Positions 1-64,000 of a DNA stretch of 64,000 nucleotides are shown one piece after another. Within the stretch, counting starts at the first letter, position 1, and each line of letters opens with the position of its first letter. The notes below the pieces were generated by a model, which ran no database searches, was not told the origin of the DNA, and saw nothing but the letters and a program-made list of their open reading frames with translations. Both the position numbers and the translations under genes were made by a program. The DNA comes from Prosopocoilus inquinatus (Eukaryota; Arthropoda; Insecta; Coleoptera; Lucanidae), in NCBI GenBank assembly GCA_036172665.1, contig CM069872.1, positions 20,997,001 to 21,061,000 of the forward strand, given 5' to 3'.

Positions 1-238
1 CGCTTTTATCTTCCTCTATGTTTTCAATAATAATTGTAGCTTCTTCTTCTTCGTCCTGTTGCGATAAAAGCGTTCGATTCAAAATCGCTTCCTCTATTTC
101 TGGCGGCGATATATTTTCGCTTTCCTCCATCTCATCATCTGAAAAATCTACTTCAACATCTGACTCTTCAAACAATGCAAGTAGATCTACATCTGTCAAC
201 TTCTCTAAGTCTATAATCTGTTTTCGCCTAGACAGCAT
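1..238 (-). CDS. Acidic N-terminus of a gene leaving the window, possibly piggyBac-like
   Basis: An open frame starts at an ATG at 236-238 and runs off the left edge with no stop (79 codons). It begins MLSRRKQIIDLEKL and continues with a strongly acidic stretch (DVEVDFSDDEMEE, then a run of glutamates around codons 60-70). Short acidic N-termini ahead of the catalytic domain are usual in piggyBac-type transposases (DDE_Tnp_1_7), which is the only reason for the family suggestion. No catalytic residue lies inside the window, so an unrelated acidic protein is equally possible. Confidence 0.35.
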   Translation of the reverse strand, partial: MLSRRKQIIDLEKLTDVDLLALFEESDVEVDFSDDEMEESENISPPEIEEAILNRTLLSQQDEEEEATIIIENIEEDKS

Positions 239-715
239 CCGGACACAATTTTTGTACATTGACGTCGTGTACGTTTAAAAATATATATATATTAAATAAA
301 TTATATGAAAGCTATAATAACGTATCAATAAACAAGAACAGCAAAATTTACATAAAGTCCCAACGATTTCAATTGGATTTACTCTTTGTGACAAATGATT
401 CTATTTGGAATGATTTGGATTTTTCCAGTTATTACAGTTATTTTTATAAAACCGACGTAAATAATATGACTTTCACGACCTGGACAAAAAAAGATAAGCG
501 CCGCAAATTTTTGTAGGCATTAAGCAGATCAAAAACTTACCTTATTGTTGAATATAATTCACTACCGTTACAAACCGTACATCGACAGCTAATGTTGAAC
601 ATAACGATCGCTGTCAAATAAGTTGTGACCATAAAACCGTACAAAAAGACAACGCCATCTAACAGCATTAAAATGCGATCAGAGTATCTTATTCAAACAG
701 GAAATTATACCATAT
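239..715. other. AT-rich sequence, no gene recognised
   Basis: Upstream of the minus-strand start codon the sequence is AT-rich, with a short (TA)n run near 282-293. It could hold the promoter or leader of that gene. I see no convincing reading frame, repeat or RNA gene here. Confidence 0.4.
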
Positions 716-868
716 TGTTACGTACCCCACAGAGGGTTCGAAATTTGGGGGGTCGTATCCCTCTCCCTGGGGGTCGTCGCGCTAGCTCGAGGTACCTGTG
801 ACAATGAAAAGGGTACTTACCGGCAATTCTCTATGGGGGATCCAAAAATCACTCCCGTCTCCGGTTAT
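716..868. repeat. LTR-like repeat beginning TGTTACGTACCCC, copy 1
   Basis: The segment starts TGTTACGTACCCCACAGAGG and contains a TATA-like GGTTATATAAG about 130 bp in. Its first 61 bp recur at 2784-2844 with 4 differences. A TG start, a GC-rich front and an internal TATA motif resemble an LTR. On the right it abuts a minus-strand gag-protease remnant whose frame stops here. No TG...CA boundary pair or target-site duplication could be fixed, so the class is a guess. Confidence 0.45.
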
Positions 869-2245
869 ATAAGTAGTTTATTTTTTCATTTCCTACACTA
901 ACATTTACTGATAAGATATTCATCTTATTTACATGAATTGGAATTATTTTTTTCGTCCCATTTAGATCATTATTTTGTTTTCGCGGCGAATTTGAGACTC
1001 CATTTTTGAAAAAGGCATGGACAGAATTTAGAGCCTCCTGTAACTCGGTCCTTTTCCATTTAAATCTTCTTTGTTTTTGCTGGTACTTGACTGATTAATT
1101 TGCTCTAAATTTCGCACAAAAGCAACCTTATTTCCTTTTTCTGTTTCTTGTGATTGATTTCGCGATCGAAGTTGTATGCACATGTCAGCTGTATGACCCC
1201 TTCGTTTACACCATTGACACTGATGTTGAAAATTCCTAAATTGTTCTTCTTTATTACGCTCTTTTGTACTTGCGTAATATTCATTACCCTTCTTATCTCT
1301 ATTTATTTTTTGACCGTAATTATACTGCGGCCTATATTCATCGTATTTCCGTTCTTGCTTCACTTGATAAAATCTTGTGTTTTGATGATTTGGAAATGCT
1401 TTGCTGGATGACTTTGGCTCGAAATTGTATTGACCAATTCGTGTCTTCGGAGTATAATATTTATTACCTCTTGAAGTCGAATTTAATTCTTGCCTATCAA
1501 GTTTTTGTATTAATTTTTCTAGGAGTACTTTCGTCGTGACTTCTTCGGTAGTTTCATTTCTTTTCTTCTTCATTTAATGTGCGATTTCTGGGCAAATAAT
1601 TATATCCTTTAGGAGAATCGCGTTCTTCTTCCCTTTCAGTCTCTTGAATTTTGTCGAAAAATTGTTCCATTTCACGAAGAGTTGAAGGATTCCTAATATT
1701 TATCATGTGACGATATTTCGGAAGTAACCCTGTTGATATTCTGTACAAAATTTCTTCTTCCGAGATGTTTAAATTGGTTTCTTCATACAAATCTAGGTAT
1801 TTATAAAAGTAATCGGAATTTAGTTCATTTTTTCCTTGCTTTCTTGTTGCTAATTTGTCTCGTAATTTAATGTCGTGTTCTGGACCTATGAATTTTTCCT
1901 TAAATTTTTGAACTGTAGTTTCCCAATCTGCGTCTGGGTTATTATTTATAAATATTCTTAGCCAACTATCTGCACTTCCTGTTAGTGAGTTTCCAAGGTA
2001 AGCTAATTTCATTTCTTCATTCCATGCATTTTTGGGCCGCCAAATTATATTCTTTCAAAAAAATCATAGGGTCGTCAATTGTTGTATTAAATGTAGGAGG
2101 TTGTACGTATTTCGGAAACAATGGCTTCCTACTTTGCAGCGCTGAAATTATCGATGTGTTATTATTACATATATTACCCCTTCTTATAGGAGTTTCCTCG
2201 TTAGACAATTCTTCCTCGCTGGGGTATATGACTGTAGTTTGAATA
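869..2245 (-). pseudogene. LTR-retrotransposon Gag and start of protease, frameshifted remnant
   Basis: Three minus-strand frames (about 2208-2017, 2012-1554 and 1573-1028) read as one Gag broken by frameshifts. The middle frame has the retroviral-type gag core (YLGNSLTGSADSWLR, then a region on which a gag-like NSDYFYKYL sits). The last frame ends in a CCHC knuckle, C-QW-C-KRRG-H-TADM-C, in a basic tail. Beyond 1028 a further conserved stretch towards 870 resembles the start of a retropepsin domain but ends before the DTG motif, where the LTR-like repeat begins. RT and integrase are missing. Probably Gypsy-type, but the family is not certain without pol. Confidence 0.7.
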
Positions 2246-2783
2246 TTAATATATTTATATTTTACGCAAGATTAAATTTTTTTTTTTTATAATTATTTAT
2301 TGAAAAATGTTTATTTGATACGCTTAAATTTTATCTAATGCATTTAATTTTAATTCAGTTTTGTCCCACAAAGTACGCGTTAAGAATTTTCCTTATTTAT
2401 CAATGCTAGCTACCAACGAAAGTTTTTACTCAGAAAACACTTATTCCGCAGATTACGGTCGACCGGCGGCGGCGGCAAAATATTACGCACCTACTTCGAT
2501 TCTTTTTACGGTTAGCGAACTGACAAACTTGCTAACTCTGCAATAAGCGCCTGTACTTTTCCAGTTTACAGAAAATATTAAAATATTTATTTTTTATTTA
2601 AATATACGCTCAAAACTGACAAAAAGTAATTATTTAAATTATTGTATTATCTATTCTGTATTTTTCTTTCCACTGAGATATTGAGATTGTTCAGTGAAAA
2701 TATCCAAAATAATACAGGATTTAAAAGTACCTAATTACAGAACAATAATTTGGTACATCGAGCTTTTTAGGCGCCTCCACCAT
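2246..2783. other. AT-rich spacer, no gene recognised
   Basis: Low-complexity AT-rich sequence with a 12-T run near 2279-2290 and an alanine-codon-like GGCGGCGGCGG stretch near 2465. No protein family match is visible on either strand. Confidence 0.4.
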
Positions 2784-2844
2784 TGTTACGTACCCCACCG
2801 AGGGTTCGAAATTTGGGGGGTCGTATCCTTCTCCTTGGGAGTCG
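2784..2844. repeat. LTR-like repeat beginning TGTTACGTACCCC, copy 2 (truncated)
   Basis: A 61-bp second copy of the start of the 716-868 repeat (57 of 61 bases identical by eye). It is immediately joined to the jerky/pogo-type coding remnant on its right, so it marks a junction between two unrelated repeats. The open frame of the neighbour reads through this repeat, but no ATG lies in it. Confidence 0.6.
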
Positions 2845-3541
2845 AACTGTGGAACTTTCTGAAATATCGATTCCTTCTCCTGCAACATCGACAAATGCAG
2901 CCGTTTCTTTGCCAAACACCTCAACTAAACAACCAATAAACTTTGTAAGCCCACTGCAGTTCCGTGGAGTACCAAAAGCAGCACCTAGAAAAAATAACAG
3001 AGCACCAAGACGGAAAGGCAAATCAATGATTGCCACTGATACGCCAAACAAATTGGAAATTGAAAAGCGTGCAACAGAAAAGAAACGAATAAAAATAAAA
3101 GCAACATCCAAAAAGAGAAAAATTTTCCAAAGTTCTGATGAAGAAGATGACAACATAAGCATTTATTCTGAAGAAGATACATTTGAAAGTGAAGAAGAGA
3201 CATATCATACTATGGTAGTATATCCTGACACCTTTCAGCCACTGAAATGTTCGCCGAAAGAAGGAAATTGTATTCTAGTAGAATTTAAAGTTAATAAGAA
3301 GAATATATACTATGTAGGTAAAGTAATTGGAGAGCGAGATAAAGATGTGGAAGTATCTTTTTTTAGGAGTTCTGCTAAAAGTCTAAATAAATTTTACATT
3401 CCTCATGTCCCAAATATTGCAACTGTTTCATTACATGATATTAAACTTATTTTGCCTGAGCCAGGCTATTCAGGAAGTACAAAACGACAGCAAGGACTTT
3501 ATTCATTTGACGTTGGTTTTTCGAATATTGATCTTCGTTAA
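2845..3541 (+). pseudogene. C-terminal remnant of a jerky/pogo-type (DDE_1-associated) protein
   Basis: The frame encodes a serine/proline-rich stretch, a basic nuclear-localisation-like region (PRKNNRAPRRKGK, then KKRIKIKATSKKRK), an acidic patch and a final globular segment. That segment contains VNKKNIYYVGKV, then SFFRSSAKSLNKF and LILPEPGYSG before the stop. This order (basic, acidic, 'YYVGxV...FLRxS...F..P...V...DI...LPEP') is what I know from the C-termini of insect jerky/pogo-like transposase-derived proteins. The catalytic DDE_1 domain and helix-turn-helix are absent. A polyadenylation-like AATAAA lies near 3681. Truncated, with a repeat joined at its 5' side. Confidence 0.6.
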
Positions 3542-4061
3542 ATATTTCTAATTTTTCTTAGTTATTTGTAAGTATTCTTGATACCAAAGCAATAGTTCCT
3601 AAAGTTGAAAAATAGTTATATATTTTTTGAATGAAATGTTTTTTTCTACTTAAATTATTATAATTTTTTACTTTATTTTGTAATAAAAAGTTTGAACACG
3701 GAGAAATTGTACTTTGTTGCCTTTTAATTCCGAGTTACTCTTGCACCCCGCACTGATCCATAACGCCCCGGTATTAAGATCCAGTGTAACCCAAGTACGG
3801 TGTACACTGGATCATTCCGCAATTAAGAAGAAAAAAATTGTAAATGGTAAAGCATGCTGTTAATTTTAAAAATCGTTACGCATTTTCGTACTTAAGGAAC
3901 ACTCCTATGAAACCTAAGTTTATTAATTTTTATAAGTCAAAATCATGGGAGCTACGCCATGAAGAAAAAACTGTCACTGTTACCCATACCCTACGAGGTA
4001 GAAAATGGAAACAAACACTTCAAAGCCTCGGTTGTTAATTCCGGGTATTCTGTGTTTCTTT
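3542..4061. other. 3' flank with a short unrecognised frame
   Basis: Holds the 3' flank of the jerky-type remnant, the hairpin at 3778-3813 and a 64-codon plus-strand frame (3844-4038). That frame is basic and has no family match I recognise, so it may be chance. Nothing else is supported. Confidence 0.35.
3778..3813. repeat. Perfect 11-bp inverted repeat (hairpin)
   Basis: GATCCAGTGTA at 3778-3788 is the exact reverse complement of TACACTGGATC at 3803-3813, with a 14-nt loop. It could be the end of a DNA transposon (a terminal CAGTGTA is pogo/Tc1-like) or a MITE relic. No partner copy was found in the window. Confidence 0.6.
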
Positions 4062-5195
4062 TTAACCAAAAGATGTCCAAGACTGGAATTCCAAGTGTAA
4101 CATCCCAACGGCAGATAATTCCAGCAGATTCTCTTTGAGCTTAGTTGCTAAATTTGCCTCATTTATAGCTGCATTTAAAAACGGATTTAAGATCCATCTT
4201 TGCCCAGTGTTATCCGACATCTCTTGCACTGAGAAGTAATGACACAATTCTTTCTTCAAATTATCTAACACCACTTTCATACCAGATATATATGAGTTGA
4301 TTTTATCTCGCTTCCGACTTCTTCAATGAAGGACTGTGTCGGCGAAAATGAATCAAAGTTATTTTGATTTATAGATGATCACCACAATTCAATTTTTTTT
4401 ATAAAGCCATAGAGTTTGTCGTTTGCTGTAATGACATTTTCATCCCGCCCTTAAAGACTTTTATTCAAGTTATTTAAATGCTCAAATAAGTCAGAAAGAA
4501 AAGCCAATTTCAAAAGGAATTCCGGGTCAGAAATGAATTCAGAGTAATGTGACTTGCTTTGTTGTAAATATACTAATAGTTCAGTGCGAAGTTCCATAAC
4601 TCTTCTGTGGTTTCTCGTTTTTTCCCTTGAAGTATTAGCACAATGGCTTTAACTTACCGCTTCTCGGGTGGGTCGTCTTTAATTTGTTCTCGAAATATTT
4701 TTCCGCTTTTTGACTCAATTCGCCTACAGTAACAAGAGCTTTGACCGCTTGTACCCGTAGTGCGGATTTTTTGCGTCGTCATTTCCCAGATCCCTTATCA
4801 AGGGGTTCGGCGCGTCCTCCATAACTCTGGTCAGTACTTTGCCTTTTGATAACCACCTAACTTCTGAATGGTAAAGCAAATTGCAGTGTAGTGCCTCCAT
4901 ATCTTCACAAATGATTCGAAACAATCGAGTCTGCAAAGTTTTTCCTTTAATAGAATTTACAATGTTAATAATAATATTTAGAACTTGACTGTATTCTTGT
5001 GGCAAGGTTTTGGCTGCAAGAGCTTGGCGATGGAGAAAGCAATGCATCCAATAAGCGTTTGGCATCTGTTTTGAGCTTTTTGACCTCTTGCTTGCCAAAC
5101 ATAATCTCTGCTATATCTAAAGCCGCTGATAAAATCAAATTTTCGGCAATACTGTGAGGTTTTCCTGCTGTAGTCACACGAAAAGCGAGAATCAT
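4062..5195 (-). pseudogene. hAT-derived ZBED5/SCAND3-like transposase, broken
   Basis: Minus-strand pieces in three frames line up with the hAT-derived ZBED5/GTF2IRD2-type family. 5195-4965 has TTAGKPHSIAENLIL and IAEIMFGKQEVKKL. 5098-4724 has YWMHCFLHRQALAAKTLP and HSEVRWLSKGKVLTRV, the family signature. 4280-4062 holds the C-terminal 'DNTGQRWILNPF' segment. Between 4724 and 4280 the homology continues with stops. The N-terminal BED finger is not visible. Frameshifts and stops make this a dead copy; whether it was a mobile transposase or a domesticated gene copy is undecided. Confidence 0.75.
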
Positions 5196-5580
5196 CTCGG
5201 AACGTAACGAAACGTCTCGAAACTTGTGAACCTTTAGCGCGGGCCGTGGAGCGGGTAGAGTTCCTGTACATTAGTTTGATAAGAGTTCAGCCATGTGCGA
5301 TATCCGTTTTGATTGGTTGGACCCAGTTCCGAGGAATATGTGTTTTTTTATGTAATTTGACAATCACTTGACAATTACTCATTGCATGAAAAATTTTCAG
5401 AGACCAACAAACCTTTTTTGTGAATAACTTACCTATTAGTTACTTAAAAACCACAATTTTTACTGAGCAATGTAGCGACGTGTTCCAGGTTAACAAAACG
5501 CGGGAATTATTTCCTAAATGTTACTATTGTTCTAGATAGTTGAACGAGTCGACTCACCCGGTGGGCCAACTCTACCGGTT
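5196..5580. other. No gene recognised
   Basis: Sequence between the hAT-like remnant and the P-like remnant. It may contain decayed 5' parts of the former. No reading frame or repeat stands out. Confidence 0.35.
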
Positions 5581-6081
5581 TTACCCTATTGTATATTCTA
5601 AGTTATATTTCAGAAAGTTATTTCGAAGTCCTTTAATTACATGTGGCGTATCAAAAATGGGCATTACTGTGTGACCATCTGCTTCGAAATAATCTTTGTT
5701 AAACACATTTCCCCGGCGTAAATAGTTTGCTTTTGTTTCCTCAGTTAATTTATGTATTGCAGAAATGTTTGGTTTTGCTTGATCGGTAACGGTACATATT
5801 ACTTGTAATCCAAAATTTAATAAAGCTGTAACAATATCTTTTTTATATGAAATTTTCAAATACATTATCTATTCTTCCTTTTGTAAGTAAAAGCTAATCT
5901 ATTGCTTCTTTTAATTAACTAATCCACGTGTCATAACTACTACTCATCAAATTCCTTGCTTCTTGTCACTCCATCATCCACAAGGCCATCAACGTAATCA
6001 TATCTTTGATTGTATTGTAAATGGAGTCTCAACTTCTTAATACCTTTTTTTAGTATGACCAGCAATTGTGAGTTGATGCCA
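5581..6081 (-). pseudogene. P-element/THAP9-like transposase, downstream half
   Basis: The 5865-5581 frame carries the P-element/THAP9 RNase H-like core pattern: ICTVTDQAKPNISAI (catalytic aspartate region) followed 50 residues later by IFDTPHVIKGLRNNFLKYN. The frame at 6081-5940 (NSQLLVILKKG, LQYNQRYDYVDGL) matches the segment that precedes this core in P-type transposases. Sequence between the two frames carries stops, so an intron or decay separates them. The protein is cut at 6081/6082 by a Harbinger insertion and resumes at 9759. Confidence 0.75.
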
Positions 6082-6386
6082 GTAGGCGGACTCTGTGCAC
6101 TGTAGAATTCTATCTGTCGACTCGAAGCGATACGACTCGTACTCTGTAATACATTTCTACTCAAAGTTTCGTTCCCCCACTACCACTCATGTCGCCAGCG
6201 AAGTCAAGACGTTTTGAGGTGTCGTTTAGAAAGAGAAAACTGAATAGTTACATGAGTACGAAAGAGATAATGAGAACATGTGGCGCGCAAATGTTCATAT
6301 TGAAGATTTAGCCGGTTTCCGAGTTTCATTTAACATACAGTTAAAATTATCATTTTTGTGCCTGCATTACGTATTATTAGCAAAAA

Positions 6387-7197
6387 ATGCGAGTAACACA
6401 AGAACACTGGCAAGTATTTCTTCAGCTTGCTGAAGAAAATCCGGGAATAATTGCCAATAAATTTAATGGGGCCCAAGGAAAAGCTGAGAGAAATGCTTTG
6501 TGGCAAACCATAGCAAATAAATTAAATTCATTAGGCCATGGACAAAAAACTGTACCAGAATGGAGAAAGGTATAATTAAAGTATAAAATAATAATTTATT
6601 CCATTTATCATTTACCTTTAATTATAGACTGTAACAGACTGGAAAAGTAAGGTAAAGGCTAAAGCTTCCAAACTTAGAGCCGAAGCTTGTCAAACGGGGG
6701 GTGGTAACCCAGTAATTAATAATTTAACACCATTAGAGGAAAAGTTATTGGCCTTAATGGGAACAAAATGTCTGGAAGGAGATACCGGAATTTCAGAATT
6801 AGGCTTACCAACAACAAGTGTAAATACTGTTAGTACATATTTATGCAATTATTTATTAATTAAAAAGAAAATTAATTCTGTAGAATTACGTTTCTGAGGC
6901 TTCTACTTCATCTTCAGCTGCCGCAACAGAAGAAATAGGACCTTTAAATGATGAAGAGGATGTCCTTGCAGATCATCAATATACAACACCAGCACGGAAG
7001 CGAAAAGCAACAAAGCCAGTACATACCAATATAAATTTACAAAAAAAAGACGTGTCAATTCAAGTAGATTGTCAAGAGAACTAGTTGAATTGACTGAAGA
7101 ATCTGTCAATATATTAAGGATTATCGACTCAAATCTTTCAAAAGTGGCTGGTTCTCTCAGTGAACTGGTCAGTATTTTTAAATCCAAAAATACCTAA
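6387..7197 (+). CDS. Harbinger accessory Myb/SANT-like protein, three exons
   Basis: Exon 1 (6387-6569) encodes WQVFLQLAEENPGIIANKF and WQTIANKLNSLG, the first helices of the Myb/SANT-like domain found in Harbinger accessory proteins. Exon 2 (6628-6828, after a 58-bp GT-AG intron) gives the third helix WKSKVKAKASKLRAEA and a TGGG-P linker. Exon 3 (6884-7197, after a 55-bp intron) has a Ser/Ala-rich linker, a basic ARKRKATK patch and a helical tail ending at TAA 7195-7197. Such proteins carry the transposase to the nucleus and to TIRs. One base too many or too few in the A-run near 7038-7045 breaks exon 3, so this copy is probably inactive. Confidence 0.7.
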
Positions 7198-7260
7198 TTT
7201 AAACTTAAATTTAAAATTGTTTAAGTACACAAGTTTTTAAGTTTATTGTATTGTAATATG

Positions 7261-8077
7261 CCGGGTGGAAAGTTTCAAACCCGAACATAGCAAACTTGCA
7301 TTGAAAGCTATGTTTCTGTTGATTACTACTCGCCATTTATTTATTCGCTATTGCATTTTTTCGAAAAATATTCTGCTTTTTCCGTTAACATCAAAAATGT
7401 TCTATAGCAACCGATAAGACTGAGGTAGGATTTTTTAAAATATTCTTTACAATGGTATGTTACATTGTTTTCTCGAACAATGTACAGTCGTGCGCACCTT
7501 AGATGCTACAACTCGAGAATTCTGCGGGCCCTGTTGAACAAAGCGTTAAGGGCGATGCTTGTGTGCAAGAAGTACATTCAATTCTTAGGAAAAGTTGAAT
7601 TTAAAACTGATTAACTTACATTGGGACCAATATACCATTGACAACGGCACTCTATTAAGTTTAGACTGAAGGATTGATAGCATCAGAAACAGATTTTTTT
7701 GTGTCTAATGACGCAGAATAAAGTTATTATAATGAAAGAAGAATTATTGTAATTTAGACCACAAGAGTACATATTACTTTATCTGTGCAAGTATTTATGA
7801 TTGATGTGATTATTACTGACGTACAATTTTCAGTTAATTGAATGTCAAGTCTGACATACTGACGACTAAATTTTTAATTTGAAACTTTTAAATTTAATTT
7901 ATATTCTGAAGTATTAATATTTAAGAATAATTTTAACTCAGTAATATTGGTCATAATTTTCCCTTTCCGTTATAATACCATTACCATTTTTGTATCTTTA
8001 AATGGCGAGCAGTAATCAATAGAAACGTAGTTTTCAATGCAAGTTTGCTATGTTCGGGTTTGAAACTTTCCACCCGG
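7261..8077. mobile_element. 817-bp non-coding element with 79-bp TIRs, inside Harbinger-1
   Basis: 7261-7339 and 7999-8077 are inverted copies with 75 of 79 bases identical, beginning CCGGGTGGAAAGTTTCAAAC. TATG stands immediately outside both ends (7257-7260 and 8078-8081), a 4-bp target-site duplication. No open frame of note lies inside. It sits between the two Harbinger genes, so it arrived later than that element. CCGG termini, the GTTTCAAA motif and a TATN duplication are shared with the larger element at 27109-35610. Superfamily not assigned. Confidence 0.9.
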
Positions 8078-8170
8078 TATGTATCTTTTTAGAGGTATCC
8101 AAATGTTTTGAAAATTGTATTTTAAAATAAACAATGAAAACACAGTTAACCCATTCACAGTTTATTTATT

Positions 8171-9367
8171 TTAATTTCTAAAGTATTCAGCTATTAGGTT
8201 TCTTCTTGCCAGTAGCCCTTCTCTTAATCCAACTTCATTGCCATTGTGAGCTTCACCAAGAACATTTTCGGGAATGGGCACATCAAAGTCTAGTTCTAAA
8301 TGCCCATTTACACATATATTGTGTAAAATAACACAGGCATTTATGATTTGTCCTACTCTGTCACGTGTATACCGTAATATTCTCTTTTTATGAATGCAAC
8401 GGAATCTACCCTTCAAGACACTATTGCATCGTTCAATACAATTGCGAGCACTGATGTGTTTCTCATTATAGGTGGCCTCTGGTGTGTTTGGCTGCGGATT
8501 ATGTATTGGTGTCATCAGCCATGGTTGTAGTGGATAACCAGAATCTCCCAACAACCATGAATTTCGTTCACCTAAAGTGAAAAGGTACAGCATTTCCCAA
8601 TTCAGAAAAACTTTGGAATATTTACCCTCATTGTACAATCTTTCTAATTCCCTTCTTACTACTGAATTTCTCCATATAAATGCATCATGTGTGGCACCAT
8701 TTACATTTAGTATCTTCAAGTCATAATCAGAAATCTGAAAATAATAAGATAATAAATTCGAAATATATTCAAATTTTGCTTTTTTAATTGCACTTACAAG
8801 TTGAATATTTTTTGAATGCAAATGCTTTCTGTTTAAATAATTGTGCTCCTCTTCTTTAGGTGCTAAAATTGCAACATGGGTGCAATCAATAGCACCAATT
8901 ATCCCAGGAAACCCAGTAGCTTCCATAAATCTTGCTTTAATTGCATTTTTTTCTACTGCAGTTGTAGGAAATTTGACCCATCCAACACTCAACTCATTAA
9001 CAATAGCATCTGTGACTTCCGTTACAGCCCTTGAAACCATTTGTTGGGAACTGGATATATTGAAACTTTGTCCAATTAAACGCTGATATGAATCTGTAGC
9101 AAAAAAATTAAGAGCAGCAAAAAATTTTATATTGGCAGGGACAGCTACTGGGTTATTTGTTGTATTCAATATTAGTAAAATCCTATTTAATACAAACTGT
9201 GCCATATCTTTGGTCAAACGGAATGTTTGTTTAAAGTGTGCATCAGCTAAACTAAATGGATCACTTTCAGATCGCTGTAAACGCCTTTCAATATTAAAAT
9301 TTCGGATTTGTTCTAAACGTTCCTCCTCTTCTGCCGCCAAAACATTATGCACATTAACAGCAAACAT
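8171..9367 (-). CDS. HARBI1-type Harbinger transposase (DDE_Tnp_4), nearly intact
   Basis: 398 codons from ATG 9365-9367. The helix-turn-helix-like N-terminal half (residues 40-140) precedes the nuclease core. The core has FPGIIGAIDCTHVAI (first Asp, about residue 160), DYDLKILNVN...GATHDAFIW (second Asp) and ISARNCIERCNSVLKGRF (Glu). The conserved core is interrupted by 21 extra residues that begin GTAAGT and end TTTTCAG on the coding strand (8797-8735). This is a 63-bp intron that happens to stay open. All three catalytic acids are present and length fits the family once the intron is removed. The residues VFLNWEMLYLF before ERNSWLLGDSGYP may be a second small intron. Confidence 0.88.
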   Translation of the reverse strand: MFAVNVHNVLAAEEEERLEQIRNFNIERRLQRSESDPFSLADAHFKQTFRLTKDMAQFVLNRILLILNTTNNPVAVPANIKFFAALNFFATDSYQRLIGQSFNISSSQQMVSRAVTEVTDAIVNELSVGWVKFPTTAVEKNAIKARFMEATGFPGIIGAIDCTHVAILAPKEEEHNYLNRKHLHSKNIQLVSAIKKAKFEYISNLLSYYFQISDYDLKILNVNGATHDAFIWRNSVVRRELERLYNEGKYSKVFLNWEMLYLFTLGERNSWLLGDSGYPLQPWLMTPIHNPQPNTPEATYNEKHISARNCIERCNSVLKGRFRCIHKKRILRYTRDRVGQIINACVILHNICVNGHLELDFDVPIPENVLGEAHNGNEVGLREGLLARRNLIAEYFRN

Positions 9368-9758
9368 CTAGGTACAAAATAAATAAACTAATATTTCCTA
9401 TACAAGTACATTAATTAAGTAATAATGTACTCCGCTAAGAATTAGTTTAATTTTACTACAATAATAAAATCTCTGAAATAAATAACAAAAAATAATACAA
9501 TAATTCACACTAAATTATTTTTGACACAAATGCAATTCACAAAATATCATATAACACGATTTAGTTACTTTGTTAAAAAGCACTAAAAACACCAAAATTG
9601 GTAAGATACTTTTACGATGTGTAGTATATTGCCGAAGATATCCGAAAGGCATTCTACATGTGCACAGAGTACTGCTTTACGCTACTCTCGAGTCGTGATG
9701 TAGAAAGCTCCAATGGAATTCTATATGACGAAAGCGATGATGCACAGAGTCTCGCTAC

Positions 9759-9884
9759 AGGTTTAATAGAAATTTCTGCAAGTAAATTTAGAACAGTCTT
9801 TTTAGATGGCAGAGTGAACAATTGCTGCAATAATCTACATCTGTAGTGCTGGTAGTCGAGGTAGGTTTGTCATGAGTAATCGTT
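9759..9884 (-). pseudogene. P-element/THAP9-like transposase, upstream piece
   Basis: The minus strand encodes LFTLPSKKTVLNLLAEISIK ending at 9759, the motif that directly precedes the segment found at 6081 in P-type/THAP9 proteins. The exon starts after a CTCTTCAG acceptor at 9885-9892. One in-frame TGA lies about 15 codons upstream of the motif. The THAP zinc finger expected further upstream was not found. Together with 5581-6081 it shows that Harbinger-1 landed inside this gene. Confidence 0.7.
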
Positions 9885-11905
9885 CTGAAGAGAAAGCCAA
9901 TCGGATTTACAAGTTTCTGTGTTTAGTTAAACATAACGCATTACATACGTAAGTTAAGATATACACTTACTATCTAACCTTACTTTATTTTCAGTCTAAT
10001 AAGTGATTATTTTTAATCTTTTTTTTAGAAATTCGAATTTCAGATTGATCGATTAAGTTAATTACGACAACTAATATTATATTTACAGAATTAAATGAAC
10101 GGTTCGTATTATGTTACAATGTGACAGGTTTTATAATAAAGTTATAATTTTAGATCCGTAGCAGCTTGGTGTCACAATACCTGTGGTGCACAAGACAAAC
10201 ATCCCAGTTCTGTTAAGAAAGAATCTCAGATGAACCTCGGATAATACCAGACAAGATGATCCTTACAGCTCCTGCATTTCACGAAAGCCACTTCTTGATA
10301 CAGCAAGACAGGTAATGATCGACTGAGATGGACTTCAGCAACGATACAAGCTCTGATCTAAGGAAATGGGCTTCAGCAGCAGCTAGACAGGTTTCGGTTA
10401 CGGGAATTGGACTTCAGCAGTGACGAGATAAGTTTTAGTTGGCATAAATTCCTTATGTGCCAAACAAGATAAGCACAACTGCACATAAAGAAAAGTCGAA
10501 GAATGTGAACAGATTTTTAAATGTTCTTACGTGAAAGTGGTTGATATCACCTACCCATCTGCTCAGTTCTACGGCCAGGACCATAACATCTGAATAATAG
10601 TTTATGAAAAAACTTTTTCAACCCAGGTAAACAATTTTCCCCTAACACACTGTCATTACTTTTTATTCATGCAAAGAAGGTCAAAAGAAAGCAGATTAAT
10701 GAAAGGTAAAGTTAGAAATGAATTTGGAACTTGGGGGCAATTAAATAAGAAATGAAATTTTCTTTAGTTTCGTTTAAGAAAAAATGGCTTTAATATACAT
10801 TTTTTGATATTGGATATAAGCATGCCAAAATACAATTGTCAGAGTCAGTGTCAGATTGACAGAAATAAATTAGATTTATTTACGAATGTCGTACATATTA
10901 ATAAAAGGAAGCAATTGGAAATTAACACATTAAATTGACTTGAGATATAATTAGAAGGAATTTGAAACTTGACGGTTAGCGGAAAGGGCGCCACCCAGCA
11001 GTGGTTACGTAACTTGATAGTGCAGAGAGAGAGTTCCAACACCCTAGAACTCGTCTTCGAGCACCAAAGTCCCACCTCTTAAAAATATGAAGCCCGCGCA
11101 ACGAAGTTCCCCAACAGAAAGATAACAAAAATCACCTCGGTCGTAAATCATACTTTAATTAATGTAAACGCAAGTTCGCGTAAATCGCATAGATCAAAAT
11201 TGTATGTGACTACGCCCAAATACGGGGCGATCAACGGCCATGCCTTAAATAAGTTCATCTATAGGGTCCAACTCGTGGACAGAAAAAGCGCCGTTACGGG
11301 AGTACTCACGCGTCAGCTTACATCAAAGCATTAAAACGGTTCGCTTCAACTCTAATCGAAAGTACATAAAAACATTGAAATCAAATTGAACGAAAAATTA
11401 CAGCAATAATCAGAGCTCTGAAGCAGCCTCTCAAGCGTGAAGGCAAAAAAACAAAATCTTTTACTTTAATATAAAGTTCACAAACAAAAGAAATTTACGA
11501 CAAGATTTAATGCTCTGAAGGAGCCCCTCAAACTAACAACAGAATTTTAACGTTGACTCCGAGCAACACACAAACAAAGAAGAAACAGTATACACGACCA
11601 AGAGAGGCCGAGGTACATAAAACAAGCAGCAGTGCGCCAACTAAGGCACAGGGGGAGAGGAAATTTCTGTACACGGCGGTGACATGTCAAAAGAAAAACG
11701 ATGCGGCGTCACTCCTCAACGATAATAACGAGGTACGGAGGCGAACAAAAATATAATAAAATAAGTCGACCTTAGTATTGCCTCTGTCTCGGCGTCGACG
11801 ATTCAGCGTCTGTCCTGCCTAGGACGATTGGGCGATGGCTGCTCTTTTCGACGGAGCCTAAGATGACGGCTGCCGGCTCGTCTCGTTGTAGCAACACGTA
11901 CGTCG
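9885..11905. other. 2-kb stretch without a recognised gene
   Basis: Contains imperfect direct repeats of about 40 bp around 10330-10440 (GACTTCAGCA-type cores repeated three times). It also contains two near copies of GCTCTGAAGCAGCCTCTCAA (11413 and 11511). A 67-codon basic frame at 11553-11756 and a minus frame at 10851-11075 match nothing I know. The GC-richer block 11080-11900 could be an LTR or 5' leader of a retroelement. I cannot assign it. Confidence 0.4.
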
Positions 11906-13668
11906 ATGGAACGCCGATATTATGAAGGGATTTGTTTAAATTTAGGAAAATCCAAAAATAAAGACGTCCCTGATCATCTAGCTAACATAAATGTCATTAA
12001 CGTATTCTTTATTAACAGTGTACAGAATCTTATTAATAATGGTCCTGCTATTGATACAAATGTATACTCTACAGTACTAAATAATAACGATTTTGAGTTC
12101 AAAGTGGTAAATGTCTGCGATGTTATACGTGTAATGAATGGGATTAAGTCCTTTGCAACCGGCTGCGATGAAATTAATATCATAATGCTTAAAATGTGTT
12201 GTCCTACTATATTGCCCTATTTAACTCATATTATCAATACGTGCATTAGCTGTAATGTTATACCCTCATGTTGGAAGCTTGCTTTTGTCAAACCGTTACC
12301 GAAAATTGGGCAGCCTGTTGAATTCAAAGATCTTCGACCCATAAGTATCCTACCGGTTATGTCAAAAATTTTTGAAAAATTAATTTATGGTCAGTTGAGC
12401 GATTACGTTTCAGAGAATAATATTCTCCCTTCAGTTCAGTCAGGTTTTAGAGTGGGTCATAGCTGCACTTCCGCGTTGATCCGGATTACTGACGATATTC
12501 TAACTGCTCGAGACAAAGGAGATGTTACTATTTTAACGTTGCTTGATTACAGTAAAGCATTTGATACTGTTGACCACAACATTCTGTTGTCTATTCTTAA
12601 GTTCATAGGTCTGGGTTCAAATTCACTCTCATTACTGAATAATTACATGCGAAACCGAAGTCAATCTGTTGTTATTAATAACGTAAAATCTGAAAGTATC
12701 CCGTTAATATGCGGTGTCCCTCAAGGTTCTGTTTTAGGACCCTTATTATTTTCCATTTATACGTCTAATTTTCTAAGCCACGTCCAGTTTTGCAAAGTGC
12801 ATATGTACGCAGATGACACCCAATTATATCATTCTTTTAGGATTCAAGATTTAAAGAATTCTATCTCTCAAATTAATTCCGACTTAAACACTATATACAA
12901 ACTGTCATCCCAACATCTTTTAAAAATTAATCCGGAAAAATCCGCAGTCCTGGTATTTAGTAACAAAACTGTAGATGCTAACTTAGTCAGCCAAATTAAT
13001 GTGAAGATTAATGGTATTAAGGTTCCTGTTGTCAATAAAGCAAAAAGTCTGGGTCTCGTATTAGATAACAGTTTTCGATACAAAATAATCAAATAATGGG
13101 TTACATAAGAAATGCTTATATGCAATTAAAAAAGCTCTACTCGTTAAGATCATATTTATCGGCTGAAATGAAAAAGCACTTATGTGAAACATACGTACTC
13201 TCACAATTTAATTTTTGTGTACCAATTTACCATCCATCAATAGATAAGTTCACTGCTAAACGCATACAAAAGATTCAAAACGCCTGCTTAAGATATGTGT
13301 ACGGTATTCGTAAATACGACAGGATTTCATTTAAATTAAAACACATTGGCTGACTTTCAATGGAGAACCGCAAGGAACTGCAGACACTGTACATGTATCA
13401 CAAAATTTTAAAAACCAGTAAACCTACTTACTTATATGATAAAATAAAATTTAGATATGATGTTCATAACTTGTCAACAAGACGTAATACATTTATTTCT
13501 CTTCAAAAACACAGGACCACTCTTTTTCAGCGGTCATTCTCTTATCACATCTATAAATCTTATAATATACTTCATAGATATAGACACATACCAAGTAAAA
13601 TGTTTAGAAACACATATTTCAATGAACTTTTTGCAACGCAATGCATTCACATTGACGCCAAATATTGA
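11906..13668 (+). pseudogene. Non-LTR reverse transcriptase, C-terminal half of ORF2
   Basis: The frame 11906-13096 holds RT motifs in order: SCWKLAFVKPLPK, FKDLRPISILPVMSKIFEK, SGFRVGHSCTSAL, LLDYSKAFDTVDH (first Asp), GVPQGSVLGPLLF and YADDTQLY (catalytic DD). Two downstream frames (13096-13353 and 13360-13668) continue the post-RT thumb and C-terminal region, with LRYVYGIRKYDRISFKLK and a final helical segment. An in-frame TAA at 13094 and a TGA near 13351 break the protein. The endonuclease is missing. Dead copy. Confidence 0.85.
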
Positions 13669-14028
13669 CTCTTAGGATTAGTTTGCAACACTTACTTATA
13701 TATTACATATTTTTATATTTTTCTATTCGAGTAGTTTCACAAATTTCATTTGCCCTATTTCACAAATTTCGGACGGCATAGTGGACAAAAGGCACTCATA
13801 GTAAACTTTAGTTAGTCATTAAATTAGGTTTAAGCAATTAGATTTTTATGTTTTATCCTTATTTTTCAAGGTTAGATTTAAAAGCAGAGGCATTAACGCC
13901 ATCTGAATCTCACCTTGTGATTCGGTTATGTATGTATTTAGTTAAGTTGTTTCTATTTTTGTTTCTTCATGTTGTATTGCATAGTAACCAAATAAAGCCA
14001 ATATTATTATTATTATTATTATTATTTG
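11906..14028 (+). mobile_element. 5'-truncated non-LTR retrotransposon (Jockey/CR1-group) with (ATT)n tail
   Basis: The reverse-transcriptase frame and its C-terminal domain are followed by about 330 bp of 3' UTR, an AATAAA at 13992 and a microsatellite tail of ATT units at 14002-14028. A simple-repeat tail is a hallmark of several non-LTR clades. The copy starts in the linker between endonuclease and RT, so the 5' half is missing, as usual after incomplete reverse transcription. No clear target duplication was found. Confidence 0.8.
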
Positions 14029-14079
14029 TCAGGTCACGTGTGTAGCGACTTAACGGCCTTGCCTCCGACTAGCACTATG

Positions 14080-14643
14080 ATAACGGAGAACAAAAAGGGA
14101 ACAATTAATAAAAGAATGACCACAAGGTCGTCAAAAAAAAACTCACCCTACGTAACGTAGGTGCTGAAGAGTTGCCAAATATCGCGCCTAAATCCGCAAA
14201 ATGCGATCCCCGCTTGTCACTCGGGGAGAATATAACGACGGTGATAGAAAACCACAAAAATATGGGGCAAAATTCGGACAATCCACACTAAAATTTACAA
14301 ACCGGCTGCACACGCCATGGGCGATAATTCAACTGTACTCGACGCATCTCCGCTTCCGTTCATAACGGAGAACAAAAAGGGAACAATTAACAAAAGAATG
14401 ACTAGAAGGTCGTAAAAAAAAAACTCACCCTACGCAACGTAGGTGTTGAAGAATTGCCAAATATCGCCGCCCGATCCGCAGAATGTGATCTCCGCTTGAC
14501 ACTCAGGGAGAATATAACGACCTTGAAAGAAATCCACAAAAATGTGGGGCAAAATTCAGACCATCCACACTCACATTTCCAAACCGGCTGCACACGCCGT
14601 GGGCGATAATTCAACTATACTAAACGTGACCCCGCTTCCGTTC
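14080..14643. repeat. Two tandem copies of a 282-bp unit
   Basis: Copy 1 (14080-14361) and copy 2 (14362-14643) both begin ATAACGGAGAACAAAAAGGG and end near CGCTTCCGTTC, with scattered differences. Each contains a palindrome in its first third. In copy 1 it is perfect (CCTACGT-A-ACGTAGG), in copy 2 CCTACGCAACGTAGG. The unit has no coding signal. Tandem promoter or UTR subrepeats of a retroelement, or a young satellite seed, are both possible. Confidence 0.85.
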
Positions 14644-14904
14644 ACTCCCACACTGATCGCAACACGATCAAATAGCCGTTACAACATGGGACAATAGGCG
14701 ACATCTAAACGTCGACGACATAAGAACGCGTGGGAAGAGAAAGGAAACCAACACCAAACTGATCACAGGAATCTGAGCGTAACACGTGGTTATCACATCA
14801 TAATTGATAAGGACAAAATGTTGATTTGTGGGCCAAACTTTACATATGTATGTAATTACGTAAAAGGAACATTAGTTATATACAGCATATTGTTTATTAA
14901 CTTC

Positions 14905-15010
14905 TAAGGAGGATGACCCTTCAACTTACACCACAGAAGCAGTGAAAAATGAGAAGTGGCAGAAGGCTAAGAAAGGAGAATTAGACGCGCTTGAAAAATT
15001 GGAAACATGA
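14905..15010 (+). pseudogene. Copia (Ty1-type) reverse transcriptase start, short fragment
   Basis: About 30 codons reading DDPSTYTTEAV and WQKAKKGELDALEK match the conserved opening of Copia RVT_2 domains ('DP.TY.EA...W..AM..E...L..N'). It stops abruptly at about 15010 where a different retroelement's sequence begins. Too short to say more. Confidence 0.55.
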
Positions 15011-15013
15011 AGC

Positions 15014-15505
15014 TACCAGCACCTTGCGAAATCCTAATAGGAAGAATGCTCAGTTCCAACCTTTCGTAACAGAAAAAGTTCTGAAACTCAAATATGACAC
15101 GAGTAAAATTAGAAAGAATCAAATCAGAAGAAATGTTATGACCAAAGAAACAAAACCTTACCGAAAATACCAGTTGGACAACCACTAACGTTGGAGAAGA
15201 GCATGAGAGAGTGGATACCTGCAAAAATAACAAAACAAGATGAAACACTAAAGACTCATACTGGGTGAAAACGGAAACCGGAAAAGAACGCAGATGTTTT
15301 CTGAGACCCTACCATACCCTGGATGAATCCAAAGCTACTACCGAAGAACAACCAGAGAGTGTACACGAGGAAACCGTCATTGAAGCTGAAATTGAAGTGT
15401 TAAACCCCGAACCTACAAAAGCCGAACCGCCAAGTTCATCAACAATGGAAAGTCCTGAACTAAACAGCTTTGAGGAAAAACATCTACAAAAGGAATAATT
15501 ATAAA
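15014..15505 (+). pseudogene. Gypsy pol C-terminus (post-integrase region), fragment
   Basis: Reading across two frames gives APCEILIGRMLSSNL (the 'P.E.L.GR.LR..LP' motif just after the integrase core). It continues with a basic helix, EWIPAKITKQ, and VKTETGKERRCFLRPYH, the SH3-like integrase tail of Gypsy elements. A Glu/Pro/Ser-rich tail of about 55 residues ends at 15498. The join to Copia sequence at about 15010 is an abrupt chimera. Stops in mid-region make it non-functional. Confidence 0.65.
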
Positions 15506-16342
15506 ACCTCATATCAAATTAAACGGCTACACTTATTAGTTTCAATCTTAGGTAAAGTGACTGATTTGTATGAATATTTACTTAAAGGAGGGCGTATAAT
15601 AAGGTTGGCTATTCTCATTTAATTGAAAAACATACTTATTGTGATCACTTGGTTTCTTTTAACAACTTCAGGATGGAAATTAATTTTTGCAGTAACCCAT
15701 CCCATGCTTTGACGTATATGATAGTACCATCAAAGAAATTAAATGCAGCATACGGTTAGGACTATTTTCATTAACTTTGCGAAGCAAAAGCATTAGTTAA
15801 TCCAAGGTTACTGAGTGCCGCTGAGTTACTCTGAGTTTTGCGGTTACACACCTATGTATTTTTCAATGCACCAATTCCAATAAAGCAAGGCTGTTTATTT
15901 TTATTAGTGTAAGTTACACAGGCGTTTATTAGTAAATCTACACCTGTATAGCCGTTTGTGTGCTCAAACAGTCGTTCGCACACTTTGAAAACGCACCCAC
16001 CACGCTATTTTGTTGATGTTGTTAGGTTATGTTCACTGTTCCACTTTGCTGCACTACCTCGGCGCTTGGTGCGTGCGTAGCTTGAATGCTTAACTTAAGC
16101 AGTTTGTGAACTTTTCGAACGCTACTTTCCTTGCTCAAACATAATTAAGGCCGTGTTCGGTTTTTACGTAGCGGAGCAGAGCAAAGTTTTTCGGATTTGT
16201 TGTCACGTGACGTCAGATTGCTCGTATTGCTCGCTAATTACCGAACGAACAGACAGAAAGTTAACCTAAATCATAAAACGTGTTTATAGCTAACTTTATT
16301 TGTTGAAACTGAATGTTAGAATTTTACAAAATATAGTGCATT
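15506..16342. other. Non-coding stretch left of Harbinger-2
   Basis: Holds a MITE-derived repeat (15801-15855). GGCCGTGTTCGG at about 16150 may be the left terminus of the Harbinger-2 element, but no matching right end was found. No reading frame is supported. Confidence 0.35.
15801..15855. repeat. Partial copy of the MITE at 56001-56295
   Basis: The sequence from TCCAAGGTTACTGAG to ACACACCTAT is the reverse complement of 56002-56063, with a 7-base gap and a few differences. Only one end of the MITE is preserved here. Confidence 0.7.
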
Positions 16343-16802
16343 GTGGATATGAAATGTTTTTTTAATGATGATAATGATGACTATGAACGTCTTGAAAAAT
16401 TAGAAAAAACAAAAAATTTTGTAGAAGTAATAGTACCTAATTTTGCCGATCATCAATTTAAACATTTCAGAATGAATTCTACCACTTTCGAGGATTTTTT
16501 AAGAAAATTACACGCGGTTACTCCCTGTGGTAAAACAGTAGGACATCCTAAATTGTTATTAGAAAAACAGGCATTGATTTCCATATGGTATTTGGCAAAT
16601 CTACAAACTTTTCGGTAGGTTTTATTATTCTGTCTGTATTAAGTATTGAAATACTACATTTGTAGATCTGTTGCCGATAGGTTTGGAATAAGCAAATCTA
16701 AAGCGTGGGATGTGTTATCAAGAATGGGAAAACTTATCCTTGAAGTGAACAGAGTTCTTGAAATCATAAGTTGCAATACTTTTAATAAAGTTTAATAAAT
16801 TA

Positions 16803-18096
16803 CGAGGGTTGATCAATAACTACCCGTGTTAGGAATGAAGACGCAAGTTTTTCACAATATTTTTATTTTTTATTTTTCAACGTAATCTCCTTTTAGTTCA
16901 ACACACTTTTCCCAACGTTTCTGCCATTTCTTTAACCCCTCCAAAAAATACAATTTCTCAAACTCTTCAAAATACGCTTCTGTCTCGGCGATAACCTCCT
17001 CTCTTGAGCTGAACCTTTTCCCCCCGAGCCATGTTTTCATGTTGGGGAACAGAAAGAAGTCGCAAGGAGCCAGGTCGGGCGAGTAGGGTGGGTGCGGTAA
17101 CAATTCGTAACGCAGTTGGTGCAATTTGGCCGCGACAATTCCGGATGAATGTGCTGGTGCATTATCATGGTGAAAGAGCACCTTTTTCTTAGCCAAATGG
17201 GGCCGTGTCTCCTTCAATTTGTTATCGAATCGGTCCAATAATTCACTGTAGTACTGCCCCGTGATCGTTCTTCCTTTCTCCAGAAAGTCCATGAGGATTA
17301 CTCCTATCGAATCCCAAGAAATCGTGGCCATGACCTTTCCGGCTGATGGGACCGACTTTGCCTTCTTCGGGGCAGATTCACCAGGAAAAATCCATTGTTT
17401 TGATTGTCGCTTGGTCTCTGGCGTATAATAATGTATCCAGGTTTCATTAACGGTGACGACTCGACGCAAAAACTCCTGCGAATTTCGCTTAAAGAGGTCC
17501 AAACACTGCTTCGACATTGACAGCCGTATCCGCTTGTTGTCCACCGTCAGCAATCGCTGCACCCATCGGGCCGACACCTTTTTCACAGTTAGCTTATCAT
17601 GTAAGATATTGATTGCCGTTCCGTACGACACCCCTACGGCCTCTGCTACTTCGCGCACTTTAGTTCGGCGATCAGCAAGAATCATATCGTGGACCTTTTC
17701 AACAATTTCTTCGGTAACCACGTCTGCCGGGCGACCTGGCCGCTTCTCATCAAAAACAGACGTAGGACCACGTTTAAATGCGTTAAACCAATATCTCACG
17801 GTTGTCATAGATGGTGAAGGGTCCCCATAGATACATGCATCCAACTTCACTTTTATTTCTTCGCATGTTTTTCCATCCAAAAATAAAAAGCGAATAACGA
17901 TATTGCTCTTTTTCCATTTTATCGCGAAACACGAAACACGTTTGATAAAACTGGCTGCCAAATGGAAACTAACCTATAAATCAGTCTGAAATTTAGTATG
18001 GCAACGTTTGACAGATGGCAGTATACGAAGGTAATGCCAACTTCCCTCAGCTGCGCCACCTGTCTTCAAACACGGGTACTTATTGATCGACCCTCG
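16803..18096. mobile_element. Full-length mariner element with TA target duplication
   Basis: The left end CGAGGGTTGATCAATAACTA (from 16803) and the right end on the other strand CGAGGGTCGATCAATAAGTA (from 18096) form TIRs of about 28 bp with 2 mismatches. TA flanks both ends (16801-16802 and 18097-18098). The 1294-bp length and a single minus-strand transposase are typical of mariner. It lies within what is probably an intron of the Harbinger-2 gene. Confidence 0.93.
16870..17917 (-). pseudogene. Mariner transposase (Asp-34-Asp type), inactive
   Basis: About 350 codons. The N-terminal paired helix-turn-helix domains include FNAFKRGPTSVFDEKRPGRP and KVREVAEAVGVSYGTA, followed by the WVQRLLT linker (WVPHxL family motif). 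Core: VTVNETWIHYY has Asn where the first catalytic Asp belongs, VLFHHDNAPAH has the second Asp and YSPDLAPCDFFLFP has the third. The likely native ATG is at 17915-17917, in another frame from most of the protein, so a small indel also lies in the first 15 codons. Both defects predict no activity. Confidence 0.92.
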
Positions 18097-18689
18097 TATG
18101 TTTCTGTTATTACAGGTGTATTAGGATGCATAGGTAGCAGCCTTATCAGAATCTTGCCCGAATCCCTATGTAAATATAAAAAATTTAATTCAATTTTACT
18201 ACAAGGTGTCTGCGATAATGAAAAACTTTTTATCGATGTATTTACTGGAGTACCAGGTTCATGTCATGATACTAGATTATTTCAAATTTCAAATCTAAAT
18301 AAAAGAATCAATAACAATTCTCTAGAATTTCCAAACGTCATATTAGTCATATTATTGGAGACTTAGCTTATTCTTTAACAAAAAAAATCTTATAGTGGGC
18401 TTTAAAGACTATGGAAATTTAACAAATCGTCAAAGAAATTTTAATAATAAACTTTCTCAATTGAGAGTGAAAATTGAACAAACTTTTGCACTTTTAAAAG
18501 GAAGATTCGGAAGACTCAAATTTATAGAAATAGTCAGGCTGGATTTGATTTGTATGTTTGCCATTGATGGTATATGCAAGTATTAAAGTTATTTCACTTA
18601 TCATACAAAAAAAAACACAAAAATTCAATTTCTATATAAATAAATATAAACTAATAGTAAGTCATAATGCAAAACGAAACAAAAATAAA

Positions 18690-20183
18690 ACAATTCATTC
18701 TAAGATATCGCATCACTCAATATTTATATATCGCAACTATTTCTTCCGTATTCTAATGCTAGATTCTTGATTGTAAATATAAAATAGAATAATAATTAGT
18801 AATTTTATTTAAAATAAACAACAAACAGCAACAAGTTTACAAAAGAAAAGTTTACTCGAAAAAAAAACAAGACAAGAAACAGCTAATACCGAGTATTAGT
18901 ACCTCTGGCATTAATAACAGCTTGCATTCTTCTCGGTAAACTGTGAAATAAGTTTCTCACTGATTCCTGCGGAAAATTGTCCCATTCTTCAGTCAACGCC
19001 CTACCAAGTTCTGCAATTGAAACAGGAGCGACTTCTCTTTGTCTGATTCACCTGCCAATCACATCCCATACATACTCGATGATGTCAAGATCTGGACTAC
19101 AAGCTGGCCAGTCCATAACTTGAATTCCGGTATCACGAAGATACTGGAGCGAAACCCTAGCTACGTGGGGCGTGACATTTTCTTGCATAAATACAAAGTT
19201 ATCCCCAATAAATGGGGCAAAGGGCATTACATGTGGTTCTAAAATGTCAACCACATATCTGTTCGCTGTTATTGAACCCCTATCCACCACCACTAATTTC
19301 ATATGCGCGTTCAAAGAAATTCGACCCCATACCATTATTGAACCATTTCCAAAACTTGTAGTTGGAAGAATGTTTCCTGGAGCGTATCATTCTCTCACAC
19401 GACACCACACATTAATACGTCCATCAGACGATATTGGGCAAAATCTCGATTCGTCTCTGAAAAGCACGTTGCTCTAGTCGTTGGTAGACCAATTAATGTG
19501 TTCACGGGCAAACCTTAACCTGGACACTCGGTGTGTTCTGGTTAACCGGGGTCCAGTAGCAGGCTTCCTAGGCCTCAATTCCACTTCCGTCAAACGTCTT
19601 CTAAGGGTTTGATCACTTATTCTTATTCGTTGTATTTCAGAAAGCTGATTTTGAATATGTCTTGACGTCACAAAACGTTGACGAAGAGCACTCATTCGAA
19701 TAAATATATCGTCTTTTTCGGAAGTGACCCTCTTTCGGCCTTGTCCTCGTCAGCGTACATATTATCCGGTCTCTCTATATCTTCTGGCTGCTCTAGATAC
19801 GGAAGATAGCTGAATTCCACACACCTCAGCCGCATATCTCTGACTACGGCCTTCTTGGAGGAGAGTAACAATTCGAACAACTCTTTAGTGCTTAAATGTC
19901 TTTGTTGACGACGAGGATCCATTATTGACAAAAATTAAATGCACCTTACACAAAAATCATGGCAAATCAATCGATTAAAGACACAGGAATTAGCTTAAAT
20001 GGGCTTTGTTACTGATTATCTTATGCTTATATGCAAACCATCAACGCCTCCTAATTTTTTTTATATTTCAAACAATGAAGATTCAAGATTAAACATCGAT
20101 CTTATATGAAAAACAATGAAATCCGTTCTTTACAAAGATATTTCTATTTTGATGAGGTGATGCGATAATTTTGTTGAGCAGTG
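18690..20183. mobile_element. Tc1-like element
   Basis: The right end reads CACTGCTCAACAAAATTATC on the minus strand from 20183, next to TA (20184-20185). A degenerate counterpart with ATCGCATCAC lies near 18690-18722 on the left. It encloses a Tc1 transposase. Flanking sequence on the right is the tail of a Myb/SANT gene, so the element seems to have landed at a TA in it. The left boundary is approximate. Confidence 0.6.
18883..19922 (-). pseudogene. Tc1-like transposase, frameshifted
   Basis: Starts MDPRRQQRHLSTKELFELL at ATG 19920-19922 and ends GTNTRY-stop at 18883. Parts in order: N-terminal helix-turn-helix; HTH_Tnp_Tc3_2 (RQRFVTSRHIQNQLSEIQRI, then TLRRRL); DESRF (first Asp); FVFMQENVTPH, where the second catalytic Asp (usually QDN) is Glu; and CSPDLDIIEYVWD (third acidic residue kept). 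At least two frameshifts and an in-frame stop near 19475 break it. Inactive. Confidence 0.88.
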
Positions 20184-20644
20184 TATCTATCTTGTCTAGC
20201 CATTTTCTCTATGCCTTCTTTCAACGGCATTTTCTACAAATTTTCTTTTTTGACTACAATGAGTCTGAAAGCTCGACGAGGTGGCACCAGAAGAGGCAGA
20301 ATCATTATTAGTGTCGTCATCATTTTCTAAAGGCAAGCAATCGAAATATATACTAAGGCAGGTAAGAAATTCTACACCAACACATATCTGCCTCTTTGAT
20401 CTTGTCTTCTTAAACCACCAAAACTACTGCATGTTGTAACTGGGTTTTTACATTTTTATAAGTTTCCACCAATCCTTTCCACTTTGTATCACACTGTTGT
20501 GCAGTTACAGTAATTTTGATTACCTCAAAAAGTTTGTCAGAAATTTTTTTTCCACACTAACTTTTTAATAAATTTCTGGAATTCCTGATCAAATTCTTGA
20601 ACTGAATTGATTAATAAACTTGTGCTGTCATAATTCCATATTTT
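20184..20644 (-). pseudogene. Myb/SANT-like accessory gene of a Harbinger element, broken
   Basis: The minus strand encodes WNYDSTSLLINSVQEF, FIKKLVWKKISDKLFEV (one extra A shifts the frame after WKK) and TAQQCDTKWKGLVETYKN. The three-helix order matches Myb/SANT-like domains (Myb_DNA-bind_4 type). Downstream comes a Ser/Asp-rich linker and a basic RRHREKMARQD tail, cut by the Tc1 insertion at 20184. It may be the partner gene of Harbinger-2, with which it is convergent. Confidence 0.65.
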
Positions 20645-21081
20645 TGTTGTTTCTAAAAAGAAAACATTTAAATATGTAAGATATAATTAAGTTGTATCAA
20701 TTACCTAGAATGCAAACAGACAAATTTCAAATATTAGCTGTATTCTTTTGCCAACATCTTGAGATCGTGTTGCTTAATTACAATCAAGTAATCAAGATCC
20801 AAAATACAATTCGAAAGAACTGCTACATAAGCACATATAGAATGCTCAAACAAGTCACCTATAACGAAAGAGCACTACTGGTCCCATCAAACACCTCTAG
20901 ATCCAAATTTAATGTGCGAAAGAAAACAGTTAATTATTATTAAATGAAAATTATTAATCATGATTTCAAGTCAATAGCTTTTAAACAATAACGGATAGTA
21001 TTATAAAATTCACTATCGCTTGACGAAGCTATCAAGCATAGACTGCATTTTCCATTTTTTTTTAATAGTGTTCGTTATTAT
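20645..21081. other. No gene recognised
   Basis: AT-rich sequence up to the TTAA of the piggyBac element. An 83-codon plus frame (20692-20943) has no recognisable motif and is probably chance. Confidence 0.35.
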
Positions 21082-21373
21082 TTAACCCTCCAGTGGTGGC
21101 GCTTCTATATTTTACACGACTAGTGGCGTTGGGTCTACTAGACCCGAATTGAATTAATTATGTAAAAGTGAAATAAAAAGAAGAAATTACACAAGTGCGT
21201 ATCTACAGTAATTATATATAGTTCTAAGTTCACAACCGTCAATTATACGTAGATATAAATTTCCTTCTGTCAAAAAAAAAACTTTATTGAGAAATAAAAT
21301 TTTTCAAGAAAGAAAGTAACAAAACAATAGGAAATGTAACTAATTCGTGTTATTTAACATTTAGACCGTCGTT

Positions 21374-21905
21374 TTATTTTATTTCAACATTATCGATGCA
21401 CTGAGAGCATAGAACTTTAGCATGTGTTAGGCACACGAATTTTTTACATACTTTACAAAAATATCGTGTTTTGCTATCTTTCTTGCAACGTTTTCTTGCA
21501 CCTGGTGCTATACATTCTTCCTGTGAGCCCTCGGTAGATGTTCCGGCTGCTTCTTGTCTTTTTTTTTTAATGCAAGATTTTTTATATTAAGCCTTCTCAT
21601 AACATCACTTTCTGCGTAGTTATTTGCGACGTATATTATTTGTGAATTTATTCCCGATATATTCAGCAATGCATCAAAAATAATCATAGGCCACCGTCGT
21701 GTATTACGAGCTACATCGTAAGTAGCACATAACTTATCAACATTATCGACTCTGCCTTTTGTTGAATTGTAAAACGTAATGATCTCTGGTTTGTTCTTCT
21801 CACATGTTCTTTCATCGACTGTGCCGTCGTGGTGCATACTGGATGCTAGAATCACATTTCTATATTTTTTTGGTACATACTTTAAAATGGTAACATCTGT
21901 GCAAG
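21374..21905 (-). pseudogene. piggyBac transposase, C-terminal part with cysteine-rich domain
   Basis: Begins in VTILKYVPKKYRNVILASS and continues KPEIITFYNSTKGRVDNVDK, with the third catalytic Asp in GRVDNVD, then YDVARNTRRWPMIIFDALLN. After a stop/frameshift near 21508 the C-terminal cysteine-rich finger follows: RCKKDSKTRYFCKVCKKFVC, with C-SQ-C before the stop at 21374-21376. This finger binds TIR DNA in the family. The first 57 bases duplicate the end of the other transposase piece at 24719-24780. Confidence 0.8.
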
Positions 21906-22219
21906 ACAACAGCCCCATTCACAAAGCTGCCAATGTAACAGCCTGGTTTGCAGATCACAACGATATTGAGGTATTACCATGGCCTGCAAGATCTCCAGAC
22001 CTCAACCCAATAGAAAATATGTGGGGAACGATGGTAAGGAGTTGGGAAGATATCCCTGGATACGGTGTTCGTGAAAGAACCGTTGAACAACTGACACAAC
22101 ATGTTTTCCCAGTTTGGGAAAGGTTCAGAGGCACAAATGTTTGTGAAAATTTGGTAAATTCAATGCCAAACCGGTTAAGAGAATGTGTTGAAAGTAACGG
22201 GTATTACACAAAGTATTAA
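21901..22219 (+). pseudogene. Tc1-like transposase, C-terminal fragment
   Basis: Starts abruptly at VQDNSPIHKAANVTAWF (second catalytic Asp in QDN). It continues LPWPARSPDLNPIENMWG (third acidic residue) and ends at a natural stop (ESNGYYTKY-stop). The N-terminal two thirds are missing. It is fused directly to piggyBac sequence on its left, on the opposite strand. Different family from the Tc1 at 18690. Confidence 0.8.
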
Positions 22220-22224
22220 CGTTT

Positions 22225-22490
22225 AATCATCGTTTCGTTTTCTTCTTTCAACTAATCATTTATTTTTCAGAAATTAATTACTTAATTTTTCTTTTTCCCA
22301 TTTTATTTTATGTTTGAGTTTTGTCGTAATGGTTTTTAATATTTTTTTCTTCTTTCAGCAATTAATCATTTATTTTTCAAAAATTAATTACTTTTTCTTT
22401 AAGCACTTTCGTTTTTGTTTTGTTGTAATAGCTTTTCATCATTTTTTCTCCTTTCAGCAAATAATAATTTATTTCAGCTTTTAGTTTCGT
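22225..22490. repeat. Three degenerate direct repeats, AT-rich
   Basis: TCTTCTTTCAACTAATCATT, TCTTCTTTCAGCAATTAATC and TCTCCTTTCAGCAAATAATA recur about 100 bp apart, each followed by TTATTTTTCA/TTTCAG-type sequence. They follow the Tc1 fragment and may be its 3' UTR. Confidence 0.5.
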
Positions 22491-22867
22491 GTGTTTTAGG
22501 TTTTCGGTTGACCGCGTCGTTGTGTAATCGGTGACCAACACACGGTCAAGCCTACGATAGACGATGGATGGCGGAACGCCTTCAATATATTCTCATTGTA
22601 TTTTATGTATTATTTGTAATAAATTACTCTGTTTTCATCCCCCAATTTTTGTATTGGATATTTTAAAACATACTAATCGATTAATATTTAAATATAAAGT
22701 CTAACTTCAAATTTTTGAAATGTTATAATATCAGAGAGCAAAAAAATCTCTTCATTTCATCAAACGTTTCCTTTTAAAAATAATAATGAGGGGTTTGTAC
22801 ATACTACCTGCATTCGGCCGAATTCGTAATAAGCTTCACCCCTCCAAACTTTCATTACATTACGCTA

Positions 22868-23585
22868 CGACTGTACATGCTTGGCACACGGGATTAATCG
22901 CGTGGCAGAATTTATTCGTGATCAATTTGAAGATGTTAATAAATTAATTAACAACTGTAAAAAATTTTTTTAAAGGCACCTCTGAGAGTGCAGTTGTATC
23001 GCCAAACATTTCCAGATTTATGTTTGCCACCAGAACCTGTTATTACAAGGTGGGGAACATGGTTAGAAGCTGCATCCTTTTATGCAGAAAATTTCGAAAA
23101 AATAAGAACTATTATTCAACAGTTTGATAATTCAGCTAATAGTATAGTTACATGTAAAGATTTGCTAAATATAAGGAACTTCTAGCAGATTTGTGTTTTA
23201 TATACAGTAATTATAAGAATATTCCCAATATACTGAAGAATTTAGAAAAAACAGATATTACTTTAGGTGACGCAGTTAAATTAGTTATGGATTTTGAAAA
23301 GGAATTAATGACTGTTAAGAATCAGCTGGGCCGTAATATTTTAGAAAAATTTAGAAATGTATTAAGCAAAAATGTAGGTTTTAAGTCACTTCAAACTATT
23401 TCAAATTTCATAAATGCAAACTCTCATAATATCGAGGAGTGCAATATAAAATCAAGTTTAATTGAAATTTCAAATTTCAATATGCGCCAATAGTTTCAGT
23501 TGATGTCGAAAGAAGTTTTTCTTTATTTAAAAATATCTTAAGCGATAGAAGGAGAAGTTTTGAAGTAGAAAACTAGAACTAGAAA
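22868..23585 (+). pseudogene. hAT-like transposase C-terminal half, fragment
   Basis: Pieces in order: AHGINRVAEFIRDQF, KAPLRVQLYRQTFPDLCLPP, EPVITRWGTWLEAASFYAE and, after stops, a frame ending in a serine-rich dimerisation motif near 23490 (PIVSVDVERSFSLFKN), typical of hAT C-terminal domains. 'ITRWGTWLEAA' is common in the insect hAT-like proteins related to CGGBP1/Kaonashi-type copies. The N-terminal BED finger and first catalytic Asp are missing. Confidence 0.7.
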
Positions 23586-24059
23586 AATATGTGATTATTA
23601 ATTATTATTACAATTATTTTAAGTAATACATGTAAATAGCTAGATAATTAACTTTATGTATCTGTAAATATGTATTTTGTAATTGCATAGTAATAAAGTT
23701 AACTCTTTATATTCATTATAATAAAACAAGTAATAAGATTTTGTACTTTTTGCCCTTTGGAAGTTATGCTTATTTTTGTTTTTTCCTGCTTTTTAATGGA
23801 TTATTTTTGCTTTTTTAAGCACTTTTTTTCAGATAAATGTCGTGCTTATAATCCGTGCTCTAGTTATGATTCATGACCCGAACTCTGACACTGTTTACTG
23901 ATTGTATTATTTGTCACGTTTACAGGGCATATTTGAACATGATATTGTTTGTGTATAAAATCCCTTGCTTCTATGTTAGTGGTAAGTTAATTACTGAATC
24001 GCTGTCCGATAATACAGTGAATGTAATATAATTTCACACTGTGACTTTATTTTTTTTTA

Positions 24060-24445
24060 AATTAAACATAGGTTCGTATCCTGCTTTGTTGTTTTTTAAA
24101 AAACTCGGTCGTGAAGTGTAAAAACATCATTCAGCACTCGTAGTTCCAGCTGTGTTAATTTTTTTTCAATTGGTGGTCCACCTCCAGTAGCCTCTTGCAG
24201 CCTTTTAATTTCAGAAGCCTTTTTCTTCAATGCACATTTATAATCTGTCCAACTCTGTAAATATATTTCTATTTTTAAAAGTTATTTCACTTAGTACTTT
24301 TACGTACTTTTTGCCATTTTTCAACAGGTCTTGATCCAAATCAAGCACCATTTAATTTTAAAGACAATTCTTCCCATAACTTTTTATAATTTTCTTTACC
24401 AAACTGACAGTCCACCCTCCCTACTGCAAAATCTTTATGATTTAT
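24060..24445 (-). pseudogene. Myb/SANT-like accessory protein fragment, third copy
   Basis: The minus strand gives KDFAVGRVDCQFGKENYKKL WEEL-type first helices (24440-24341), an approximately 55-bp intron-like gap, then SWTDYKCALKKKASEIKRLQ and ATGGGPPIEKKLTQLE (24258-24150) and a final helix. This is the Harbinger-2-type Myb_DNA-bind_5 architecture (WxxYK...GGGP). No transposase partner lies next to it. It is sandwiched between the hAT fragment and a piggyBac duplicate. Confidence 0.65.
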
Positions 24446-24448
24446 GAT

Positions 24449-25000
24449 TTTGGCTAGAATCACGTTTTTATATTTTTTTGGTACATACTTTAAAATAGTA
24501 ACATCTTCCTGATAACCAAATATAGTGGAAAATTCAGGACGCACTTTTGTATTCACAAATTCTAGAGGAAGTTCTCTTTTATTTTTTTTTTTACTGTCCC
24601 AACGTATGTCAGCCGATGGTCTTTCAATAACTTCCTAATTAAATCGAAACTGGTAAACCAATTGTCACAAGTGATGTTTCTTCCTGTTCCCGATATTGGC
24701 GCTATTAGTTGCAGGACATTAGCTGGATGCTAGAATCACGTTTCTATATTTTTTTGGTACATACTTTAAAATGGTAACATCTTCCTGGTAACCAAATATA
24801 GTAGAAAATACAGGACGCGCTTTTATATTTACAAATTCTAGTGGAAGTTCTCTTTTATTTTTTTTTACTGTCCCAAAATATGTCAGCCGATGGTCTTTCA
24901 GTAACTTTCTAATTAAATCGAAACTGGTAAACCAATTGTCACAGGTGATGTTTCTTCGTGTTCCCGATATTGGCGCTATTAGTCGCAGGACAACATTAGC
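24449..25000. repeat. Direct duplication of an approximately 274-bp transposase segment
   Basis: 24449-24722 and 24727-25000 both read GCTAGAATCACGTTT...TTGGCGCTATTAG, differing at several sites, in the same orientation. A third, shorter copy of the first 57 bases lies at 21847-21905. All correspond to the piggyBac core around the second catalytic Asp. The divergence suggests joining of different copies rather than a fresh tandem duplication. Confidence 0.8.
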
Positions 25001-25915
25001 AGGGTTATTAGCCACCCTATAAAGACCTTCTGGTTGCAAACCATCGTAGACTTCTAGGTTTGCAGTGTAGCTCATTTTAGCATCCACAAGAGCAAAAATT
25101 TTAATTCCGTATTTATTTGGCTTACTTGGGATGTATTGCTTAAATCCACAACGTCCTCTAAAAGCTTCCAATTTCTTGTCAATGGTTCCATATTCACCAA
25201 TTGTGTAACAAGATTTACAGTTTTCAACAAATTTATCGAATACATCACGAATTGGCGCTAACTTATCCACTCGTTTCCTTTCTTCCCGGCTTTGGAGATC
25301 ATCAAATCGTAAACATCTTAGCAAGAATAGGAAACGATTCTCGGACATGGTCAACCAAAATCTTTCTACACCAGTTCCTTCTTTGTCCCAAAGTTCTTTC
25401 GTGTTAAGGCGGCTACTTTTTAAGCAACCTGACAAATATAATAAACCAAATAATGCCTTTATTTCAGTAATATCTGTTGGTCTGGTAGCTCTTTCTCTAT
25501 GGTATTTATCTGACTGATTCAATATGTACTTATTTGTATTATTCACAATTATTTGCAGTATTTCTTCAGTAAAAAAGAGTCCCTAACATTCCAATACAGA
25601 TTTCATATTTCTTGCAGCACCTTTTACCCCAGGTACGTTGATAACAATATTTTCTTTTCTCGTTCTTACATTTCTGGGTGCACAATGTTTTCTCCATATT
25701 GTGATGCCATCTTTCGCAACGAAGGACACTTTCTTAGTAACAGGAACTACCTCTTCTTCAGAATCTTTACCCTCCTGTTCAGTTTCACTATTGGATAACC
25801 TTCCCTCTGTGAAGTCATCATCTTCCAACTCTTCATGACTATCATTTAATTCTTCAGCTTTGGTTTCCTCCCACAAACGGAGTAACCTCGCCTGCTCCTT
25901 CTCATAATAACTCAT
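24719..25915 (-). pseudogene. piggyBac transposase, N-terminal and core part
   Basis: Starts at ATG 25913-25915 with an acidic N-terminal domain (LNDSHEELEDDDF). A frameshift or stop near 25580 separates it from the core frame (25546-24719). Core: GLLYLSGCLKS, LWDKEGTGVERFWLTMS, GTIDKKLEAFRGRCGFKQYI (first catalytic Asp), KPNKYGIKIF, then NITCDNWFTSFDL (second Asp). The frame stops at ILASS-stop at 24719, where the mosaic begins. The third Asp lies in the left piece. Catalytic acids are retained but the gene is in pieces. Confidence 0.85.
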
Positions 25916-26180
25916 AATATCTAAATTTAATGGAAAGCAATGCTAAAAGTAAATACCAACAAATTATCTGCAAATAATTTACCGTATGTCACAGAAATAA
26001 ATATTTAAAAAAGTTCACTTCTGTATCACCGAACGTGGCGCTGGGTCTCACAGACTTTTATGCTTATTACTCTAAGATCTCTAGCACGTACACTGGCAAT
26101 ACTCAGTAGACTGGTTCAAGTATCGACAATAGGAAGGTACTGAAATTCAGAGATACCAACTCACTCCCGTGGAGGATTAA

Positions 26181-27104
26181 AAGCTGTTCACGTACAATTT
26201 TCATCGGACAAGAGTTGACTTCACTCATGATTTTAAGTGTTACGTGTTACTATATAGTAATACATATTTTATCTCTCAAAATCCACTTAAATAAAAAAAT
26301 ACCGACCACTTTTATTCAAATTAATATTTGCGTTACTTTCTTCTATTTTATTTTCATCATGTGTTGGAACTTCATCTTCCAGTGCCAATATTTCATAAAG
26401 TTTAGCTGAAGAAAGCGAAATTATTTATTAGTCAAACCTAATTCTTGGAAATTTAATTGGGCAGGTATCGATTTTTTACTTACTTTGGAGATTCAAACGC
26501 AAAATTTTACCGTCTTCCAACATAAATTCCATTGATTCCATTTTCGCAACAAAACGTAATAGGGTAAAGATGATAATGGTTGGCAGGTAGACGGTTATTG
26601 GCATATGATCATATTTTTTTGTATAAACTGTTTCAAGTAGCGTTGACTTACTGAGGTTTTTTTTAAATAAAAGTTGGTGCTGCAGTCTTAAAATGTTTTA
26701 GTAAGTTAACTTGGTATTTGCACTTCACTTGACTTCACTTTGCACCTAGAAATTGGCGGGCTGTCAATACGAGTTTTCAGAGTGGTCAACAGATTCTTGT
26801 CATTTTTGATAACTACCAAAAAAATTGTGTTTTTTGATGTTAGTAAAAAAATAAAGACAGGTAAGTGTTCATAAAAGCTTATATATGATTAATACATGTA
26901 TTATTATCAGAATAAGATTAGTTTTTATAAATTATAATGTAAAAACTTTGATGCCAACCACTGTATATTACTAAAATTCTAATGTCATTGCTTGGCATAT
27001 GGGTGCCAACAACTATCTTCTGAATTTTTTAGTTATTCAATGATTGGCATGTTGATTAAAGTTAAATAGTTGGCCGTTTTAGGTACTTGTAGATACTTCG
27101 GCTT
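26181..27104. other. Mostly non-coding; possible two-exon minus-strand frame
   Basis: On the minus strand an ATG at about 26541 opens MESMEFMLEDGKILRLNLQ, ends at a GTAAGT donor, and after a CTTCAG acceptor near 26405 continues AKLYEILALEDEVPTH to a stop near 26280. The splice signals are good but I recognise no family; it could be the first exons of a decayed gene. At 26199-26222, CAATTTTCATCGGACAAGA matches a motif at 48871. The rest is AT-rich with no supported feature. Confidence 0.3.
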
Positions 27105-27880
27105 TATACCGGCAGTTTCAAATTGGGTGTTGTGCACTGAAGGGATCTCCTAAACCGTAAGAGATACAAATTTGGTTAAATGGAAGAAAAGTTGCACGAA
27201 TCAATGCCTAATTCGTATCCATTGAGAGAATGATTTTTTTTCTCATTTCTTCTTGAGTTAATAAAAATGTGAAAAATCGATTTTCTTTTTATCTCTGTAT
27301 CTCTTTTATTATATATAATTTTGAAATTCTGATTTAACTTTCTACAGGTACTTTTTGATTCTGCTTCGAATAAGAGTAATAGAATTGAAGTCAAACGTTT
27401 CGTCTTCCCACGACCATCATCAGTTTCGATTTTTTAAATACAACTTATGTCTTTTCATTGTTCTATTCGATAGCATTTTCTCTCCTGATTACAATGTTAT
27501 ATCTATCACACTTAATAGTTGATATTAATTTGAAGCTTAAATAATTCAGATTTTATATGAAAATTTTATTTAATACATAATTTCAAATTTTTTGTTCCTT
27601 TTCTTATCTTTTTATTATTCTACTCGAAAGCATTTTTTCTTTTGATTTCAGTAAGTATAATACTTAATACCTTTTTTTCAAGTAAAGTTGGAATATGACA
27701 AAAAAACTGATATCGTTTCGTTATGTTTTTCTTAATAAGTAAATTTACTCCTAACCTCTTTTTTTATTTGTTAAGTATTAGCAATAACATTCAGTTGTCG
27801 GAAGAGGAAAAGTCAATAAATATTGACTAAATGATATGAGGTGATTAACACAAACCAAATAAACATCAGTATAAACATAT

Positions 27881-28207
27881 TGTTACGTTTCTAGGGTTTA
27901 TGTTTATTTATTTAAACGAATAAAACACTCGATAAAAACTTAACCGTAATTTAATAAAGCTTAAAAACTAATTTATTTGTAATAATTTATTTTCACACTA
28001 AAATCTAACTTCGACGTTCGCTGTTAGAATTCGACTGCCTGGTGAGTCAACTCCGGGCGATTTTATATCATTTGCTGGCGTCTGGAAGTCTCTACGCTGG
28101 AAGCTTCTAGTTTGTTCGATGTAGGCCCCGGCCGCGTGACGGCCGATGACACATAACAGCGGACCGACTTCTTGACGCCTTGCGCTAAGTCAGGTTGGCT
28201 CGCCACA
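27881..28207 (-). repeat. Gypsy-1 3' LTR (327 bp)
   Basis: Starts TGTTACG and ends CGCCACA on the plus strand. On the coding strand it carries a TATA box (GATATAAAATC, about 28059-28069) and AATAAA-type signals in the AT-rich half near 27900-27990. The last codons and stop of pol (TGA 28190-28192) lie inside it. The polypurine tract AAGAAGGGGGCAG directly precedes it on the coding strand (28208-28220). Confidence 0.95.
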
Positions 28208-29125
28208 CTGCCCCCTTCTTAGAAACGTTTCGTCTCGAAATGTTCCTGGTGATAGTCTTGAAGGAGGGTGTCGGAATCTACATGCTGGCCCATTCTTGCA
28301 ACTTCCCGCCTGGAAGAAGTAACAGTCTACGGTTTTGCTGTTGCTGACTGTTGCCTGTGGGTGGTGGCTGCAGACTAGGACTTCAATTCCCGTTCTGTGG
28401 AAGATGACTTCTAGCATGCTTCGAATTACTCTCCAGTCTAGTCCGTCCAATCCGCAGCCCAATTTGGGGATGGCTAACTTCATCTGATGGTTCTCTATTA
28501 GCTGTCTCCTCAGGCTATATAGGGCTCTCCACATAGTCACATAGTCAGGTTTACCGCTTGATGTCTTCTTAGTGACTAAATAATGCACGTGGCGCCTCCG
28601 ATCTGCCGTCGAATCAATGATCTGCAAGCTCTTGCCTACCACGGGATGCTGTCTTCGTAGCTCCTCGATTTGGCCAAATTTCTTCCTAAACACCTGAGCG
28701 ATTCCTTTGGACATTTTCAGGTCTTCTGCTACGCAGTGGGCCAGACTGTACTCCAGTGGCACTTTAAAGAGATCTTGTTGCTTCTCCGTGGTCACTCCAA
28801 ACCGTGCCTTGCTTCCTTCGGCGTGATGAGACATGAAGGTTTCGAAGTTCACTTCGGAAACTTGCGCCCTTTGTACTGTCCCTTCATCTGCTTCTCCATG
28901 GTAAGGGGCTATCCGGTTGAAGTGGATTACTTTGGGTTTGCCATGGGGGACCTTCCTGATGCGGTAAACGACGTCGTTGATCCGTTTCATCACTTTGTAA
29001 GGACCTTCCCAAGAGGTCTGTAATTTTGGGGAGAGGCCTCGACGTCTTTGGGGGTTATAAAGCCAGACCAGTGCTCCAGGTTGGTATCCCCCGTGTTGAG
29101 CGTTGATGTCATAGTGCTCCTTCAT
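28190..29125 (-). CDS. Pol C-terminal part: integrase tail, OARD1/TARG1-like macrodomain and CCCH zinc finger
   Basis: 311 codons from ATG 29125. Residues 1-80 are the Gypsy integrase tail (SDRMKE-type start, WLYNP, KLQTSWEGPYKVMKR, then VYRIR and HFNRIAPYHG). Residues 125-255 match the OARD1/TARG1 branch of macrodomains: SLAHCVAEDLKMSKGIA (ADP-ribose loop), VFRKKFG, HYLVTKK, IPKLGCGLDGLDW and a last strand IEVLVC. As I recall, TARG1 catalysis uses a Lys in the 'TKK' region and the Asp of 'GCGLD'; both positions are kept. Residues 268-286 form C-x7-C-x5-C-x3-H (CYFFQAGSC..., CRFRH), an RNA-binding type finger. The frame overlaps the integrase stop by 4 nt (ATGA). In the original element it was probably fused in frame; a one-base shift separates it here. 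Confidence 0.9.
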   Translation of the reverse strand: MKEHYDINAQHGGYQPGALVWLYNPQRRRGLSPKLQTSWEGPYKVMKRINDVVYRIRKVPHGKPKVIHFNRIAPYHGEADEGTVQRAQVSEVNFETFMSHHAEGSKARFGVTTEKQQDLFKVPLEYSLAHCVAEDLKMSKGIAQVFRKKFGQIEELRRQHPVVGKSLQIIDSTADRRRHVHYLVTKKTSSGKPDYVTMWRALYSLRRQLIENHQMKLAIPKLGCGLDGLDWRVIRSMLEVIFHRTGIEVLVCSHHPQATVSNSKTVDCYFFQAGSCKNGPACRFRHPPSRLSPGTFRDETFLRRGQCGEPT

Positions 29126-30744
29126 CCGATCGCTGGCGTCTGTATATTGTGACGCACTTGGTTGTGGATATCATCCATTTTCCTGCGTAATTTGCTCACG
29201 TAATCTTCGTCGGCAGAGACTTCGCCAGGCTTCACACCAAACTTCAGGTCGCAGGGCAGTCTCGGCTCTCGCCCGAATACCACTTTCGCGGGAGTCTCCC
29301 CTGTTGTCTCATGAACAGATGAGCGGTTTGCCATTAGAAACAGGGGGATGTACGTGTCCCAGTCCCTCTGATGATTGGAAACGACCTTGGACAAATGTCG
29401 GTTGATGGTTCTATTGAACCTTTCCACCATTCCGTCCGACTGTGGGTGGAGTGCAGTTGTTCTAGTTTTTCGTACGCCGAGCAGAGTACACACGTTCTTG
29501 AACAAGGCCGATTCAAAGTTCCTTCCTTGGTCTGAATGCAGTTCCATAGGTGCACCATACCGACTGATCCATTCCCTGACAAGGACTTCCGCAGTAGTGA
29601 CTGCCTCTTGGTTAGGTAGGGCGTAAGCTTCAACCCACTTGCTAAAGTAGTCCATTACCACGACGATGTACTTGTTTCCACCATTCGTTTCTGGAAACGG
29701 GCCGGCTACATCGATGGCAACTCTCTCAAAAGGACTTCCAACGTTGTACTGTCTCATGGGAGCCTTACCCCGCCTGTGGGGACCGTTACTGGCTGCGCAA
29801 ACTGTACACTTTCTGCACCAATCCTTCACGTCTTCCTTGCAGTTCACCCAGTAAAATCTTTCGCGCACCTTCTCCATAGTCTTCTTAACTCCCAGATGCC
29901 CTCCGGAAGTTCCATCGTGAAGTTCCCTCAGAACTTCTGGCACCCTATTCTTGGGGATCAGTAACTGTGTCTTCTGTTCCATGCCTTCCTGATTCTCTAT
30001 GCTTCGTCTCAGAAGACCACGATCCAACACTATGGAGTCCCACTGCGCCCAGTATGATTTTACGGACGGTGCACATGGTGCTACCTCTTCCCAGGTAGGC
30101 CTCGCGTCCCTGCTTTTCCATTCTAGCACTAATTTCAAATCCGGGTCGTTCTCCTGGTCTCTTCGCAGTTCTTCGCCTTGCCATTTGTCATCAACAATGG
30201 CTGTCCTCGCAGTCGTGGCTACTTTCTCGTCCAAACGACTACAGTGCTTACAGTCTTCGGCACAGGGTCTTCTCGACAGAGCATCGGCATTTCGATGGCT
30301 AGTTCCTGCCCGATGCTGAATTTCAAAATCGTACTCCTGAAGTCGTTCGATCCATCGTGCAACTTGCCCTTCTGGGTTCTTGAAACGGAGAAGCCATTTT
30401 AGAGCGGCATGGTCGGTTTTCAGCAGGAAGCGTCTACCATACAAGTACTTGTAGAAGTGTTCTATCGTTTTTACGACGGCTAGCAATTCCCTTCTTGTGA
30501 CGCAATAGTTTCGTTCCGGCTTTGATAGGACTTTACTGAAGTAGCCGATCACCTTCTCTTGCCCCTCTTGTATCTGGGAGAGTACGCCACCAATCCCAAC
30601 GTTGCTAGCATCTGTGTCCACGACGAACTTGCCTTCCGGGAGAGGATAACTCAGAATAGGAGCACTAACCAAGTACTGCTTTAGTTGTTCAAAGCCAATT
30701 TGACACTGTTGGTCCCATTCAAATGGACGACCTTCTTCAGTGAG
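29122..30744 (-). CDS. Gypsy-1 Pol: RNase H and integrase
   Basis: Continues the RT frame after an in-frame TAA at 30745-30747. RNase H has FVVDTDASNVGIGGVLSQ (Asp), RRELLAVVKTIEHF (Glu) and LLKTDHAALKWLL (Asp). Integrase begins with the HHCC finger (H-DGTSGG-H, then C-RK-C) around FYWVNCKEDVKDWCRKCTVC. It continues with the core Asp in VAIDVAGPF, the second Asp in LHSDQGRNFES and the Glu in SDGMVERFNR. Ends at TGA 29122-29124 just before the integrase tail frame. All catalytic acids are present. Confidence 0.93.
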   Translation of the reverse strand, partial: LTEEGRPFEWDQQCQIGFEQLKQYLVSAPILSYPLPEGKFVVDTDASNVGIGGVLSQIQEGQEKVIGYFSKVLSKPERNYCVTRRELLAVVKTIEHFYKYLYGRRFLLKTDHAALKWLLRFKNPEGQVARWIERLQEYDFEIQHRAGTSHRNADALSRRPCAEDCKHCSRLDEKVATTARTAIVDDKWQGEELRRDQENDPDLKLVLEWKSRDARPTWEEVAPCAPSVKSYWAQWDSIVLDRGLLRRSIENQEGMEQKTQLLIPKNRVPEVLRELHDGTSGGHLGVKKTMEKVRERFYWVNCKEDVKDWCRKCTVCAASNGPHRRGKAPMRQYNVGSPFERVAIDVAGPFPETNGGNKYIVVVMDYFSKWVEAYALPNQEAVTTAEVLVREWISRYGAPMELHSDQGRNFESALFKNVCTLLGVRKTRTTALHPQSDGMVERFNRTINRHLSKVVSNHQRDWDTYIPLFLMANRSSVHETTGETPAKVVFGREPRLPCDLKFGVKPGEVSADEDYVSKLRRKMDDIHNQVRHNIQTPAIG

Positions 30745-32532
30745 TTATGTTAACGGCTTAGCAATGTCTGCAAATCCAGGAACGTAGCGCCGATAGTAAG
30801 TGCACAGGCCAAGGAAACTCCTTATTTGGTGTTTATTTCTGGGAGTTGGCCAGTCTTTCACCACCTGAATCTTCACAGGGTCCACGGCGATTCCGTTTCC
30901 ATTAACAATGTGCCCCAGGTAATTCACTTCCTTCTGGAACAGGTGACACTTCTTGAGGCTAAGCTTTAGTCCAGCTCCGCGAAGCCGCTGGAACACTCCT
31001 TCCAGTTTCCTTAGGTGGTCGTCGAACGTCTTTCCCACGACAATTATGTCGTCAAGGTACACCATGCACGTTGTCCAGGACAGACCTTTCAGAACCGTCT
31101 CCATTAACCTCTCGAATGTCGCTGGGGCATTACATAACCCGAATGGCATCACTGTGAACTGCCACAGACCCATACCAATGGAAAACGCCGTCTTTTCTCG
31201 ATCTTCGGGCGCCAGCTCCACTTGCCAATATCCACTCTTTAAGTCCAAAGTTGAGAAGATCTTTGAGCCGGCCAGGGTGTCCAGGGTATCATCAATCCGG
31301 GGCAAGGGATAGCTGTCCTTCTTGGTGACATTATTGAGTAACCGGTAGTCTACACAGAACCTGGTGGACCCATCCTTCTTCTTCACAAGCACTACTGGTG
31401 ACGCCCACGGGCTGCTTGATGGTTCTATTACATTATCCTTCTCCATCTCGCGAATAATGCGTTCCGCTTCCTCACGCTTCGCCAACGGTAATCGCCTTGG
31501 AGCTTGACGGATCGGTCTTTCTTCTCCAGTCTCTATTTTGTGTTTCACGACATCAGTTCTTCCCTTGGATCCATTTTCTACCTCAAATACATCTTGATAG
31601 CGGCCGATCAGATTCTTTGCTTTTGTCTTCTGGTCTGGAGTCAATTCCTGGGCTGTTGACATAACCATTTCCCATAATTTCTTTGGGACTTTCGCTTCTG
31701 GCACGTTTGTTTCAAGTTGCCGGGAGATGGAGGACACCATGGTGCAGCTTCCCAAGATTGTTCCTTTCTTGATATTGACAGAGAAACAATTGACATTCAT
31801 CAGGCGGACAGGTACTTCCTTCTTCGCCGTCAACAACATTTTCCCAACGAGGACTCCTCTTCCAATCCTTTGATCATCAGTATTAGGTTCAACCATAATG
31901 ACTTGCCCATCTTGAAAAACACCGTCCAGTTTTGCGTCGACGATAACCTCAGTCCTGCTGGGTAATACAACGTCTTCAGCGAGGACTACTCGAGCGGCCA
32001 CGTCCCCTCGTTGATGTAGAACCAACTCCTCATTATTGACCGCCATCACGCCACGCTTTAAGTCCAATTGGAACCCGTGGGCACACATGATGTCCATGCC
32101 CAAAATTGCCTCGTCCTCTATATCTGCCACCAGTGCACGGTGTTTTATTGGAGTTGAACCAATGGTGATGATAACCTCTACTTCACCGTGGACAGTTGCT
32201 GATGTTCCAGTTGCAGTTTTCAGTTTCCACTTGGTCGGCTCGGTGCGTCCAGATGACTTAATGACGTCGGGTCTTAGGATGGTCTTCGTCGCACCCGTAT
32301 CCAACAACATGGTGTGAGGAATGTCATCAATGGTGACATCCACGAAGACACTGCTGGTTAACTGCCGTAGGGATATTACTTGTTTGGCTTTCGTCTTTGG
32401 GGGCCTTTGAATACGGGTCGACGTTTGCCCCTCTGCACCGACCCGGCTTAGTTTAACTGTGGCTTCCTTGGATCCTGTCTGGGCTTTGGACATCGCCTGC
32501 GAACATGTCCTTCCTCCTGGCAATTCCAACAC
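30745..32532 (-). CDS. Gypsy-1 Pol: protease and reverse transcriptase
   Basis: Lies in the -1 frame relative to gag, overlapping it by 85 nt. Protease: HTMLLDTGATKTIL (active-site DTG, about residue 85), with a flap region and the second conserved hydrophobic-Gly motif (AILGMDIM). RT: FCVDYRLLNNVTKKDSYPLP, FSTLDLKSGYWQVEL, FTVMPFGLCNAPATFERLM, MVYLDDIIVVG (catalytic YxDD) and the thumb HLFQKEVNYLGHIVNG. The frame ends at TAA 30745-30747 just past the RT connection, where a sense codon is expected. Otherwise intact. Confidence 0.95.
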   Translation of the reverse strand: MLELPGGRTCSQAMSKAQTGSKEATVKLSRVGAEGQTSTRIQRPPKTKAKQVISLRQLTSSVFVDVTIDDIPHTMLLDTGATKTILRPDVIKSSGRTEPTKWKLKTATGTSATVHGEVEVIITIGSTPIKHRALVADIEDEAILGMDIMCAHGFQLDLKRGVMAVNNEELVLHQRGDVAARVVLAEDVVLPSRTEVIVDAKLDGVFQDGQVIMVEPNTDDQRIGRGVLVGKMLLTAKKEVPVRLMNVNCFSVNIKKGTILGSCTMVSSISRQLETNVPEAKVPKKLWEMVMSTAQELTPDQKTKAKNLIGRYQDVFEVENGSKGRTDVVKHKIETGEERPIRQAPRRLPLAKREEAERIIREMEKDNVIEPSSSPWASPVVLVKKKDGSTRFCVDYRLLNNVTKKDSYPLPRIDDTLDTLAGSKIFSTLDLKSGYWQVELAPEDREKTAFSIGMGLWQFTVMPFGLCNAPATFERLMETVLKGLSWTTCMVYLDDIIVVGKTFDDHLRKLEGVFQRLRGAGLKLSLKKCHLFQKEVNYLGHIVNGNGIAVDPVKIQVVKDWPTPRNKHQIRSFLGLCTYYRRYVPGFADIAKPLT

Positions 32533-33932
32533 ACCAGCGGCTTCTTCTGCTTGAAGACCTGTTCCACAATGCGGCGAACATCCTCGGCGGTGGTATACTC
32601 CCTGGGTCGCTCCTTTATAGCAGATCCCACCTTGGCGTTAGCGGATTCTTCCTCTTGGAAGTCCATAGCCGCTCGCACCTTGACATGCCCTCTTGAGACT
32701 CGTCTCGCCGCTTCAAATTCCAAGGCATAAGCCAATGCGTTCTTGGATGTCTTCGGATGGGTCATTCTCAATGCCTGCTGGTTGTCTGGGTCACGGATTC
32801 CATCTATGAAGGTCTGCACCGTCAAACATTTGAGGAATTCAACAGGAGCTGTGGGATATGCCAACTGGGTCAGACGCGCAACGTCTGCTTCGAATTCCTG
32901 AAGAGTTTCTCCGGATTTCTGACAGCGATTCCTCAACTGCGCATGGTATACCTCGGTCAGATGGGCCTGTCCGTAACGCATTTCCATCCTATTCACCAGC
33001 TTGTCGAAGTCTTCTTGTTCCTCTGGCGGCATCGTCTGTAGCACATCGATAGCGTCCCCTCTCAAGGCCACAATTAACGAAGTGGCTTTTTCGCTGGCCG
33101 TCCATCTGTTCGCCTTTGCTGCTGCTTCGAACTGTTTGAAGTAGTTGGGCCAAGAAGACTTTCCATCGAACGTTGGTGGTTTTATTTTTAATTTCGAATT
33201 TTCTGCTGGTCCTTCCACAATTCGGGTTTCATTATTTTCTAGTACTTCTACTGGTGGCTGATCCCCGAACACTCGCAACCCCGCCATGATTTGTTCCAGA
33301 TTTTTGATTTTGTTATCCTGCTGGAATATTATTTCTTCCACATTTTCTTGCAGGTTTCTTGTTTCTTCCGATATTTTTACCACTAGTTTATCTTCGAGTC
33401 CTTTCGTCTGTTCTAGAAATTCACCCTTCAAATTTCCGGACTGTTCTAGAAGTTTCTCGTCGAAATTTCTGGATTGCTCTAGAAATTTCTCGTCTAAGTC
33501 TCTAGATTGTTCCAACAATTTATTTTGTAATTTGTCGAAATTTCCAGATTGTTCTAGAAGCTTCTCCTCTAAATTTCTGGATTGTTCTCGAAGCTTCTGT
33601 AAATTTCCAGACTGTTCTTGAAACTTCTCGTCCAAATTTCTGGATTGTTCTCGAAGTTCGTCCTTGAAATTTCCAGATTGTTCTCGAAGTTCATCCTTAA
33701 AATTTCTGGATTGTTCTCGAAGTTCATCTTTCAAGATTTTATTAAAATCGACGGGACCACACGAAATTTCGAAAAGGAACGTCTCTGAATCTTCACCAGC
33801 TGTCAACAAATCGGATCGGAGACGCTGTTGAAGTGCGCCTTTCAAACCACAGGTTTCTAACTCTCATTCTTCCAATTCGGTTTTTAATTCGGCCACTTTT
33901 AAGTCTTTCAACAACACTTTTCTCGTAGCCAT
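32448..33932 (-). CDS. Gypsy-1 Gag: SAP domain, hendecad coiled coil, gag core, CCHC knuckle
   Basis: The probable start is ATG 33930-33932. The first 40 codons have the SAP-domain pattern (LKDLKVAELKTELEE, then GLKGALQQRLRSDL), a DNA/chromatin-binding helix pair, interrupted by TGA at 33864-33866 where CGA would fit. Residues 42-153 counted from 33845 are ten copies of an 11-residue unit (LREQSRNFKDE-like), a long coiled coil. The gag core (FDGKSSWPNYFKQFEAAA...) and a CCHC knuckle (CWNCQEEGHVRRRC) follow. Ends at TAA 32448-32450. Confidence 0.9.
32451..32457 (-). promoter_or_regulatory. Candidate -1 ribosomal frameshift heptamer GTTAAAC
   Basis: The last two gag codons read TTA-AAC before TAA, preceded by G, giving G-TTA-AAC in the X-XXY-YYZ phase used for -1 slippage. 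GUUAAAC is a heptamer I know from an arterivirus frameshift site. Pol is exactly in the -1 frame and open across this site. A downstream pseudoknot was not examined. Confidence 0.5.
33387..33722 (-). repeat. 33-bp minisatellite inside Gypsy-1 gag
   Basis: Ten tandem units encode EQS(R/G)N(L/F) hendecads; one unit is 10 and one is 14 residues. At the DNA level the recurring core is TCTGGATTGTTCTCGAAG on the plus strand. The array would let the coil change length by unequal exchange. Confidence 0.9.
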
Positions 33933-34010
33933 TGTTTTTTTTTTATACTGTACTTATTTAATAATCTGATTAAATTTAATTTACTTTAAATTGTTTATTT
34001 ATTTGCACAA

Positions 34011-34029
34011 ACCCCACACCTGACACCAC
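34011..34029 (-). other. Gypsy-1 primer-binding site
   Basis: Next to the 5' LTR, the coding strand reads G-TGGTGTCAGGTGTGGGG. A PBS starting TGG, one base from the LTR, is standard and pairs with a tRNA ending ...ACCTGACACCA. Gypsy-3 has TGGTGTCAGGT at the same place, so both probably use the same tRNA. The tRNA species is not identified. Confidence 0.7.
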
Positions 34030-34356
34030 TGTTACGTTTCTAGGGTTTATGTTTATTTATTTAAACGAATAAAACACTCGATAAAAACTTAACCGTAATT
34101 TAATAAAGCTTAAAAACTAATTTATTTGTAATAATTTATTTTCACACTAAAATCTAACTTCGACGTTCGCTGTTAGAATTCGACTGCCTGGTGAGTCAAC
34201 TCCGGGCGATTTTATATCATTTGCTGGCGTCTGGAAGTCTCTACGCTGGAAGCTTCTAGTTTGTTCGATGTAGGCCCCGGCCGCGTGACGGCCGATGACA
34301 CATAACAGCGGACCGACTTCTTGACGCCTTGCGCTAAGTCAGGTTGGCTCGCCACA
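34030..34356 (-). repeat. Gypsy-1 5' LTR (327 bp)
   Basis: Reads the same as 27881-28207 base for base as far as I can compare. Boundary TG...CA with ATAT on the outside. This copy would drive transcription of the element towards lower coordinates. Confidence 0.95.
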
Positions 34357-35712
34357 ATATTAAATTACAAGAACAGAATAAATAAATTGAATAAAAATTA
34401 TAGACGAAGAACATGACTCTGTGAAATAAATAAAGTGAAATAAATAAATTAAAGTAAATCCTCGAAATGTCCTCCACTGCTTTCAAGTCACATATTCGTT
34501 CTTAATCCTATGTGTTGTCTAGCGTATCGAACATGAATTCGCGAAACATTTCTGTAAGAATCTAATATTCGCCTTCTTAGTTTCTCCTTATTATTTATCT
34601 TAATGCTAGTCTTTGTTTCAATGTCCAAAATATAAAGCCTACTTTATCCTGTTTAAATTATGGATGGCGGTTCCGATATAACGTGCCAAACTTGAACTGG
34701 TTAAAACGAGTGAACTTAATCGTATTTAAAAAAAAAATAAAGATAGTCAAGTGTTGAGAGCCACTGAATGCTAAAGAAATTTAAAAAAAAATACATTGTT
34801 ATAGAAAGTATCTTTCAAATTTATTACAAAAATATTCGTTTTAGCTGCCAATGTATTTGTAGAAGGCACTATTCAGTAATAACTAAATATTTTTAGTATA
34901 ATTAGTATTCACTTTTTCTTTTAATCCAACAGTGCGAGTCAAAATTAAAAACTAGGCTTTTTCATTCCTATACTAAAACTGAGATACTGATCTGGCAAGT
35001 TATATTAGAACCACTACATATTTTTCGGTAAAAATTCATTTTCGTAAGTGCAGTGCATTATTAAAATAACGATACAGAAAAACTTTAAATAGTTTATTAT
35101 AATTTACACTATAGCTAAGAAAATGAACTAAAAATTTGAAATTATGTATTAAATAAAATTTTCACATAAAAATCTGTGTTATTTAAACTTCAGATTAATA
35201 TCAACTATTAAGTGTGATATATCATTGTAATCAGGAGAAAAAATGCTATCGAATAGAACAATAAAAAGACACAAGTTGTATTTAAAAAATCGAAACTGAT
35301 GATGGTCGTGGAAAAACGAAACGTTTGACTTCAATTCTATTACACTTACTCGAAGCAGAATCAAAAAGTGCCTGTAGAAATTTAAATCAGAATTTCAAAA
35401 TTAAGTATAATAAAAGAGATACAGAGAGAAGAAGAAAATCGATTTTTTCACATTTTCATTAATATCTCAAGAAGAAATAAGAAAAAAATCATTCTCTCAA
35501 TGGATACGAATTAGGCATTGATTCGTGCAACTTTTCTTCCATTTAACCAAATTTGTATCTCTTACGGTTTAGTAGATCCTTTCAGTGCACACCCAATTTG
35601 AAACAGCCGGTATATTGCCTTTATTATTTTTATTATTTTGAATACAGTATACTGAATTATGACTTAATATAATTTTTGAAATTTGGCTCTATTTGAATTT
35701 TGTTTTATCTTA

Positions 35713-37325
35713 GAAAAAATTACACAAGCAGTTCAGGTTGTTCAGAATGATATGTCAAAACTTAAAGCATCAAAAAGGTTTGGTATACCGAGAGCAACTA
35801 TACAGTTTCGTATGGGAGCCAAATTTAAAAAGCCTGGTCGTGGCCCAGCTACCTATCTAAGAACGGAGGAAAAAAGAACATTAGTTGAGTAAGACGATTT
35901 TATTTTTGTTAATTATACAATATTTAAAAAATCATTACCATCAAGTGGATAAATACATGTCAAAAAAAGGGCTTCCCGAGGAGAGTAGATGTACAAAAAA
36001 GTGTACAAAACTTTATTAAATTTTGTGACAGGAAAACGCCCTTTCCTGATGGTTTACCTAGAAAGGGATGGTACCGCGCCTTTATAAAAAGACATCCAGA
36101 ATTGTGTCTCAGAACAACTGAGGCTGTTACTCAAGCCAGCTCTTGTGTTAGTGAAAAGAACATAAGAGATTGGTTTGAAACCGTTGAGAATGACCTCGAA
36201 AGAGACGGCTTAAAACACATTTTATATAATTCTAATAGAATATTTAATGGGGACGAGACAAATTTCCTCCTTTGCCCAAGAAATAAAAAAGTACTAGCTA
36301 GCAGAGGTACAAAAAACGTGTACGAAGTAGATCAAGGCGTAGCGAAAGTGTCGCTTACGGTGATGTTTACCTTTTGTGCTAATGGTGACCTTTCGCCGCC
36401 GATGAATATATATCCCTATAAAAGAAAGCCGCCCAAAGAAATCCTTAAAACGGTGCCTGAAAAATGGGGTGTTGGCTATTCAGATAATGGCTGGATGAAA
36501 ACTTCCCTTTTTTATGAATATGTGGCCAATGTATTTAATGTATATCTGGAAGAAAAGCATATTCAAAAACCTGTCAAACTGTTCGTCGATGAACATAAAA
36601 TTCATCTTACATTGCAGATAAGTCAGATATGTAAGAGACTCGAAATAATATTGATTCCATTGTACCCCAATGCAACAAGGTTACTGCGACCTGCCGATGT
36701 CGCCGCCTTCAAACCTTTAAAGACTAACTGGCAAAGAGGAATTTTGGAATGGAGACGACAACATCCATTATTGCAATTTACGAAAGAAAACTTCGCCCCA
36801 TTGCTTTCGAAAGTAACAGAAGAATATGTTAGAAGTTCGACAATAGTCAACGGTTTTAAGGCAACAGGTCTCTTTCCATGGAATTGTAATGCCATTGACT
36901 ATTCAAAATGTCTCGGAGGTGCCTATAAAAATAAGCAAAACGTAACAGAAGAAAGAGATGTTACTAATGTTAGCAACAATAACGACCTAAATGAGACTAA
37001 AAACGAACCAGTTCTCGATTTTAAAAAATTCATAAGTTTTCTTGATGACTTGATTAAATCGTTCGAAAATGGTAGTAAGACCGTAAACAATTCTGAAAAA
37101 AAATGTCTTTTTGAAATTTGGAATTTTCGTAATAATCAGGGAGAAACTGATTACTCGTCATTATTTGATATTGCGAATATGCCCATAGATATGGTAGAAA
37201 CAGAAAATTTTGACGCAGATTTGAACCTAACTTTGCAAGATTACGACGACAATCAAGCTCTCGAACAAACCGTTTCTACAGCTTCGACAAATAACTTGAA
37301 ATCTATGGAAATTTCTAAAGACTAA
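35713..37325 (+). pseudogene. pogo/jerky-like DDE_1 transposase, incomplete 5' end
   Basis: An exon from an acceptor at 35712 to a GT at 35889 encodes an HTH_psq-type domain (ITQAVQVVQNDMSKLKASKR, then FGIPRATIQFR). After a 57-bp intron the frame at 35946-37325 gives the CENP-B-type second HTH (PFPDGLPRKGWYRAFIKRHP) and the DDE_1 core: FNGDETNF (Asp), VKLFVDEHKIHLTLQ (Asp), LRPADVAAFKPLK (Asp). The usual FVDGH reads FVDEH. No start codon is seen for the first exon, and a Lys-rich tail (37390-37600) with stops follows. Probably decayed at both ends; the core is intact. Confidence 0.82.
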
Positions 37326-37907
37326 TAACTAGTTGAAGTTACTTATAATAATCATGAGAATGTAATTTCTTGTGAATCTCCTTTAAGTAGTATTTTATTA
37401 TGACCACAATGTCTTAAGAGGAAACACAAAAGAGAAATTGAAAGATTGCCTTATGTAATCACTGCGGAAAAATGGAAATTAATAGTTGAAGAAAAAGAAA
37501 ATAAAAAATTACAAGAAAAAAAAATTAAAAAGCGAAAGGTTCGAGAAGAAAACAAGAAAATTAAACAAAGCGAAATAACCAAGAAAAAAAACGAAAACAG
37601 CGGAAAATAAAATAAACATAATTCAACATATTAAAGTAAACCCGATACATAACGAAAATGGGACAAACGAAAAAAGCAAGCTTCCAGATCAAGAACCCCA
37701 AGGTGAAAAGAGATTTTTGGCCGATGGAATTTGCAATTTTTGTGAAGAAGCAATATCATTAAATACCGTGCCTTCAATTGAATTCCTCATTAAAGTGGGC
37801 TGTGATTTCAGTGTTTTTTTCTCCTAAGATTTGCAGCACTGATAGCTGTTCAATTATTTAATTAAACAAACGTCAAATTGACACTTTGTATTTTCAATTA
37901 ATTCAAA

Positions 37908-38952
37908 ATGTTAGAATTACAGCAGAAAATATTTATTGTTGAAAGTTATTTTCAAACCGGTAGAATAGAAAATGGTCAGTTAGTTTATTCAATTAATCAG
38001 TGTGTACAGAAGTTTCGACAGCAGTTTCCTAATTTTGCTATTACTTATGAACAGCTAGTTAAACATATCCATTCTAGTGTTCTTAAATTTTGTGAAACAG
38101 GATCACAAAATAGGGAGCGGAGCAGCTAACAAGAGGACTGCAGCCTGCATTGAAGATGTTCGGGATCGAATGGAACACTCTCCCAAGAAATCTGTTGCGA
38201 AACTTTCACAAGAAGTTCAGCTATCAGTGGGAACATGTCACACTATTCTTAAAAAAGAGTTAAAGCTTTATCCATATAAGATTCACGAACTCAGGCCAGT
38301 AGATTTTCACAGAAGAACAGAATATTGTCCGTGGTTTCTTGATAACTTAAACAACGGCGACATTCTTGACATGTGTTTCTTTTTCGATGACGCCTGGTTT
38401 AATCTCTCAGGGTATTTAAATAAACAGAATATGAGAATATGGTCAGCAGAAAATCCCCATGAATTTGTGGAAACTCCATTACATCCATTAAAAATTGGTG
38501 TTTGGCTAGCAGTGTCTAGAAGGCGTGTCATCGGACCAATATTTTTTAACGACTCAGTAACTGCTGAAAGATACCGAAATGAGTTATTAGAACCTTTCAT
38601 TAATCAACTACATGATGATGAACTTACAGAAGGGTTTTTTTTTCAGCAAGACAATGCTACTGCCCACACAGCTCATCAAACAATGACTTTCCTTGAGCGG
38701 TTTTTCGATAATCGGATTGTGAATTTTCCTGCAAGGTCTCCGGATCTCACAATTATGGATTACTTCATTTATCCGCACATGAGAAACACAGTTTTTAGAA
38801 CTACGCGTCACACAATCGAAGAACTTCGTGCGGGCATTACAGATGTGTGTGCTAACCCCCGAACACTTAGCAAACGGGTTTGAAAACATGAAACGCAGAG
38901 TACGCTTCTGTAATCAAGCTGAAGGAGAGCACTTTGAGCATCTACTTTAAAC
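37908..38952 (+). pseudogene. Tc1/mariner-related transposase with DUF4817-type HTH, frameshifted
   Basis: The first frame (37908-38129) is the N-terminal HTH (MLELQQKIFIVESYFQTGRI, FRQQFPNFAITYEQLVKHI, CETGS). The second frame (38077-38883), offset, has a second HTH (KKSVAKLSQEVQLSVGTCHT) and the DDE core: FFFDDAWFNLSGYLNKQN (Asp), FFFQQDNATAHTA (Asp), ARSPDLTIMDYF (Asp). This is the group of insect transposases whose core reads 'DEAWFHLSGYVN...RIW'. The frameshift at 38080-38130 and a stop near 38881 inactivate it. TIRs were not found. Confidence 0.85.
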
Positions 38953-39786
38953 TTTAATGTTGTGTTTTTAAAAATAAAGATTAATAATTAATAAATATCT
39001 ATATTTGTCCACAAATAGGTATTAGCGACCTATACTTTAGATTACATTTCTTTTTGGTACAGCCATGCCAATTACTTATTCACACATATCACACAACATC
39101 GATAAAATAATAAAATATCATAATTCGAGGAACGTCAAACCCCCTTTATCGTCATATGTTAGTTTCTGCCTGACGGCCCTGATGTAATGTCAAGATGGCA
39201 ATGCTGCTGTTCGTGGCAACATCTACCTATTTTGACGTCATCACTAGCTGTGACGCATTACGCTTGTTTCATGACGGGACCTATACAAAGAAATAAACTT
39301 GTGATTTTCTGATTACTTTTTGTCAGCCAATCTGGTAACTTAAATTTTGATCTTCTGGCAACACTGTACACATCCGATTCTTTTTCTTGTTCTAAAAGAT
39401 GCAAATGTTTCTCAGGATCGTGGGAACCAAAAATATAAGTTTCAATTATAGAAAAGTCAGTTCCCGAATCAGCAATATCAGATATAAGTAATGGCGTTAT
39501 TGAATTTGAAATTCATTACTATTGCTCAATTGATGCTGGTTAGATCAGAGATTGTAGGTGACACATATCACGACAATTCACTGACGTTTCGCCACCGTTC
39601 AGTGTGCAATTGTTTTATGCAATCGATTATATCCGCTGAATTCTCAGTGTGTTTATGAATCGATTTAAATCGATGCGATCCGATTATAATTAATCGATTT
39701 ATTTGTTGAATGCCCCTATTTGCTTGTGCTTATTAGCGTAAATACTTCTAGGTTATAATTGCCTAAAAACTGACACTTTCATTTCA
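38953..39786. other. No complete gene; possible Myb/SANT relics
   Basis: The minus strand near 39330-39510 reads acidic-hydrophobic codons (SDIADSGTDFSIIETYIFG) without a recognised domain. 39130-39290 is GC-richer with TGACG repeats. Nothing can be assigned. Confidence 0.3.
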
Positions 39787-40104
39787 TTGTGCTCTAGCAA
39801 TAAGAAAGTTCCTTTTACTCAAGCCGAAAAGAAATTGCTTATTGAGCTTGATACTCCAATTATAAAAAATAAGGCCACTAAATATACAAAAAATTTTCAG
39901 TTAAAGAGGTATTGGGAAAATATGAAAACTATCAGAAAAAAAGCAGCTGAAAAGAAATCTATAGTGAAAATGGGGGCAGGTCCACCAGATAAACCATCTG
40001 TCACAAATCCAATTGGTGTAGCTTGCCCGCACATAGATTTACGTGCACCAGGAGCAATTGACAGTAACATAATTGTAGAAGTAAAAGGTTGGTACAGATA
40101 TTAG
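39787..40104 (+). pseudogene. Myb/SANT-like accessory protein fragment, fourth copy
   Basis: The frame encodes PFTQAEKKLLIELDTPII, an abrupt jump (probable internal deletion), then LKRYWENMKTIRKKAAEKK (third helix), MGAGPPDKPSVTNPIG and IDLRAPGAIDSN. The helix-linker pattern is that of Harbinger accessory proteins. No adjacent transposase. Confidence 0.6.
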
Positions 40105-40224
40105 ATAATAGAGATATTCATTTTATGTGATCGGTTAGTGTTGTCAAGGAAAATGTTTGAAAAAAGGTGAAGGAAAATGTTTAAAGAAAGTATTGAAAAA
40201 TGTTCGAAAAAAGAGAAGGAAAAG

Positions 40225-40798
40225 GAGATTCATGTGTTTACATTAAAGGCAGAAATGACGACCTGATGATCACGGTCGTATACGTCGAAGACATTTTAGT
40301 TATGTCCTGAAATTTTTAACAGACTAAATGCTTTGGAACGGATATTGGAAGCAGATTCGATGTGAAGGATATCGGAAAATTGAAAAAAATGCTTGGGCAT
40401 GGACTTCTTGAAAGACAACGAAAGTATTAAAGTTTTCCAAGGAATCTGCATTAAAATTTTGCAACGATTCGGAATGCAAGACTGCAACCCCTCTCGATGT
40501 CGGTACCAGGTTGACGAAGGGAATCCCTGGAGAGAAGTCGATGATCCGAAGCTACCCTATCGTGAATTCGTTGGTGCATTGCTGTACCTTTCTGTGGCGA
40601 CTCGTCCGGATGTGTCCCGTAACGCAAGCCTACTCAGCCAATTCAACGACTGTTTTGACAAAACACATTGGGCCGTAGCGAAATGGGCGTTGCGATATCT
40701 CAAGAGAACAATGGCCATCGGCATTACATACATACGGAAGAAGCAAATAACCCAAAATTGTCAAATCTGGAGATCTCCGTGGAAATTTTCATTTTGAA
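40225..40798 (+). pseudogene. Copia (Ty1-type) reverse transcriptase, C-terminal fragment
   Basis: Two frames give DSCVYIKGRNDDLMITVVYVEDILVM (catalytic YVDD altered to YVED) and, from 40393, MDFLKDNESIKVFQGICIKI, LPYREFVGALLYLSVATRPD and WAVAKWALRYLKRTMAIGI, the standard run towards RNase H. A stop near 40310 breaks the frame. Upstream RT and downstream RNase H are missing. Confidence 0.8.
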
Positions 40799-42145
40799 TA
40801 ATTGATAACAGAATCACACCGCAAGCTGATGATACTTTTATCAAAATATTCTGTGTAAAAATCTACATGTAATAAATCAACATTGTTCATCAAGTTTTGT
40901 GTAAACCACTAACAATATACACTTCGATTAAAATTTGCAGGTAATAACTGATGGTAGCGTTGCATTTTGTACGGATGTAATTTCAGATTTTTTTTATTAT
41001 GACAAGTACCGCAAGATAAACCAATTTTCTGTGATAAGTGCCTCAGTGATTTGGTTGGCTCTTAAGTCATAAGTTGATTTACATTATCAACTACTTCGGT
41101 TGTACGCACAGTTGGTCTTCCACTTCCAGCCTTCCGTAATACACTTCCTGTACTGCGGAATATATCTACAGACTAGCGTATCATATTTAAAAAAATTGCG
41201 TTAAGGAATGCAAGGCGCGAAATTTTTCCAGGCAAGCAGGAATATAATATACCAATTGGCCGTTTAACTTTCTTGCATTGCCGAAATATGATTCAACAAC
41301 AAACTTTTTTTATTCAGGAGTGAAAACCATTACAATCTTTAATATGAAAATTGGACTGCAAGTTGTCAGTTCATAAACTGTCAAGCAATTTAAAGTAACT
41401 AATAAATTGCTGTAGTAATCTGAGATAAGCGTTTTATGTTCCATAACTTACCTTTATCAAAAATTGAAATGGATATATGGTATTATTTTCATTACTGTGG
41501 CTTCGCACCTGATTATCTGATTATGCTGATAACATTCGTGTTGTGTATTCACTCGTGATTTAAGTGAATATTTATTATCTTGTTGAATTAAACTCACATT
41601 TAATAAAAATCACTTTAATGAGATAATTATTGATATGACACTGTATGATGAGTTTGAAAATGAATGTTATGTTATGTAATAGGTAAAATGTATTAGTTTT
41701 AAACACCCTTAAATACAAGAAATTTTCACAGACATCGTCTGACTCAAGTTTACCAAGCGTAAGCAAAGAGTTCCCCACGTTCGATGAATTCAAAGAAGGT
41801 CGGGGTGACAAAACATTTTGTTGAAAAAAGCTGTGTGAGTCACATTAATACTAGCTTAAATAATACTTAATATTAAACAATTCGTGATGATTTGTTGACT
41901 TTAGTGTGTTTATGCTTGAAGAACGTCGACAACAGGTACAGTTAAGTCACTGAGTTGATTTACCTTTGCAAATACAGTTATATCTCTCAAATCATTGTAG
42001 AATTTCATGTTTGTAATAACAGGAAACATTTCTTTAGGAAATTTTTCCACAAGTTGTTCAAAACAAGTTTCCGTTGACGTTTCGAGTTGCACTCCGAAAA
42101 AACGTACCTATGCATCTTGCTCAGCGATCATTATTTTTGATAATA
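40799..42145. other. 1.3-kb stretch without a recognised gene
   Basis: AT-rich. Short frames on both strands (for example minus 42092-41910, with FEQLVEKFPKEMFPVITNMK) match nothing I recognise. No repeat or RNA feature is supported. Confidence 0.35.
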
Positions 42146-42765
42146 ATGGAGAAATTGTCTAAAACTAAAATAATAAATTATCTGTTCGAACGTAATTTCA
42201 AATTTAAATTATTAAAAATTCTAATGACATTGCCGCCTTCATATAAACATTATCAGTGCATGGGAATCCACGCAAGCCGATAATAAAACACTTACGAATT
42301 TAATATCAAGACTCGCCATAGAAGAAACAAGGTTGGAAGTTAACGAGAAATCTAAAAATGTAGCATGTACTGTTGGTAAACGATGAAATCAAAATCCGGG
42401 AAAGAAATTTGAAAAATCAGGTACTTGTCATTACTGTCATAAATCCGGTCATTGGATACGAGAATGTAAGAAACGTAAGACAGCAAATTCAAAACGAACA
42501 TCAGATAAGGGAAGAGCTCTCGTCGGAGGAACACTGTCCATAGCACAAAGTACTGGAGCAGCCGTCAGCGAATGGTATATGGACACAGGTGCTACAGATC
42601 ATATGTCAAATCAGCGCTCATGGTTTGCTACATACTGTGAATTTCAAGAAGCAAAATCAGAATTGGAGAGGAAAACACATTTCCGCTGTTGGATCTAGAG
42701 AAATTATCATTGAAGCTTTTGACGGAGAGGAACATTATATTAACATTCTGCATATTACATGATTT
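42146..42765 (+). pseudogene. Copia Gag C-terminus, CCHC knuckle and protease start
   Basis: ILMTLPPSYKHYQ (Copia gag motif), then in shifted frames LISRLAIEETRLE-like helix, knuckle CHYCHKSGHWIRECKKRK and protease WYMDTGATDHMSNQRSWF (active DTG). After 42650 the 'AVGSREI...GEEHYINILHI' equivalent follows and then ends. Probably the same family as the RT fragment at 40225, but in the wrong order for one insertion. Confidence 0.8.
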
Positions 42766-42948
42766 TTGCATAATTAGAAAATTAGAATTCACTGAAGATT
42801 TTATTCCAGATGAGAGAAAATAAATTGTAGTAAAAGAAAACACTTGTATTTGACTGTTTCACGAATTTATTTCAGTAACTCTGACATATGTTTCGGTAAT
42901 ATACTTTTACCATTCTCAAAGAGTATAAGATTAATACTAAATAAAGTT

Positions 42949-43668
42949 TTACTGCTGGGGCGTTATATTGCAGTCCAGGTCCATCCTTAGTTCCAGGTAT
43001 TGATCAATAATTGGTGTATTCGGAAATTCAATGTGATTGTTGGTTACTTGTTTGTTATTGTAAATGGCCCGTTTTATTTCTAAAGTTTCGAGTAAATTTA
43101 ATTTTTTGCTTTTATGTACATGGTGTAATAGTTTACAGTCATCCATATCGAAGAAGTGGTTGTTATCAATGCAATGTTCTGCAAATCCGGTGTTCTTGAT
43201 GTTATGTTTGATTGCTTTTTTATGCTCATCTAATCTAGTTTTTAATTTTCTACCACTTTGTCCGATATAGATGGCTTCACAATCTGCACAATTTATTTGA
43301 TAGACACCTGTTTTTTCTAACTTTGTAGTCTTTTGTTTGTTGTTGACAAGCATAGTACCGAGATTGCCTTTATTCACATTGACTATTTTGAGATCTATTT
43401 GTTTTAGAATTGAGGTGACTTTGTTATTGAAGGGTGCAAAGTAATTTATATAATGCCAAGTTTTATTGGAGTTATTATTGTTTACTACTGGATAAAATTG
43501 TTGTTTTAGTAACCGTTTTTGTTTATTTTTAATCACTTTGTCTATTAAATTTTCTTTATATCCGTTATTTTTTGCAATGGCTTTGATTGTTTGTATTTCT
43601 ATTTGGAAATTTTGTTCATTTAGTGGTATGTTAAATAGTCTGTGTATGTAACTGTGGAAGGCTGCCAA
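42949..43668 (-). pseudogene. Penelope-like reverse transcriptase C-terminus with GIY-YIG endonuclease
   Basis: 240 codons. FNIPLNEQNFQIEIQTIKAIA is the RT-thumb segment after the catalytic region. The GIY-YIG nuclease reads TGVYQINCADCEAIYIGQSG with an Arg and His in LKTRLDEHKKAI, followed by FAEHCIDNNHFFD. The RT active site is missing (5' truncation), as in most PLE copies. Ends in CNITPQQ-stop. Confidence 0.88.
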
Positions 43669-43753
43669 TTTTATTTTCCAATTTTGATTTGATTGTGCGG
43701 GTATGATAGTGTCCGTGTACGTGGGTCATCATACCCGCACAATCTAATCAAAA

Positions 43754-43948
43754 TTGGAAAATAAAATTGGCAGCCTTCCAATTAAAAGCAAAAAATTAAA
43801 TTTACTCGAAACTTTAGAAATAAAACGGGCCATTTACAATAACAAACAAGTAACCAACAATCACATTGAATTTCCGAATACACCAATTATTGATCAATAC
43901 CTGGAACTAAGGATGGACCTGGACTGCAATATAACGCCCCAGCAGTAA
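43754..43948 (+). pseudogene. Penelope-like C-terminal tail, inverted second copy
   Basis: The last 54 residues (KSKKLNLLETLEIKRAIYNN... to CNITPQQ-stop) duplicate the end of the frame at 43668-42949 exactly, preceded by the inverted-repeat arm. The GIY-YIG core has been deleted between them. Confidence 0.88.
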
Positions 43949-44077
43949 AACTTTATTTAGTATTAATCTTATACTCTTTGAGAATGGTAAAAGTATATTA
44001 CCGAAACATATGTCAGAGTTACTGAAATAAATTCGTGAAACAGTTAAATACAAGTGTTTTCTTTTACTACAATTTAT

Positions 44078-44522
44078 TCATAATGTTTCACCAAGAGCCC
44101 ACTGCACAAACAATTAAAGATATGAGAGAAAATATGCTTTAATAAATAAATATAACTAGTTATTCTTTATAATAAGATTAATGTTGCAATTCTGAGCCCG
44201 ATCGTAAGCTTGTAAGGTGTTACAGAGCCATTTAAATACATAGATTGTAAATATGTTACGATGGTTACGATAGTGCAACAGTTCATTTTCTTCTGATTCT
44301 AATGATGACCCAATAGAAACATCAAGTCCATATGTATCTTCAATTGCATTTCCTGGAACTGCATTTGTTTGAAGAGTTTCCTTGGTTAACGATGAGGTTA
44401 ATATTTTTTCTGAGGGACAGAAAGAAGCTTTTGTATCCAACTTGATCAAAAGTTTCAAAAAAATTCCACGTAATTTTACTCTCACCAGTTTTTTCAATTG
44501 TTTTTGTTTATTTTGACGGTAT
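44078..44522. other. Spacer with an unrecognised minus-strand frame
   Basis: A 113-codon frame (44497-44156) of ordinary composition shows no motif I know and no start context. It may be part of a decayed element. Otherwise nothing. Confidence 0.3.
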
Positions 44523-44738
44523 TGACATGAATGTATATTAGCATACGTCCACTCTAGGAAGTGGCGTCCTCTAGTTACTTTGTAGTGAAGCAGTTAAGAC
44601 CATGGCCGCGCTTGCGCATCGGAACACCGACGCGCAGCATCGTTCCTTAGACGGTTAAGGTGTGTACACGTATTACGAATCTCCTGTACAGCATATAGCA
44701 ATAAATGATTATGGTTACCACGACGTGCTTTTATTACA
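44523..44738 (+). repeat. Gypsy-2 5' LTR
   Basis: 216 bp. Carries an AATAAATGA polyadenylation-like signal near 44701. The shared start TGACATGA is fixed by the polypurine tract ahead of the 3' copy. Confidence 0.9.
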
Positions 44739-44828
44739 TGGCGCAGTCATCCGAACAAGTTTAAAAACGACGCCTGTTAATAAGCACCCAAGACAAGAGA
44801 TTGCAAGAATAATTAAGCAAGTATAGCA

Positions 44829-45641
44829 ATGCAGCCCACACAGTCTACGTCTACGACTATGTCTACAAACCTCAACTTGAAACCGCCAACCCCACTATCG
44901 TTCGACGGAAACATATCAGAAAATTGGACTAAATGGTTCAAGAAGTTTCAAATTTATATGCAAGCCACGGAAAGTAGTAATAAAAGCGACGCCGTGAAGG
45001 TGGCCATTTTATTGCACGCAATTGGGGAAGACGCTCAAGAGAAGTTTGATACATTCGAACTCGCCGAGCAGCAGCAACAAAATTATGATACAGTAGTTAA
45101 CGCATTCAAGGATTTTTGCGTACCTAAAAAGAATGAGAGTGTATGTAGACACATATTTTTCCAGAGGTGCCAAAACGTGGAAGAAAGTTTTGATGATTTC
45201 TTGACGGACTTAAAGCGTTTGAGCATGACTGTGCTTTTGGGACACTCAAGGACAGCCTCATAAAGGACAGAGTTGTCAGTGGTATCAACAATGGGCACCT
45301 AAAGGACAGTTTGCTGCGGGAAGAGGATTTAACTTTAGATAAGTGTGTTCACCTCTGCAAAGTAGCTGAACTAGCAAGCAAACGAATACAGACATTGAAG
45401 AATACGGAACAAGTTGACGTAATCAACAAGAAGAAGCAACATCGTGGAGTCTCGGAGAAGCTACGGTATGGTAGGCTGCCCATGGCAACATCGACCGAGG
45501 GGGAAAGTAGTCCACAGTCTCATCGACATCAAAGGGGAGCAGGCAAATGTCCCAGATGCACCACGAGCCTGTCCAGCGTTCAACAAAATTTGTAATGCGT
45601 GTAAGAAACGTAATCATTTTGCCAAGGTATGTAAAAGCCGT
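44829..45641 (+). pseudogene. Gypsy-2 Gag, frameshifted
   Basis: Starts MQPTQSTSTTMSTNLNLKPP. The gag core FDGNISENWTKWFKKFQIYM, FQRCQNVEESFDDFLTDLKR runs to a frameshift at about 45235. It resumes with LREEDLTLDKCVHLCKVAE and, in a third frame, the knuckle CNACKKRNHFAKVC (45591-45632). This matches the K02A2.6-type Gypsy Gag common in animals. At least two frameshifts. Confidence 0.88.
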
Positions 45642-47444
45642 AAAAGCATAAATACAGTAAACACTGAGAACAGTGACTCAGTTTACATGTTAGGCAACAT
45701 AGATGTTAAAAATCAACCAAGTAATTGTTGGAATGAAATTGTACTCTTTAAAGATAGTGGTAAATTATTGCCTTTCAAGCTAGACACAGGTGCTGGCTGC
45801 AATGTAATTAATAATAATGATGTCAAAATGTTAAAACTCAGGGTACATCCTGAGAAGTCACCTATCAAATTGACTAACTATAATGGCACGGAAATACCTG
45901 TGTTAGGTTTGATCAGAGCAAATTGTCAAGTAAAAAATCAGACTAGCAATTTAGCATTTTATGTAGTCGATTGCAATTATACTGTCCCGGTATTAGCGTT
46001 GAAAACAATTGAGAAACTAGGGTTAATCCAAAGATTTGACAAGGTCATATGCAACGTTGATACAGTTCAATCACTTTTAGATAGTTATTCTGAAACATTC
46101 AAAGGAATCGGGAAATTTCCAGAGTTGCATGATTTCAAGTTAAAACCAAAATATGTTGGTAAATGCGAACCCTGTCGCAAAATTCCATTTAAATTATTGG
46201 ATACATACAAAGAAGAAATACACGATATGGAAAGAAATGGTATTATTAAAGAAGTTGAAGGTCCAACTTGTTAATCCTGTAGTAATTGTTAGGAAGGCTA
46301 ATAACAAACTTCGAGTTTGCTTAGACCCTAAAAACTTGAACGACTGTTTACTAAGGGAACATTTTAAATTCCCAACGTTTGATGAAATCGCAGCCAAAAT
46401 GGTTAATGCAAAGTTATTTAGTATACTTGATGCTTCCAAGGCCTTCTGGCAAATTGAATTAATGGAAAAAAGTTCATTGTTAACAACTTTTCAAACGCCA
46501 TTTGGCAGATATGGTTTTTTGCGAATGCCTTATGGAATTAAGACAGCTCCCGAAGTGTTTCACAAATTATACTCTGACATTTTCAAACACATACCTAATG
46601 TGGAAGTATACTTAGATGACATCATAATTTGGGCAAAAAACGAAAAGGAACATGAAGTCATTTTGAAACAAGTGTTTGAGAGAACCAACACTTAATTTAA
46701 TAGTGGCATTAAATTTAATAAGGAAAAATGTAAGTTTGCTGTGGAAAAAGTTAAATTTTTGGGCCACATTTTCAGTGCAGCTGGAATACAAGTCGATCAT
46801 GACAAGATCTTAGCTATTACCGCTATGAGGAAACCGCAGGACCCCAAAGGAGTTGAAAGATTACTGGATATGGTAACATACATAGCTAAGTTCTTACCTG
46901 ATCTAGCCGAAGTTACAGCACCATTACGAACGCTCATTAAAAAAGATGCTGAATTCCTTTGGAATGACAGCCATGAGTTAGCATTCTCAAAAATAAAAAC
47001 ATTGTTAAGCAAAAATCCGATACTGCAATTCTATGATGTAAACAAAGAAAGCACTATTAGTGTAGATGCTAGCAGTTCAGGAGTTGGTGCAGTATTGCTC
47101 CAAAACAATTTTCCAGTTGCTTATGCGTCCAAAGCATTTACACCTAATCAAAAGGCATGGGCTCAAATTGAAAAAGAACTTTACGCCATAGTTTTTGGTT
47201 GTGAGAAGTTCAGACAATATGTGTTAGGTCAAACATTCATTATCGAAAGCGATCACAAACCGCTAATTCCCATTTTGAAAAAAACTATGTCTGAGATACC
47301 CATCAGGTTACAAAAAATGAGAATGCGCTTGCAGCCTTATGATTTTAAAATTTTGTATAAACCGGGGAAAGAACTGTTACTAGCAGATGCACTTTCGAGA
47401 GCACATCTAAATGAATGTGAGGATGACATAGATCCTAAGATATA

Positions 47445-48421
47445 TACAGGGTGTCATCAAATAAGTTTCACATATTAAAACTGTAAGTTCTTCATGACTT
47501 AAGAAAACGAATTCTGCATATCTTAATTTTTTTGGAGAAAAATGTAAGAAATTAAAGCCTCAGAAGAGCCCGGAGTCTTTTTGTTTGAGAACCTCTGACC
47601 GATCGTGTGTGGATTTTTCTAAGCAAAACATTACATTATAAACAAAACATAAAGCAATAAAGCGTCATCGAAATGAAGGGCACTGGGTCAATAAAATCTT
47701 CGCTCAGCAATTCCATACCAAAAGAAATAAACATCCATCACGTTTGTGACATTACTGACTGGATTAATTAAGTTAATTTTCTGCTGACAAAAGTGTAACA
47801 ATAAGTAAGAGTTAGGAAATAAAAACATTTAAGGTAACATTCTAAAAATTATCGTAAACAACGCACGTCGGTATTCATCGTCCCTTTATTTATGGTTTGA
47901 TTATTTTGTTTTGATTTCACTACAAATAAATGACATCGAGGAGCATCTGACAAAGAACCTATCTTTTACTTAAATTATTGTCGAATGCTTGTTTATTTTA
48001 CGTATTAATTTATTTATTTAGTCTTGTCGTTATTGAAGACTCTTTAGTTATTCAATAAAGAACAATGTTTATGTTTATGTGATTCATACTAAAATCTAAT
48101 TATTGTCGATTATCTAATAAAACAAATTTAATTCTATAATCAGTGAGAGTAGATTTAAAATGGTCTTCTTTAATCAAATTGCACACGTGGGCAACTATCG
48201 GGACACTATGAATTTGGTATTATGTTTACATAAAACATCACAGCTTTTAAAAATGCGATCAAGCATTTGACCTTGACTTTTGCTGGAGCAAATTATTCTA
48301 TGATGTCCTTACGCACGATCGACCAGAAGTTCTCAAACAAATGTACCAACGCTCCTTTAGTAGGTCATTTTTTTTATTTTTGAGTTAGACCTTTGATAAT
48401 TGCGGCATTAATTCTCTTATA
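47445..48421. mobile_element. 977-bp insertion in Gypsy-2 pol, class unknown
   Basis: The pol frame stops at DIDPK-I-Y and resumes with Y-DEELAVLIC when the segment is removed. TATA is present at both borders (47441-47444 and 48418-48421). The left end reads TACAGGGTGTCATCAAATAA, reminiscent of Tc1/mariner-type termini, but the right end is not its inverted copy. No coding frame inside. Confidence 0.7.
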
Positions 48422-48744
48422 TGACGAGGAGCTTGCAGTATTAATATGTGAAGCTAATTTGATTACACCCGGTATATTAGAGATAAAAGTGACGAGCAAC
48501 ATGAGCGATGCCAGAAAAGAAGAATTTATAAAAGAAACCGCAAATGATGCAGAATTACAAACTGTATTAGCATTAATCCAAGCAGGTTGGCCTAACAATC
48601 TTCAAAAAGTTCCGGATTGTGCAAAAGCATATCATAACTACCATCATGATCTTTTTGAATACAACGGTTTACTATATAAAAGTGATTGCGTAATAGTTCC
48701 TAAGAAATTGCGGAAGGTTATCATCGACAAACTACATTTCAATC

Positions 48745-48900
48745 GTAAGTACAAAGTTTTTTTTTAATCTCAAACCGGACAGAAAAATGAAGAGAACACA
48801 CTCAACGTTTCGCTATAGATTTATAGCTTCGTCAGGAGTTAACGAAACGTTAAAAAAACTTTGTACTTACAATTTTCATCGGACAAGAACAAACTTCAAT
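48745..48900. mobile_element. 156-bp palindromic insertion with 12-bp duplication
   Basis: TACATTTCAATC occurs at 48733-48744 and 48901-48912. Removing one copy and the segment between restores the pol frame. The insert contains GTAAGTACAAAGTTTTTTT at its left and the inverted copy at 48851-48870, plus an inner AACGTTTCG/CGAAACGTT pair, so most of it folds back. The last 30 bp (from AATTTTCATCGGACAAGA) lie outside the fold and match 26201-26220. Confidence 0.75.
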
Positions 48901-50033
48901 TACATTTCAATCATTTGGGCATAGATAAAACCAAGGGTAGAGCGCGCGAACTAGTGTTCTGGCCTGGTATGTCGAAACAAATTGAGGAAACTATAAACAC
49001 TTGTAAAACATGTTTAAAATTTCAGCAGAAAAATACAAAAGAAACGCTTCAACTGAGTGAAATTCCTAGTAAGCCTTGGGAAACTGTTGGGACTGACCTT
49101 TTCAAACTAATGGGTAAAACGTATTTGTTAGTAACTGATTATTTCTCAAAATATGTAGAAGTCATTAGCCTAAAAGACGAAACAGCTATTACTACTATTA
49201 AAGCATTAAAATCTTGTTTTGTCAGGTGGGGCATACCCAATATAATCAGATCAGATAATGGCCCTCAGTTCAGTTGTAGAGAATTTAAAATGTTTGAAAA
49301 TGCATGGAACTTTAAGCATGTTACTTCTAGCCCGCGATACCCGCAAAGTAATGGTATGGTCGAGAGACAAATACAGACCACTAAACGAACTATTAAAAAA
49401 GCCTACTATTGGAAAAAAGACCCATACCTAGCTTTGTTAGAACTAATGAATACGCCAATATCACGGGACATTGAATCGCCAAATAAAATTATTTTCGGAA
49501 GTAATGTAAGAGGAGTCGTTCCTGATTTTTTGGAAAAACGTAATACAAAATATACTGAGATCAAACAAAGATTGCTTAAACGTCAAAAGAATCAGAAGCG
49601 GTTTCACGATCGGCGAGCCAGAGACCTACCAGAATTAAATATGGATCAGAACGTTAGAGTACAAAATGAATACGGAACCTGGGACCGTGCAAAAATAATT
49701 GATAAAAATCCTAATGGTCGGGCATATACAATTAAAACAGAAAATGACAGGACTCTGACTCGCAATCGCCATCACCTGCGCAGGGATTCCCCTGAATATT
49801 TAAATGTTGAATCTGAAGTTATGTATGATGATGCAATCGAAGAGCCCGGAAACATAACTATTACTAGCGCAGGCCCTTCGACTGCAACACAGACAAGTTT
49901 TCTGTCAGAAAGTGTAACTAATAGTAATAAGAAACAAATCACAACTAGGAGTGGTAGGATTATTAAGAAACCTAAGCATTTAGAAAATTTTGTAACAGAA
50001 TAGTATTGTTTTATTATTTTAAAAAAAAGGAGA

Positions 50034-50249
50034 TGACATGATTGTATGTTAGCATACGTCCACTCTAGGAAGTGGCGTCCTCTAGTTACTTTGTAGTAAA
50101 GCAGTTAAGACCATGGCCGCGCTTGCGCATCGGAACACCGACGCGCAGGAGTGTTCCTTAGACGGTTAAGGTGTGTACACGTATTACGAATCTCCTGTAC
50201 AGCATATAGTAATAAATGACTATGGTTACCTCGACGTGCTTTTATTCCA
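50034..50249 (+). repeat. Gypsy-2 3' LTR
   Basis: 216 bp, immediately after the polypurine tract at 50021-50033. Differs from the 5' LTR at about ten sites including a CATC/GAGT change near 50148. Confidence 0.9.
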
Positions 50250-50284
50250 GCGACACACCGGTTGGGAAACACTGAGTTAACCTA

Positions 50285-50590
50285 TTGATGGAATATGATA
50301 TGAAACCGCATATACTCGAACCGACAAGATTAACCAACAATGGAAGAACGTGCATCGATAATGTTTTTACAGACATGGAAACGATTTCAGCTGTGGTTGT
50401 AGACTTCTACCTCTCCGATCACAACTACCAGTATGTGGAATTTCAATATGACGGACAGAAAAATTGACTGAAAAAATTAGAAGACTGGACTGTTCAACGA
50501 AAAATAAACTTCAAACAAGATGTTGCAGCTGTTCATTGGGACGCTCTTTCAACGGACACCGTACCAGAAGTAACGAACTGTTTAACATTT
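50285..50590 (+). pseudogene. Non-LTR retrotransposon endonuclease C-terminus, fragment
   Basis: The frame reads YDMKPHILEPTRLTNNGRTC, IDNVFTDME and FYLSDHNYQYVEF, the last motifs of the apurinic-type endonuclease (T.R......DN.F.......LSDH). It continues after a stop with a linker-like helix (NFKQDVAAVHWDALS). Broken at about 50595 by unrelated sequence and probably continued at 51690. Confidence 0.75.
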
Positions 50591-50594
50591 TCCA

Positions 50595-51689
50595 TCTAAA
50601 GTTGATAGAACTGTAAGAATCCAGATTCTTAGGATAATTATTTTTATAATTTAGTATGCTTATTTAATTCGGATATATTATTAAGTTAGAATTCATATTA
50701 TGACTCATGAAGAATACAAAATATGTGCAGCGTTATGCAACGAAAGCATTCGTCAAGCTTGCGATGTATGTACCGAGAAATTAGATCAAGGGCATTCATA
50801 TCGCTGGAACATCGGCGATAAAAGAAATAATTATGTAAGGAGGACGAATCATGCAGAAGAGCCTTGATCGAATCTTGATGCTAGAAAAATTAGAATTAGC
50901 CATCAAGGTTTTTTTCATTACCAAAGCTGACGTAGACCAAAAGGAGGTCATCTGATCCCAATAAATAGGTAGCTTTTCAGATCACAAGAGCAGTTCGACA
51001 AGACAGTTGCCCGAAAGGGTTTGCCATGACAGTTGGCACGAACTCCTGTCATCTAGAAAAGTGCTTCTTCGATTCCGAATGTCATTTAGTTTGTGTGTCA
51101 CGAGTCATAAAGTTTCCAAAATTCTAAATTCTTTTTTTTTAATCAGTCAATTTTCCAAATTTATTTTAATTTAAAAGTGTACCTAAGAAGCATCAACGAT
51201 CGGCGAGGGTGAGTTTAAATAACAAAGATCTAACAAATGTTCTTAGATATAAACTGATTTTTGTTAATCTTTCCTTCTCTCTTTCATACTGTAGCTTTAA
51301 TTTTATGTTAATTGTCAAATTTTACTTATTAATTTAATTAATTTCACATATTATTTCGTTTGTAATTATTTATTTTTTGTTTGAATATACTTTGTAATGT
51401 AAAGTTGGATTCTTTATTTAAACGATACTAAGAAATGCCTTTTAAGGAAACATAAAAAGAGATAAGGAGTAAACAGTTTTCGACAATTCCAAAAACAAAT
51501 ATTAGTAGACACTATTCGAGCTATTCGGGGAAAACGATTTGGAAATCGATTTCTGGCTTTCCATGCTAAAACCAGGGCGTTACTAACAAAGAAATCGAAA
51601 TTCAATATCGTACGGATTGCTAAAAGAATTGGGGACAAAAGGGGATGAAAAGCAAGTTTCCAACCTCCGTCCGACGTGCGTTCTGCAGA
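50595..51689. other. 1.1-kb unassigned block inside the non-LTR fragment
   Basis: Starts near TGTAAGAATCCAGATTCTTA, contains AATAAATAGG at 50961 and GC-richer tracts, and ends in a region with a plus-strand basic frame (FRQFQKQILVDTIRAIRGKR near 51476). It may be a solo LTR plus a stretch of another element. No matching second LTR was found in the window. Confidence 0.35.
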
Positions 51690-52198
51690 ACAGTTTGAAA
51701 ACAATTTTTCGTTGAGAGTGGGCGGAATTATACAAAACCGACCGAAATGGTTAACAAACGATCTTAAAGAAGTTTCCAATTTACTTAGCGAAATACATGA
51801 AATTAATAAAACATTAAATAGCGCACATTATAACGCTACATATCAAGTATTGAAAACATTTTATAAAGAAATGGTCTCAGCTTCAAAAAAAAAAGTCTCA
51901 ACAATAAAATAAATAAAATAAGGTCAAGTATACTACACGGAAAATATTAGAAATTAAAGATCTATTGGGGTCAAAAGTAGACGACATTCAGACAATGTGT
52001 GACATGTTTAATGACTTTTTTGTGGATGTATTGGATAATAGTCCGAACCTCGCAATGCACTGATATAAAAAGGATAAATAAAACAATGTTCATAAACCCT
52101 ACAGTAATCAAAAAGTCATTAATATAATTAACAAAGTGTGTAAGAAGAAGACCGCCGGAGTCGATGGTGTTGGGTTGCCAAATACGGGAATAGAAAAG
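51690..52198 (+). pseudogene. Non-LTR retrotransposon, linker and start of RT
   Basis: RPKWLTNDLKEVSNLLSEI, a Tyr/Lys-rich helix, then in shifted frames KIRSS..ENTRKILEIKDLL-like and MCDMFNDFFVDVLDNSPNL, and INKVCKKKTAGVDGVGLPNT, the conserved 'K..GPDGIP' region ahead of RT motif 1. Stops are frequent. Same family order as 50285-50590, so probably one insertion split by the block between. Confidence 0.6.
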
Positions 52199-52209
52199 TA
52201 GGCTTTGGG

Positions 52210-52470
52210 GCATAAACAAGTTTTATCAGAGTATTAGTAGAAGTGAAATTACACATTTTGTTCAACCCACTTGGTGGTCTTTATTTCTATAATATAACGA
52301 CTCAACAGTGGCGACGAGGACAAAGGCAACTAAAATGGACACTGAGTCAATGAAAACGTTCATCATAAGTCTTCTGGCAAATCAAGGCAAAGCTTCAAGA
52401 AGAAGAGAAGAAGAATCTCCTAGACGGGAGGACGTTTTGGTTCAACTCCTAAACAATCTACAATGAACAC
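52210..52470 (+). pseudogene. Gypsy-4 LTR end, PBS and gag start
   Basis: LTR-like end ACGACTCAACA is followed by GTGGCGACGAGGACAAAGG, the primer-site context frequent in K02A2.6-type Gypsy elements. A short gag start follows (MDTESMKTFIISLLANQGKA, then EDVLVQLLNNLQ) before a TGA at 52464. The rest of the element is missing. Confidence 0.6.
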
Positions 52471-53080
52471 CGACCTTGCTGAAAAATAATTAAATTAAGG
52501 TTAAATAAACAATATTGACCAGTGTTGACGCAACTAAACCCTACTCTGGAGTAGGTGCACATTTCGTCAACACCAGCGTTGCCGCAGTGGCAATTAAAAC
52601 GAATATGTCAATGTCAAATACAGCATGCCGAAAATCTAAAACGAATACACATTTCGTTGACGCAGGTGACTTGCGGCAACCTAAGTCATCTAAAACGAAT
52701 ATACCTAATATTTTTAATCAACGGCAAACATTCAGCTAACGTTTATCCTGATATTAAAATATATTAAAATAAAATGTTATATTACTGTGAGACGCCATTT
52801 AAGAAACGTAAAACAAAAAGTAAACTGATTCATTAAAAGCATTTTTAAATATTTGTTCGTTTAAAAGAACATTGTTAAACAGCTCGACTTTGTGCAATGT
52901 ACCCAGACGTCCCAAGCAAATGCTATTTAACTTTTTTAACTCATAAATTGTTTAATTTATAGTACAAATACTTTCTTGTATTCAGTATAAAGGTTTGGAG
53001 ATTTTTCGTATTAACGCTGTCTCAATTTGGTGATTTCTGGTGATTTTTGAAGTGGGAAATTGAGAGTAGTATAAAGGCCC
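52471..53080. other. Palindrome-rich non-coding stretch
   Basis: Near 52510-52740 TGTTGACG, CGTCAACA and CATTTCGTTGACGCA recur in both orientations around AAACGAATA blocks, suggesting a small foldback MITE. No gene. Confidence 0.4.
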
Positions 53081-53300
53081 CTTCAGGACACTACCACTTT
53101 TTATGGAAAAACACCCCGATTTCCAAGGGTTAACAGAAAAGCAAAAAAAAATCGTGAAAACACCCCGATTTTCAAGGGTAAACTGAAAAGCAGTGGGCTT
53201 CTTCAAGACACTACCACTTTTTATGGAAAAACACCCCGATTTCCAAGGGTAAACAAAAAAGCAGAAAAAGTTGTGAAAACACCCCCGTTTTTAAAGCCAG
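53081..53300. repeat. 120-bp tandem repeat with inner approximately 60-bp subrepeats
   Basis: CTTCAGGACACTACCACTTT at 53081 recurs as CTTCAAGACACTACCACTTT at 53201, and ACACCCCGATTTCCAAGGGT occurs within each unit and again in a half-unit copy. Short minus-strand frames across it are products of the repeat and not genes. Confidence 0.85.
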
Positions 53301-53726
53301 ACGTAACAAAACTGAATCTGTGGTTTTTGTTGAAAAAAAAAATGTAAAATGTGAGCCAGATTTTTTATGCCAAAAATAAAGAAAACAACCCAGTATTCTT
53401 TTATTGTTATACATATACCCAGGGACCGTATTCTTTTTTATTTTTTATGATTTCTAAAAAAAATGTGTGCCAGACGTAATAATAAATAGGTATTAAAATT
53501 ATTGACTCGATTGGTATGCAACCAATATTACACGCAATTTTATTTCTCGTGTTGGCATTGGCAATTCCACGTACAATCTGATCTGTCAGTCTGTCACCAT
53601 CAGCCGTTTTCTTTACTCATTTATCTACTTGAAATCTGTGACTTGATACTTGATCTAGGTTCACGTAGACTGCGAGAAAAATCATGGTAAATTTTTCAAT
53701 TGTTTATGTTAGAAATTGTTGTTTCG
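53301..53726. other. No gene recognised
   Basis: AT-rich flank of the minisatellite, with no supported frame or repeat. Confidence 0.35.
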
Positions 53727-53778
53727 CTTTACAGACGACAAACCACGTTCCTGGCTCGATTCAAACTAAAAGAAGAAC

Positions 53779-54542
53779 ATATAAAATAGCGACATCTTAC
53801 TATCGCTTTTTGACCTAACATTGCAGTAGGATAGACAAATTGAAGCGGGATTTGCTCCTAATAAGTCCCCCATGCAAGGCGGCCATGCTTGCTGTCAAAG
53901 CATAATGAAAGATTTTAGAAAAATTTTGTGCAAATCGTTTTTGATTGCAGTGAGAACCTCGAGCAGCCTCTGGACAGCTGTTTCAGCCCTGCTTGGGGCT
54001 TCTTCAGCAGAAAGACATTCCTCGACATTCCCACTGCAGACCAAAAACGACTTGCCCAATTTATTCGCAAATGCGATGTAAGAATGATGAACATATAAAA
54101 TAGCGACATCTTACTATCGCTTTTTGACCTAACATTGCAGTAGGATAGACAAATTGAAGCGGGATTTGCTCCTAATGAGTCCCCCATGCAAGGCGGCCAT
54201 GCTTGCACAAAATTTTTCTAAAATCTTTCATTATGCTTTGACAGCAAGCATGGCCGCCTTGCATGGGGGACTCATTAGGAGCAAATCCCGTTTCAATTTG
54301 TCTATCCTACTGCAATGTTAGGTCAAAAAGCGATAGTAAGATGTCGCTATTTTATATGTTCATCATTCTTACATCGCATTTGCGAATAAATTGGGCAAGT
54401 CGTTTTTGGTCTGCAGTGGGAATGTCGAGCTACGTTTCTGCTGAAGAAGCCCCAAGCAGGGTTGAAACAGCTGTCCAGAGGCTGCTCGAGGTTCTCACTG
54501 CAATCAAAAACGATTTGCACAAAATTTTTCTAAAAGAAGAAC
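53779..54542. mobile_element. Foldback array of an approximately 320-bp unit (direct plus inverted copies)
   Basis: A unit starting ATATAAAATAGCGACATCTT occurs complete at 53779-54090, partly repeated in direct orientation at 54091-54207, and complete in inverted orientation up to 54540. The inverted join lies near 54208 (GCTTGC/GCAAGC). CTAAAAGAAGAAC stands at 53766-53778 and again at 54530-54542, so the array looks inserted with a 13-bp duplication. Internal 70-97 codon frames on both strands are the same repeat read in different ways. Confidence 0.75.
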
Positions 54543-55057
54543 GTGTACTGATTTAGAGGTTAGATGATACTTCGAAATTTCTAAGCAAAATACAGCTTTG
54601 TGTAGATATTGTAATCTATTCACAAACTGATAGTCGATAATGTCCTTTGTAAAAGCAAAGCTACGAAATAATCTCCGCATGGATTTATTTCGCGTTTACA
54701 AAATCATTTTTGACATTTTGATTTTCTGGTTCCATATTACTCTATAATGAAAGATAGAATTGTTGATAACTTTTTAATTACTTTCTCGAATAAATTCTGT
54801 TACTGAAAATATTTTTATATAAAAGTAGGGTGATCCGCACGAATTAATTTGACATATAAATAGCTGTAGACAGTCGTGACTTCCCTTGTGATTTAGTAGC
54901 ATAGAAGTCGCACTTACTGAAGATGGCAGCTTAGCTGCCGAAATACGTATCTAGTGTAAAAATATATTGTGGTTAGGAGTCAAATCTAAATTTATTGTTA
55001 GACAAACCAGTCTGCAATACATTTAAACATATAAATAGCCGTTGAAGACAATTCGTT

Positions 55058-55130
55058 GCGGGAAAGCTAGTAGTCAATTGGTTAATATTAATGACTGGCA
55101 TCTGGCTGTCTAGGTTTCAAGTCCCGAGCG
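55058..55130 (+). tRNA. tRNA-like unit, probably SINE head or tRNA relic
   Basis: TAGTAGTCAATTGGTTAATA resembles an A box with D-loop GG. AGGTTTCAAGTCCCG resembles a B box/T-arm, at tRNA-like spacing, with a possible anticodon arm between. The acceptor stem does not pair, so it is not a functional tRNA. A tRNA-derived SINE head is the likeliest reading. Confidence 0.35.
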
Positions 55131-56000
55131 GTTAATTTTATTTAATTCTTTTAATGTAAAAATATCTTCGAAATAAGAAGAAAGTTTAAATAAATTCATG
55201 TCTGATACTTACTGTGAACTGCCCACCATGTGTGTTCACTGTTATGGATTTTTTTTTACCTAAAATTCGGGATCGATAAATAAATAGGAAAAAAAGTGGT
55301 TTTAAATGATTCAGAATTTTATTAATTTTTTTAATAAAAAATCCTTAACAAAGAAAGATATATTTTTTTAAAAACAACATTTACATAAAAAATATAAATA
55401 TTAAATGTAAAAGAAATAACGAACAGTTAAGTGGATAGATTACAATGGGGTCTATTCTGTAACATTGATATGGACTTGATATTGCTATGTTTCAAGTGAC
55501 CTTGCGAAATTGGTATTTTGTAAATAGTTTCGTAACAACTTGCAATCCATTTCAAGTGTGATCTCGAGGTAATATGCATCTCTCTTCAATTTGCGGTCGG
55601 CAATCGACGTGAATTGTTATGAAATCGTAACAAGTTCTCTTCAAGTATTGAAGACCATATTAATTGATATGCATATCAATGTTACATGTGTTTGCCCTGA
55701 ATATCTAAACAAAGCTGTATTTTGCTTAGAAATTTCGAAGTGTCATCTAACCTCCAAATGAGTAAACGTTTTTTTTTTTACTTTGAATCGAGCCAGGAAC
55801 GTCGTTTGTCGTCTGTAAAGTGATACCACAATTTCATCTACAGTCAATTCGAACAAAGTAACGTTAAAGCTCTATTCTCACTATCGTACAAGCGACTTGC
55901 AATGAACGTGTTCGGCATTCAACCTATGCATTCAAATCCATTTCCCCTGCCTGAATAATGAGAATGTAACCAAGGAAATGCATTTTAATTCATAGGTTAC

Positions 56001-56295
56001 AATAGGTGTGTTCTTTTTACCGCAAAACTCAGAGTAATTCAGCGGTACTCAGTAACCTTGGAAATTTGTATATTTTCTACACTCTCGTTGGTGAGATTTT
56101 GTGAGCTACCTCCGAATCAATCAAATAGGGATTTAGGTTAGAATGCATGTGTATGTAATGGCCAAATGTCTCTGTTGACATTTGCGCGATGTCAGTGGAA
56201 TAAACTTGTTTTTTTTAGAACGTTTAACTCAGCAAAACTCACCTCACTTTTGATATTTACTGATCCGAGTCGAAAGTAATACGAACGCACCTATT
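56001..56295. mobile_element. MITE of 295 bp with AATAGGTG termini
   Basis: The left end AATAGGTGTGTTCTTTTTAC and the right end on the other strand AATAGGTGCGTTCGTATTAC match at 16 of 20 positions. A partial copy of its left part lies at 15801-15855. Non-coding. Confidence 0.6.
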
Positions 56296-56375
56296 ATTTG
56301 ACGAACAAGTGCAGAGCCCATACGTTGCAGGCCGTTTGCACGATGGTGAGAATAAAATGCGCTTTGTTTCTCTTA

Positions 56376-56526
56376 TGGTGGGTTTTTCCACACATCCGGC
56401 ATCCTACTCGTGATTGGTTGATTTAACATTTCTGACTGTTTCAACGATCAGAAATTGTAAATCAACCAATCACGAATAGGGTACCGGTTGCCGGACGCCG
56501 TAAGCCGGATGTTTGGAAACCCAGCA
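56376..56526. mobile_element. 151-bp foldback MITE with TTA duplication
   Basis: TGGTGGGTTTTTCCACACAT... and its imperfect inverse (TGCTGGGTTTCCAAACATCC read from 56526) pair over nearly half the element, including ATTGGTTGATTT/AAATCAACCAAT. TTA is present at both sides (56373-56375 and 56527-56529). A 3-bp TTA/TAA duplication fits the Harbinger group. Confidence 0.75.
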
Positions 56527-57060
56527 TTATAAAGGCCAGTTAGCTTTAACTATTGATTTATTCCCATGGTAACAATTATGAACACAATTGTTGTTATGGA
56601 AACAAACTGAGAGTTAAAGTTAACTTTCATTTATAATATCGGTCCTTAAAAGTTTAAATCGTGTTTCCAATAGTTTGCACCTGAATTTCGTAGTTGTTGC
56701 AACAAAACACCTCAGTTGAATTTTTTATTGACAGTTCACTTGTAAATAATTGCAGTTCGGTCCAAACGAGTTGTTTTAAAAATAGGACAGATTCAAAGCA
56801 AAAACGCGTTTGGATCACAATATTTTTTGCGAAAGAAACCACATAAAGGTTAAAATTCTTTCTATCCTTGTAGCTCTTACGACATTTGTATTTGTTATTG
56901 CCAGTGTAAAATTGGAAGTTTTGAAAACCAGCAATGAGAAAAAGAAACCATTGGCAGTGAACCATGTCATTTTTTTGTTAAAAATTTGAAATGGAGTTTA
57001 ATAAATACATACGTAACTAACCTACAATTAAAATAAATGTACTGATAAAATAAACTGTTT
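56527..57060. other. 3' flank of the Mdm2-like gene with a small palindrome
   Basis: AGTTAGCTTTAACT near 56536 and AGTTAAAGTTAACTTT near 56612 form part of an imperfect approximately 110-bp inverted structure, perhaps another MITE. A 103-codon minus frame (56965-56654) has no known motif. An AATAAA on the minus strand near 57055 could serve the Mdm2-like gene. Confidence 0.4.
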
Positions 57061-57115
57061 ATTATATATATTAATAGCATGTTTAAACTACATACAATTT
57101 AATCACGTTACTAAC
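57061..57115 (-). pseudogene. Last codons of the Mdm2-like gene, cut off by Gypsy-3
   Basis: On the minus strand, from the CTAAC duplication (57111-57115), the sequence reads the frame S-NVIKLYVV-stop. Placed after CPVCNRKV at the other side of Gypsy-3, it gives 13 residues after CPVC before the stop. That is the tail length of vertebrate MDM2, with similar hydrophobic character. Confidence 0.7.
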
Positions 57116-57290
57116 TGTATTGTAAGTTGAATATTCTATGTATTCTATAGTCTATGGTTTATAAGTTGGTATTCTAGACGATATATAAGTCTATGGTGCC
57201 TAGCAAAGATGGCCGCTATGTAGGCATGACACGTGCGTAGTTTATATTACATGTTGAATAAATAGCAATTATTATCTATTACGAGTTTAA

Positions 57291-58626
57291 TGGCCGGTTT
57301 CACAAAGCTTCATTAAATATTTAAGTTCCGATTAACTCTGTAACGAATGATTAAATAGGAAAACAACCACATTTAACGATGATTAACTTAACGATGATTA
57401 CTAAACGGCTCGCTCTCTAATCGGTTGTCAAATAGTCTTAATGCTCCGTTAAGTGTTTCACAAAGCTCAATTAAGAGATAACGCTTCGTTTACTTCTGTC
57501 TAATCAGGCGTTAGATTTATCGATAGAATTCCAGCGATTAAAAAGTAACGAGTGAATTTTCCATAGTTATTATCAAGCTTTTTTGATATAAAATATCCTC
57601 ACATATATCTAAAAAATAATTATAATTTTATTTAAAAATGTAACGTACCTTAAATATTAAAAATAATGACATTTCTGTACTTTTTACTCACTTGGTTTAT
57701 TGATTAATTTTTACGACACTATTTCTGAAAATATTTTCAAGAACAAACAATTCGAAATTATTTCAAAATGTCTGCAACCTCACTTTCTTCTCTGACGATA
57801 AATAAATGCCTCCTTAAGGTAGGATTCATTTTATAAGAGACAGAAATAATCCTTTTAATGATTTGGATGATAATGAATTTAACGTTTCGCTTTTCCAAAG
57901 GAGTTATGGAACTCTTTGGTCCCACACTAGAACCTGCAACAAGCAAAAATAAATTTATTTTATGGTACAAATCAGTTGCTGATAAACTTACGTTGTTATC
58001 CACTGAAATATTTCAACAGTTGATTCTTGATACTTTCAGAAACCATCGATACTTAGAATAATTCGTCATCACTCATTTTATTGCAAGGCAAAGCAAACAA
58101 TTAATTAAATTGCCAATAGAAGAAGCTCCGCAAGTTAACATTACGCTTTTCTCATGTCATTGGCACCACAGATTGTACCCCATGTTAAAATTATTTCACC
58201 TGATAGTAATCCCGCTGAGCTGTACCACAACAGAAAATGTGTCTTTGTCATATATGTTCAAGTAATTCAACTGCACTAAAGTTTCCTTCCTCCCTTTTTT
58301 TTTTCCTTTTTCATTTTTAAAAATCATTAACTGCACTAACGCGAAGAATTTAAGATGTATTTATTTATTTTGAGTTTCTAACCTACCTATTGACTACCTA
58401 CTACTGCACTACCTGACTGCAAGCGACGCCATATCGGACAGATTACTTTAAAGCGGTGTCAAAGTGGCAATTTTTCGATGTTGCCAAACGTAAACTCCAA
58501 TTAGTTAATCAGAGATTAACATAATAGTTTTTTGTTTTGTGAAACAGCATCAAATTTTTAACACTGATTAAACTTAACGGCTGATTAGTTAATCAACGCT
58601 TTAACAAAGCTTTGTGAAACCGGCCA
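57291..58626. mobile_element. Harbinger derivative inserted in the Gypsy-3 5' LTR
   Basis: Starts TGGCCGGTTTCACAAAGCTT and ends with its near-exact inverse (AAGCTTTGTGAAACCGGCCA). TAA is duplicated at 57288-57290 and 58627-58629. Removing it makes the two halves of the LTR match the 3' LTR without gap. 1336 bp with HARBI1-type relics inside. Confidence 0.95.
57830..58285 (+). pseudogene. HARBI1-type transposase relics inside the Harbinger derivative
   Basis: NPFNDLDDNEFNVSLFQRS near 57850 matches the N-terminal HARBI1 motif. NPAELYHNRKCVFVIYVQVI near 58212 matches the segment just before the second catalytic Asp ('ELY.NRKG.FSINVQ'). Everything between and after is deleted or decayed, so the element depends on another copy for movement. 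Confidence 0.65.
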
Positions 58627-58799
58627 TAAGTATTATTAGCAATCAGCTAATAACAATACATGGTGTCAGGTTGGTAAAAGAAAGACGCAACCACAAGGGG
58701 TGAGTGCAAACAAAGAAATTAATCATTGATAAGGTTATGTGTTCATTATTACACCCAAAATTTAAAGTTTGAGGAAGAAGTCAGAATCGATAGTAAAAA

Positions 58800-59350
58800 T
58801 GACGACGGCTAACAACATGACGAATAACTTGTCACATTATAATATAGAAACGCCTAAACCGTTTGATTTTAATAAACCGAACACATGAAAAGCATGGATC
58901 CAGAGGTTCGATAGATTCCGATTAGCTACTGGATTAGACGCGAAGCCTGAGGAGAATCATGTCAACATGTTCCTGTATTGTATGGGTGAACAATCCGAAA
59001 ATTTAATCACAACACTAAAAATAACTGAAGCCGAGTTGAAAAATTACAATATAGAGAAAACTAAATGCGAACAGTACTTCTGCGGGAAGAAAAACATAAT
59101 ATATGAGCGAGCCAAGTTTTTCAATAGACGTCAAAGGCCAGAGGAAAGCGTAGAGGCATTCATTAAAGACTTGCATGTTTTGGCTGAAACATGTGACTTC
59201 GGTGCATTAAAAGATGAGTTAATAAGAGACATTATAGTAATAGGTGTAAAAAACGACAAATTATCAGAAACTCTACAACTAGACTCAGAATTAACATTAG
59301 AAAATGCAATAATTAAAGCTCGTCAATCAGAAACAATAATAAAACAGTAA
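58800..59350 (+). pseudogene. Gypsy-3 Gag, no zinc knuckle
   Basis: ATG at 58800 opens MTTANNMTNNLSHYN, then FDFNKPNT. TGA at 58886-58888 stands where Trp is expected before KAWIQRFDRFRLATGL. The gag core continues (FFNRRQRPEESVEAFIKDLH) to TAA at 59348. The CCHC region normally placed between gag core and protease is absent, presumably an internal deletion at about 59350. Confidence 0.85.
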
Positions 59351-59357
59351 TAAAAGA

Positions 59358-62300
59358 TTGGATGAAATTAGCGAAGAAAGAAGTGAGTACGAGTACATGG
59401 GAGAAGTAATAAATGAAGTTGGTTCAAAACCGTGGTATGCATCTATAAAAATTAATGACCAGGCTGAATTTAAAGCAAAAATCGATTCGGATGCTGATGT
59501 TTCAATTATGTCTCCAGGAAATGCCAAGAAATTAAAACTGAAATTATTAAATACAAATAAGAAATTATATGGGGCAGGTCAAGTTCCTCTCAAGGTAAAT
59601 GGGGTGGCAAATATTAAAATGGAATACAGAAATGTTATTTCATGGCAAGAAGTTTATGTTATCCAGGGTCAAGGTGACATATTACTAGGTCGACCAGCCT
59701 TAGAAAACCTGAAAATTATAAGAGAAAACATTGGTGAAGTGAAAAAGAATGAGAAAGCTGAGAATCGCAAACTATTAGAAAATTATTCAGACATCTTCAA
59801 CGGATTGGGAAAATTTCGCAAGGAATATAAAATTCAGCTGCTTCCAAATTATCAAGCATATTCAGTAGCTGCTCCAAGAAGAGTTGCACTATCATTAAGA
59901 AATGCTGTGAAGAAGGAATTGAACAGAATGGTTCGCGAAAATGTAATAGTGCCAATTGAAGATCCTACCGAATTTTGTGCGCTAATAGTAGTAGTGCCAC
60001 GTAAGGATGGAAGAATCAGAATTTGTGTGGACTATACGGAATTAAAGAAGTACGTATTAAGAGAACGACTAGAATTACCTTCTATGGAAGAATCATTAGG
60101 TCAAATTAACGATGCTACAATGTTTTCGAAACTGGACGCTTCGAATGGATTTTGGCAGATACCACTTTCTCAAGATTGTGCTAAATTAACTACGTTCATT
60201 ACGCCCTTTGGTCGCTATTATTTTAAACGATTACCGTTTGGAATTAATTCTGGGCCTGAACATTTTCAAAGACGTATGTCGCAGATATTATCTGGATTGG
60301 AAGGTGTTATTAATCAAGCTGATGACATTTTGATTTATGGAAAAAACCAAACAGAACATGATAGCCGATTGAAAACTGTATTAGAGAAATTACGATTTCA
60401 TGGGATCACATTAAATAAAAATAAATGTATTTTTGGAGTTGTTTCCGGTAAATTCTTGGGTCACTTAGTGGTGGAACAATCAAACCAGATATGGAGAAAA
60501 TTGAGCCGATATTAAAAATGCCTTCACCTACCAATGTCACTGAATTAAGAAGATTTTTGGGTTCAGTAAATTATCTCATGAAGTTTATCCCTAACTTGTC
60601 ACAGAAGACTAAAGTTTTAAGAGAGTTGTTATCTAAAAGTGTTGAATGGACATGGAATGCAATTCATGAAGAAGTTTTCAACAAACTGAAAGAAGAGATC
60701 ACCAAAGAACCAGTGTTGGCTCTACAATCACAAATTGCCAACCAGAATTTCTGTAGATGCGACATCCTATGGTTGTGGAGGTTTTCTAGAACTGCACGAA
60801 GATGTATGGAAACCAGTCGCGTACATATCAAGATCGATGACAGAAACCGAATGTAAATACGCACAAATTGAGAAGGAAGCTCTAGGCATAACTTGGGCTT
60901 GTGAGAAGTGGAAACAATACCTAATAGGGAAGGAGTTCGAAATCAGAACCGATCATCGTCCATTACTGTCTTTACTGACATGCAAACCTTTGTCGGAATT
61001 GACAGCCAGACTACAAAGGTTCAGAATGCGATTAAGTAATTTTCATTATACTATAACGCATGTACCGGGTAAATCATTTGACGTACCTGATACAGTTAGC
61101 AGAGCACCACTTGAATGCCACCAAAATGACATAGATATATTACATGAAGAAAATCTGTTTATCGAAAGTGTCATCCAAGAATTACCCTTCTCAGATGAGC
61201 GACTCAACCAAATTAAGAAAGCGCAGGAAGAGGATAAGGAAAGTAAAATTTTAAAAAAGCAGATATTAGCAGGATTCTTCAAAATTTTGGTCTTTTAAAG
61301 ATGACTTAACAATTAACAATGGTCTCATCATGAAGGCAAATAGAATATACATACCGATGTGTTGGCGTTAAGAAATACTAAAGAAATTACATGAAGGTCA
61401 CATGGGAATCGTCAAGTGTAGAAGCCGTGCACAGGAGTCAGTGTGGTGGCCAGGAATATCGAGTGAAGTTGCAAATCTGGTAAAGAACTGTGAAGAATGT
61501 GTAAGACACAGAATAAACAAGTCTGAACCCATGATACCTTCGAAACTGACAGCACACCCATGGTCAAAAATTGGTATGGACTTAATGGAAACCAAGAACA
61601 AGCACGAATACCTAGTGATAGAAGATTACTATTCAAGGTGGCTGGAAGTTATACGTGTGAGGCAGAAAACATAAGAAGCATTAGTGGAAATACTGAAGAA
61701 TGTTTTTGCACGATTCGGAATCCCAGAAGTGATAAGATCAGATGGAGGAACATATTTCACTAGTGAATACTTCAATAATTTTGCCAGAAATTTTGGAATT
61801 ACGACGGAAGTATCCTCTCCAAAGTATGCACAATCCAATGGAATGGCAGAGAGAGGTGTAGCCATTGCGAAGAACCTCATAGAAAAATCTAGCGATCCAA
61901 ATATGGCACTACTGGCGTACCGAACGACCTCGCTAGAAAGTGGATATGCTCCAGCAGAGGGAGGAAAATCAGATCGGAGTTGCCTCAAGCTCCTTCACAC
62001 TACCAACCGAAATGGAACACGAAGAATTTCCAAGAAAAAGACAAGCACTTAAGAGATAGGAATGAAAGGAACTATAATTTTCGCAAGAAAGTTAGAACAC
62101 TACCCGAATTAAAGTACAATGATAAAGTCTGGATACCAGATATCGAAAGAGAGGGCGTAATGAAAAGAAAAACAAGTTTTCCAAGGTCTTACATCATTTC
62201 CACAGAGAAAGGTGATATACGGAGAAATAGAAAGCAATTAATACGAGCAGGTCAAGAAAAAACAAATAGACCGATGGGAATGCAGACAGAAATACCTGTA

Positions 62301-62510
62301 AGCCTCCAAATACCCGATGAAACCATTTCAATTAACAAAGAAAACAGAGAAAGAAAAGGAGAAAATATCATGCAAATACCAAGAGAATCTAGAGTTAGGA
62401 CAGAAAAGCAACAGACAGAAAGGGAAAGTCCAAAGAAAAGCAGTTCTGAAGAACATGTGCCGAATACACCAGAAATGCAACAGAAACTGTTACAAGAAGT
62501 GGTAGAATAG
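59358..62510 (+). pseudogene. Gypsy-3 Pol, multiply interrupted
   Basis: Protease region FKAKIDSDADVSIMS has DSD where DTG/DSG is required. RT: ICVDYTELKKYVLRERLELP, FSKLDASNGFWQIPL, FKRLPFGINSGPEHFQ, NQADDILIYG (catalytic DD kept). There is a frameshift near 60480. RNase H is in another frame (ISVDATSYGCGG, EKEALGITWACEKW, RTDHRPL), with a further shift near 60725. Integrase: SVWWPGISSEVANLVKNCEECV, then IGMDLMETK (Asp), a TAA at 61672, IRSDGGTYF (Asp) and SNGMAERGV (Glu). The tail frame 61980-62510 is charged and ends at TAG. Cannot make a functional polyprotein. Confidence 0.9.
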
Positions 62511-62589
62511 GGAAACCGCCAAATAAACTAGACTTATAGACATGTGGAAAGTTAACGTGTAAGCTCATTTTAAATTTAAGTAAGAGGGG

Positions 62590-62795
62590 TGTATTGTAAG
62601 TTGAATATTCTATGTATTCTATAGTCTATGGTTTGTAAGTTGGTATTCTAGACGATATATAAGTCTATGGTGCCTAGCAGAGATGGCCGCTATGTAGGCA
62701 TGACACGTGCGTAGTTTATATTACATGTTGAATAAATAGCAATTATTATCTATTACGAGTTTAAGTATTATTAGCAATCAGCTAATAACAATACA
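62590..62795 (+). repeat. Gypsy-3 3' LTR (206 bp)
   Basis: Uninterrupted copy. Preceded by AAGTAAGAGGGG (polypurine tract) and followed by the CTAAC duplication. Confidence 0.95.
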
Positions 62796-63595
62796 CTAAC
62801 TTTTCTGTTACAAACCGGACACCTTTTACAAAAACCCCAGGTTTGTATAGTACATCGATGGCAACAACAAACATGTGCACATTTACCATGTACGAATACA
62901 CTGTCTTTTCTGCAGCTGTTACAGGTTATGCAAAGTTTATCACTTATCTGACGTCTGTCCGTTTCATCAAAACTTGAGTCCTTTACGACCTCACTTGAAG
63001 AAGGTTTTGTTTTTTCTTCTATTGTTTCGTACGGCTCTGACTCCTCCGTACGCATTACAAGAAGTTCCGTGGCTTGTTTTCTCTTTCCCCTTTTAGGTGG
63101 AGGTGGGAACAAAGATTTCTTCTTTCGATAACATTTCCTACATAAACTGTAGCGAGGATGAGTGTTTTCTAACTTGCATTTCATACAATTTCACCAATAG
63201 GTTCGTTGATGGAATTCCGTTCGCTCCTGAGGATTTGAATCCTCTACATCTGACACACGCCTTTCTATTGAGCTGTCACTGAAAACTCCGCGTATTGGAT
63301 ATGCAGCATAGACGTTTGAAACATTCGTACTACAGCTTTCAGATTTTTTTTCACTGACCGATAAGCTTGCAACGTCATATACAATTGCAAATCTGGAAGT
63401 GTCGGTGTCTGGCGTATCCTGCACTACGACTGTGTCATGTCCTTGCATACTATATATGCTCTTTGTACTAGATTCACGAGATGACTTGGAGCTTTCACTT
63501 TCAAGACGAACGTACCACTATTACCTTGATCTTTTCTCATTCTCCAAGTCAGATGGTCCCTCGTCCAATTTACTTTTGTGAGCCTTGCTTTCCAT
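62796..63595 (-). pseudogene. mdm2-like: Mdm2-like E3 ubiquitin ligase: acidic region, RanBP2-type finger and RING
   Basis: From about 63520 the frame gives a Ser-rich stretch, then FAIVYDVASLSVSE (the acidic-region motif of MDM2 proteins). A zinc finger follows (YW, in-frame TGA at 63191-63193, then NCMKCKLENTHPRYSLCRKC), then FPPPPKRGKRK, a Glu/Ser-rich linker, and the MDM2-class RING: LCITCNSCRKDSVFVHGK-C-AHVCCCHRC ... RCPVCNRKV. The RING is cut by Gypsy-3 at 62796. ATG 63593-63595 opens a short N-terminal frame that is out of phase after 24 codons. The p53-binding SWIB domain is not in the window. MDM2 ubiquitinates p53. The TGA, the shift and the insertion suggest a retrocopy or lost gene, though a damaged allele of a real gene is possible. 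Confidence 0.8.
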
Positions 63596-64000
63596 TTCAC
63601 TAATATGTAATTAACGACTAAGCAAAATTGCTTGATTGTTTTATAACTATGCAAAACTGACTTCTTCTTTACAAAAAACACAAAATTGTCTTATTTTTAA
63701 TAGGAAACGCAAAATTGACTTTTTTCACAACAAACGCAAAATAACCCAATGATATAAAATGAGACTAAAGTTTCTTTTAAAATTCAAGTGGACTTGATTG
63801 CACTGATCAGACGTGTTCACTAACGGAGAAGTGTAGGCGACAATTGAATTTCAAACTAACTTGTAATCATTATTAAATTACGGTTAAGTTTGTTGTCGAG
63901 TATTTTATTCGATTAATGCCCAATTTCTTCATGAACTCAAAAATCCTAGGATAATCAACTATTAGTTAATTTTGTCTGGTAGTTATATTCCAAATCGTGT
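63596..64000. other. Right edge with a Gypsy-1-like LTR scrap
   Basis: ATTAAATTACGGTTAAGTTT at 63874-63893 followed by TCGAGTATTTTATTCG matches the coding-strand orientation of the Gypsy-1 LTR (AATTACGGTTAAGTTTTTATCGAGTGTTTTATTCG-like). It suggests an old relative in opposite orientation. No other feature supported; the A-rich tracts near 63640-63740 are repetitive (GCAAAATTGAC-type repeats). Confidence 0.4.

Follow-up and report, generated by a model that had tools for sequence, protein, structure and literature searches.

The 64,000-nucleotide stretch of the Prosopocoilus inquinatus genome analysed here (the window) raises the question of why the Pol protein of a Gypsy retrotransposon should end in a macrodomain and a CCCH zinc finger. 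The question has three parts: whether these domains are correctly identified, whether they belong to the element, and what they may do for it. The element at 34356-27881 on the minus strand is a Ty3/Gypsy-type LTR retrotransposon. It has paired LTRs, a target-site duplication and a polypurine tract, and the Pfam profiles follow the order protease, reverse transcriptase (RT), RNase H and integrase, which is spread over three frames in this copy. The features of the window copy are listed below.

34357..34360, no strand: target-site duplication ATAT, copy 1, flanking the 5' LTR
34030..34356, minus strand: 5' LTR of 327 bp, beginning TGTGGCG and ending GTAACA, identical to the 3' LTR
34012..34028, minus strand: putative primer-binding site TGGTGTCAGGTGTGGGG, adjoining the 5' LTR and presumably tRNA-Leu-like
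32448..33863, minus strand: gag open reading frame of 471 aa, with a region of repeated 11-aa units and one CCHC knuckle (zf-CCHC)
30745..32637, minus strand: protease and RT frame (Asp_protease_2 3.3e-10, RVT_1 4.7e-38), with a stop codon after the RT
29122..30744, minus strand: frame of RNase H and the integrase zinc-binding and core domains (RT_RNaseH 1.1e-33, Integrase_H2C2 1.1e-20, rve 4.2e-13)
28190..29170, minus strand: tail frame of 326 aa, with the integrase C-terminal domain, then the macrodomain, then the CCCH finger
28856..29140, minus strand: C-terminal part of the integrase, residues 11-105 of the tail frame (Integrase_p58_C 8.2e-12 at residues 56-89)
28367..28795, minus strand: TARG1/OARD1-type macrodomain, aa 126-268, from a PDB sequence match of 1.7e-28, a model and a fold match
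28568..28570, minus strand: codon of Lys201, aligned with Lys84 of TARG1
28445..28447, minus strand: codon of Asp242, aligned with residue 125 of TARG1
28268..28324, minus strand: CPSF30-like CCCH zinc finger, aa 283-301 (zf-CCCH 26.5 bits, CPSF4 chains 3.8e-14)
28208..28220, minus strand: polypurine tract AAGAAGGGGGCAG, also coding (RRGQ), adjoining the 3' LTR
28190..28192, minus strand: stop codon of the tail frame, at bases 16-18 of the 3' LTR
27881..28207, minus strand: 3' LTR of 327 bp, identical to the 5' LTR
27877..27880, no strand: target-site duplication ATAT, copy 2, flanking the 3' LTR

The pol of the window copy is interrupted. A stop codon lies between the RT and RNase H, the tail (29170-28190) and the integrase core (30744-29122) are read in two separate frames, and the gag and protease frames differ too. 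The original prediction had the tail continuing in the frame of the integrase. This is correct for the integrase tail, the macrodomain and the CCCH finger, which are read in one frame, but the integrase core of this copy is in another. Three further features were observed in and around the element. The start of gag (33397-33732, minus strand) consists of repeats of about 33 bp (11 aa) and is likely a coiled coil. A piggyBac-type transposase (DDE_Tnp_1_7, 2e-58) at 24453-25942 of the minus strand has internal blocks of 138-144 bp repeated at 93%. On the plus strand, an open frame of 465 aa at 35928-37325 has a DDE_1 transposase domain (1.9e-11), which we take to be pogo/Tigger-like.

The tail frame carries the motifs SLAHCVAEDLKMSKGIA, HYLVTKK, IPKLGCGLDGLDW and C-x7-C-x5-C-x3-H, from which a macrodomain of the TARG1/OARD1 branch and a CCCH finger had been predicted. 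Profile searches gave a divided answer. Integrase_p58_C (8.2e-12) and zf-CCCH (5.8e-6) both exceed their cut-offs, but the Pfam Macro profile PF01661 scores 16.6 bits on the tail, under its cut-off of 22. Comparison with solved structures and folds was therefore used to identify the macrodomain. Residues 126-266 match human TARG1 (C6orf130) with an E-value of 1.7e-28, and the next macrodomain chain follows at 1.4e-5. An AlphaFold2 model of the tail, built from a 41-row alignment (mean pLDDT 82.5, pTM 0.63, with pLDDT of about 90-98 across most of the macrodomain), has TARG1 as its first eight matches in the PDB, of which the best is 4j5s_C with a TM-score of 0.93 (target length) at 1.8 A. DarG ranks next. 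Lys201 and Asp242 align with Lys84 and residue 125 of TARG1, so the catalytic pair is kept in the window, as had been predicted. Residue 125 is Asp in the aligned human chain and is given as Glu125 in a passage of the review PMC7050489. The sequence match and the fold supply the significant macrodomain match on which the original prediction depended, and it is near certain that the domain is of the TARG1/OARD1 type. The CCCH finger, which also bears out the prediction, scores 26.5 bits against a cut-off of 20.5 for PF00642 and fits C-x7-9-C-x4-6-C-x3-H. It matches the fingers of CPSF30/CPSF4 at 3.8e-14 summed over five fingers, the best single finger giving 0.0042.

The tail could in principle be a chance read-through into host DNA, or a gene-model accident that fused a host OARD1 to a single element copy. 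The interrupted pol of the window copy would fit such an event, and some public models named OARD1-like are really tails of this kind (P0100 carries the integrase domain PF22938). However, the tail frame crosses the polypurine tract and terminates in the 3' LTR, not in host DNA. The tail is also present in many other copies, a point on which the prediction could have failed. It is encoded at no fewer than 123 places in the 650-Mb genome (the best 123 of 2085 first-look candidates, a list that leans to intact copies and includes some duplicates of one insertion, such as L005 and L006 with the same flank), all 98-100% identical. No stop lies within the match at 121 of these places, and each of the 30 extracted loci has an LTR match (86-100%) that begins where the tail ends. 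With the public proteins that have all three parts, described below, these observations rule out read-through into host DNA and make the accident hardly credible. The tail is thereby shown to be a regular component of a young, high-copy family and to recur in its relatives in other beetles. Since the open frame around 34 of the 123 places is 1,800 aa or longer, roughly as long as the entire internal region, other copies could encode everything from gag to the CCCH finger as a single frame. Two pairs of insertions on one contig (G000:C5, 40269 kb with 48661 kb, and 39908 kb with 48323 kb) are identical within each pair and score equally, and one pair also shares its flank. Such pairs are either segmental duplications or assembly duplicates.

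The domains of the tail are more conserved than the linkers between them. Identity to 15 full relatives is 0.63 for the integrase tail, 0.54 for the macrodomain and 0.52 for the CCCH finger, compared with 0.46 and 0.28 for the two linkers and 0.40 for the C-terminus, which is encoded in part by the polypurine tract. The per-site proportion of amino-acid to silent variants (N/S), taken over 42 family copies, is 0.25 for both the macrodomain and the integrase tail. Such ratios lean towards constraint because the copies were chosen by protein score. For the best 30 copies dN/dS comes to 0.21 for the macrodomain and 0.17 for the integrase tail, on few changes. Both catalytic residues are kept in 23 of the 29 integrase-tail-type rows of the macrodomain tree (window included). 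The other six rows retain the domain without the full pair: P0012, P0018 and P0025 are without both residues and P0026, P0028 and P0067 are without the aspartate, and four of the six cluster in the tree (92/87). The use of LTR divergence (86-100%) against protein identity as a sign of selection was dropped, because synonymous sites of the tail are nearly unchanged too.

Proteins with the same tail were found in other insects. The search found 98 public proteins, of which 69 match the macrodomain and 48 have it in full. Of the latter, 39 extend at least 35 residues beyond it, 31 of these with the CCCH motif, and an integrase motif lies upstream in 27 of the 48. The integrase tail, macrodomain and CCCH finger occur together in 22, so the predicted architecture exists elsewhere. 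This is a motif count and a lower bound, as Harmonia P0015 has the parts without that exact motif. The 15 named proteins among the 22 come from five beetle genera (Aromia, Molorchus, Exocentrus, Callosobruchus and Diabrotica), and this clade has further tails or macrodomains in the beetles Harmonia and Pyrocoelia and in one leafhopper, Macrosteles (P0062, Hemiptera), whose model is without the integrase part. In at least one relative, P0063, the integrase tail is closer (68% over 29% of the query) and the end is unrelated, on a 1.7-kb contig. In P0067 (Holotrichia oblita) the model fuses a macrodomain of the same clade to an HTH_psq transposase-like part, perhaps by accident of the model. The public OARD1-like models P0100 (Leptinotarsa) and P0062 both group with the retroelement type. 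Beetle gene models called OARD1-like can therefore be retrotransposon fragments, as P0100 warns.

The same genome has five further retroelement families (B-F) with a TARG1-type macrodomain, in this case downstream of the aspartic protease. They formed no part of the original prediction, nor did the interrupted pol or the few relatives that lack one or both catalytic residues. A search with the beetle OARD1-like protein P0065 returned one host gene and several retroelement families, namely B (14 rows), C and D; C then served as the query that yielded families E and F. For C, E and F a single copy was examined in each case, and for B several. The macrodomain precedes the RT in B (L044) and C (L047), where RVT_1 was found by Pfam, and in E (L061) and F (L062), where RT motifs were recognized by eye; in family D (L046, L051) the frame ends before any RT. 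The macrodomains of D exceed the Pfam Macro cut-off (25.8 and 28.5 bits). TARG1 is the best match of all four macrodomains tried (B 4.2e-31, D 2.3e-39, E 3.4e-38, F 1.4e-35), and both catalytic residues are present in all seven B-F rows. In family B the macrodomain has an N/S of 0.52 compared with 0.30 for the protease (14 copies, one stop), so its constraint looks weaker. Family E is young: of the 19 rows that have one and the same score, 16 show an open reading frame 1,764 aa long. Three of its macrodomains (G000:C5:47386705, 47398187 and 47409669) are exactly 11,482 bases apart, which is a tandem duplication of the element plus its flank. The host OARD1-like gene is at G000:C5:3752700 (L031), with 61% identity to P0065, and apparently has two macrodomains in tandem, the second one upstream. 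When public proteins were searched with the post-protease macrodomain, none of 315 candidates was reported. This does not speak for absence, since P0069, within the length range and with 10 words in common, gives an E-value of about 7e-37 in a local search.

The origin of the domain was addressed with a tree of 52 macrodomains, from which P0098 was left out as a weak match (62 bits). With bootstrap values that have not settled, the integrase-tail macrodomains form one clade (100/99), as do those of B, C, E and F (98/94), with D apart; the two groups join at only 75/67, and a topology that unites all retroelement macrodomains passes the AU test (p-AU 0.41). The RT of the window family has 54-65% identity to those of B, C and E, which are 81-86% identical among themselves. 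The phylogeny called for by the original prediction thus recovers the integrase-tail type as a single lineage but does not single out a donor or a number of captures. One capture followed by a move within Pol and several captures would both be compatible with the macrodomain tree. That the domain was captured from a host is plausible.

The favoured reading, to which we give a probability of about 0.4, is that the macrodomain acts as an ADP-ribose eraser in the particle and the nucleus. Nicks and DNA ends attract PARP1, and this, together with the cleavage range of TARG1 and the expected packaging alongside integrase and RT, is the reason for favouring it. The macrodomain would be produced at the end of the polyprotein, packaged with the integrase, and would enter the nucleus with the cDNA alongside integrase and RT. 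It would strip ADP-ribose placed by host PARPs on protein Asp/Glu or on nucleic-acid ends, whether in the particle, at the cDNA ends or at the integration site, to which PARP1 would be drawn by nicks and gaps. The CCCH finger may hold the macrodomain on the nucleic acid of the element or on a protein partner, and the families with a macrodomain between protease and RT may bring the same activity by a different route. The actions proposed in the original prediction, namely reversal of ADP-ribosylation at integration sites, relief from silencing and RNA binding by the finger, are likewise conjectural. The review PMC7050489 credits TARG1 with removing ADP-ribose that is linked to Asp/Glu or, through a phosphoester, to the ends of nucleic acids, and with interacting with PARP1. 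The TARG1 match and fold, the kept catalytic pair, the macrodomain N/S as low as that of the integrase tail, the conservation of domains over linkers and the TARG1 matches of the post-protease macrodomains are all consistent with an eraser.

Two other functions have to be weighed against this one. The macrodomain may instead read ADP-ribosylated chromatin and tether the integrase to it, much as chromodomains presumably do for chromoviruses, with catalysis optional. Its position directly after the integrase C-terminal domain is that of the chromodomain in chromoviruses (PMC3605345), and a pure eraser leaves unexplained the six rows in which the domain is retained without the full catalytic pair. 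As far as the aligned residues can tell, the lineage without the pair speaks for some reader function at least. As a general account this is nevertheless rather unlikely, since most integrase-tail rows do keep the pair, every post-protease row keeps it away from the integrase, and no chromodomain was found: none is among the Pfam matches to the tail at E-values up to 1, so the element differs from chromoviruses in this respect. The macrodomain could also reverse mono-ADP-ribosylation by which the host silences or degrades the element, for example marks set by sirtuins or PARPs on silencing factors or on the element's RNA. There are precedents for such marks in two papers: SIRT6 mono-ADP-ribosylates KAP1 and silences LINE-1 in mammals (PMC4695847), and ADP-ribosylation of transposon RNA is raised in the review PMC7050489. 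The occurrence of one domain type in several retroelement families would agree with a counter-defence. However, an exon-wise genome search, which gives a lower bound, returned five PARP-domain matches at about four loci, so neither a large antiviral PARP set nor an expansion in the vertebrate style was seen, and this function appears improbable. The few PARP loci also count against the eraser, as do the six rows and the weaker constraint in family B.

To our knowledge, ADP-ribosylation is not usually counted among the obstacles to transposable elements. That Pol retains a catalytic-looking eraser in a range of beetles, and that six retroelement families of a single genome carry one in either of two positions, hints at such an obstacle, and the use of the same enzyme type by several families hints that ADP-ribose marks matter to these elements. 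The macrodomain is also a directly assayable domain. A wider proposal, tentative and on balance doubtful, is that insect LTR retrotransposons took up a TARG1-type eraser more than once, at two sites in Pol (at the integrase C-terminus with the CCCH finger, and between protease and RT), the reason being that retrotransposition would meet a general barrier wherever particles, DNA ends or target chromatin are ADP-ribosylated.

Among known proteins, the macrodomain of the tail is closest to TARG1/OARD1/C6orf130 (the ALC1-like class), with which it shares sequence, fold and the positions of Lys84 and residue 125. The host TARG1 is a small separate protein according to a passage of PMC7050489, whereas that of the element is a C-terminal part of Pol followed by a CCCH finger. 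The macrodomain of the DarG antitoxin is the only NCBIfam match (1.2e-10) and the second-best fold family, but at 41.2 bits against a cut-off of 250 it is weaker than TARG1 by both sequence and fold. Chromoviruses resemble the element in that their integrase, too, is extended at this end by a chromatin-related domain (PMC3605345), but they carry a chromodomain and the window element has a macrodomain and a CCCH finger instead. Among the matches listed from the open-licence PMC literature, no Gypsy element was described as carrying a macrodomain, and the only precedent was one review (PMC4977317), which cites 2009 work on macro domain ORFs in fish Epsilon-like (endogenous) retroviruses. These too are retroelements with a macrodomain; as the review describes them, however, it is present as additional ORFs and in a vertebrate host. 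In the insect LTR elements it is fused in frame to the integrase or follows the protease. A retroelement with a macrodomain was therefore already known, and what is new is the fusion to the integrase with a CCCH finger and, in the other families, the placement after the protease.
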